Positions 1-35,680 of a stretch of 35,680 bases of DNA are shown one piece after another (within the stretch, counting starts at the first letter, position 1; each line of letters begins with the position of its first letter). The position numbers and the translations under genes are program-made. Origin of the DNA: a virus; IMG/VR virus record IMGVR_UViG_3300045016_000030, positions 1-35,680 of that record. The stretch is one strand, 5' to 3'. A model generated the notes under the pieces. That model made no database searches. It worked only from the letters and a program-made list of their open reading frames with translations, and was not told where the DNA came from.

Positions 1-2
1 TA

Positions 3-911
3 ACAAATATAAATAGTTTTAGTCAAAAAGACCCAGCTTGGGCTTCAGTCAAGTTAGGCACTTCCACGACTTGTACAATTAAGTCTGACGGTTGTTTATT
101 GTGTTGTGCCGCTTCCCTTTGTACCTACTTCGGCAAAGACACCGACCCCCAAAAACTAAATACTGACCTTATACGAGTTAAAGGGTTTCAGAACGGAGCA
201 TTGCTTGTCTATGGTGGGATTTCAGACGTGTACCCAGACCTGAAAGTGGATTGGGATAATTATATTGACTGCTCGACTACCCCCGCCCCGCTTGATAAAA
301 TAGATGCGATACTTGCGAGCAAAAGGCCAGTAATAGTTAAGGTTGACTATGATTACCATACAGCGAAAGTTGAACAGCATTGGATCACGATTGTCGGCAA
401 GGCTGAAGATGGGGCGTATATCTGCAACGACCCGATTGACGGAACTGAAATCTTCTTTAACGCAAGGTATGGCGATCCTTCAAGATACATTTTTAAGATT
501 GTGGCATACTTTGGCCCGCTCCCAGCTTACAATAGCCCAGAGGACAGAATTAAAGACCTTGAGGATAAAGTTCAATCTCTTAATGAAAGGGTGGCGGAAC
601 TCTCTTTGGAAAACAATACCCTTCGGACGGATTTATCAACTCAAGAAAAAGATAACGCGGATTTGGTCGGACAACTTAATCAGGCAAGAAGTGAGAGAGA
701 TACGGCGAATTGGGAAAAGAGCCAAGCGCAACTTAAGGCGGATGGAGAGGCAAAAACCATTGAAGATTTGCAAAAAGATGTGGAGGTATGGCAAAACCAA
801 GTAAAGACCCTTAGAAGCGATTTGGTGAGGTGTAGGACGATGTCTGTAGAGGACTTAGATACTTTGTCGCTTTGGAAGATATTAGTTAATCGTGTTTTAA
901 GAAGGGGGTGA
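3..911 (+). CDS. C39-like cysteine peptidase with coiled-coil tail (5' partial)
   Basis: The frame is open from the left edge, so the real start lies outside the window. The N-terminal part reads as a papain-like C39_2 peptidase: a KDPAWASVKLG stretch, then DGC at nt 87-95 whose Cys is the expected nucleophile, and a downstream HWITIVG segment with the expected His, followed by NDP. From about nt 540 the protein becomes a long charged coiled coil (IKDLEDKVQSLNERVAEL and following), ending in a basic LVNRVLRRG tail. Two membrane-type small genes follow directly, so a role as endolysin or virion-associated peptidoglycan or peptide hydrolase is plausible. The family call rests on motifs; the lytic role is inference. 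The extra Cys pair just after DGC is unusual. Confidence 0.65.
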   Translation, partial: TNINSFSQKDPAWASVKLGTSTTCTIKSDGCLLCCAASLCTYFGKDTDPQKLNTDLIRVKGFQNGALLVYGGISDVYPDLKVDWDNYIDCSTTPAPLDKIDAILASKRPVIVKVDYDYHTAKVEQHWITIVGKAEDGAYICNDPIDGTEIFFNARYGDPSRYIFKIVAYFGPLPAYNSPEDRIKDLEDKVQSLNERVAELSLENNTLRTDLSTQEKDNADLVGQLNQARSERDTANWEKSQAQLKADGEAKTIEDLQKDVEVWQNQVKTLRSDLVRCRTMSVEDLDTLSLWKILVNRVLRRG

Positions 912-916
912 CGAAC

Positions 917-1168
917 ATGGCTAAAAAAGAGTTTCCAGAATGGGCGAAAATCCTTTATCGAGGTGTAAGGGCTGGCATTTCTGCCGGCTTGGTAGCAATA
1001 ATGGCTCTTAAACTAGACTTATCTGATCCCAAAGAGGCGGTTAAATTGGTGGCTATTACTTTCGGCACCGCCTTTATTGTCGCTTTAGGCAAATGGGCGA
1101 GAGATTTGTTTGACAAGTGGTTCGGCTGGGACGAAAAGAGTATTTTTGCAAAAGTTTTACCTATTTAA
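917..1168 (+). CDS. Holin-like small membrane protein
   Basis: An 83-residue protein with two hydrophobic stretches (AGISAGLVAIMALKL and LVAITFGTAFIVALGKW) separated by a short acidic loop (DLSDPKEA), and charged ends. This fits a two-helix phage holin, which would form membrane lesions that release or activate the lytic enzyme. I start it at ATG 917 because a strong GAAGGGGGTG ribosome site (901-910) lies at good distance; a GTG at 908 is in frame but overlaps that site. It follows the C39-like peptidase by 5 nt, and its stop overlaps the next start (TAATG). Holin function is inferred from topology and position only. Confidence 0.55.
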   Translation: MAKKEFPEWAKILYRGVRAGISAGLVAIMALKLDLSDPKEAVKLVAITFGTAFIVALGKWARDLFDKWFGWDEKSIFAKVLPI

Positions 1169-1260
1169 TGGGGTTACTTTCGGCTGTTCTGATTATTATT
1201 AGCTTAGTTCTTTTAGTGCTTTACCTTTTGCTTTTGTACGAGTTAAAAAAGTATGGCTGA
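1168..1260 (+). CDS. 30-residue single-pass membrane peptide
   Basis: A very short ORF whose ATG overlaps the stop of the holin-like gene (TAATG) and whose end overlaps the next gene by 8 nt (ATGGCTGA). The peptide starts MGLLSAVLIIISLVLLVLYL and ends YELKKYG, so about 22 residues form one membrane helix with a short basic C-terminus. Coupled starts on both sides favour a real gene. It could be a holin accessory, antiholin or spanin-like peptide. No family can be named. Confidence 0.5.
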   Translation: MGLLSAVLIIISLVLLVLYLLLLYELKKYG

Positions 1261-1477
1261 AATAATTTATGACGCTAAAGAATGTTTAATAAACCAGCTT
1301 GCCCAACTTCAGAGGTTGAAGGATGAAGGTTTATGCGTAGATAGTGTTTGTGAGGAGATGTGGGGGAAAATTAAAGAGTTAATCGAAAATGACGACAAAG
1401 CAAGGTTGGCGGGTTGCCGGAAGAAGTTACGGGAAATTTCGAGAAAGCCAAGTGAGCCTATAATCGGATGTTGGTAG
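1253..1477 (+). CDS. Hypothetical 74-residue helical protein
   Basis: I do not recognise this protein. It is predicted to be mostly helical and amphipathic (CLINQLAQLQRLKDEG, EMWGKIKELIENDDKARL), with four cysteines spread through the chain and a short C-terminal PIIGCW. It overlaps the upstream membrane peptide by 8 nt and is followed after 1 nt by the metallophosphoesterase, so it belongs to the same transcription unit. No signal peptide or membrane segment is seen. Confidence 0.5.
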   Translation: MAEIIYDAKECLINQLAQLQRLKDEGLCVDSVCEEMWGKIKELIENDDKARLAGCRKKLREISRKPSEPIIGCW

Positions 1478-1478
1478 T

Positions 1479-2429
1479 ATGAGCCGTGAAATTATCATTG
1501 ACTCAATCGGTACAACTAAAAAAGTAGATTCCCCTTTTATCCCTGATACCCCAGAAGAAAACATTATTGAAACACCGACTTCACGAATCCATTTAGGCTG
1601 GCGGAGAGTCTTTGATGGAATTGAATCAGTAACCAAACTAATCAGAGAGGCCGATATTTGTCAAGAAGAAGGGGAGTATCGGGTAAAGATAGACCGGCCA
1701 GATATTCCTTGGACAGTCGGCTTGGTTTTTTCGGATGCTCATATAGGAACTTATCAGTCAGACCATAAGCTCATTAAGGACTTGGTAGATAAAGTTTTAA
1801 CTACCCCCAATTCTTACTTAATAGATGACGGGGATACGTTTAACAACGGAGTTTGGGGAGGTTTGGCTTACGAAGATGTCGTTCCCCCCTATATTCAGGC
1901 TTTTACAGTTAAAGACTTGGCTAGAGAGTTAGGGAATAAGCTGGCGGCCTGCGTTATTGGGAACCACCCAGAGTGGATGTTTTCTAGTGCAGGGGTTCAC
2001 CCCGAATTTATGTTTGCCGAGAATATCAAAGCTCCTGTTTTCCCGGGGATGGGGTTACTTCATTTGAAAGCTGGCGACCAAGAGTATAAAGTGGCCATGA
2101 GCCACACTTATTGGGGAAAATCCAAGAAAAACATTTTTAATACTTGCGTGAATTTAAGGGACAACGAATTCCCAACCGCAGACATTTTTATTGTCGGGCA
2201 TGAGCATATTTGGGGATTTATGGAGGAAATAGTTGATGGTAAAAAAGTGCTTTATATCCGGCCGGGAACAGCCAAAACTTACGACAGGTACGCTAGGCTT
2301 CACGGAATAGCCAAACGGGGGCAACAGATGGGGGTTGCTTTGATGTGTAGAACAGATAGACATTATTTTGAGGCAAGACCGATAGAGGAGGCTATCGAGT
2401 TAATGAATGGAAAAGGAAGAGCTGACTAG
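1479..2429 (+). CDS. Calcineurin-like metallophosphoesterase
   Basis: A 316-residue protein carrying the full metallophosphoesterase signature: SDAHIG (D86, H88), DDGDTFNN (D119), IGNHPE (GNH 161-163), SHTYWG (H209) and VGHEH (H241, H243). These residues bind two metal ions and cleave phosphomono- or diesters. The first 75 residues are a phage-specific extension without a recognised domain. Related phage proteins may act on nucleic acid or nucleotides, but the substrate cannot be read from the sequence. It starts 1 nt after the preceding stop and ends the first operon, with a hairpin terminator at 2495-2527. Confidence 0.8.
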   Translation: MSREIIIDSIGTTKKVDSPFIPDTPEENIIETPTSRIHLGWRRVFDGIESVTKLIREADICQEEGEYRVKIDRPDIPWTVGLVFSDAHIGTYQSDHKLIKDLVDKVLTTPNSYLIDDGDTFNNGVWGGLAYEDVVPPYIQAFTVKDLARELGNKLAACVIGNHPEWMFSSAGVHPEFMFAENIKAPVFPGMGLLHLKAGDQEYKVAMSHTYWGKSKKNIFNTCVNLRDNEFPTADIFIVGHEHIWGFMEEIVDGKKVLYIRPGTAKTYDRYARLHGIAKRGQQMGVALMCRTDRHYFEARPIEEAIELMNGKGRAD

Positions 2430-2494
2430 AGCTTCGGTAATTGTTTGGTTGTAAATAATACCTCTTGACAAGGATTCTGAAAAGGACAACTATG

Positions 2495-2527
2495 AAAATA
2501 GGTAATCTTGTCGTTTTGCCTATTTTT
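2495..2527 (+). terminator. A/T-rich intrinsic terminator after the phosphoesterase
   Basis: AAAATAGGTAA (2495-2505) pairs with TTGCCTATTTT (2516-2526), an 11-bp stem with one T-G wobble and a 10-nt loop; the 3' arm is itself T-rich and ends in TTTTT. This fits a weak, possibly two-way intrinsic terminator closing the first operon. Confidence 0.5.
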
Positions 2528-2545
2528 GGGGAATAGACTCGATTA

Positions 2546-2598
2546 TTTTTTGGGAGGTGGGGTTCTTTAGATGTTTGAGCCTCACCTCCCACCAAAAA
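2546..2598 (+). other. Long perfect hairpin upstream of the methyltransferase promoter
   Basis: TGGGAGGTG (2551-2559) pairs with CACCTCCCA (2583-2591) and the stem continues inward through GGGTTC/GAGCCT with two wobbles: 15 bp around an 11-nt loop. TTTTT before and AAAAA after could extend it past a 2-nt bulge. No U-tract follows on either strand, so it does not look like a standard terminator. It may be a transcript-stability or regulatory element. Confidence 0.55.
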
Positions 2599-2602
2599 CC
2601 GC

Positions 2603-2630
2603 TTGACAAATGGTTGCCAAGCGGTAAAAT
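2603..2630 (+). promoter_or_regulatory. Sigma70-type promoter with overlapping inverted repeat
   Basis: TTGACA (2603-2608), 16-bp spacer, TAAAAT (2625-2630). The ATG of the methyltransferase lies only 10 nt after the -10 box with no ribosome site, so the mRNA is probably leaderless or nearly so. ACCGCTTG (2598-2605) and CAAGCGGT (2618-2625) form a perfect 8-bp inverted repeat covering the -35 box and reaching the -10 box, as an operator would. Confidence 0.65.
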
Positions 2631-2640
2631 TGGGTTAGTT

Positions 2641-3522
2641 ATGACTAACACTTCTATTATAACACAAGACTGGTACGCTGCGCTAGTTGATGAGTGTAAG
2701 GCGATAATCACCGAGGCTATTTTTACTTCAAGGTGGGCGTTGGTTGAGGGGTATTGGAACTTAGGAAAACGAATAAGAGAAGACAAATTAGCCCAAGAAC
2801 ACGCCAAAGGCAACAAGACTTTTGTGCAAGACCTTGCACGGAACTTAAATATTGCCGATAGAACCATTTATTATGCACTTCAGGCTTATGATAAGTACCC
2901 TGAGATAGGAAAAATACCGGAGGGTAAGAATATAAGCTGGAATAAACTGATAACAAGGTATTTGCCTCAACCAAGGGTTCAAGAAATCCCTCTACCAGAA
3001 GGGAAATATCAAGTAATATATGCTGACCCACCTTGGAAATATGATGTTGATTTAACACAAGGTTCCACAAGAAGCCCAGAGAATAATTACCCTGTTATGG
3101 ATTTGGAAGAATTAAAACAGTTCGGGAAGAAAGTCCGAGAGATTTCCCATAATGATTGTGTTCTTTTTTTGTGGACCACTGCACCCAAATTTAACTGGGT
3201 AAACGATGTTTTAGATGCCTGGGGGTTCGAATATAAAACAAATCTCGTTTGGGACAAGGTAAAACCAGTTATGGGACACTATTCTTCAGTAAGACATGAG
3301 ATTTTGGTTATTGCGGGAAAGGGGACTTGCGGGCCAACCTGCGATGGTAAGACGATACAAAGTATTGACTCCGTTCAGGTTATTGAAAAAACTAGTAAAC
3401 ACTCCCAGAAGCCTAATGAGTTTAGAGAAATAATTGAAAAACTATTTCCTAATGCCAAAAGGATAGAGCTATTTGCCAGAGAGGTTCATGATGGGTGGGA
3501 TGTGTGGGGTAATGAAGTATGA
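2641..3522 (+). CDS. MT-A70 family N6-adenine DNA methyltransferase
   Basis: A 293-residue protein. The C-terminal half is an MT-A70-type SAM-dependent methyltransferase: YQVIYADPPWKYD with the catalytic DPPW at 129-132, then LFLWTTAPK and a C-terminal RIELFAREVHDGWDVWGNE, all usual for the family. The first ~110 residues are helical (WALVEGYWNLGKRIRED, NLNIADRTIYYALQAY) and look like a DNA-binding domain resembling the N-terminus of DUF1016/YhcG-type proteins. I start it at ATG 2641 on the promoter; an upstream in-frame GTG at 2557 would put the promoter inside the gene. Its stop overlaps the next ATG (ATGA). The likely role is protecting phage DNA from restriction, or forming a pair with the next gene. 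Confidence 0.82.
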   Translation: MTNTSIITQDWYAALVDECKAIITEAIFTSRWALVEGYWNLGKRIREDKLAQEHAKGNKTFVQDLARNLNIADRTIYYALQAYDKYPEIGKIPEGKNISWNKLITRYLPQPRVQEIPLPEGKYQVIYADPPWKYDVDLTQGSTRSPENNYPVMDLEELKQFGKKVREISHNDCVLFLWTTAPKFNWVNDVLDAWGFEYKTNLVWDKVKPVMGHYSSVRHEILVIAGKGTCGPTCDGKTIQSIDSVQVIEKTSKHSQKPNEFREIIEKLFPNAKRIELFAREVHDGWDVWGNEV

Positions 3523-3986
3523 ACGACTTTGATAAAAACACTAATGCCGTTATGGGTATGTACTATGAATATTTGGGTTATGAAATAATCCAAGAAGCTC
3601 CAGCGAGAGTATTTGATGACTGGGATCGTATACTCAAAGTTAAAGGAGAGTTAGTTAAAGTAGAAGAAAAAGCGAGGAGGGGGGAATATGATGATGTTCT
3701 TGTAGAGTTAATCGAAGATCTAAAGACTGGTGATCTAGGGTGGATATACCAAACAAAAGCCGATAAGCTGATTTATTCTTTTTTTGATAACAAAGGCAAA
3801 AATCCAAATAAGATCTACATGTTCGATATGGAAACAATCAAAAATTATTTGTTTAATAACATAAAGGAACTGATACATAATAGTAATATTTCACCGAAGG
3901 GTTATGGGCTAACTTTGAACGTTTTTTTACCACTTAAGTTAGGAAAACTAATTTATATAGCCAAGGGAAACTTAGATAACGTGTGA
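3519..3986 (+). CDS. Putative PD-(D/E)XK nuclease-like protein
   Basis: A 155-residue protein translationally coupled (ATGA) to the MT-A70 methyltransferase. It has a possible nuclease core: an N-terminal helix (MYYEYLGYEII), an acidic strand (FDDWDRILKV, D36), then LVKVEEKAR with an E49-x-K51 pair, and GWIYQTKADKLIYSF. That order resembles small PD-(D/E)XK enzymes. I cannot confirm activity. Sitting directly after a DNA methyltransferase it could be the cutting partner of a compact restriction-modification pair, but a non-catalytic role is equally possible. Confidence 0.45.
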   Translation: MNDFDKNTNAVMGMYYEYLGYEIIQEAPARVFDDWDRILKVKGELVKVEEKARRGEYDDVLVELIEDLKTGDLGWIYQTKADKLIYSFFDNKGKNPNKIYMFDMETIKNYLFNNIKELIHNSNISPKGYGLTLNVFLPLKLGKLIYIAKGNLDNV

Positions 3987-4007
3987 GGCTATGATTTACA
4001 AAAAGTA

Positions 4008-4230
4008 TTGACCTAGCAGGCATGTCCGCCCAATAGACGCAACGGGAAGCGGTGAAACCGAGGCGGAAAGCAAGGGGGCGAGCTACTCAACAGTACGGCA
4101 AGCCAACGTTTATATTTGTACGTTAAACCGCTATTACGGTGATACTCAACGAAAAGAGAAACCCGTTTAGTAAAAACAAATATCGGTTAAAAAACAAGTC
4201 TAACCCTCCTAGTAGGGTGGGTTCACTATC
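4008..4230 (+). ncRNA. Gene-free stretch with candidate structured RNA
   Basis: The 261 nt between 3987 and 4247 hold no convincing ORF but several pairings: TCCGCC (4025-4030) with GGCGGA (4062-4067) enclosing CGGT-GAA-ACCG; AACGG/CCGTT-type pairing between 4041-4046 and about 4162-4167; AACGT/ACGTT around 4105-4125; ACCG-ctatta-CGGT near 4127-4140; and an ACCCT/AGGGT hairpin near 4204-4218. The word ACTCAAC occurs twice. A TTGACC box at 4008-4013 may be a -35, but no good -10 follows. I searched for tRNA, RNase P, group I and group II core motifs and found none. A structured RNA is a guess from composition and pairing. Confidence 0.3.
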
Positions 4231-4247
4231 TAACAACCGGCAATCAT

Positions 4248-4415
4248 ATGAACCGAGAAGAAGCTAAAGAGTTTGTTAAAAAAGCTATCCTTACCGGAAA
4301 TAAAGCCTATATTCAAAAGGTTTTACTTCATTATCGTAAAGCCTTTTTAGAACCAGAAAAAACGCCGGAAAAGCGCGACATTGTCGAAATTGCCCAAGAA
4401 ATCTTTGAAACTTGA
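4248..4415 (+). CDS. Hypothetical 55-residue basic helical protein
   Basis: A short ORF starting MNREEAKEFVKKAIL and ending DIVEIAQEIFET. It is charged and probably two or three helices; nothing identifies a family. No ribosome site precedes the ATG. It lies between the structured stretch at 4008-4230 and the promoter at 4430, on the coding strand of the surrounding genes. Confidence 0.45.
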   Translation: MNREEAKEFVKKAILTGNKAYIQKVLLHYRKAFLEPEKTPEKRDIVEIAQEIFET

Positions 4416-4429
4416 GGCTATTTTGGTAC

Positions 4430-4458
4430 TTGACAAGGTATTCCATGGGTGTTACCAT
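4430..4458 (+). promoter_or_regulatory. Promoter giving a probably leaderless mRNA
   Basis: TTGACA (4430-4435), 17-bp spacer, TACCAT (4453-4458). The ATG of the zinc-ribbon gene is 7 nt after the -10 box, about where transcription would begin, and no ribosome site is present. Confidence 0.6.
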
Positions 4459-4465
4459 AAGGCAT

Positions 4466-4657
4466 ATGAAATTAAATAGCCGTAATCTCCCCCCGATAAC
4501 CCCAGGAGACCAGCTCCTCAAGGTCTTTATTGATTCCGAAAGCATAGACGAAAAAGGAATTTGCCCCGAATGCGGGTCTCCACTCCAGTACGAAATGGCG
4601 CGTAATTGGCAAGAAACGTGGACTTGTCCGGGGTGCGGTGATACGTGGAGCAACTAA
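4466..4657 (+). CDS. Small zinc-ribbon protein
   Basis: A 63-residue protein whose C-terminal half has two CxxC knuckles, CPEC and CPGC, about 24 residues apart in the sequence ICPECGSPLQYEM ... TWTCPGCGDTW. This is a zinc ribbon, often found in small phage DNA- or RNA-polymerase-binding proteins. I use ATG 4466 rather than an upstream in-frame start because it fits the promoter at 4430-4458. The RecB-like nuclease starts 1 nt after its stop. The specific role is unknown. Confidence 0.6.
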   Translation: MKLNSRNLPPITPGDQLLKVFIDSESIDEKGICPECGSPLQYEMARNWQETWTCPGCGDTWSN

Positions 4658-4658
4658 T

Positions 4659-5339
4659 ATGGATAGACAACTAAAGTTAAATGAGAATGATAAACGCGAC
4701 GGCAAGCGCGCCGGGTTTTATTGGAAAGAGAATAAGCCTTACGTTTCGGTAACTACGGTCTTAAAGGTATTAGACAAGCCGGCCCTTCGTTGGTGGTTCG
4801 GCAAGGAAGTTTATTACGCTATGGCCAAAGACCCGACCCTTTCGGAGAGTGAAGCCATGCACGTACCTAGCGAAACCTCGGAAGCCGCCAAAGCCCGGGG
4901 TGCGACAATCCATAGTATTGTCGAAGCCTATCAAAAGGAAGGCGCGGTAATAGACGTGCCAGAACCGTACAAAGGTTACGCACAAGCCTTCTATAATTGG
5001 ATCAAGGACTACAAAATGACCGTTGTCGAGCATGAGAAAACCTTTTTTGACGAAACCAACAAAATTGCCGGGACTTTGGATTTAATCACTAAGAATAACG
5101 GTGATACTTGGGTGATTGACGTTAAAACCGGTAAAGATATTTACGATGAAGCTCACCTTCAGATAAGTGCTTATAAGCGTATGAGCGGGGTTACGCGAGG
5201 CGGTGTCTTACTTTTACAAGAAAGCGGTAAGTATAAGTTTGCGGAAAGTGAAGATTACTTTGAAGAATTTTTATGTGCCAAGAAACTTTGGGAATTTCAA
5301 AACCGGGAAATAGTTAAAAAGGTAGGATATGGTAATTAA
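4659..5339 (+). CDS. RecB/Cas4-like PD-(D/E)XK exonuclease
   Basis: A 226-residue protein with the complete RecB/Cas4-type nuclease signature: an early helix with H85 (GATIHSIVEAY), GTLDLI (D141), VIDVKTGK (D154-x-K156) and LQISAY (Q168, Y172). Such enzymes resect DNA ends in recombination or genome processing, using Mg2+ at the D, D and K residues. There is no CxxC cluster like the iron-sulphur cysteines of true Cas4, and no Cas1/Cas2 nearby, so a phage recombination exonuclease is the better reading. ATG 4659 is chosen over a GTG at 4638 that lies inside the previous gene. It overlaps the next gene by 11 nt. Confidence 0.78.
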   Translation: MDRQLKLNENDKRDGKRAGFYWKENKPYVSVTTVLKVLDKPALRWWFGKEVYYAMAKDPTLSESEAMHVPSETSEAAKARGATIHSIVEAYQKEGAVIDVPEPYKGYAQAFYNWIKDYKMTVVEHEKTFFDETNKIAGTLDLITKNNGDTWVIDVKTGKDIYDEAHLQISAYKRMSGVTRGGVLLLQESGKYKFAESEDYFEEFLCAKKLWEFQNREIVKKVGYGN

Positions 5340-5520
5340 ACAACTTAAGTATAAAACTTTTGCATACGACGAGGTAAAGAAAGAGTTTTCTATAATTGAT
5401 CCGGTGGTGAAAGGAATTAACAACTATCAGAATTTGAACAAGGTGTACGCGTTTGCTTTTGTGAGGTTTGTTTTGAGAATAGCGCAAAAAGGTTTTAAGA
5501 AAAGAGGTGGAAAATCATGA
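5329..5520 (+). CDS. Hypothetical 63-residue basic protein
   Basis: Not recognised. The protein (MVIKQLKYKTFAYDEVKKEF ... ending FKKRGGKS) is basic with one hydrophobic helix (NKVYAFAFVRFVLRIAQ). Its start overlaps the RecB-like nuclease by 11 nt, its stop overlaps the next ATG (ATGA), and its 3' end supplies the AGAGGTGG ribosome site of the next gene. This tight packing supports it as a real gene in the recombination cluster. Confidence 0.55.
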   Translation: MVIKQLKYKTFAYDEVKKEFSIIDPVVKGINNYQNLNKVYAFAFVRFVLRIAQKGFKKRGGKS

Positions 5521-5813
5521 AGGCGATTGTGGATTTATCAAACAATATAAGGATTGAGATTGACGATGCTAAAGAAATGGACACCTTGTCTAAGGCGATT
5601 GTATTGGGAAACCCCCGGCGCAAGTGTATTTGCGGCAACACCGAGGGGCTTTATTTAACGAGTAACAAAGATAAAGAGGGAAATGTTTATATAAATTACA
5701 AGTGTCCAAAGTGCGACGCGAGAAGCAAACTTGGACAATATAAGGTGGGCGGATATTTCTGGAGAAATTTTGAGCGATATGAAACTAAACAAGAGGAACC
5801 GACCGATTTGTAA
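5517..5813 (+). CDS. Zinc-ribbon phage protein, DNA-metabolism cluster
   Basis: A 98-residue protein with a split zinc ribbon: CICGN near residue 38 and CPKCDAR near residue 63, joined by a beta-type linker ([19 protein letters not shown]). The end is an aromatic [14 protein letters not shown] segment, which I recall from small phage proteins next to recombination genes. A good AGAGGTGG ribosome site precedes ATG 5517. It may bind single-stranded DNA, but no function is proven. The last 35 nt overlap the HNH endonuclease gene, suggesting that gene landed against its 3' end. Confidence 0.6.
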
Positions 5814-6348
5814 ATTGGTTTGTAAACAATGTGGTAATTTTTTTATGGCTAGTGCTCAGGCTAGATATTGTAGCCTTGGTTGTTATAGAAAACATAAGGC
5901 AGAATACGACTTGATATATAAAGCTAAAAAGAAAAATAGAATTAGTATGCTTAATAAAGTATGGTATCAAAAAAACAGAAATAAAGTTTTAAACATGAGG
6001 CGGCAGTATTATCAAAACCATTATGCCAGCGTTCTCGCCAATTCTCGCAATCAAAAGGCAAAACGTAAGGGTGCGATGGGTAAACATACGCTAGAGGAGT
6101 GGCTTTTACTTAAATCTTTTTATAGAAATATGTGTCTTTGTTGTAAAAGGCAAGAGCCGGAAATTCAACTTACCGAAGATCATATTATTCCAATCAAGCG
6201 AGGGGGTTCTAATTTAATTGAAAATATCCAACCTCTTTGTTTGAGTTGTAATATGAGAAAGTCAGTAAACACTATCAACTACAGGTACGAGCTTGAAGTT
6301 TACAAGACAGTTGTGAAAAAAGAAACCATGGAGGATTACAAAGCATGA
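5779..6348 (+). CDS. HNH homing endonuclease (free-standing)
   Basis: A 189-residue protein. The N-terminus has a zinc-binding pair (CKQCGNFF ... [11 protein letters not shown]), followed by a basic helical linker, then a classical HNH domain: [41 protein letters not shown]. The His of EDH and the Asn of the SN motif are the catalytic set, with CxxC pairs binding structural zinc. I start it at ATG 5779; an earlier in-frame start would lie deeper in the zinc-ribbon gene. It overlaps both neighbours (35 nt and 4 nt). It is not inside a recognisable intron, so it is probably a free-standing mobile endonuclease that nicks genomes lacking it. Confidence 0.8.
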
Positions 6349-6506
6349 TAAAGAAAGTAGCTATTAGCCTAGACGAAAGACTATTGAAAGAACTGGACGC
6401 TTGGGCGTCTAACTCCTATATGGAGAGGAGTGCTTTTATAAGAATGGCGGTAAATCACTATATTGATTATCTTAAACGAAAGAAAAGATTGGAAAAATAT
6501 GCTTGA
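6345..6506 (+). CDS. Ribbon-helix-helix (CopG/Arc-like) regulator
   Basis: A 53-residue protein beginning [20 protein letters not shown], the strand-helix pattern of ribbon-helix-helix DNA-binding proteins, with the second helix [19 protein letters not shown]. Such proteins bind as dimers with the first strand in the major groove and often repress their own promoter. It overlaps the HNH gene by 4 nt (ATGA) and the next gene by 8 nt. It is a candidate for binding the inverted repeat at 2598-2625, but nothing in the sequence shows its target. Confidence 0.7.
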
Positions 6507-6909
6507 ATTTATCCTAGCAATAATGATAACGACGGCAGTTGTCGGTTATGACGTAGCTCATGCCTCGGTGGACGAACCGATTAGCACTCAAGTAGTCGAG
6601 GTGCCAACGCCAACTCCCATTCCTACTGATATTGTGGGGTACACACGATTTAAGTTTGGTGAGGACGCTGATAAAGCCTTGAAAGTGTTAAAGTGTGAGA
6701 ATAGGAATCTTGACCCGGAAGCGGTTAATGACAATCGTAAATGGGGGGGTGTGGGTGTAGATAGAGGATATTGGCAAATAAACAATCATTACCACCCGAT
6801 AACCGATGAGTGCGCTAAAGACGTTGTTTGCTCAACCGATTACTCTTATAGAATGTACTTAAACGACAATAAAACATTTGTGCGTTGGACTTGTGGGCGT
6901 TCATTATGA
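6499..6909 (+). CDS. Secreted lysozyme-fold (transglycosylase-like) enzyme
   Basis: A 136-residue protein. Residues 1-22 are a signal peptide ([20 protein letters not shown], cut near HA-S), then a Pro/Thr linker (VVEVPTPTPIPTDIV). The catalytic part has ALKVLKCENRNL (E67 the likely acid), EAVNDN, and DRGYWQINNHYHP (Q93, N95), which is the SLT/lysozyme pattern, closing with VRWTCGRS. It would cut the glycan strand of peptidoglycan outside the membrane. ATG 6499 is chosen because the longer frame start at 6463 would precede the signal peptide. Its stop overlaps the resolvase start. With the C39-like gene it gives this phage two possible lytic enzymes. Confidence 0.7.
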   Translation: MLEFILAIMITTAVVGYDVAHASVDEPISTQVVEVPTPTPIPTDIVGYTRFKFGEDADKALKVLKCENRNLDPEAVNDNRKWGGVGVDRGYWQINNHYHPITDECAKDVVCSTDYSYRMYLNDNKTFVRWTCGRSL

Positions 6910-7244
6910 TTAAACCAGCAGGTAGACGACAAAAGGGCGGTAGATTAGAAAGAAAGGTAGCCGAATTGTTGAGACAAAGCGGTCTTGACGTAAAGGCTAA
7001 AAGAAGTTTCCAAAGCGGCGCACAATGGGCGTGGAAAAGCGATATTTACACCGACTTGGAATTTGCTTTAGAATGTAAGAATCAGGAAAAAGTTAAGATA
7101 TGGGATTTCTGGGAACAGGCGGAAAGCCAAAGAAAGCCGTTTAAGGATCCGGTGCTTATGATTACAAGCAACTACCGGCCTATTTTGGCGGTTATGAAGA
7201 TAGAGGATTGGATCAATCTAGTCAAAAAATCGAGGGAAAAATGA
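6906..7244 (+). CDS. Hjc-like Holliday junction resolvase (PD-(D/E)XK)
   Basis: A 112-residue protein with the small-resolvase pattern: basic start (GRRQKGGRLERKVAELL, E15), a strand with KSDI (D46), and FALECKNQ (E56-x-K58), then helices (WDFWEQAESQ). D46 with E56/K58 is the metal site of the PD-(D/E)XK fold seen in archaeal-type Hjc and related phage resolvases, which cut branched DNA before packaging. ATG 6906 overlaps the lysozyme stop (ATGA); a longer frame from 6885 lacks support. The neighbouring RecB-like nuclease and zinc ribbons form a recombination set. Confidence 0.7.
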   Translation: MIKPAGRRQKGGRLERKVAELLRQSGLDVKAKRSFQSGAQWAWKSDIYTDLEFALECKNQEKVKIWDFWEQAESQRKPFKDPVLMITSNYRPILAVMKIEDWINLVKKSREK

Positions 7245-7260
7245 AAAATTATAGAATAAA

Positions 7261-7289
7261 TTGGGAGAAATAGGGGTTCTTTGTAAAAT
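7261..7289 (+). promoter_or_regulatory. Promoter for the DUF6745-type pair, probably leaderless
   Basis: TTGGGA (7261-7266), 17-bp spacer, TAAAAT (7284-7289), then 10 nt to ATG 7300, the same TAAAAT-to-ATG spacing as before the methyltransferase at 2641. No ribosome site is seen. Confidence 0.5.
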
Positions 7290-7299
7290 GGGAAAAGCT

Positions 7300-7602
7300 A
7301 TGAAAAGAATCTACGCCCGCCAAGGAGACTTACTCTTTCTTAGAACCGATGAATTATCGGAAGGTGAGCCAATGAAAAAGCTGGTGATTGAGAGGGGGGA
7401 AATAACTGGCCATGCCCACTTTCTTGTCTGCGAGGCCAGATCAACTATCTATGGTAATAAAGCTAAATTTACTCTTACTGGAAAGGCCAGACTGGTTCAC
7501 GACGAACACGCTCCGATAACTTTTACTAAAGGAAATTATGTCGTGATTAGAAAATCCGAGTACGACCCGATAGACGAGGAACTAAAAACAATTCAAGATT
7601 GA
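7300..7602 (+). CDS. Small partner protein of DUF6745
   Basis: A 100-residue beta-rich protein. Recognisable segments are YARQGDLLFLRTDEL, VIERGEITGHAHFL, ARLVHDEHAPITFTKGNY and VVIRKSEYDP. From memory, this set (RQGDVLL ... GEVTGHAH ... H-EH ... REYDP) marks a small conserved protein that I recall lying next to DUF6745 proteins in various bacteria; its function is unknown to me. The repeated His (GHAH, HDEH) could bind a metal. ATG 7300 fits the promoter; ATG 7288 is an in-frame alternative. The next gene starts 1 nt after its stop. Confidence 0.6.
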   Translation: MKRIYARQGDLLFLRTDELSEGEPMKKLVIERGEITGHAHFLVCEARSTIYGNKAKFTLTGKARLVHDEHAPITFTKGNYVVIRKSEYDPIDEELKTIQD

Positions 7603-7603
7603 T

Positions 7604-8608
7604 ATGGAAAACACTAAAGAAAATCGCCTCGCCTTTTTAAGAAAACAATTTTCCTATCTTACCGGTGGAGTAAATAAAACTAAACTGATTAATGGGGCAA
7701 GAGAATTAAATAGTGTTTTGTCAAGAAAAAGAAAGGTGGTGGTAATAACTAAATTTTCGGAGTGGTGGTCAGAGCTGAGGTCGGAGCTGTGGTCAGAGCT
7801 GAGGTCGGAGCTGTGGTCAGAGCTGAGGTCGGAGCTGTGGTCAGAGCTGGGATCGGAGCTGAGGTCGGAGCTGTGGTCAGAGCTGAGGTCGGAGCTGAGG
7901 TCAGAGTTGGGGTCGGAGCCGGGGTTGGAGCTGTGGTTGGATCTGAGGTCAGAGTTGGGGTCGGAGCCGGGGTTGGAGTGGTATAATATTTTGGAATACT
8001 ACGAAAATGTCTGGCCTATTTTTATCAGAGAGTTTTACCCACAATTAAAAGTAATCAAAAGAAATAAAAAGAAAATAGACGCCCTAGCCAAAATTTGTGA
8101 AGCTGGTAATGCTTATATATGGCTATCTAAAAAGACAATGTATATTTTTCCATTCCCGAAGATTAAAGTGAATGAGCAAAAGAAATTACACTCAACTAAA
8201 ACCCATGCCTTAAACTTCGCTGATAGAAAGACCTACTGGCTTCATGGGGTTAAATTTGAAAAGGACTTATGGCAAAAGGTGGTTAATCCAAAAGTCAAAA
8301 TTAAAACTATCCTTTCTTTAGAAAACACCGAGCAAAGAATGGCCGCCTTAAAAGTGGTTGGAGTTGAAAAGTTACTTAAAGAGGCTTATTTATTAAATAA
8401 GAGCAAGCGGGGGAACGAGCTTTACTTAATAGAAAATGTCTTTTCTAAACCAACCTATTACCTTAAATTCAAAGATAGCTCAACTGGCAGGGTTTATATA
8501 GAGGGAGTTAGGCCCAAAGTTGGGAAAAAGAAAGACGCTGATTTTGCACAGGCTCAGGCGTGGGGCTTGACCAAAAAGAAATATGCCAAATTGAGGATTG
8601 AAAGTTAA
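7604..8608 (+). CDS. DUF6745-like protein with four-residue repeat array
   Basis: A 334-residue protein in three parts. Residues 1-50 are a helical, basic lead. Residues 52-126 are 17 tandem four-residue repeats of the type S-E-L-[R/W/G]. Residues about 127-334 match what I remember of DUF6745: KLHSTKTHALNFADRKTYWLHG, NTEQRMAALKVVGVEKLL, RVYIEGVRPKV and an AQAWGLTKKKYAKL end, in the order of that family. I also recall that members carry similar four-residue repeats with alternating W/R/G. No catalytic motif is visible and function is unknown. It forms a two-gene unit with the 100-residue gene before it. The family call is from memory and needs an HMM search. Confidence 0.6.
   Translation: MENTKENRLAFLRKQFSYLTGGVNKTKLINGARELNSVLSRKRKVVVITKFSEWWSELRSELWSELRSELWSELRSELWSELGSELRSELWSELRSELRSELGSEPGLELWLDLRSELGSEPGLEWYNILEYYENVWPIFIREFYPQLKVIKRNKKKIDALAKICEAGNAYIWLSKKTMYIFPFPKIKVNEQKKLHSTKTHALNFADRKTYWLHGVKFEKDLWQKVVNPKVKIKTILSLENTEQRMAALKVVGVEKLLKEAYLLNKSKRGNELYLIENVFSKPTYYLKFKDSSTGRVYIEGVRPKVGKKKDADFAQAQAWGLTKKKYAKLRIES
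7757..7981 (+). repeat. 12-nt tandem repeat array inside the DUF6745-like gene
   Basis: About 17-18 copies of a 12-nt unit (consensus TCGGAGCTGNGG), often alternating so that 24 nt repeats. The only position that varies freely is the first base of the fourth codon, giving AGG (Arg), TGG (Trp) or GGG/GGA (Gly). Copies near the 3' end decay (LELW, LDLR, SEPG). The same DNA keeps a second frame open, which is a by-product of the period. Confidence 0.9.
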
Positions 8609-8694
8609 GTATAAAGAGGAAAAATAATGGTCTATAATAACTCTATGTTAAGCAAAGCAAGCACAACGCCTCTTTGGGGGGTGAGTACAACTAC

Positions 8695-8865
8695 ATGGAA
8701 CACGAGAAATGTCCGTATTACAAAGACGGGGAGTGTCAGTTTGATGTACCCGATGAATACAAAAACACTTATATCAAAAAAGTAGAGGAGTGTCCGGTTG
8801 AGGGTGAGGATACTAGACCACCTTGCCCGCAACAAGATATACGAACGAGTAGAAGGGGAAGTTAA
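8695..8865 (+). CDS. Cys-rich 56-residue protein
   Basis: A small protein beginning MEHEKCPYYKDGECQF with later ECPVEG and PPCP, so four or five Cys that could bind one zinc. A GGGGGGTGAG ribosome-site-like run lies about 10 nt upstream of ATG 8695. A TTG at 8674 is in frame but overlaps that run. The next gene starts directly at the stop (TAAATG). No family can be named. Confidence 0.5.
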   Translation: MEHEKCPYYKDGECQFDVPDEYKNTYIKKVEECPVEGEDTRPPCPQQDIRTSRRGS

Positions 8866-9039
8866 ATGCCACCTGAAATAATCAAAGACCAACAGGCCGA
8901 AGGGGACGGAAAGGAACATGACAATCCCAACCATCCTAGTAAAGAGGCTAACCTTAAAAGAGACTTGGAAAGCCAAGAGGAAATTAAGGAGTGGTTTGAG
9001 TTGATTTATCCAACAGACAATTTGCATTTAGGGAGTTAA
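8866..9039 (+). CDS. Hypothetical 57-residue acidic protein
   Basis: Starts immediately after the stop of the Cys-rich gene. The sequence is polar and charged (MPPEIIKDQQAEGDGKEHDN, later KRDLESQEEIKEWFELIYP) and probably disordered, with one C-terminal amphipathic helix. Not recognised. Its tight junction with the upstream gene is the main reason to call it. Confidence 0.45.
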   Translation: MPPEIIKDQQAEGDGKEHDNPNHPSKEANLKRDLESQEEIKEWFELIYPTDNLHLGS

Positions 9040-9086
9040 GGAAATAACTAATCCCTAGAAAGAAAGAGAACTTTAACTGACTAACT

Positions 9087-9269
9087 ATGTCCTACTCTAA
9101 AGATATGAATGAATACAAAACAATTTGTGAGTATTGCGGAAGAAGATATGGACACACCAAACAATGCCCCATTTATCTTAGACAATTTATCGGGGGAATC
9201 CCGCCCAATGTTTATGCTATGTCAGACGGAACGCCAATAGACGAACTAGAAAGGAAACCAGAGAACTAG
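9087..9269 (+). CDS. Small zinc-knuckle protein
   Basis: A 60-residue protein with one metal-binding cluster, ICEYCGRRYGHTKQCP (C-x2-C, then H-x3-C), a C2HC-type knuckle. The rest is short and polar. No ribosome site is evident before ATG 9087. The first 12 nt of the gene recur at 9276, at the start of a nine-residue leader ORF, so this start region seems to have been copied. Confidence 0.5.
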   Translation: MSYSKDMNEYKTICEYCGRRYGHTKQCPIYLRQFIGGIPPNVYAMSDGTPIDELERKPEN

Positions 9270-9275
9270 TTAACC

Positions 9276-9305
9276 ATGTCCTACTCTATACAAGTTAGGA
9301 GGTGA
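9276..9305 (+). CDS. Nine-residue leader peptide (possible)
   Basis: ATG at 9276 encodes MSYSIQVRR and stops at 9303-9305. Its first four codons repeat the start of the gene at 9087 exactly at DNA level (12 nt). The end of this mini-ORF, AGGAGGTGA, is the ribosome site of the membrane-protein gene at 9312, so translating it would place ribosomes on that site. It may be a relic of a duplication or a coupling leader. Confidence 0.3.
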   Translation: MSYSIQVRR

Positions 9306-9311
9306 AATAAG

Positions 9312-9470
9312 ATGAAAAAACTCATTGCTATCATATTCCTTAGTTCTTGGATCCCGTTTCTTTGTTCGGTCTACTCTCCGAGTGAGAATGTTGACTGGAC
9401 GCTGATTACCGGCGTGATGTGGATAGTCTTTGGAAACCTAGAAGCAATTTTGTTGCTAAGGGGGAAATAA
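9312..9470 (+). CDS. Small two-helix membrane protein
   Basis: A 52-residue protein with two hydrophobic stretches: MKKLIAIIFLSSWIPFLC and LITGVMWIVFGNLEAILLL, joined by SVYSPSENVDWT and ending RGK. A near-consensus AGGAGGTGA site lies at good spacing before ATG 9312. It could be a second holin, a superinfection-exclusion protein or another membrane effector; sequence alone cannot decide. Confidence 0.55.
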   Translation: MKKLIAIIFLSSWIPFLCSVYSPSENVDWTLITGVMWIVFGNLEAILLLRGK

Positions 9471-9477
9471 GGCTTTG

Positions 9478-9486
9478 TGATATAAT
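9478..9486 (+). promoter_or_regulatory. Extended -10 promoter TGATATAAT
   Basis: TGn-TATAAT with the -10 box at 9481-9486; ATG 9495 follows after 8 nt and no ribosome site is present, so the mRNA should be leaderless. No convincing -35 is seen, as is usual for extended -10 promoters. The same 9-mer occurs at 21666 and 22320. Confidence 0.6.
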
Positions 9487-9494
9487 GCGGTGAA

Positions 9495-10682
9495 ATGCCC
9501 GAAAATGTCTGGAAAATAGATAGGCTCTACGAATGGGACAAGAACCCCAGAACGATTGACCAAAAAGGATTTGCAAGGTTAAAGAGACAACTTCAAACGA
9601 ACAGGGATAGATACGGCAAGTTTCTGTTTAAGCCTCTTTTGATAAACAAAGATGGAATAGTAATCGGGGGAAACATGAGGTTAAGGGCATTGAGAGAGCT
9701 AGGGGCCGAAGAAGTAGAAGTGTCTGTAATCCCAACCGAAAATGAAAGGGAAATGCTGGATATCGCACTAAAAGATAACGATAACGCCGGCAAGACTGAG
9801 AAAGAAGGCTTGTTAAGTTTAATTGAGGAATACCCTGAACTGAAACTAGACGATTATGCGGTTCACCTAGATACCCCAGAAAGTTTGGTTGATTTTATGG
9901 ATCAATTCAAAGAAATAGAAGAAGACGAAGTACCCGAAGTAGAAGAAGGTGAACCAGATAGTAAACTAGGTAAGGTATATCAGTTAGGAAGGCATAGGTT
10001 GATGTGTGGCGATAGTACCAAGACAGGAGATGTAGAGAAGTTAATGGATGGGAAGAAAGCAGATATGGTATTTACTGATCCGCCGTATGGGATGGATTTG
10101 GATACAGATTACTCAAAGATTAAAGGCTCGGCCAAATTACGAAAAGAAAATCCCGATTTGCCTATCTTGATAGGCAGAAAGTGGAATAAAGTAGTTGGAG
10201 ACGACAAACCTTTTAATGCTTCATTTTTAATTGATTTTGCAGAGGAAGTGTTTCTGTGGGGAGCTGATTATTATAACGATACACTTCCTAATTTTGGTAA
10301 AGATGGATCGTGGTTTGTGTGGGATAAGCGAAGCGAAGAAACAGACGTAATTATTGGTAATACATTTGAATTGTGTTGGTCAAAAAACAAACACAAACGT
10401 CAGATTATTCGTTATAAGTGGGTTGGTGTTTTGGGAATGAGTGGACAAGATAGTAATAAGAGATTGCATCCTACGATGAAACCCATTCAGGTGTGTTCTT
10501 TCTTCATTAATAATTATTCAAAACCAGAAATGATTATTTTAGACCTCTTCGGTGGTTCTGGTTCAACCCTTATCGCCTGTGAACAAACCAACCGTATTTG
10601 TTATATGATGGAAATAGACCCTCACTATTGTGATGTTATAAGAAAACGCTATGAAAACTTTATCAAAAGTAGGAAGACCTGA
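9495..10682 (+). CDS. ParB-like domain fused to DNA methyltransferase
   Basis: A 395-residue fusion. Residues 1-95 are a ParB/Srx-type N-terminal domain (YEWDKNPRTID, FKPLLINKDGIVIGGNMRLR). After an acidic linker (EIEEDEVPEVEEGEPD), residues about 160-395 form a DNA N4-cytosine or N6-adenine methyltransferase: HRLMCGDST, MVFTDPPYGMDL (catalytic DPPY 195-198), HPTMKPIQV and LDLFGGSGSTLIACEQ (SAM binding, near 350). This fusion is common in phages next to terminase genes, where it modifies phage DNA before packaging. The terminase small-subunit gene starts inside its last 32 nt. Confidence 0.85.
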   Translation: MPENVWKIDRLYEWDKNPRTIDQKGFARLKRQLQTNRDRYGKFLFKPLLINKDGIVIGGNMRLRALRELGAEEVEVSVIPTENEREMLDIALKDNDNAGKTEKEGLLSLIEEYPELKLDDYAVHLDTPESLVDFMDQFKEIEEDEVPEVEEGEPDSKLGKVYQLGRHRLMCGDSTKTGDVEKLMDGKKADMVFTDPPYGMDLDTDYSKIKGSAKLRKENPDLPILIGRKWNKVVGDDKPFNASFLIDFAEEVFLWGADYYNDTLPNFGKDGSWFVWDKRSEETDVIIGNTFELCWSKNKHKRQIIRYKWVGVLGMSGQDSNKRLHPTMKPIQVCSFFINNYSKPEMIILDLFGGSGSTLIACEQTNRICYMMEIDPHYCDVIRKRYENFIKSRKT

Positions 10683-11016
10683 AAGTATTACACCTGATAC
10701 AGAAGTAAAATTAGAAAGCATCTTCAAGATAGGTGGTACTAACGCAGAGGCTTGTGCTTATGCAGGAATAGCCGAAAGGACGTACTATTCTAGGCGGGAG
10801 AGGGATGAAAAGTTTGTGCAGAGAATGGATGCCGCCCAACATTATGCCGATATTGTGGCCAAAAATGTGGTTGTTGACAATATAATCAAAGACAAAAATA
10901 TAGAGAGTGCTAAGTGGTGGTTGGAAAAGAGAGTATTTAAGGACAATACTAATACCGCAATCCAAATAAACTTTAATAAAGTGCTGTCCCATGACCGAGA
11001 AGAATATAAATTATAA
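10651..11016 (+). CDS. terS: Terminase small subunit
   Basis: A 121-residue protein with an N-terminal helix-turn-helix (GRPESITPDTEVKLESIFKI, then AEACAYAGIAERTYYSRRE), the layout of phage terminase small subunits, which recognise the packaging site and load the large subunit. The middle helix (AQHYADIVAKNVVVDNIIKD) and AKWWLEKR resemble the oligomerisation part. It overlaps the upstream methyltransferase by 32 nt and the large subunit by 26 nt; this position is the strongest support. Confidence 0.75.
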   Translation: MKTLSKVGRPESITPDTEVKLESIFKIGGTNAEACAYAGIAERTYYSRRERDEKFVQRMDAAQHYADIVAKNVVVDNIIKDKNIESAKWWLEKRVFKDNTNTAIQINFNKVLSHDREEYKL

Positions 11017-11797
11017 GCGGTTCCTTGAAGACCGGTTTAGGATTGTCAACAAAGAGGCGGAGGTGGTACCCTTCGTCTTAAACCCAATCCAAAGTAAATA
11101 CTTATTAGTTGACTATACCGGCAACGACTTGGTTTTGAAAGCGAGGCAACAGGGGTTTTCTTCCCTGATTCTCGGGATTTTTACCGCTGACTTCCTTTTG
11201 AAAGATAACCAACGCAACGTCATTGTCGCCGACAACGCTGACAATGCCCAAGAGTTATTAGACAGAGTTAAGTTTTTTCTTAGAAGCTATGAAGAAATCA
11301 CGGAAGTTAAAGTTCCCTTGAAGTATAATTCCAAATACGAACTCTTTAACGAAGCCACCAACTCACGCTATACGATTGGTACGGCCGAAAATACCGAGTT
11401 TGGAAGATCGAAAACGATTACCAATCTCCACCTTTCGGAATGTTTTTTTTACCAACATTTTCAGAAATTGCTAGCAGGTGCGTTGCAGGCTGTAGTTCCC
11501 ACAGGAAGGATTATTTTTGAAACCACCGCCAATGGCTACAACTATGGCAAGACCTTCTGGGACGAATGTACGCTGGGTGAAAGGCCTTTTAAGCCATTGT
11601 TCTATCCGGCAAGTGCTTTCTACAATCAAGAGTTTCTGGAGAGGAAAAGAAAAGAACTAAGAGAATTGTATCAGCAGGAATACCCCGAAAATCCCACCGA
11701 GGCATTTCTTGCCAGCGGGGAGCAGTATTTTAATCCCGCATCTTTGAAATGGTACTTAGACAATGTAAAGGAGCAAGTAAGGTATGAGTTCATTTAG
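10991..11797 (+). CDS. terL: Terminase large subunit, ATPase part
   Basis: A 268-residue protein equal to the N-terminal motor half of a terminase large subunit. LVLKARQQGFSS (50-58) is the Walker A variant with an adenine/Arg-type QQG loop, NLHLSE (145-150) is Walker B with the catalytic Glu, and IIFETTANG is coupling motif III. EYPENPTEAFLASG near the end is the usual linker to the nuclease. The frame stops at 11797 just before the nuclease would begin, and a second ORF continues with it. It powers DNA packaging at the portal. Confidence 0.85.
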   Translation: MTEKNINYKRFLEDRFRIVNKEAEVVPFVLNPIQSKYLLVDYTGNDLVLKARQQGFSSLILGIFTADFLLKDNQRNVIVADNADNAQELLDRVKFFLRSYEEITEVKVPLKYNSKYELFNEATNSRYTIGTAENTEFGRSKTITNLHLSECFFYQHFQKLLAGALQAVVPTGRIIFETTANGYNYGKTFWDECTLGERPFKPLFYPASAFYNQEFLERKRKELRELYQQEYPENPTEAFLASGEQYFNPASLKWYLDNVKEQVRYEFI

Positions 11798-12443
11798 ACA
11801 ATACCGGCCAATAGAGAATAATGAGCAGCTTGTGGTGGCGGCTGACACCTCAAGCGGACTTGGGGATTATTGCGCTGTTCAGTTTTTAAGCAAGACTAAG
11901 ATAGACGTACCCCTCGTGTACCACAGTAAAACCATTGCTACCGATATGACTAACTCTATATACCCTGTTTTAGAGAAAATATACGACAAAACTGGAACTA
12001 AGCCCGTGGTTGCCTATGAAAGAAATGCGGGCGGGGTGTTTGAAATGGATAGATTAGCTTCGATGAACCGAATGGCTAAATTCACGGTATTTAAGATGCC
12101 GTCGGTGGGGAGAGAGAACCCGCCGGAAGGGGTCAGGTATGGCTGGGATACTAATTCTGCCACCCGCCCCGCCATGCTCTCTCAATTAAAGGAGGCAATA
12201 GATAATAAGTTATTAAGAATTTACGACAAACCCACCATAGAAGAAATGTACTCCTTCGTGGTAGTAAGAGGTACGGCAACAATCAAAGCACAAGCGGAGG
12301 CGGGAATGCACGACGACTTGGTAATGAGTTTGGCAATTGCATGGCAACTTTATCAAATGGCGGAGTTTGCGGAAGTTGATAATGACGAACTTCCCCCCGA
12401 TGATGCGGCCGAGATTCAAAGACGTTACCAAACCCATATATGA
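11784..12443 (+). CDS. Terminase large subunit, nuclease part
   Basis: A 219-residue protein equal to the RNase H-like C-terminal half of TerL. VVAADTSSGLGDYCAV has the first metal-binding Asp (D21), VVAYERNAGG the second acidic residue, and GMHDDLVMSLAIAW the last, as in Terminase_6C-type nucleases. It overlaps the ATPase ORF by 14 nt in another frame; an AAAGGAG site lies about 10 nt before ATG 11784, so separate translation is possible. Losing one T in the ATTT at 11793-11796 would fuse the two halves perfectly (YEFIRQYRP). A real split, a +1 frameshift and an assembly error are all open. Confidence 0.82.
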   Translation: MSSFRQYRPIENNEQLVVAADTSSGLGDYCAVQFLSKTKIDVPLVYHSKTIATDMTNSIYPVLEKIYDKTGTKPVVAYERNAGGVFEMDRLASMNRMAKFTVFKMPSVGRENPPEGVRYGWDTNSATRPAMLSQLKEAIDNKLLRIYDKPTIEEMYSFVVVRGTATIKAQAEAGMHDDLVMSLAIAWQLYQMAEFAEVDNDELPPDDAAEIQRRYQTHI

Positions 12444-12700
12444 TTTACGAACTGTCCATCCGCCGGCATAATATCCAACCTCACCTAGATATAGAAAAAG
12501 AAATCCAACGGAAGCAAGACGGCCTTTTTACTTTTACAATCAGGGTCAACGGTGGTAACATATGTGATATTGCTATAACGGAGGTGGTTGATGTCAGAAG
12601 CAAGTACCTCACTCAATCAGTTGTTACAGAAAAACTTGCCGTTTCATGTATTATTAGAAAAGGAAGTTCAGGAAACGCCCTTCGGCCAATTAACATTTAA
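12440..12700 (+). CDS. Hypothetical protein between terminase and portal (copy A)
   Basis: An 86-residue ORF whose ATG overlaps the TerL nuclease stop (ATGA). Its N-terminal half is beta-rich (DGLFTFTIRVNGGNICDIAITEV) and resembles the following ORF (FGQLTFNMELKDGLVNLRSVNCV) in spacing and motif. The last ~37 residues overlap the next gene and may be only a read-on tail. Unknown function. Confidence 0.45.
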   Translation: MIYELSIRRHNIQPHLDIEKEIQRKQDGLFTFTIRVNGGNICDIAITEVVDVRSKYLTQSVVTEKLAVSCIIRKGSSGNALRPINI

Positions 12701-12794
12701 CATGGAGTTGAAAGACGGCTTAGTCAATTTAAGGTCGGTCAACTGCGTCAAAAACAAAAGAGTAAGGTATAAACTTGACAAAGATTTGACTTAG
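12591..12794 (+). CDS. Hypothetical protein between terminase and portal (copy B)
   Basis: A 67-residue protein starting MSEASTSLNQLLQKNLPFHV behind a good GGAGGTGG ribosome site (12580-12587). The C-terminal half (FGQLTFNMELKDGLVNLRS ... KNKRVRYKL) looks like the beta part of the upstream ORF, suggesting tandem duplication. Its 3' end contains the -35 box of the promoter that precedes the portal gene. Function unknown. Confidence 0.5.
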   Translation: MSEASTSLNQLLQKNLPFHVLLEKEVQETPFGQLTFNMELKDGLVNLRSVNCVKNKRVRYKLDKDLT

Positions 12795-12804
12795 CAGTTA
12801 TAAT
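12775..12804 (+). promoter_or_regulatory. Promoter of leader 1 (portal block)
   Basis: TTGACA (12775-12780), 18-bp spacer, TATAAT (12799-12804), both boxes perfect. Transcription should begin near 12811. The 50-nt leader carries AGGC-tctaat-GCCT (12820-12833) and then the terminator at 12840-12867. Confidence 0.8.
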
Positions 12805-12839
12805 AGTGCGTTGCTAAAAAGGCTCTAATGCCTATATAC

Positions 12840-12867
12840 GGCTGGACAAAGTGTCCGGCCTTTTTTT
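12840..12867 (+). terminator. Intrinsic terminator ending at the portal start codon
   Basis: GGCTGGACA (12840-12848) pairs with TGTCCGGCC (12852-12860), 9 bp with one wobble and a 3-nt loop, followed by seven T residues. The portal ATG is the next base. There is no promoter or ribosome site between it and the gene. Confidence 0.85.
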
Positions 12868-14685
12868 ATGTCTGAACTTTCCAACCAAATCTTAGACCGT
12901 AAAGAAGCGGCGAGTAATTACCTCTCTACTAAGAGAGATTTGTGGGACAATGTTGAAAAACTCTTTCATGGTCAATTAAACGACCGAATCTCCACTTCAA
13001 CTAAATCTCAAGTCTTTGACCCCAAACTATCCACCTTAACTCTTGAAAGGAGCTATCGGGTAATGGCCCAACTCCCTACTGGTAAGGTCAGGGGTATCTC
13101 GAGGAATGACAAGGGTTCAGAAAAACTGATGAACTTAATTCTGGATAAGTGGGTTTCTCCAAACGCCAACGCCCAATTTGATTTTTTGACCAAACTCCGA
13201 ATGGTTGACCTTTATTCCAACATTTACGGCAACTTCTTCTCTTTAGTTGATTGGGACGTCAGAAAAAATGGCTATATGGGGCCGGATGTATGGCTCTTAA
13301 ACATAAGGGATGTTTTCCCTCAAGTCGGGGCGGTATCGCTAGACGACTCGGACTACGTGATTGTCAGAACATGGAGGCCGCTAAGTTACTTTGAGAACCT
13401 TAAAAAGCAGGACGGCTACAAAAACTTGGGAAGTATTATCCCCAAATTGGAAAAGATTGCCGGAGACAGGGAGAGGAGGAGTTCCGGCGACACTTCTAAG
13501 CGTGAAGAAAATCAATATCCCGAAGAAATCTCCGCCAAGAAGTCAGGTTACTTTGAAGTTTTGACCCAATACGAGAAAGACCGGTGGGTGGATTACTGCG
13601 TGGACGCCAAAATGGAGTTCCGGGATCAGAAAAACCCCCACGACGACGACGAACTCCCCGTACTTTGCAAGTATTCTATTCCCCTCTTAGATGATTTCAT
13701 GGGTTTTGGCGACTTCGAAAGAGGCGCTTCAATGCAGATGGTGGTCAACTCGGTCTGGAATCTCTACTTAGACGCGCTTGAAATTTCTATTTTCCCCCCC
13801 ACTCTCGTCAATAAGGATAATGTTGCCTCTATGAGTTCACTTAAGTGGGGTGCGGCCGAGAAGTGGTTGGTAAGAAATCAAATCAACAACTCTATTCAGC
13901 CGATCCAGCTTTCACCCCAAGGAATAGCCGAATTTAATAACACTTATCGTGTAGCAACCGCCTCAATTCTTAACTTATTTGGCACAACCGATACGGCTGT
14001 AACCCAAGAAACCGAAGCGGGGTTTGGTAAGACCCCTGAAGCCTTGAAAGCCCAAGTTGCTAGGGAAAACACCCGAGATAACGCTGACCGATTCTTTATG
14101 GAGCAATATATAACCAAGCTAATGAGAAAGTTTGCCAACTTAATTTCCAAAAAGCAAAGTAAGGCGATTACCTTTAGGATGTTCGGAGAGGATATTGACG
14201 CGCTTTCGAGGGAATACCCCGAAATTCAAGACCTATACAACGAGAAAACAGGGAAACTTACGATTGATAAGTCCAAAACGGGTTCTACCCTCTACGACTA
14301 CGAAATTGTCAGCGGTTCGACCTATGCCGTTGACCAAAAGAGCCAGCAGGATAACCTTTCAATGCTTTTACAGCTTTACCTCAAGAGCCAGACGCCTCAA
14401 GGGAATATGCTGACTGCCGAGCTTGACCGCGAGGGCTATATCTTAAAGTTCGGGGAAATCTTTAAGCGCATTGTGGCCAATGGCGGGATTCAAGATTGGG
14501 ATAAGATTTTAGTGGAAAAGACCGAGAGTGAAAAGGGAGATACCGTTCTCCAAAATGACACCCAGACGTTTTTGAACGCCTTACAGCAAGTTCAGACGGG
14601 CGGTGTTCAGCAGGTTCCCGCACAGGAGCAACCGGCTCCCGATACGGGAACAATGTTAGCGGGAGCAACAGGAATAACAGGATAA
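12868..14685 (+). CDS. Portal protein
   Basis: A 605-residue protein of the size and place of a phage portal: after terminase, before scaffold and capsid. Features fitting a portal include the N-terminal helical start (QILDRKEAASNYLSTKRDLW), a central region with WLLNIRDVFPQVG and FEVLTQYEKDRWVDY, the long helical GKTPEALKAQVARENTRDNADRFF segment that would form the stem and clip, and a Gln/Pro-rich tail (GGVQQVPAQEQPAPDTG). Twelve copies would form the DNA entry ring. ATG 12868 follows the terminator T-run directly, with no ribosome site; the U-rich tract might instead help ribosome binding. The call rests on layout and general features. Confidence 0.75.
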   Translation: MSELSNQILDRKEAASNYLSTKRDLWDNVEKLFHGQLNDRISTSTKSQVFDPKLSTLTLERSYRVMAQLPTGKVRGISRNDKGSEKLMNLILDKWVSPNANAQFDFLTKLRMVDLYSNIYGNFFSLVDWDVRKNGYMGPDVWLLNIRDVFPQVGAVSLDDSDYVIVRTWRPLSYFENLKKQDGYKNLGSIIPKLEKIAGDRERRSSGDTSKREENQYPEEISAKKSGYFEVLTQYEKDRWVDYCVDAKMEFRDQKNPHDDDELPVLCKYSIPLLDDFMGFGDFERGASMQMVVNSVWNLYLDALEISIFPPTLVNKDNVASMSSLKWGAAEKWLVRNQINNSIQPIQLSPQGIAEFNNTYRVATASILNLFGTTDTAVTQETEAGFGKTPEALKAQVARENTRDNADRFFMEQYITKLMRKFANLISKKQSKAITFRMFGEDIDALSREYPEIQDLYNEKTGKLTIDKSKTGSTLYDYEIVSGSTYAVDQKSQQDNLSMLLQLYLKSQTPQGNMLTAELDREGYILKFGEIFKRIVANGGIQDWDKILVEKTESEKGDTVLQNDTQTFLNALQQVQTGGVQQVPAQEQPAPDTGTMLAGATGITG

Positions 14686-14686
14686 T

Positions 14687-15025
14687 ATGACAAAAGGTTC
14701 GGCTTTGAAGCCAGAGGTATTTTTAGCAAATATGCCCTCCTTGGTTGCCGATAAGGTAGCCGAGAGTAAGGGGGCAACAGGCGAGGAGAGGGTGCTTTAC
14801 TCAATGAGTAAGAGTGCCGGTTGGAAAGTTCTAAAGGAGTACCTTGACAACATTTTAACCGACTTGGACAGAGTAAATGAGCAGGCGATTTCAAGCGGGG
14901 CAACCTTCGAAGTTGTCGGGCAAAACCAAGTCGTTATCAATTTAACAAAGACGATTATTAAAAAAATAATGGATAGAGTCGAAGATGCGAGGGAAAGCGT
15001 AGAGACAGAGGAAAATGCACATTAA
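14687..15025 (+). CDS. Hypothetical protein after portal
   Basis: A 112-residue helical protein (LKPEVFLANMPSLVADKVAES, GWKVLKEYLDNILTDLDRVNEQ) with an acidic end (ESVETEENAH). It starts 1 nt after the portal stop. The HNH endonuclease gene begins within its last 11 nt, so the present C-terminus may have been altered by that insertion. No known fold is evident; it could be a head assembly or portal accessory factor. Confidence 0.55.
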   Translation: MTKGSALKPEVFLANMPSLVADKVAESKGATGEERVLYSMSKSAGWKVLKEYLDNILTDLDRVNEQAISSGATFEVVGQNQVVINLTKTIIKKIMDRVEDARESVETEENAH

Positions 15026-15587
15026 AAATTGTTTGGTTTGTAAAAAAGAATTTCGGACATTTCCATATCTTATAAAAAAGGATCAGGGGAAATATTGTTC
15101 TCGTGGGTGTCGCAATAAAGATGGTAATAGTTTTGGGATTCGCTGGATGAAAGGAAATAAAGGAAGGAAACCGTGGATGATATGTCCTTTTAAGAAGGGG
15201 GTGATACCTTGGAATAAAGGATTACGTGGAGTCCAGTCGGGGGAAAAAGCGCCGAACTGGAGGGGTGGTAGAACGGCACTTTATGATTTGATTAGAGGAA
15301 GAGTGGATTATCTGTATATCATGGCGTTGCGTAAAGAAATGGATAATTATACTTGTCAAATCTGTGGGAAAAGAGGTGGCGCATTACATACAGATCACTA
15401 TCCAGTCTCTTTTGCCAAGATAATAATTGAAGAGAATATTGCTAGCATTGAAGATGTGGCGAAAAGCAAGAGATTGATGGACATAAATAATTTGAGAACC
15501 CTTTGTGTTAAATGTCATCGACAAACGAAGACCTATGGAAGACCTGCAAGAGAATCATGCCAAAGACCAGACGGAACCGAAAGATGA
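15015..15587 (+). CDS. HNH homing endonuclease with NUMOD-like repeats
   Basis: A 190-residue protein. An N-terminal zinc-binding part (CLVCKKEF ... YCSRGCRNK) is followed by NUMOD3-like short motifs (MKGNKGRKPW, IPWNKGLRG, KAPNWRGG) that in homing enzymes bind DNA, and then an HNH domain: CQICGKRGGALHTDHYP, DINNLRTLCVKCHRQT. A GAGGAAA site precedes ATG 15015. The gene overlaps both neighbours (11 and 53 nt) and lies at a gene border, not within a visible intron, so it is a free-standing homing endonuclease within the head block. Confidence 0.8.
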   Translation: MHIKNCLVCKKEFRTFPYLIKKDQGKYCSRGCRNKDGNSFGIRWMKGNKGRKPWMICPFKKGVIPWNKGLRGVQSGEKAPNWRGGRTALYDLIRGRVDYLYIMALRKEMDNYTCQICGKRGGALHTDHYPVSFAKIIIEENIASIEDVAKSKRLMDINNLRTLCVKCHRQTKTYGRPARESCQRPDGTER

Positions 15588-15780
15588 GGCCGAGGAGCAA
15601 ATTCTCGACTTCACTAAACCAGATTTTAAGTTTGTACCGAAAGAGTACCATGAGTGGCGTCAGCAAGGCCCGTACTTGGTGTGTAAGGGTTGCGAAATCA
15701 CTCACGCGGTCTATATCGGCCCGGATAAAATTCTGGTGGGGTTTGATAAAGCTGGTTCGCCGATATTGAAACGGCGGTAG
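15535..15780 (+). CDS. Hypothetical acidic protein before scaffold
   Basis: An 81-residue protein beginning MEDLQENHAKDQTEPKDEAE, then FVPKEYHEWRQQGPYLVCKG with one C-x2-C (CKGC) and a beta-type end (YIGPDKILVGFDKAGSPIL). The start is ATG 15535, inside the HNH gene; a frame start at 15505 lies deeper in it. It may be a small head or zinc protein; unknown. Confidence 0.5.
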   Translation: MEDLQENHAKDQTEPKDEAEEQILDFTKPDFKFVPKEYHEWRQQGPYLVCKGCEITHAVYIGPDKILVGFDKAGSPILKRR

Positions 15781-15876
15781 GTTTGCCTTTGTGGATTATA
15801 TCCATAAAAGCAAGCCCATCACCGGCTTGGGTTCTCGCATAACCAAATTGGTGCGTTAGAAGGGAGGTGATGATCT
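15781..15876 (+). promoter_or_regulatory. Structured leader with near-perfect ribosome site before scaffold
   Basis: 96 nt without a gene. CAAGCC (15811-15816) pairs with GGCTTG (15824-15829), and CGC/GCG plus ACC/GGT form a second bulged hairpin at 15836-15855. AAGGGAGGTGAT (15860-15871) is close to the full anti-SD complement and decides the TTG start at 15877. The stretch TTGGTGCGT here also occurs in the leader before 33421. Confidence 0.5.
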
Positions 15877-16626
15877 TTGAGAGATCCAAAAGACAAGGCG
15901 TTAAATGAAGCGGTTGAGGAAGATGTCAACCCAGCGGCCCCGCCAGCCGCGGTAGAAGAAGCAACCGAGGAGGTTGTGGAAACCGAACCTGAAGCGACGG
16001 CTGAAGGCGCGGAGGAAACAACGGAAACGGGGGGAGAGCCAAAGAAAGGCTACTCTCAAAGGGTGCAAGAACTTGCTAATGAGAAGAATGTACTCAAAGA
16101 GCAAGTTAAGTCCTTGCAAGACAAAATTGCGGAACTCACAAGTCCAGTAGGATTGCCGGTCAATCCGGCGTATGAACCGCAAGTGAAACCCGGCTCGGAA
16201 GTAACTCCCGATCAATATCGGGACGATGTCCTTAAGGCGGCAGATGCGATTGTGACACTTCGTGTGAAACAAAGCGAAGCGGCCAACAGGATAAACAACG
16301 AGGCGGCAGATGTCATGCGGACTTATCCAGAGCTTGACCCGGAGAGTGATAGTTTTGACGAGGCTCTTTCCGATGGTGTTACCGAGGCTACGGAAGCCTA
16401 TGTAAAGGCTAACCCGTACACTGCGTCAGTTAAAGGATTTGTGGCAAAACTGATGAAACCTTACAAGGGGGCGGTAACCAAAGAAGTCGGCAAGGCGACA
16501 GAGCAGATTGCGAAACAAGTTTCTGAAGCCGCTCTAAAACCGACTTCTATCCGCAAGGGCGAGAAAACTGCGGAGGAAATGACTCCGGAGGAGCTAGAAC
16601 AAAAGTTAGGAATTGTTCAAAACTAA
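15877..16626 (+). CDS. Scaffold-like protein
   Basis: A 249-residue protein directly upstream of the major capsid gene. It has a very acidic, Ala/Glu/Thr-rich N-terminus, a coiled coil (QRVQELANEKNVLKEQVKSL), a Pro-rich linker, then long helices ending EEMTPEELEQKLGIVQN. These are the usual marks of capsid scaffolding proteins, which guide procapsid assembly and then leave. Initiation is at TTG 15877, supported by the strong ribosome site; ATG and GTG nearby are out of frame. Function is inferred from composition and place. Confidence 0.7.
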   Translation: MRDPKDKALNEAVEEDVNPAAPPAAVEEATEEVVETEPEATAEGAEETTETGGEPKKGYSQRVQELANEKNVLKEQVKSLQDKIAELTSPVGLPVNPAYEPQVKPGSEVTPDQYRDDVLKAADAIVTLRVKQSEAANRINNEAADVMRTYPELDPESDSFDEALSDGVTEATEAYVKANPYTASVKGFVAKLMKPYKGAVTKEVGKATEQIAKQVSEAALKPTSIRKGEKTAEEMTPEELEQKLGIVQN

Positions 16627-16651
16627 TTCGCTTAGAAGGAGGTGAGTAAAT

Positions 16652-17454
16652 ATGGCAACAGTTGGTAGTGGAGTTGGTGGGGTAACGAACCCCGTCCTTT
16701 CTGGTGGCGTAATCGCCAATGAGGTGAAAACGTACTACGAGAAGGTCTTTTTGGCTAGGGCGCAATATGCTTTAGTCTTAAAGGAAGGGGGTCAGTTGAG
16801 AACTCATCCGGCAAATGAAGGCCGAACTGTTAATTTTACGCGGAGAACTCCGCAGACAATTATCACTACGCCTTTAGGTGAGCTTTCTAACCCGGTTACC
16901 TGTGTGGTTGATTCCTGTACTGTCGCAATGACTCTTTCGGAGTATGGTCAGACGATCATTACTTCTAAGTTGGCAACCTTGATCGGGATTGATTCCCGAA
17001 TGAAGGAAACCGTAGAGTTGGCGGGTCAGAACATGGGGGAAACCCTAAACAGGTTAGTGAGAGACGAACTGAAGAATGGTACTTCCTTTTACGGGAATGA
17101 CCATGCAGTAACGTCTTTTGCGGCTGGGGATACCCTAGACGCTTGCGATATCAGGGCGATTGTCAAGACGCTTGAGCTTAACAAAGCAAGGGCGTATCCC
17201 GATGGAATGTATATCGGGAAAACCGACCCTATATCCAAGTACAACTTGATCGGGGATTCGACTTGGGTAAATTCTAAGACATATTCTGATGTCAAGGACT
17301 TATACAAGGGCGAGATGGGCGAACTCTATCAAGTCAGATGGCTCTTGAACAAAGACTACGCTTGCGGAACTGAAGCGACGAGTACGGCCTCATCGGGCGT
17401 TATTCGTTTCTACACTTACGTTCACGGCGCGGATTCGTTCGGAGCTTATGACCT
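16652..17454 (+). CDS. Major capsid protein, exon 1 (N4-gp56-like)
   Basis: Residues 1-267 of the major capsid protein. MATVGSGVGGVTNPVLSGGV, the YEKVFLARAQYAL helix, GRTVNFTRRTP, LSEYGQTIITSK and VHGADSFGAYDL are the pattern of the N4-gp56/P22-type coat family in order. A consensus AGAAGGAGGTGAG site precedes ATG 16652. The frame runs on to 17668, but everything after nt 17454 is intron. The exon ends within a codon (CT|) and continues at 18195. Exon 1 (803 nt) plus exon 2 (154 nt) make 957 nt, that is 318 residues and a stop. Confidence 0.85.
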
Positions 17455-17671
17455 TAACAAAATAGGGTCTTTCTGTAGGAATACAGTTAAAAAATTCCGA
17501 GAATTCGGTAGAACTCTTATCAATGAGATAAGACAATACCGAGCCGAACTATCTTTTGAGATAGGAGGTGTACAGACTATGTACGGAATAGCCAGAACGG
17601 CTAAAGATATAGTCGGGACTATGTGGCAACACATAGAAATAGGCAGAAATGTCCTATTCGCACTTTAACAC

Positions 17672-17700
17672 TTGAATAATTATTAGATTGGGTATATACT
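17672..17700 (+). promoter_or_regulatory. Promoter for the intron endonuclease
   Basis: TTGAAT (17672-17677), 17-bp spacer, TATACT (17695-17700), then 9 nt to ATG 17710 without a ribosome site. The endonuclease can thus be made from its own, probably leaderless, transcript, independent of capsid expression. Confidence 0.6.
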
Positions 17701-17709
17701 GTCACAAGT

Positions 17710-18183
17710 ATGACCAATAAAGAGTTTGAGTTTATGGGATATCTCAAGGGTGAAGGTTGTTTTAGGATTTCAAAACAACATAAAAAAAATCACTTGAGGG
17801 TAAATTATAGACCACAAATATCAGTTGCCCAAAGAGCAGATGATACAGGGATACTGGAATGGGCGAAAAAAAGGTTTGGTGGATATTTGGTACATCAAAT
17901 GGGCAGGTTGGATATACCAAACCAGAACCCAAGCGTTACTTGGGTTTTAACCTCGATTAAAACTTGTTATCCAGTAATAAGGATGTTTTTAGAGTCTATG
18001 TTACCAAGTAAAAAGTTTAAGGAGGTGTTGCTCTTAAAGGAGTTCTGTGATTTAAAGTCAAAACCCAAAAAGAAATTTCCTTTTAAAAATGGTCGGTTCT
18101 TTTGGGAATCAGATGGAGATTACAAAAGACAAGAGTGGTTGTTTAGAGAAATATCTAATCTAAAAAAATTCAAGGGTGTGTAG
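17710..18183 (+). CDS. LAGLIDADG homing endonuclease (intron-encoded)
   Basis: A 157-residue protein inside the group I intron, after the P9 region. FMGYLKGEGCFRIS (residues 8-21) is a LAGLIDADG-type motif of the GEG kind, followed by the usual strands (YRPQISVAQRADD, VTWVLTSIKTCY) and helix (ILEWAKKRFGG). Only one such motif is present, so it should act as a homodimer. It would cut intron-less capsid alleles near the exon junction and so spread the intron. The base use is more A/T-rich than the capsid exons, as expected for a mobile insert. Confidence 0.85.
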   Translation: MTNKEFEFMGYLKGEGCFRISKQHKKNHLRVNYRPQISVAQRADDTGILEWAKKRFGGYLVHQMGRLDIPNQNPSVTWVLTSIKTCYPVIRMFLESMLPSKKFKEVLLLKEFCDLKSKPKKKFPFKNGRFFWESDGDYKRQEWLFREISNLKKFKGV

Positions 18184-18194
18184 TAACAAAATCG

Positions 18195-18348
18195 AGAGGG
18201 GGATCAGCCTAAGCTCTATATTCTTCCGAATGCGGTTGACTCTAACTCTCCGGCAGGACGTGTTTCTTACGTTAGCTGGGCAGGGAGTTACGCGGCGAAG
18301 ATTTTGAACTCGAGTTGGGTAATCACAGCCCGGTTCTCGGTCACGTAA
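18195..18348 (+). CDS. Major capsid protein, exon 2
   Basis: The coding sequence resumes as EGDQPKLYILPNAVDSNSPA, then GRVSYVSWAGSYAAKILNSS and WVITARFSVT before TAA at 18346-18348. The R-x-x-W-x-x-x-Y-A-A-K-I-L ending is the usual C-terminus of N4-gp56-like coat proteins and is missing from the unspliced frame. The first base completes the Leu codon begun in exon 1. A stop at 18184-18186 in this frame just upstream shows that it cannot be translated without splicing. Confidence 0.82.
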
Positions 18349-18351
18349 GTG

Positions 18352-18402
18352 GTCGTTTGTGCGGTTGAGCCTTAATTAGACCGCACAAATTAAGGCAACG
18401 AC
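18352..18402 (+). promoter_or_regulatory. Mutually exclusive hairpins before the gene at 18404
   Basis: Three perfect pairings compete: TTTGTGCGGT (18356-18365) with ACCGCACAAA (18380-18389), 10 bp; GCCTTAATT (18369-18377) with AATTAAGGC (18388-18396), 9 bp; and GTCGTT (18352-18357) with AACGAC (18397-18402), 6 bp. The first two interleave and cannot form fully together. The element ends 1 nt before ATG 18404, and no ribosome site or U-tract is present. It may switch translation of that gene or process capsid mRNA. Confidence 0.6.
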
Positions 18403-18403
18403 T

Positions 18404-18718
18404 ATGGATGAGGGGCGTAAACATGACGTAAAGTTAGTAGAACAGGGGTTAAAATCCCCCGACCCACTTATGCGTGAGGTGGCTAAAAACACGGAAAGCA
18501 AAATAAAAAGGCAACTGAACGATAAGTGGACAAAAAGCGCAAGGGAGAGGTTGATTGAAGAAACCTTGGCGGGTCGGGAGGATAACGCACACCAAATAAG
18601 GGACGATATGGTTCGGCATAGGGGCGGAAGGTTGGGAAAATACAACAGGGGAGAGGTTTTAACAACGGCCTTTAGTTGGCCAGAAGGAGAATATGAGCGG
18701 GTCTTTGGACACAAATAG
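18404..18718 (+). CDS. Hypothetical 104-residue helical protein
   Basis: Not recognised. Highly charged and helical (MDEGRKHDVKLVEQGLKSPD, NTESKIKRQLNDKWTKSARERLIEE), ending SWPEGEYERVFGHK. Its ATG lies directly behind the folded element at 18352-18402, which occupies the place of a ribosome site. It overlaps the next gene by 26 nt. Position after the capsid suggests a head or head-tail protein, without proof. Confidence 0.55.
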   Translation: MDEGRKHDVKLVEQGLKSPDPLMREVAKNTESKIKRQLNDKWTKSARERLIEETLAGREDNAHQIRDDMVRHRGGRLGKYNRGEVLTTAFSWPEGEYERVFGHK

Positions 18719-19130
18719 CACGGTTTTCAGGACACGGCAGGAGAATCCCCAAGAAACTCCCAAGCCGGAAAATATCGTGGGTAAAGAAGTTGCCACAGAC
18801 ACCACTCACGAGGAAGTTCCGTACACGGAGTATAAGGCAGGCCACGGCAGGCCGTTTCTGGCGGATTATTTTGGTTTGGGCGATTATTGGAGTGCTTGGG
18901 ACAAAGAAATTAGCCTTTTAGACGATTATGTGAGAAGGCAAATTGATTCGGGAGAGGTCGCCAACGATTTCAAGGTGGTGCAAAAGATGGTTAAAAAGAT
19001 GGAGAAACTACAAGGGTTAAAGGAAGAAACCCGTCCCGCAGTAAAGATCGGAGTTTTAGCTTCATATATTAGGTTTCTTAATGAGGCCGATGGCGTGAGA
19101 AAGGATGCGGTGAAATATGGCAATTACTAA
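18693..19130 (+). CDS. Hypothetical protein between capsid and tail fibre
   Basis: A 145-residue protein with a polar, Pro/Glu/Thr-rich first third and a helical C-terminal part (FLADYFGLGDYWSAWDKEIS, KVVQKMVKKMEKLQGLKEET, IGVLASYIRFLNEADGVRK). AAGGAG precedes ATG 18693 at about 5 nt. It overlaps the next small gene by 14 nt. No family recognised; the helical half could be an assembly or connector part. Confidence 0.55.
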   Translation: MSGSLDTNSTVFRTRQENPQETPKPENIVGKEVATDTTHEEVPYTEYKAGHGRPFLADYFGLGDYWSAWDKEISLLDDYVRRQIDSGEVANDFKVVQKMVKKMEKLQGLKEETRPAVKIGVLASYIRFLNEADGVRKDAVKYGNY

Positions 19131-19293
19131 ATCTAGTTCAGATACCAAAAAGAGTGAGCAAGTTATATTTAACGATACTTACGATACCGATTTTGATATT
19201 GTCGGTACGGAAGTGCTGGGTTACGACCCAGACGCAGACGTTTTAAGAAGAATCAGAGTTGATACGAATGGGAAACTAGTTACAACACTATGA
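19117..19293 (+). CDS. Stand-alone copy of the tail-fibre N-terminal domain
   Basis: A 58-residue protein running MAITKSSSDTKKSEQVIFND through TYDTDFDIVGTEVLGYDPDA and LRRIRVDTNGKLVTTL. Nearly every motif recurs in the first ~55 residues of the following fibre gene (DTKKSEQVI-N, YDTDF, TE-LGYD, VLRR-RVD). The two genes overlap by ATGA. It seems to be a tandem duplicate of the fibre's attachment domain now expressed alone, possibly as a virion adaptor or fibre partner. Confidence 0.7.
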   Translation: MAITKSSSDTKKSEQVIFNDTYDTDFDIVGTEVLGYDPDADVLRRIRVDTNGKLVTTL

Positions 19294-21668
19294 GTATCAC
19301 CCGAAGCCCCCAAGACACCAAAAAGAGTGAGCAGGTTATCCTCAATAATTCCTACGATACCGATTTTAATGTTTTAGCAACGGAATTGCTTGGCTACGAT
19401 TCGGGCGGGAGTGTACTAAGAAGGTTAAGGGTTGATTCCACGGGGGCCGTTGTCTTGAACACGGACTCGCTAGAAGGGTTATATGTCAATGTTACCGGCG
19501 ACACAATGACCGGTGCTTTAACCATTAACACCAACTCCACCACCGCCCTAAAAGTAGAGCAAGACGGGGTAAAAGATAATACTTTAGTGGTAGATACAAC
19601 AAATGGAAGGGTGGGAATAGGAGCTGTTCCGACCAGCGAATTAGATATAAATGGAAGCATCTATTTAAGTAGCGCCTTAACTCCCTCAATAGATTGTGTT
19701 AGCTCTTGGGCAATAAAAAGATATGGAGGATTAAGAATTGGTTTCTGGTCAGCCAGAGTGTCTTATTATGATAATACTAGTACCGAAGTAATAAGTTTAG
19801 TGTCTGGTAATGTGGGAGTAGGAATAACAAGTTCCCTTTCAGCAAAATTACACCTTGTTGGTAATCAGTATATCAACACCAACTCCGCCACCGCCCTTTT
19901 AGTGGAGCAGGATGGAGTAAAAGATGACGTTTTGATAGTAGATACGACAAACGCAAAGGTTAAATTTGGGTCATCCGCATCAGCACAAGCATCGTTTGAT
20001 TATTATGCTTCCTCTGATGCTACCTTGTATAGTCAATCATCTTTTGGATGGGGCAATCAATGTTCAATGGATGGAACGGGAGGGGGAGGACAAAATCTTT
20101 TTATCCGAACAGGTGGAACAATTGCCTCGCAGACTGCGGTTTTAGTCAACATGACGCTTGGCACCCTTTCATTCCGGGGTCATACCGGTTCTGGAATTTC
20201 AGGAAGCAAAGCGACGGTATTTGCGGGAGCGACAGAAAACTGGAGTACCACGGCAAACGGAACACGACTGGTTTTTCAAACCACACCTAACACAACCACA
20301 ACGCTTACCACTAGATTTTTAATCGGAAACGACGGCATTGTAACCGTCGGATCTGTTGCTGGTACTGGTAGATTTAATGTTATTGGCGAAAGCGACATTG
20401 TTCAGGCCATCATTAAAGGAAATTCCGCCCAGACCTCTAACTTACAAGAGTGGCAAAACAGTAGCGGAACAGTTTTAACCAATGTCGGACCAACGGGAAG
20501 GGTGGGTATTTTAACTGCCTCAACGACTACAGAAGGATTAAAGGTTTCCGACACTCAAACAGTTAATACGGGAACAGTCAATGCCATAAGCGGAACGATG
20601 ACTCCTTCTCCAACAGCCGCCACCGACGCTACTTACAGGTCAGGTTCTTTCATAACAACCGTTGGCGCAAGCAGTGATTATGCTTTTACAGGTTCGGTTA
20701 TTGGGTTATTCGGGCAAACGCAAATTCTTTCCACCCATACTACGGGGACGATTTCTAACACTTACGGGCTTAGTTTCTCTGCCAGCAATAGAAGCCCCGT
20801 CACCGCAACTAATGTTTATGGATGTAGCACAATAGTATCTAACAGGGGATCGGGGACAACGACTAATGCTTATGGACTCTACACTTACGGTTATACGGAC
20901 ACAAACGATGCCTTAAATGGCACAATGACCACTTTTTACGGGCTAAGGATAGCAGCATTCAGCAAAGGAGCAAATACTACTCTTACCAACCAATACGGAA
21001 TATCTATCGCCAATGTTGACCAGGGGGCAACAATTAATACCGCCATAGTTACGAATGCCGGTTTAGTTATCTTCAATGAAGGGGGCGACTCCTCAACTGA
21101 TGTTCGGATGGAGGGAGACGCAAACGCTAACCTTTTTTTTCTAGATGCTTCATCGGACAGGATAGGCATAGGCAATAACGCTACTCCGATTGACCTTTTA
21201 GATATTAACTCAACAACGGGCGGGACAATGAGTTTGCGGAGAGTGGATACTTCAGTTACCGCCAATGACTTAATTGGAGCAATTTATTGGTACGCGGCAG
21301 ACACTTCTACTACGACCAACTTTAATCCCGCTTCTATAGAGGTTTATGCCAATAGTACGGTTACCACTGATATCAACCCTGGATATATGATTTTCAAGAC
21401 TACGGGAACAGGAGTGGCAGGGGCATTAACCGAAGTATTCAGACTGACCGCAACGCAGGATATTCAAATTGCCGAAGGAAACGACATTATTTTAGGAACA
21501 ACTACAGGAAGTAAAATAGGACAAGCAACAAATCAACTTCTGGGATTTTATGGAGTTACGCCCGTTGACCAGCCAGCAACGGTCGCAGACGCCTCCGATT
21601 TAGCAACTGCTATAACAAGTATAAATGCCTTAATTGACAGGTTACAAGAATTAGGATTAGTAGCGTGA
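19290..21668 (+). CDS. Tail fibre / receptor-binding protein
   Basis: A 792-residue Gly/Thr/Asn-rich, beta-repeat protein. Residues 1-60 form the conserved attachment domain shared with the preceding ORF. NTNSTTALKVEQDGVKDNTL (near 80) recurs as NTNSATALLVEQDGVKDDVL (near 197), each followed by VDTTN and a VGIG/VKFG turn, as in trimeric fibre shafts. A stretch of T-N-x-YG repeats follows, and the end (GFYGVTPVDQPATVADASD, then a helical SINALIDRLQELGLVA) resembles many fibre C-termini. No chaperone (S74-type) domain is seen. It should bind the host surface; the glycan cassette nearby may modify it. Confidence 0.8.
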   Translation: MSITRSPQDTKKSEQVILNNSYDTDFNVLATELLGYDSGGSVLRRLRVDSTGAVVLNTDSLEGLYVNVTGDTMTGALTINTNSTTALKVEQDGVKDNTLVVDTTNGRVGIGAVPTSELDINGSIYLSSALTPSIDCVSSWAIKRYGGLRIGFWSARVSYYDNTSTEVISLVSGNVGVGITSSLSAKLHLVGNQYINTNSATALLVEQDGVKDDVLIVDTTNAKVKFGSSASAQASFDYYASSDATLYSQSSFGWGNQCSMDGTGGGGQNLFIRTGGTIASQTAVLVNMTLGTLSFRGHTGSGISGSKATVFAGATENWSTTANGTRLVFQTTPNTTTTLTTRFLIGNDGIVTVGSVAGTGRFNVIGESDIVQAIIKGNSAQTSNLQEWQNSSGTVLTNVGPTGRVGILTASTTTEGLKVSDTQTVNTGTVNAISGTMTPSPTAATDATYRSGSFITTVGASSDYAFTGSVIGLFGQTQILSTHTTGTISNTYGLSFSASNRSPVTATNVYGCSTIVSNRGSGTTTNAYGLYTYGYTDTNDALNGTMTTFYGLRIAAFSKGANTTLTNQYGISIANVDQGATINTAIVTNAGLVIFNEGGDSSTDVRMEGDANANLFFLDASSDRIGIGNNATPIDLLDINSTTGGTMSLRRVDTSVTANDLIGAIYWYAADTSTTTNFNPASIEVYANSTVTTDINPGYMIFKTTGTGVAGALTEVFRLTATQDIQIAEGNDIILGTTTGSKIGQATNQLLGFYGVTPVDQPATVADASDLATAITSINALIDRLQELGLVA
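19527..19968 (+). repeat. Duplicated ~95-nt shaft module within the fibre gene
   Basis: Two copies, about 19527-19620 and about 19875-19968, encode the NTNS-x-TAL-VEQDGVKD-x-L-VDTTN module with high DNA identity, so the duplication is fairly recent. The 250 nt between them encode other beta segments. Confidence 0.7.
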
Positions 21669-21674
21669 TATAAT
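21666..21674 (+). promoter_or_regulatory. Extended -10 promoter overlapping the fibre stop codon
   Basis: TGATATAAT, where the TGA is the fibre stop codon (21666-21668) and also the TGn of an extended -10 (TATAAT 21669-21674). ATG 21684 follows after 9 nt with no ribosome site. Confidence 0.6.
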
Positions 21675-21683
21675 AATAATCTT

Positions 21684-21884
21684 ATGATTAAGCGTTATGA
21701 ATGGGAATTATATCCAAAAAAGGACAGAAAGTTTGGTATTTCTTTCAGTTGGTTTGGTTTTTATGCGATACAATTAGGATTTCATATTAGTTTGGCGATG
21801 AAAAATATAGAAATTCATTTACCATTTTGTTTTATTAGGATAGGGTTGTTGTCGCAATATGATAAGGTTGTTCAAATTAGGTAA
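21684..21884 (+). CDS. Hypothetical 66-residue aromatic/basic protein
   Basis: A small protein, MIKRYEWELYPKKDRKFGIS then FSWFGFYAIQLGFHISLAMK and a hydrophobic IEIHLPFCFIRIGLL end. It may be a beta protein or membrane-associated. It has its own leaderless-type promoter at 21666, so it can be expressed apart from the fibre. Not recognised. Confidence 0.5.
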   Translation: MIKRYEWELYPKKDRKFGISFSWFGFYAIQLGFHISLAMKNIEIHLPFCFIRIGLLSQYDKVVQIR

Positions 21885-21898
21885 TATACTATTTTTGC

Positions 21899-21985
21899 GG
21901 GGCGTGTTGCCTAGGTTCTGATTAACCTTTTTGGTAAAGGTCAGACGAACGGCACAGGGGCTACCAAATAACCCTAACACGCCCT
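21899..21985 (+). ncRNA. Candidate pseudoknotted structured RNA
   Basis: An 87-nt stretch without a good ORF folds compactly. Outer stem GGGGCGTGTT (21899-21908)/AACACGCCCT (21976-21985), 10 bp with one wobble. Then GCC (21909-21911)/GGC (21951-21953), GTTC (21915-21918)/GAAC (21947-21950), TGA (21919-21921)/TCA (21941-21943), and apical CCTTT (21926-21930)/AAAGG (21936-21940) with loop TTGGT. The loop is complementary to ACCAA (21963-21967), extendable to TTTGGTA/TACCAAA, giving a pseudoknot. TATACT at 21885-21890 may be its -10. I cannot match it to a known RNA family. It could be a riboswitch-like leader for the next ORFs, a ribozyme or a packaged RNA. Confidence 0.5.
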
Positions 21986-21996
21986 ACAAAAGCAGT

Positions 21997-22113
21997 ATGA
22001 AACTTTTAAGAAGGATTATCTACCAGATAAAGAAGAAGTATCGGGACTGGAAGTTGAGGAAAGCTAGAAAGGCGATTGAAACTGACTGGTGGTACGAGCG
22101 TTATAAGTTTTAA
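21997..22113 (+). CDS. Hypothetical 38-residue basic peptide
   Basis: MKLLRRIIYQIKKKYRDWKL followed by RKARKAIETDWWYERYKF: strongly basic and helical, possibly RNA-, DNA- or membrane-binding. It starts 11 nt after the folded RNA element at 21899-21985. A longer frame from TTG 21931 would run through that element and is less likely. No family. Confidence 0.4.
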   Translation: MKLLRRIIYQIKKKYRDWKLRKARKAIETDWWYERYKF

Positions 22114-22127
22114 GGGGGTGATTTTTA

Positions 22128-22322
22128 ATGTCGGAGCCGACAAAAGTCGAGCCGAAAAAGACCGAACAACAACTAGCACAAGATTTTTTCAAGGAGTATC
22201 AGGAACTTTGCGAGAAACATGGATTTCAGGTAATAGTCAATCCTGCTTTCAAAGCAAGAGACGACGGAACTTGGAGTGTGGTTTTACAAAGTTCGATAGG
22301 AAAACTTGCTAGAAATGTGTGA
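22128..22322 (+). CDS. Small conserved-looking phage protein
   Basis: A 64-residue protein with a strong AAGGGGGTGAT ribosome site before ATG 22128. An acidic/basic lead (MSEPTKVEPKKTEQQLAQDF) is followed by FFKEYQELCEKHGFQVIVNP and RDDGTWSVVLQSSIGKL, the pattern of a short helix plus beta hairpin that I have the impression is common in small phage proteins. Its TGA stop is part of the TGATATAAT promoter of the next gene. Function unknown. Confidence 0.55.
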   Translation: MSEPTKVEPKKTEQQLAQDFFKEYQELCEKHGFQVIVNPAFKARDDGTWSVVLQSSIGKLARNV

Positions 22323-22328
22323 TATAAT
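22320..22328 (+). promoter_or_regulatory. Extended -10 promoter of the glycan cassette
   Basis: TGATATAAT again, with TGA being the stop of the preceding gene and TATAAT at 22323-22328. ATG 22340 follows after 11 nt; a weak TAGGA just before the ATG could assist translation. Confidence 0.6.
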
Positions 22329-22339
22329 AGGTTTTTAGG

Positions 22340-23137
22340 ATGTCTAGGATTTACGTTACAGGATCGTCAGGTTTCTTAGGCAAGCACCTTGTTTCAAGGT
22401 TAGGGGGTTTTTCTCCGATTTTCCACGACGATATTGAAACAATAAGACTCCTTCCCTATCAGAAGTTCTACTTCCTTTCTACCTATGGGAATATGTCTTT
22501 CCACAACGACAGTAAAGCAATTCTCCGCGCCAACGTGTCTGATCTTATTACGATTCTTACCAAGACTGATTGGGAGAATGGCGTGGAATCGTTTGTCTAT
22601 GTTAGTACCTCTTCCGTCAGCCGGCAAGTTCAAACTATGTATTCCCGCAGTAAAAAGGCGGCCGAGGAGATACTACTTTCCTTCATGGAGAAATACAACG
22701 CCCCGATTGCGATTGTCAGACCATTTTCGATCACGGGGGTCGGGGAACAAAAAGAACACTTAATTCCCAAATTAATCGAATCTTGCTTAATGGGAGTCGA
22801 AATGCCTTTCGTTCCAGAAGCGAGGCACGACTTTATTGACGTTGAGGACGTGGCGGACGGAATAGTGGCCCTTTCCAAAAGGCACGCCCGTGGGATATTT
22901 GAACTTGGAACGGGCAAAGAGTATTCAAACCTCGAAGTTTTGCATTTAGTCGAGAAAATCACCAAGAAGAAAGCCAATATCCATGTTGTTAGCAATCTTC
23001 GTACTTACGATAGCGAACATTGGGTATCCGCAAATATGAAGGCAAGAACGTATGGCTGGGAACCGAAAAAGACCCTAGACCAGACAATTGCCGAAATGGT
23101 TGAAGAATATGAACAAACTCGAAAAAAGGCTGATTGA
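22340..23137 (+). CDS. NAD-dependent sugar epimerase/dehydratase (extended SDR)
   Basis: A 265-residue protein with a Rossmann nucleotide site (RIYVTGSSGFLGKHL, G8-x2-G11-x2-G14), VYVSTSSVS, the catalytic YSRSK pair near residue 100, and IAIVRPFSITGVG, with substrate-side segments DFIDVEDVADGIVAL and GIFELGTGKEYS. This is a nucleotide-sugar epimerase or dehydratase of the extended SDR family, somewhat shorter than the usual ~310 residues. It starts the glycan cassette, giving an activated sugar for the glycosyltransferases downstream. The sugar cannot be predicted. Confidence 0.8.
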   Translation: MSRIYVTGSSGFLGKHLVSRLGGFSPIFHDDIETIRLLPYQKFYFLSTYGNMSFHNDSKAILRANVSDLITILTKTDWENGVESFVYVSTSSVSRQVQTMYSRSKKAAEEILLSFMEKYNAPIAIVRPFSITGVGEQKEHLIPKLIESCLMGVEMPFVPEARHDFIDVEDVADGIVALSKRHARGIFELGTGKEYSNLEVLHLVEKITKKKANIHVVSNLRTYDSEHWVSANMKARTYGWEPKKTLDQTIAEMVEEYEQTRKKAD

Positions 23138-23723
23138 TTTAAGTTTTAAGTACAAACTTTCGCATATTGGGAGTGGGTTGAATACAATCAATTTTCTCAA
23201 ACACACCTACGATACGAAGGAAAAGGACGCGATTGTTTTGTTGGCCAACGCCCACGCAGGATTAGCCTTGTACGTGGTTTTGGAGGACTTGGGAGTATGC
23301 GATGCCGAAGAAATGATTAGAAAACACGGTTTTCATGCTACAAAGGACACAAAACATGGTGTAGAGGCAACTGGGGGGAGTTTGGGTTGGGTTGAGGCTA
23401 TTGGGGTGGGAATGGCCTTAGCTGATAGGGCAAAGAACGTCTACTTGATCACTTCAGATGGGGCGTGTGCCGAAGGAAGCGTTTGGGAGGCACTAAGAAT
23501 CGCCGGAGAGCAAAAACTTGATAACTTGAGGGTGGCGGTGATTGCTAACAAATATGGAGCTTACGGAGAAATTGACTTAAACGATTTAGATATTCGGTTG
23601 AACCTATTTTTCCCTGTTTATATGGTTCGGGTAAATCTTTACCAATATCCCGACTGGTTGCAGGACTTGGGTGGACATTACGCCGTGATGGACGAGAAAA
23701 TGTACGAGGAAATATGCGCTTAG
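23109..23723 (+). CDS. Transketolase, TPP-binding half
   Basis: A 204-residue protein equal to the N-terminal (diphosphate-binding) part of transketolase: KYKLSHIGSGLNTINFL, HAGLALYVVLEDLG, GSLGWVEAIGVGMALA, and VYLITSDGACAEGSVWEALR, which is the Gly-Asp-Gly type TPP motif with its Mg2+ ligands. ATG 23109 lies inside the end of the epimerase gene; a frame start at 23088 has less support. Together with the next ORF it should form a TPP enzyme moving two-carbon units between sugars, perhaps to make an unusual sugar for glycosylation. Confidence 0.8.
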   Translation: MNKLEKRLIDLSFKYKLSHIGSGLNTINFLKHTYDTKEKDAIVLLANAHAGLALYVVLEDLGVCDAEEMIRKHGFHATKDTKHGVEATGGSLGWVEAIGVGMALADRAKNVYLITSDGACAEGSVWEALRIAGEQKLDNLRVAVIANKYGAYGEIDLNDLDIRLNLFFPVYMVRVNLYQYPDWLQDLGGHYAVMDEKMYEEICA

Positions 23724-23735
23724 AAAAGGAAAGTT

Positions 23736-24242
23736 ATGAAAAAACTAAAGAAAAGTGAGTTTCACAACAGCGTCAGGGGATATTTTGCCGGTTGTCTCTA
23801 CAATGAGATGGTTAGCAATCCCGACATTGTAGTGCTAACGGCAGATTTGGGGTATGGTTTTTTAGACAGGATAAAGACGGATTTCCCCGATAGGTTTATT
23901 AACTGCGGGGCTTCGGAACAGGCGATGTTGGGAATAGCCATTGGCCTAGCCTTAAAGGGAAAAATCCCCTTTACCTATACGATCACCTCTTTTTACCTGC
24001 GTTGCGCCGAGGGAATAAACATTTACCTTCATGGCGAACAAATACCTGTTAAAATGGCGGGGAGCGGGCTTTTTGACGATTACGAAATAGACGGCTATAC
24101 CCATGATGGTACGCAGGCCCAAAAGTACCTAAACAGCCTTGTTATCAGAACTTACTATCCAAAAACTAAGGAAGAAGTCGGAAAAGCGGTTAAGGAAATG
24201 ATTGCCAACAAAAAACCGAGTTTTATAGGACTTAAACGATAA
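23736..24242 (+). CDS. Transketolase, pyrimidine-binding half
   Basis: A 168-residue protein equal to the central Pyr domain of transketolase: VVLTADLGYGFLDRIKTDFP, INCGASEQAMLGIAIGLALK (catalytic Glu of the ASEQ motif) and IPFTYTITSFYLRCAEGIN. The usual C-terminal transketolase domain is missing, as in split two-subunit versions found in sugar and aromatic biosynthesis clusters. It lies 12 nt after the TPP half and must pair with it to build the active site. Confidence 0.8.
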   Translation: MKKLKKSEFHNSVRGYFAGCLYNEMVSNPDIVVLTADLGYGFLDRIKTDFPDRFINCGASEQAMLGIAIGLALKGKIPFTYTITSFYLRCAEGINIYLHGEQIPVKMAGSGLFDDYEIDGYTHDGTQAQKYLNSLVIRTYYPKTKEEVGKAVKEMIANKKPSFIGLKR

Positions 24243-24263
24243 AATGAAAAGAGGTGAGTTGTA

Positions 24264-24899
24264 ATGTTAAAAGCATTATTTTATCCAGACGTAAATTTTG
24301 ACAGCCTGTTTCTTCCTTATATTTACAAGGAAATTTACTTTGATGGGATTTACGTTGACGTGCTTAACCAAAAGAAAGATTTAACCATAATCGACGTGGG
24401 AGCAAATTGCGGCGTGGTTACAAATTATATGCTTCCCTATGCCAAAAAGATTTACGCCCTTGAGCCGTCAACCGAACACTTTGAGGCCCTTAAAAAGAAC
24501 AAAGAGTTTAACAAGTGGGATAATGTAGAAGTATTTAAGTTGGCGATGGCCGACAAAAACGGAGAGATGGCTTTGAACCTGAACACGAATAATCGTACTT
24601 GCCACTCCCTTGCCCTTGACTACAAACAAGGAAGTGAAATGGTCAAAACTATCCGCTTTGATACTTTCTTAAAGGAAAACAAGATTGACAAAGTGGACTT
24701 TTGCAAGTTCGACGTAGAAGGGTTTGAGGACGCGATTCTAAGAAGCGAGGGTTTTACCAAAATTGCGGAGAAAGTAAAGGCAATCGAGGTCGAGTTCCAT
24801 TTACCGACGTGGCAGGGTCTTGTAAGGCATATGGAGGGGCTGGGGTATCAGGCGAGAAGATTTGATTGCAGTGCGATTGTTGTACTTTTTATCCGGTAA
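24264..24899 (+). CDS. FkbM family SAM-dependent methyltransferase
   Basis: A 211-residue methyltransferase: TIIDVGANCGVVTNYML is the SAM-binding motif I, YALEPSTEHFEALKKN motif II, VEVFKLAMADKNGEMAL follows, and VDFCKFDVEGFEDAILRSEG is the highly typical FkbM signature. FkbM enzymes O-methylate sugars or sugar-decorated products. A GAGGTGAG ribosome site precedes ATG 24264. The role is probably methylating the glycan made by this cassette, either to finish a chain or to hide it. Confidence 0.85.
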   Translation: MLKALFYPDVNFDSLFLPYIYKEIYFDGIYVDVLNQKKDLTIIDVGANCGVVTNYMLPYAKKIYALEPSTEHFEALKKNKEFNKWDNVEVFKLAMADKNGEMALNLNTNNRTCHSLALDYKQGSEMVKTIRFDTFLKENKIDKVDFCKFDVEGFEDAILRSEGFTKIAEKVKAIEVEFHLPTWQGLVRHMEGLGYQARRFDCSAIVVLFIR

Positions 24900-24925
24900 A
24901 TGATTATTCACGATATTGCAAGGAA

Positions 24926-25666
24926 ATGAAAAAAGTTGCTTTTACTTTTGTATCGGACAACTATTACTACCCGTCTGGGACACCGAAATTTATTAACTCT
25001 TTTCGGTACTTCCACCCAGACGTGGATTTGGTCGTATTTAGGGACGATATTTTAAGAAAACTCTTTCAGGAAAAATCCCTGACCTTCTACAACGCAAAGC
25101 CAAGTGTGGCAAAGCTCTTAACCGACAAATATGACCTTGTGATACAAATAGACAGCGACACGGTCATTACAGCGCGACTAGAGAGTGTCTTGGCTGGGGA
25201 TTACGAGGTCGGGACGGCTTGGAACTTCAACCAATACGAAAACTCCGCTTTTGAGAATATAACGTCAGAAATGTACCTTCAGGCGGGCTTGGTGGCCTCA
25301 ACCAGTAAGAAATTTTGGGATGATTGGGAAAGAGCCAATGCCGAGGCGATGAAATATACCCGTAAGGAAAATGATGTGCTTAATAAGGTGGTGTACGGGG
25401 AGGGGGTTGACCCTAAATACAAGTTGAAAATCTTTGACAAAGACTATGGTTATATGGGTTGTAAATCTCTAGGCCAAGAGGAAAAAATGTACGTTAAGGA
25501 CGGTGAATTATGGCTAAACAAAGAGAAGGTTTTTGCGTACCACCACGCCAAAGGGCCGGTTCTCCCCAAACTGCTATACGATAAAATGGGCTTTACGTGG
25601 GAGGTGCAACGATTTTTAGAAAAGGTATCATTTGAAGGGCAAAGTGTAAAAATAATTAAGCCATGA
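24926..25666 (+). CDS. Glycosyltransferase, GT-A (GT8-like)
   Basis: A 246-residue protein with a GT-A start (MKKVAFTFVSDNYYYPSGTP), LTDKYDLVIQIDSDTVITAR holding the D-x-D metal site (DSD), AGLVASTSKKFWDDWERAN, and an FAYHHAKGP end. This suits a metal-dependent glycosyltransferase, close to GT8-type enzymes. I start at ATG 24926 with AAGGAA just upstream; a frame start at 24866 lies inside the FkbM gene. Its stop overlaps the next ATG (ATGA). Confidence 0.72.
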   Translation: MKKVAFTFVSDNYYYPSGTPKFINSFRYFHPDVDLVVFRDDILRKLFQEKSLTFYNAKPSVAKLLTDKYDLVIQIDSDTVITARLESVLAGDYEVGTAWNFNQYENSAFENITSEMYLQAGLVASTSKKFWDDWERANAEAMKYTRKENDVLNKVVYGEGVDPKYKLKIFDKDYGYMGCKSLGQEEKMYVKDGELWLNKEKVFAYHHAKGPVLPKLLYDKMGFTWEVQRFLEKVSFEGQSVKIIKP

Positions 25667-25893
25667 CGCTCTATGAATTTTTTCATTCGTTTCAGGTTTA
25701 TCCAAACGATATTAAAGGAAATAAATGCGTAGCCTGCGACTATCCGGAAAACTCCCCAGACTGGAGAGATTATCAATGCCCACGCTGTTATTGCCCCCAA
25801 CAATTTTGGTTTGACGCGTGGATTCCGTTCAAGTTTATAAAATACTGGCGACTCAAGAGAATGTATCGTAAAAAATGTTTAGGCCGTACGTAA
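25663..25893 (+). CDS. Small Cys-rich (zinc) protein in the glycan cassette
   Basis: A 76-residue protein with CVACDYPENS and CPRCYCP, two CxxC pairs about 17 residues apart, making a zinc ribbon, followed by an aromatic and basic tail (WIPFKFIKYWRLKRMYRKK). It overlaps both glycosyltransferase genes (4 and 19 nt), so it belongs to the cassette. The tail might sit on the membrane. Function unknown. Confidence 0.55.
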   Translation: MTLYEFFHSFQVYPNDIKGNKCVACDYPENSPDWRDYQCPRCYCPQQFWFDAWIPFKFIKYWRLKRMYRKKCLGRT

Positions 25894-26657
25894 TCTATAC
25901 ACCACCACTTGATGGAAATACCCACTCCGGCGGGATTCGGGTGATGTGGGCATTATATGGGTGGTTGCTTGCAAAGGGTATGGTTGCTTACACGAATGTT
26001 AAATTTAATAAACCGACTTCTTTTGTAGGAATTTACCCTGAAATTATGCACGGTAACTTTGGGGGGGCAGACTACGTAGTGCGATATATTCTGAATAAGC
26101 CGGGAGTAATGGGTGGGGGAACGGATAAAAGCAACTTGAAGCCGGGGCCAACTAAGTTTAACAAAACTGACCACCTCTATTATTTCAGTCGCCTTTTCGG
26201 GGAAGCCCAAGACGCAAATCACTATCTATTCTTACCGGTTTTGAATATGAACCTTTTCAAACCTCAAGGCAAGCAAAGAACCAAAAAAGCTGTTTTTATA
26301 GGTAAGGACTATGATTTGCACCTGCACCCCCAAGACTGCATTTATCTGACCCCGGACATTTGCCACGATCAAGCGAAGTTAGCAGATTTCATGAGTGAGT
26401 GCGAAGTAATGTACTGTTATGACCGTGTAACGGCGATGACTGAAATCGCAAGATTGTGCGGTTGCCGGGTGGTAATGTTTAACCCGATTTTTACCAAGAA
26501 AGAGTTTAGTGAGTACGAGCCGGGGATGGACGGTATAAGTTGGGGGAAAGATGAAGGAGTCCCCCTAAACGTAGAAAGATTCAGGGCGCATTATAATGAA
26601 ATGAAAGATGTATTTTCAAGAAAACTTAATGATTTTATTGTTGAGACACAAAAATGA
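25875..26657 (+). CDS. Glycosyltransferase-like protein (GT-B type)
   Basis: A 260-residue protein. The N-terminal VIYTPPLDGNTHSGGIRVMW, ALYGWLLAKGMVAYTNV resembles the acceptor side of GT-B enzymes with its SGG-R loop, and CEVMYCYDRVTAMTEIARLC, GCRVVMFNP the nucleotide-sugar side with its conserved Glu. A middle stretch (VFIGKDYDLHLHPQDCIYL) fits the linker. It is shorter than usual. It overlaps the next gene by 4 nt. Family assignment is moderate; a role in the cassette is likely from context. Confidence 0.6.
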   Translation: MFRPYVIYTPPLDGNTHSGGIRVMWALYGWLLAKGMVAYTNVKFNKPTSFVGIYPEIMHGNFGGADYVVRYILNKPGVMGGGTDKSNLKPGPTKFNKTDHLYYFSRLFGEAQDANHYLFLPVLNMNLFKPQGKQRTKKAVFIGKDYDLHLHPQDCIYLTPDICHDQAKLADFMSECEVMYCYDRVTAMTEIARLCGCRVVMFNPIFTKKEFSEYEPGMDGISWGKDEGVPLNVERFRAHYNEMKDVFSRKLNDFIVETQK

Positions 26658-27742
26658 AACGGATTTCGGTTTTCGCCTTACCCAGTCATCAAATCAAACA
26701 AAGAACCTCGGGTGTTGATTTCGCGAGAGTAATCCAACCCATGAAGCACCTAGACGGGTATGAAGGCAACGGGTATAAATTCAAGGTTGACGTTTATGAC
26801 ATTTTCAATCAAGAGAAGTTTAACTGGATAAACGTGGCCGAAAATTACGATGTTGTTTTCTTAAACTATACAATCCTCGACTGGTCTTATGCGGCGATGG
26901 GGGCGATAGTCCACGGGAAGGGAAAGAAGATTATCATGGATGTAGATGACGCTATTTGGAACATTAACCCCGACAACCCAACCCACCAGACCTACAAAGA
27001 CCGCCACGGCGGTGAGATTTTAAGCGCTATCTTAGACGACGTTGACGGGATAACCACGACAAACCTCTATCTTAAACATTTAATTGCTTCCCATTTAAGC
27101 AGAAAAAGATACGATAAAATGGCGGTTTTCCCCAACCAGATAGACCTGAAGTATTGGGATTACAAAGCAAAGGCAACAGATCGCAATCCAATCACTCTTT
27201 ACCATATGGGTTCGACCACGCACTTCCGCGACTTGTCTAATTTGAATTTTATCGAAGGCGTGAATAGAATCTTTCGCGACTATCCGAACGTGATATTTAA
27301 GACGGTGGGGGCATATTTAGGGAGGTTGAAGATGAAATGGGGACAGAGATATGTTGTTGAGTACGGTGATCCCGATATTTTTAAGTGGATAACGAAGTTT
27401 AAGGGTATGGTGGGCGGAGTAGATATTGCGGTTGTGCCGCTTGAAGATAACATTTACAATCGGTGCAAAAGCGATATTAAATTTTTGGAGATGTCGTCTG
27501 CCACCATTCCCGGAGTTTGGCAAAGAATCCGCCAGTACGAGGAAACCATTAAGCCGGGTATAACTGGCTACTTAGCCTCCACCCCCGAGGAGTGGTACGA
27601 CTCAATCAAAATCTTACTAGATAGCGTAGAAAAGCGGAGAGAAATTGGGGAAAACGCATATAATTACGTTGCTGAAAATCGTACTATGCAAAAATTAGTC
27701 CCAGAATACGCCAAATTCATCATTAAGATATTGACCACTTAG
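26654..27742 (+). CDS. Glycosyltransferase, GT4-like
   Basis: A 362-residue GT-B enzyme: SGVDFARVIQPMKHL, YDVVFLNYTILDW and IIMDVDDAIWNI in the N-terminal domain; VFPNQIDLKYWDYK linker; ITLYHMGSTTHFRDLSNL and VDIAVVPLEDNIYNRCKSDI, KFLEMSSATIPGV, then a GITGYLASTPEEW end, matching GT4-type proteins, where the S-x-K-F-L-E run binds the nucleotide sugar. It ends the cassette, converging with the minus-strand HNH gene (4-nt overlap). Confidence 0.78.
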   Translation: MKRISVFALPSHQIKQRTSGVDFARVIQPMKHLDGYEGNGYKFKVDVYDIFNQEKFNWINVAENYDVVFLNYTILDWSYAAMGAIVHGKGKKIIMDVDDAIWNINPDNPTHQTYKDRHGGEILSAILDDVDGITTTNLYLKHLIASHLSRKRYDKMAVFPNQIDLKYWDYKAKATDRNPITLYHMGSTTHFRDLSNLNFIEGVNRIFRDYPNVIFKTVGAYLGRLKMKWGQRYVVEYGDPDIFKWITKFKGMVGGVDIAVVPLEDNIYNRCKSDIKFLEMSSATIPGVWQRIRQYEETIKPGITGYLASTPEEWYDSIKILLDSVEKRREIGENAYNYVAENRTMQKLVPEYAKFIIKILTT

Positions 27743-28284
27743 GCACTGTAGTTTTTTTTGTAATATTTTCTAGCATATTCCCGTCTCTTTGGGTTTGTTC
27801 TCCATAGAAATTTATAGTAGCAATGAGTACACCTTCCTTTAGCCCAGTGTTTATTCTTATTGCTAAACTTGATGTTACAATCCACACATAGACCTTTTCT
27901 TGGTTTATATCCATTCCCATTTCTGTGTCGCCGGTGAACCTTAATGTGACACTTTTTACAAAGGGGAATTAAATTACTAATTTTATCGTTTGAATTATTG
28001 AAATCTATATGGTGGAGAATTGAAACCTTAGTTTTCCTACATAAGTAACAGGTCGTATGGGTAAAATTAAACCACAAGTATTTCTGTTTTCTGCCCTTAG
28101 AGCCAGTATTTTTATATTCCGCTACTATTTGGTGAATTCTTTGTCTACTTAACCCGACAAGTTTCCCGGTTGTGGTATACGACCAGAGATTTTTGTATAT
28201 TTCGAGGATTTCTCTATTCCTATAGTTCACAACCACAACATAACATGGAATTTGACAAATGTCAACAAGTATGTTAATTGACAT
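27739..28284 (-). CDS. HNH homing endonuclease on the minus strand
   Basis: The only confident minus-strand gene: 181 residues. An N-terminal helix-turn-helix-like part (GKLVGLSRQRIHQIVAEY) is followed by the HNH core CYLCRKTKVSILHHIDFNNS, NDKISNLIPLCKKCHIKVHR, and a C-terminal zinc pair (CVDCNIKF ... CTHCYYKF). It faces the glycosyltransferase gene, and its start lies within the -35 of the plus-strand promoter at 28278-28305, so the two directions may interfere. A/T-rich base use unlike the flanks points to recent insertion. Free-standing, not in an intron. Confidence 0.8.
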   Translation of the reverse strand: MSINILVDICQIPCYVVVVNYRNREILEIYKNLWSYTTTGKLVGLSRQRIHQIVAEYKNTGSKGRKQKYLWFNFTHTTCYLCRKTKVSILHHIDFNNSNDKISNLIPLCKKCHIKVHRRHRNGNGYKPRKGLCVDCNIKFSNKNKHWAKGRCTHCYYKFLWRTNPKRREYARKYYKKNYSA

Positions 28285-28305
28285 TACAAACCTGTTTGCT
28301 ATAAT
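28278..28305 (+). promoter_or_regulatory. Promoter of leader 2 (ejection-protein block)
   Basis: TTGACA (28278-28283), 16-bp spacer, TATAAT (28300-28305), both perfect. TATTAT on the minus strand at about 28303-28308 may serve the divergent HNH gene. The leader has GGGC-ggcactaa-GCCC (28319-28334) and then the terminator. Confidence 0.8.
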
Positions 28306-28339
28306 ATAGTTGTTCTTTGGGCGGCACTAAGCCCGACCT

Positions 28340-28371
28340 AGACTCACGAGATTTTTCGTGGGTCTTTTTTT
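28340..28371 (+). terminator. Intrinsic terminator just before the ejection-protein block
   Basis: AGACTCACGA (28340-28349) pairs with TCGTGGGTCT (28356-28365), 10 bp with one wobble and a 6-nt loop, followed by T residues to 28371. ATG codons follow at 28372 and 28379. No promoter lies between it and the genes. Confidence 0.85.
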
Positions 28372-28378
28372 ATGGATT

Positions 28379-28525
28379 ATGCCATTCGTTTCGGAAAAGC
28401 AAAAAAAATACATGTGGGCTAAGCACCCCGAAATCGCCAAAAGGTGGGCGAAAGAGGGAAAGGCTTACGTTAAGGGAAAGAAAAAAGCGAAAAAGGCAAA
28501 GAAATTAAAGTTTGTACAAAGATAA
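28379..28525 (+). CDS. Small basic phage protein (PFVSEKQKKYM...HPEIAKRW type)
   Basis: A 48-residue protein, MPFVSEKQKKYMWAKHPEIA then KRWAKEGKAYVKGKKKAKK. I recall this KSxxQ-x-x-Y-M-x-A-K-H-P-E-I-A-K-R-W-A-K-E pattern from small proteins found in many phage genomes, often near head genes; the function is unknown. ATG 28379 lies 7 nt after the terminator T-run; an ATG at 28372 gives only a 16-residue frame. The next gene starts 1 nt after its stop. Confidence 0.65.
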   Translation: MPFVSEKQKKYMWAKHPEIAKRWAKEGKAYVKGKKKAKKAKKLKFVQR

Positions 28526-28526
28526 T

Positions 28527-29696
28527 ATGGCATTAAATTGGCTTAGTAAATTATTAGGAACTCACACTGGAAGTTGGGGGACTCCGGAGTTGGGAGTAAC
28601 CGAGTGGTTGGCGGGTAAAAATACTCCTAGAACGTACCAAGGAGGTTCTTCTTTAACAGCTCCTAAAACTACCGAGGGGGCAGTAAAGACATTCTTGGGG
28701 CCGAATTTTAGGACGGCCGAACAAATAAAAGCCTCTATTCAATCTCCATCCCCAACACCACCCGGAAGTACCCCCTCCGTCTCAGGAAGCGTCTTGGGTA
28801 TGGCAAGCACTTCAGATGGTAGCGACTTTACTACTGAATCCTACGATCCCTACGCCGCCCTGCGTGCAGAGATTTCTTCAGGGTGGGATTCCTATATTAC
28901 CAGTCTAGATAATCAACTTAACTCTTTATCAGGCCAAAGAACCGCCCAAGAGGGAATCGTGGGCGAACAGGCAAATCGGGCTTTAAGTAGTGTTGGCCTT
29001 CAAAAGACCCAAGGTATGCAGGAGCTTGGAACGCAAAGAACCAGAGTTGAACAAAACCAAACCAAAAATCTCCGTGATCTGGCGGCCAATATAACTAACG
29101 CTATGCGGGCCGGAAATATCTACTTAGGAGCAAGGGGGGCGGGTGATTCCTCAGCGGCCAGTCAATATGCCTATGCTCTTTCTAAGGCCGGCACAAGAGA
29201 AAGAAGTAACGTTATGCAAAACACCGCTGATATTCTAAATGAAATTGGTGGCCGGGAAACGAATCTTAACAATCTTTACAATTCCGAAGTAAATCGGATA
29301 GATTCCGAGAAAAATACCAACCTTCAAAATGTAGCTCTTTGGTACAACCAAGCAGTACAACAAGTCCAACAGCAAAAAGCCCAAGGCATGCTAGGGAAAT
29401 CCCAAGACTTAGCCAATCTTTCTAGGAATATTCTTACCCAAGCCATAGCCAGACTCCAAACAATTCAGCGGGCGGCGATAACTCAACGTCAAGCTCTTGA
29501 TACTTGGGCTATTAACAATTCCAACACAATTTCTCAACTCAAACAGAATATGCAGAATGTAGCAAGTATTTCACCCACTCTCCCCACTATTGGCAAGATT
29601 GCTGGGATACAAGGTGTTTTAGGACTTAATGCGATAGATCCAACTTATTACGGGAGATATTCGTCTGATGAACTGGAAAAACGAAGAAGCCAATAG
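28527..29696 (+). CDS. Internal virion (ejection) protein, Gln-rich helical
   Basis: A 389-residue protein. The first 100 residues are a Gly/Pro/Ser/Thr-rich region; the remainder is nearly all helical and rich in Gln, Asn and Ala (SLDNQLNSLSGQRTAQEGIV, QAVQQVQQQKAQGMLGKSQD, ARLQTIQRAAITQRQALDTW), with no membrane segment. This fits phage ejection proteins, which leave the head with the DNA and form a channel through the envelope. It shares a block with the 1205-residue protein. The function is inferred from composition and place. Confidence 0.6.
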   Translation: MALNWLSKLLGTHTGSWGTPELGVTEWLAGKNTPRTYQGGSSLTAPKTTEGAVKTFLGPNFRTAEQIKASIQSPSPTPPGSTPSVSGSVLGMASTSDGSDFTTESYDPYAALRAEISSGWDSYITSLDNQLNSLSGQRTAQEGIVGEQANRALSSVGLQKTQGMQELGTQRTRVEQNQTKNLRDLAANITNAMRAGNIYLGARGAGDSSAASQYAYALSKAGTRERSNVMQNTADILNEIGGRETNLNNLYNSEVNRIDSEKNTNLQNVALWYNQAVQQVQQQKAQGMLGKSQDLANLSRNILTQAIARLQTIQRAAITQRQALDTWAINNSNTISQLKQNMQNVASISPTLPTIGKIAGIQGVLGLNAIDPTYYGRYSSDELEKRRSQ

Positions 29697-29717
29697 GCTG
29701 GGCAACAATTCAGCCTA
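29694..29717 (+). other. Hairpin between the two ejection-protein genes
   Basis: TAGGCTG (29694-29700) pairs with CAGCCTA (29711-29717), 7 bp with a 10-nt loop; it begins at the stop codon of the first gene and ends 7 nt before ATG 29725. No U-tract follows and no ribosome site is visible. Confidence 0.45.
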
Positions 29718-29724
29718 GCTTAAA

Positions 29725-32700
29725 ATGGCAACACTTAAAGACTTAGCCGAAAGAATAAAGAGTTATTTTAATCCAACCTCAAACGCGGGACAGAATTTTT
29801 GGAGTACCCCCGTAGCACAAACGCTGGCAAATATCCAATCCGCACCAAGAAATGTTTACAATACTGTCGTTAGGGCCGAGGGGATTAACCCCCAAACTTC
29901 CTATATTGAGCAAGTAAGGCAAGCAAGAAATTTATCACTAGGTGCTTTGGCCAAACTTCCCGAACAGGCAAAACAAGCATGGTTAGAAGGAGGATTAATT
30001 AAAAATAATCCCATCATTCCCCAGAAACTGAAAACCCCATTGGCGAATCTTACAACTTATGGTCCAGGACAGTTAATGGCTGGGTGGGCAAGAGGATTGG
30101 GGGCGGTTGGAAACACTCGACAGCCAGTTATTGAAAGAGCGGGTAACCTCTTGGGAGCAGTCGGGCAAACACTGTTCCCTGGTGAAACGTACGGTATGGC
30201 GGGGTTTAGTGCCGGAATAAACGCTTTGGCCAAGTCAACTGATACGCCAACCGCCTATGGCGAAGGCTTTGAAATGGGAGCGAAGTTGGGGCCGATTTCA
30301 AGAGTCACGGAATTTTTATTGAACCCGATTCTTAACAAACTCGGCATGAAAGCCCTGACGGAAGTTAACCGTTATTGGGACTTGGCCAAAAAAGCGACTA
30401 CCGCAGAAATAAGAAACAAATTTATAACACTAGGGGTTAAAAGGATACTCCAAAATGTCCCTAGACAAGTTATCGCGGGAGGATTGGGTTTTGGGGCATA
30501 CGGGGCAACCACTCCCGCCAAGGATATTGAGGAGAGATTAACCAATGTTGTGAATAATGCCATTCAGGGGGGAGTGTTTAGTGGGGCGATGGCGATTGCG
30601 GGACCAGCGGTCAGCACATTAGGAAAACAGGTAGTTGGGCCGTTATTGAGGGGAGAAATGCGATTTCCCACAGGGTTATCAGTTAGAAGACTAACTAAAG
30701 AAGAACACTACAAAAATCTGGTCAGCAATCAATCTCCGCAAATTTCCGCACCCACTCCCCCACTCTCCCCTACTGGCCGGGTGTCTCCTTTACAGGCACG
30801 AAAGGGGGTCTCCCCTACCGCACCGCAAGCGGGATTGTACAACACCCCACAAATAAGGGAAATAAAAGCTAAACTCGACAAATTGGGTAATAGTAAAGAA
30901 TTTCAGGACTTTTATAAAGGCGGAAAAATCTCTGGAAAAAGTTGGAATGAATATCAACGGTTAAGTCGGGAATATCGCAATCTCCTTGATAAGGGAGGTG
31001 TTTCCCAACAGCCATTAGGTGAAGTTACCACCAAACTTCAAAAAACCCCTCGGGTTCGTGGTGGGGCGCTTCCCCTAAAAATTTCAGAAGCAAAACCAAC
31101 AAAACCCATCCGAATATCACCATCAGAAGTGGGTGCCGGTCAGCCAAACGGTTTAGGCAGTCCTTCATCGCCTTCTATTATACCAGACGATAAAAGCCTT
31201 ATCGATCAGTTAAACAAAGCCCTTAAAGAAGCCAAACCCATTAGGGGAACGCAGGAAGAAATGTACACCAAGGCTAGGGGAGAAAAGTTGGCGAGAATGT
31301 TGTCGGCTAGAGAAAAGATGGCCGGAGAGAAGGGCTTTTATCAGGAATTAGGGACTTTGAAGGGTGAACTCCCAAGGGCGGAGTATGAACCAATTAGGTC
31401 TAATTTCGACCAGCCTACGGTTGATAGGCTTTTTAACATGATTAAAGAAAGTAACAAATTAGATGATTGGGATAAGATAAACGCCCAAGTCGGATTATCT
31501 AAAATATTAGGGGAAAAAGGAACGGTTGTTCCTACCAGAAACGAAATAGAGAAGATGTATGCCGTATTCGGCGAAGATTTTACAAAGACTTTATTGGATA
31601 AACGCCCATTGTTCGAAAAATTGGCGCAACTAGGTATGCAAATTTATAACCTTCCAAGATCAATAATGGCTGGGGCGGGTGATTTGTCGGCGACTCTAAT
31701 GCAAAATTTAATGTTTGCTTATAGACACCCGATTCTTACGGGGAAGAACTTTGTTAAAGAGGTGGGAATGTTCTTTAACAAGGATGTGTTTAACGCTAGT
31801 CAAAATGAAATTTACTCTCGGCCGAATAGTGACTTATACAAGCAAGCCAAACTTAGCCTGACCGATATTGGCCCCGTAGTTAGTCAAAGAGAAGAAATGT
31901 TTATGTCTAATTTGGCGGAGAAAATTCCCCTACTGGGGAGAGTAATTAAGGCGTCTGGACGAGCTTATACGGGATTCTTGAATCGTATGCGTGCCGATAC
32001 TTTTGACCAATTAGTCGAAACTCAAAAAATCCTCGGTGAAAATCCTAATAGTCCAGAATTTCTTAAATGGGCGGGAACTTTCGTAAATGCCGCAACCGGA
32101 AGGGGAAATTTGGGGAAATTGGAAAGATCGGCAAACATTCTGGGACAAGGATTCTTTAGTGCTAGAAAACTTGTTGCAACAAAAGATATGCTAAATCCTC
32201 AAATGTATATTATTGCTCCTAAAGCCATAAGACAAGAAGCTCTTAAGACGATTCTTTCGTTTATCGGCGGGGGAATGACCATTCTGGGACTCGCCAAATT
32301 AGCGGGGGCAGAGGTGGGAGAAGAACCTACAAGCACTGATTTTGGTAAAATTAAAGTAGGAAATACCAGATTTAACATTTGGGGAAGTTATCAGCAAATA
32401 GCCGTCTTAATGGCTAGATTATGGAAGGGTTACGCTACCTCTTCAACCACGGGGAAGAAAATGATGTTGGGAGACGAAAGCAACCCCTATGCTCCGACGA
32501 GACTTGACCTGATTACAAGATTCTTCGAAAGCAAGGAACATCCGACGTTGTCGTTGATTTTGGGTGCGTTGCGGGGAACAAACCAAATAGGACAACCGTT
32601 TAATTTGGCGACAGAAACACTTAATCGGTTTATACCTATGGTTTTAGCGGATGGATATGATTTGTACAAAGAACATGGGTCAAAGGGATTATTGGGGATT

Positions 32701-33342
32701 TTACCGGCAATGTTAGGGATTCCAGTTCAAACTTACGGAACGAACGTCCCGTCAATTAAAGTATCAAGCAGTGGCACTCCGTCTATCAAGCTAACTCCAG
32801 TGGGCGGATTGGCTGAAGATATTTGGGCGAAGATTACAAACGCACCAGTCTCAAATATCCCACGGGAACAATGGCCAATATATATACAAGCAAAAGAAAA
32901 GCAAACCCAAGAGCGAATACAAACAGATGAGGCCAAGGCGACACTAAAATCTGGGAAGTTAGATTCTAACCTACAACAGTTTAATTATGGTGGTTACACG
33001 GGGTACTTAGTTGGTCAAAAGTTTATTTATGTTGATGAAACGGGTGCTATAAAAACTAAAACAATCAAAGAGACTGAAACAAAACCGACAAGTAAGGTTA
33101 AGGGTGCTAAAAAACCCAAGAAAATCACCATCAAAAAAGTATCCGTTCCCAAGCCCGCCAAAATTACTAAGAGTAAGGCAATTAAAATCACCACCATTAA
33201 AGTTCCCAAGCCTCCTAGTATCAAGTCGCCCCGCTCGTACAAGGCGATCAAAATTACAGCCGGCGGCCCACTTAAAACCAAGCAGTACAAAATCAAGAAG
33301 TTTAAGAACACTTTAACGCAGGGCTTTACAAAACTTGCGTAG
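29725..33342 (+). CDS. Large internal virion (ejection) protein, 1205 residues
   Basis: The biggest gene here. N-terminal 300 residues have helical and Gly/Ala-rich stretches (GGLGFGAYGATTPAKDIEER, VNNAIQGGVFSGAMAIAGPA). Residues about 330-500 are a Pro-rich disordered linker. The middle (IMAGAGDLSATLMQNLMFAY, GTFVNAATGRGNLGKLERSA and NILGQGFFSARKLVATKDML) resembles the conserved core of large ejected phage proteins, with FFSARK close to the FSPR-type motif I recall there; a hydrophobic LSFIGGGMTILGLAKLAGAE follows. The last ~90 residues are Lys/Pro-rich repeats (KKITIKKVSVPKPAKITK). It probably is packed in the head and ejected, with the basic tail on DNA. Confidence 0.65.
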   Translation: MATLKDLAERIKSYFNPTSNAGQNFWSTPVAQTLANIQSAPRNVYNTVVRAEGINPQTSYIEQVRQARNLSLGALAKLPEQAKQAWLEGGLIKNNPIIPQKLKTPLANLTTYGPGQLMAGWARGLGAVGNTRQPVIERAGNLLGAVGQTLFPGETYGMAGFSAGINALAKSTDTPTAYGEGFEMGAKLGPISRVTEFLLNPILNKLGMKALTEVNRYWDLAKKATTAEIRNKFITLGVKRILQNVPRQVIAGGLGFGAYGATTPAKDIEERLTNVVNNAIQGGVFSGAMAIAGPAVSTLGKQVVGPLLRGEMRFPTGLSVRRLTKEEHYKNLVSNQSPQISAPTPPLSPTGRVSPLQARKGVSPTAPQAGLYNTPQIREIKAKLDKLGNSKEFQDFYKGGKISGKSWNEYQRLSREYRNLLDKGGVSQQPLGEVTTKLQKTPRVRGGALPLKISEAKPTKPIRISPSEVGAGQPNGLGSPSSPSIIPDDKSLIDQLNKALKEAKPIRGTQEEMYTKARGEKLARMLSAREKMAGEKGFYQELGTLKGELPRAEYEPIRSNFDQPTVDRLFNMIKESNKLDDWDKINAQVGLSKILGEKGTVVPTRNEIEKMYAVFGEDFTKTLLDKRPLFEKLAQLGMQIYNLPRSIMAGAGDLSATLMQNLMFAYRHPILTGKNFVKEVGMFFNKDVFNASQNEIYSRPNSDLYKQAKLSLTDIGPVVSQREEMFMSNLAEKIPLLGRVIKASGRAYTGFLNRMRADTFDQLVETQKILGENPNSPEFLKWAGTFVNAATGRGNLGKLERSANILGQGFFSARKLVATKDMLNPQMYIIAPKAIRQEALKTILSFIGGGMTILGLAKLAGAEVGEEPTSTDFGKIKVGNTRFNIWGSYQQIAVLMARLWKGYATSSTTGKKMMLGDESNPYAPTRLDLITRFFESKEHPTLSLILGALRGTNQIGQPFNLATETLNRFIPMVLADGYDLYKEHGSKGLLGILPAMLGIPVQTYGTNVPSIKVSSSGTPSIKLTPVGGLAEDIWAKITNAPVSNIPREQWPIYIQAKEKQTQERIQTDEAKATLKSGKLDSNLQQFNYGGYTGYLVGQKFIYVDETGAIKTKTIKETETKPTSKVKGAKKPKKITIKKVSVPKPAKITKSKAIKITTIKVPKPPSIKSPRSYKAIKITAGGPLKTKQYKIKKFKNTLTQGFTKLA

Positions 33343-33352
33343 GTGGTATAAT
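33325..33352 (+). promoter_or_regulatory. Promoter of leader 3 (adaptor/nozzle block)
   Basis: TTTACA (33325-33330), 16-bp spacer, TATAAT (33347-33352) with an extended TGG in front. The boxes overlap the 3' end of the ejection-protein gene. The leader holds CGTCT-ttacct-AGACG (33357-33372) and then the terminator. Confidence 0.75.
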
Positions 33353-33385
33353 GAACCGTCTTTACCTAGACGAGTGATAGGTTAG

Positions 33386-33411
33386 GCGCACTAAGTTGGT
33401 GCGTCTTTTTT
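33386..33411 (+). terminator. Intrinsic terminator before the adaptor gene
   Basis: GCGCAC (33386-33391) pairs with GTGCGT (33399-33404), 6 bp with one wobble and a 7-nt loop, followed by C and six T residues. The adaptor ATG comes 9 nt later, with only a weak GGAAAA before it. Confidence 0.7.
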
Positions 33412-33420
33412 ATTGGAAAA

Positions 33421-34110
33421 ATGGCAAAAGTTATTAACACAGTATCGGACGCGATTAGCTACTTAAACTCGCTTTACGAGAGCGACCAGACCGCCCCCTC
33501 TTCTGATGAGGAGGATTACTCCGTATGGTTGTCTCTTTTTAATGTCGCGGTTAACCTTTGGGAGGCCGAAGAAGGAATGTTGTGGAAAGAGTTGTTTGTC
33601 AAGTTGGCGGACGCGGCCGATGGAAGCAAGACTACCACCCTTGCTGTTACTTCCTACTCCGTACCCTCGGATTTCAGGTTTCCCGCCAGTGGATATGTCT
33701 GGTTGGGAACGGGAACAAACAAAACCGCCTACAAGGTTATTAAACAAGAAAATATACAACTTTATGAAAACAACTCCGAGAACTGGTGCTATTTCTTAAT
33801 GGATAAAACTCCTACCTTAGAGTTTAACCCGAATATTGCTTCAAGCATTCCCGCGAGTTACACGATTAGTTATAACTACTACAAAAATGCTACCAAATTG
33901 GCTTCTAGTAGTGATACTTTTGAAATGTCTGATCCGATGTTCGCAGTTTATTACGCGCTATCGGAACTCAAGAAAGATGAGGGCGATACTTCGGCGGCGG
34001 TTATTGCTTCCCAAAAACTTGAGGGAATGAAAACCCGAAACGAAATGCCAACTTGGATTCAGAGTGATAGCGGGATTGAGAACAACGTGGCCGAAGGTTT
34101 TGGCGTATGA
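33421..34110 (+). CDS. Head-tail adaptor-like protein
   Basis: A 229-residue protein starting MAKVINTVSDAISYLNSLYE, with helical ends (VWLSLFNVAVNLWEAEEGML; EMSDPMFAVYYALSELKKDE) around a beta middle (TTTLAVTSYSVPSDFRFPAS, PASYTISYNYYKNATKL). This helix-beta-helix layout fits the phage adaptor (gp4/gp11-like) that joins portal to tail. Its ATGA overlap with the nozzle-like gene fits that role: adaptor and nozzle genes are usually neighbours. It lies behind leader 3. Identity comes from layout, not a sure motif. Confidence 0.6.
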   Translation: MAKVINTVSDAISYLNSLYESDQTAPSSDEEDYSVWLSLFNVAVNLWEAEEGMLWKELFVKLADAADGSKTTTLAVTSYSVPSDFRFPASGYVWLGTGTNKTAYKVIKQENIQLYENNSENWCYFLMDKTPTLEFNPNIASSIPASYTISYNYYKNATKLASSSDTFEMSDPMFAVYYALSELKKDEGDTSAAVIASQKLEGMKTRNEMPTWIQSDSGIENNVAEGFGV

Positions 34111-35680
34111 GATTTGACACTCGTGGAAGAAAAACTACAAAAGAAGCCTTAATTACAATCTCCGACTTTTCTGGCGGGTCTAACTCTCTTGTGGATGAGG
34201 CGAGGATGAATACCAAGTTTGCCGTGGCCTCGACTAATTTAATGCAGGTTCAAGATGGGCTTTGGAAAACCCGCTGGGGAACGTCTTACTATGGAGCAAC
34301 CCATGCCTCGACGATTGATGGAGCGTGTGAGTACGTCAAAGCAGATGGGACTACCGAACTTATAACTATTACCAATGGGAAGGCTTACAAATCAACCAAC
34401 GGGGGAAGTTTAACAGAGATAACAGGCGCAACCTTTACGGCTGGTGTTCAATGTTACTTTAAGCAAATTGCGGGGTGGGATACTTCTACAAGTTCATACA
34501 AAAACTACCTTTATATAACTAACGGGACGGACACTCTCGCAAGGTACAACGGAACGACCCTTGAAACCTACACGGAGATAAATGCTCCGGCAAACTTGAC
34601 CGCCTCTTTAGTAGCGTCTGGCCTTACGAGCGGAACCTATCCTTACTATGCCCAAGTAACCGCGCTTAATTCAGTCGGAGAAACGATCGGCTCTACAGAA
34701 GCCTCAATTACTTGCAATAAATTAAGAGGCGACTGGATTTCTGCGACCGATAAAATTGCTTGGTCTTGGAGTTCGGTGGTGGGGGCAACAAGGTATCAAC
34801 TTTATTTATCCGATCAAAGTTCTTACGAGACACTTTTAACGGACTCCAGTCAAACTAGTTTTACTGATGACGGAACTACCGATATTAATCCTTACGTGGT
34901 CGTGCCAGACGCAAACACTACCGGCGCGCCGAAGTTCAAGTCAATGGCCATTTCCAATAACCGAATATGGGCCACCAACAACTCAAGCAGTCTTTATACA
35001 GTCTATTGGTCGGGTACGGGAAAAGAGATAAGTAATTTCTCGGATTTCTATGGCGGGGGATATATTGCCCTTGAACGGGGAGGGAGAGAACTTCCGATTG
35101 CGGTGGTTCACTATCAAAGCGGGTCGGGTGAAGGGAAGGCGACAGTTCTTTGTAAGACTCCCGACGGACACGGGGCGGTTTGGCAGATAGACATTGGGAC
35201 CGCTACCGTGGGAGATACCCCAGTCTCAATCCCCTCGGCCTCTAAGGTGATAGGTTCTTGGGGAACAGAATCTATTTTAGGAGTGGTGGCAACGAGTAAT
35301 GATGTAGCCTTTCCTAACAGGAAAGGTTGGTTTAGTCTAGGGCCGGAAAAAAACTACTACGGGATTTTAAGAACCAGAGAGCTTTCCTCTAATATCAGGC
35401 CATATTGGAGGAGTTTAATCGGAAGTAAAATTGGGAGTATTTGTGCCTATTTCTACGATTCAAAGATTTTCATTTCCGTACCTACAAGTTCATCAGGTAA
35501 CGACAGAATTGTTGTGTATGACACCGAAAGAGGCAATTGGTCGGTTGATTGGACAATTGGGGCTAAACAGTTCTTGGAATATACCGATACAAGCGGAAAC
35601 ACACACTTTCTTTATATTCCTTTAAGCGGAACTAAACTTATAGAGCTTTCCGAGAACTATCTTAACGATTTGGGCGTGGC
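34107..35680 (+). CDS. Tail nozzle-like beta protein (3' partial)
   Basis: The frame is open from ATG 34107 (overlapping the adaptor stop) to the right edge, 524 residues without a stop, so the gene continues outside. It starts MRFDTRGRKTTKEALITISD FSGG, then DGLWKTRWGTSYYGATHAST and repeats of short beta blades (ITNGKAYKSTNGGS, LYITNGTDTLARYNG) that form a propeller, a fibronectin-like stretch (NLTASLVASGLTSGTYPYYA), then IWATNNSSSLYTVYWSG and later GNDRIVVYDTERGNWSV. This is the pattern of podovirus tail nozzle/tubular B proteins that carry DNA from the adaptor to the host. Confidence 0.65.
   Translation, partial: MRFDTRGRKTTKEALITISDFSGGSNSLVDEARMNTKFAVASTNLMQVQDGLWKTRWGTSYYGATHASTIDGACEYVKADGTTELITITNGKAYKSTNGGSLTEITGATFTAGVQCYFKQIAGWDTSTSSYKNYLYITNGTDTLARYNGTTLETYTEINAPANLTASLVASGLTSGTYPYYAQVTALNSVGETIGSTEASITCNKLRGDWISATDKIAWSWSSVVGATRYQLYLSDQSSYETLLTDSSQTSFTDDGTTDINPYVVVPDANTTGAPKFKSMAISNNRIWATNNSSSLYTVYWSGTGKEISNFSDFYGGGYIALERGGRELPIAVVHYQSGSGEGKATVLCKTPDGHGAVWQIDIGTATVGDTPVSIPSASKVIGSWGTESILGVVATSNDVAFPNRKGWFSLGPEKNYYGILRTRELSSNIRPYWRSLIGSKIGSICAYFYDSKIFISVPTSSSGNDRIVVYDTERGNWSVDWTIGAKQFLEYTDTSGNTHFLYIPLSGTKLIELSENYLNDLGV

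Follow-up and report, generated by a model that had tools for sequence, protein, structure and literature searches.

The window analysed here, 35,680 bases long, is the entire record IMGVR_UViG_3300045016_000030 of an uncultured phage. It includes a tailed-phage structural region in which the capsid gene begins at position 16652, and the ORF at 15877-16626 sits where a scaffold gene is usually located, so that by position it would encode the scaffold (Table 1). At 9495-10682, ahead of the packaging genes, lies a gene for a ParB-like/DNA methyltransferase fusion protein (phrog_498, E 9e-83). Beyond the capsid region, diverged direct repeats with 72-78% identity (19140-19272/19313-19445 and 19524-19612/19872-19960) are found immediately 5' of and within a 792-aa ORF.

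Table 1. Coordinates of the features at the interrupted capsid locus, as positions in the window.
Feature	Position	Strand	Description	Basis
Record IMGVR_UViG_3300045016_000030	entire window		35,680 bases, uncultured phage	
Portal-like protein	12868-14685		tailed-phage structural region	
Capsid exon 1	16652-17454	+	residues 1-267 and two bases of codon 268	
Group I intron	17455-18194	+	740 nt	RF00028; frame and relatives set both ends
P1 GACCUU/AGGGUC	17450-17469	+	splice after U17454; U17454.G17465 wobble	sequence, cmscan alignment, fold
P2 hairpin CUGUA-GGAA-UACAG	17473-17486	+	GNRA loop	sequence, fold
Catalytic core	17494-17614	+		cmscan alignment
P3	17494-17499/17584-17589	+		cmscan alignment
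P4-P6	about 17501-17568	+		cmscan alignment
P7	17575-17579/17610-17614	+		cmscan alignment
P8	17590-17602	+		cmscan alignment
AAAGATATAGTC	17603-17614	+	within core	
P9	17619-17636	+	GCAA (GNRA) loop	fold
P9.1 AATAGG/CCTATT	17638-17658	+		fold
P9.2-like stem	17661-18182	+	5' side about 17661-17690, 3' side about 18156-18182	loop contains endonuclease ORF
LAGLIDADG homing endonuclease ORF	17710-18183	+	157 aa, single-motif	PF00961
Capsid exon 2	18195-18348	+	last base of codon 268, residues 269-318 and the stop codon	tblastn of 318-aa protein (residues 269-318); uninterrupted relatives

The capsid gene is divided into two exons. The first is preceded by a strong Shine-Dalgarno sequence (AAGGAGGTG), matches the major head protein of PHROG 1357 (phrog_1357, E 1.6e-28) and on its own scores 93.5 bits against the N4-gp56 major capsid model TIGR04387 (capsid_maj_N4; cut-off 60), while the second lacks a start codon. 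Excision of 17455-18194 joins 17454 to 18195, which reads GAYDLEGDQPKLYIL, and results in an N4-gp56-type capsid protein of 318 aa with the C-terminus ...YAAKILNSSWVITARFSVT. This is the spliced product that an earlier note on this DNA had predicted, and the reading frame, TIGR04387 and 79 uninterrupted relatives agree with it. Without splicing, the ORF at 16652-17668 would give 338 aa, the final 70 being intron-encoded (71 in the earlier note); no relative listed continues in this way, and the false C-terminus claimed for the naive ORF is thus borne out. An annotation unaware of the intron is wrong for both parts of this gene, giving the naive ORF a false C-terminus and leaving exon 2 without a start. 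From this anatomy it follows that capsid output would depend on splicing, itself a predicted event. An AlphaFold model of the capsid protein (25 aligned rows) reached a pLDDT of 31, is unusable and supports nothing.

The intron RNA and its open reading frame

A cmscan search of the entire window against Rfam returned exactly one match, to the group I intron family RF00028, at 17445-17636 on the + strand (70.2 bits, gathering score 50, E 5e-16), with the model complete from 1 to 253. The covariance search had been proposed in the earlier note as a check on its group I assignment, which is thereby upheld. The segment 17445-17640 folds with a minimum free energy of -62.5 kcal/mol (z = -6.95), none of 200 shuffled sequences being equally stable; a nested fold cannot hold the crossing of P3 and P7, and these two helices rest on the cmscan alignment. 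The complete model and the fold agree with the core helices drawn beforehand, and the wobble at the 5' splice site and the GNRA loops of P2 (GGAA) and P9 (GCAA) are likewise present.

Both boundaries can be fixed to the base. The 5' splice site is placed after U17454 because P1 carries the U17454.G17465 pair, exon 1 thus ending in U, and the 3' splice site is placed at G18194, the final base of the intron, because three lines concur: the frame, the sequences of the relatives and a terminal G. Group I chemistry requires both the U.G pair in P1 and the terminal G. An alternative join at 17455/18195 would yield the identical protein but has neither the U.G pair nor the terminal G. A point against the proposed splicing is that inspection reveals no clear P10 in the window intron, in which AGAGG of exon 2 does not pair with AAAAUA 5' of the guide, whereas a 5-bp P10 is present in the intron of a related contig (L083); P10 is not universal in group I introns. 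The 9-mer TAACAAAAT occurs twice in the window intron, at its very start (17455-17463) and near its end (18184-18192), at least 9 bases in common being found in 0.04% of random 15-mer pairs drawn within the intron; in the other capsid introns it is found, exactly or nearly, at the 3' end only.

The ORF contained in the intron encodes a LAGLIDADG endonuclease, as had been stated, scoring 38.5 bits against PF00961 (LAGLIDADG_1; cut-off 23.1), with the motif FMGYLKGEGCF in which the acidic residue is retained (GEG). It also matches phrog_5046 (E 1.8e-10), a family labelled 'HNH endonuclease' in PHROGs, apparently a mislabel. The ORF is placed within P9.2 because the flanking segments pair (duplex fold of -18.4 kcal/mol) and because in the L090 intron the same flanks (TTCGCACTTTAA...GTGTAGTAACAAAATTG) enclose a simple P9.2 hairpin. 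Single-motif LAGLIDADG proteins act as homodimers, and by analogy the window endonuclease is probably one as well. Its single-sequence AlphaFold model has a pLDDT of 36, is unusable and supports nothing.

Capsid genes of related phages

At the insertion site of the window, codon 268 (site C), all 79 of the IMG/VR relatives listed (L003-L081, within the best 80 of 128-163) show one unbroken alignment across codon 268|269. The locus search was ranked by alignment quality, which over-represents intron-less relatives, and the frequency of the intron therefore cannot be read from these counts. The closest intron-less alleles among the matches listed (L003, L004 and L005, 84-86% identical) read ...YDLEGDQPKLYIL, and their junction peptide DLEGDQPKLYIL is identical to that of the spliced frame. 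The earlier note had proposed a comparison with intron-less relatives as a check, and 79 of the 79 listed follow the spliced frame. In one of them, L035 (300-600), the capsid ORF seems to lack its start and to continue in frame from the ORF 5' of it, through a deletion or an assembly error. The intron itself was found intact in a second IMG/VR contig, L002, with 3 mismatches to the window in 8801 bp (99.97% identity) and none in the intron; all three differences sit within 9 bases, at window positions 15374-15382. Among the matches listed, this near-identical contig is the only other virus with the intron at site C, which makes homing between divergent phages at this site a prediction.

A distinct scenario results from the remainder of the capsid gene, as related phages carry LAGLIDADG introns at three further sites (A, D and B), after residues ~27, ~129 and ~221, respectively. 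Besides the window, interruptions are present in eight contigs (L083, L090, L075, L092, L093, L182, L176 and L192) from about seven lineages, and L093, L176 and L192 have two insertions in the one capsid gene. L083 is a contig of a bacterial MAG, L091/L177 are the same contig as L075, and L092/L188 is a sister contig.

Site A was traced from relatives whose alignment begins only at residue 26-29. Its insertions (645-676 nt; L083, L090, L075 with its sister contig L092, L093, L182 and L176) follow GACCT, or GACGT in L075, where a compensatory change in P1 gives GACGU/GCGUC in place of GACCU/GGGUC. Five of them end in GTAACA..A.TTG, followed by ATTA(C/T)GA, whereas L182 ends in AACAAAATG, and joining of the exons restores TYYEKVFL or TYYERVFL. 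The encoded proteins form one family of 147-155 aa with the motif WLAGIIDGEGS, their ORF lying 5' of P7; the family falls below the Pfam cut-off, its LAGLIDADG assignment being drawn from weak matches to profiles together with the motif. In L093 (2398-3042), intact intron boundaries enclose a site-A endonuclease ORF whose frame is broken, apparently a decaying homing gene beside an intact LAGLIDADG intron at about 3621-4438. The latter insertion lies at site B (YRG|EMGELYQ), has the core motifs GTAGAGACTA and GAAGATATAGTCC and encodes a PF03161 LAGLIDADG_2 protein (79.6 bits, cut-off 25); L192 carries at the same start point a near-identical protein, cut by the contig end. Site D, at QNMG|ETLNRL, is occupied by insertions of 685 nt in L176 and 678 nt in L192, which have a LAGLIDADG motif and whose removal restores the frame. 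The A, D and B introns (L083, L090, L075/L092, L093, L182, L176 and L192) obey the same boundary rules as the window intron. The Rfam scores of the site-A and site-B introns lie below the cut-off (24 bits in one search), and they are called introns because core motifs are conserved, the boundaries follow the rules and the reading frame is restored.

Because related phages have LAGLIDADG introns at these three additional sites, the capsid gene has apparently been colonised repeatedly, as a recurrent landing gene for introns. This multi-site pattern is of more interest than the single element: one short and highly expressed phage gene has four intron sites, all of LAGLIDADG type and not of the HNH or GIY-YIG type usual in phages, and with four sites and many intron-less relatives, intron gain, loss and ectopic movement become testable by comparison.

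Predicted splicing, mobility and possible descent

We are highly confident that codon 268 of this tailed-phage capsid gene is split by a group I intron, predicted to be self-splicing and probably mobile, whose P9.2 region contains a LAGLIDADG gene. The intron and its ORF are recognised by family models, and both boundaries and the intron-less alleles are observed here; splicing, cleavage and homing of the window intron are what we infer. In the proposed course of events, guanosine would attack the RNA after U17454, the freed exon 1 would in turn attack after G18194, and the joined message would give the 318-aa coat protein. The endonuclease, probably as a dimer, would cut site C in related, co-infecting phages whose capsid gene has no intron, and repair would then copy the intron into the cut allele.

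The principal alternative, which we consider unlikely, is that the intron splices yet is immobile, its endonuclease being inactive or serving only as a maturase that aids RNA folding. Thermotoga has a LAGLIDADG intron protein that resembles a maturase (PMC3984707), and the window ORF offers further points in this direction. No Shine-Dalgarno sequence precedes its ATG (17710), as opposed to AAGGAGGTG before the capsid gene. The promoter of its own with which the ORF had been credited is not substantiated either: the match at 17672-17700 belongs to a set of 5 sigma-70-like ones, when shuffled sequences give 3.9 ± 2.1, and its -10 box ends at 17700, leaving about 9 nt to the ATG. Moreover, a search of viral contigs, phages, plasmids and 97 bacterial genomes for relatives of the endonuclease returned only itself (L082) and one weak match (E 1e-3). 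Against immobility, the ORF is intact, retains the acidic residue of its motif and scores well above the Pfam cut-off, and the ORFs at the other sites are intact except that at site A of L093, so that decay is visible where present.

It appears rather improbable, if conceivable, that the capsid lineage has been a serial target at four sites in which the site-C intron is an ectopic site-A-type intron that later acquired an unrelated P9.2 endonuclease. Such a movement is proposed because the same exon sequence (GACCT) and the same guide (GGGUC) occur at sites A and C, which may reflect ectopic movement or chance. The A and D introns also have their 3' domain and 3'-terminal sequence in common with the window intron. 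An nhmmer profile built from the 3' domains of the A and D introns has a single significant match in the window, at 17597-17663 (E 8.5e-7, calculated for one genome), and the window terminus GTAACAAAATCG nearly equals the site-A terminus GTAACAAAATTG. The same type of 3' domain is present, however, in unrelated loci and in the nrdB intron of Pseudomonas phage HHBS10_2, and therefore denotes a shared class and not descent among the capsid introns. In a comparison of the window endonuclease with the site-A family (hhalign), the motif alone aligns (probability 0.3%) and homology is not detectable. A search of viral contigs with the core pattern CAGACTAN{25,50}TAAAGATATAGTC gave one match, in L084, which was dismissed as due to chance.

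That the capsid gene truly ends at 17668, a 338-aa readthrough protein being the functional coat and the downstream pieces having decayed, is highly improbable: the frame does run on through about 70 intron codons, but these overlie a complete group I core, such a continuation is found in none of the 79 relatives L003-L081 (of the best 80 of 128-163), the exon-2 sequence is present in all 79 listed, and exon 2 of the window retains the residues conserved in them. An assembly chimera would be suggested by a metagenomic record with few copies, but is hardly credible for an insertion with precise, splice-compatible boundaries in two separate IMG/VR contigs that are 99.97% identical over 8.8 kb.

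Comparison with known systems

Taken alone, the intron of the window is of an already known kind, the precedent being mycobacteriophage LittleE, in which splicing of a capsid intron was proven by RT-PCR and N-terminal sequencing and of which the counterpart Omega has no intron (PMC3706429). As in the window, the LittleE intron lies in the major capsid gene, follows a U, ends in G and contains a LAGLIDADG-type ORF; it differs in having this ORF on the opposite strand, in being only 'most likely' of group I, and in belonging to another phage and host group (PMC3706429). PMC3706429 further cites an intron in the capsid gene of lactococcal phage Tuc2009.

Introns of the T4, SPO1 and Twort type are self-splicing, as the window intron is predicted to be, and resemble it in carrying an endonuclease gene and in interrupting an essential phage gene, whereas their endonucleases are mostly GIY-YIG or H-N-H. 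Among phage group I introns, LAGLIDADG proteins are reported to be less common than those of the GIY-YIG and HNH types (PMC3984707, PMC12363816), as in the Jug phages with 17 LAGLIDADG versus 505 HNH (PMC12363816), although they do occur in phage introns (PMC11878797). The HHBS10_2 nrdB intron (PQ287653) encodes a LAGLIDADG protein and is 82% identical to the window intron over 49 nt from P7 to P9.1, but it interrupts a ribonucleotide reductase gene and has its ORF 5' of the P7 3' strand and not in P9.2. For LAGLIDADG introns at multiple sites of one capsid gene, no description was found in a non-exhaustive literature search. The site-A, D and B introns share with that of the window the capsid gene and LAGLIDADG ORFs, and site A also the guide GGGUC; they differ from it in their insertion points, in the location of the site-A ORF 5' of P7 and in the PF03161 type of the site-B ORF.
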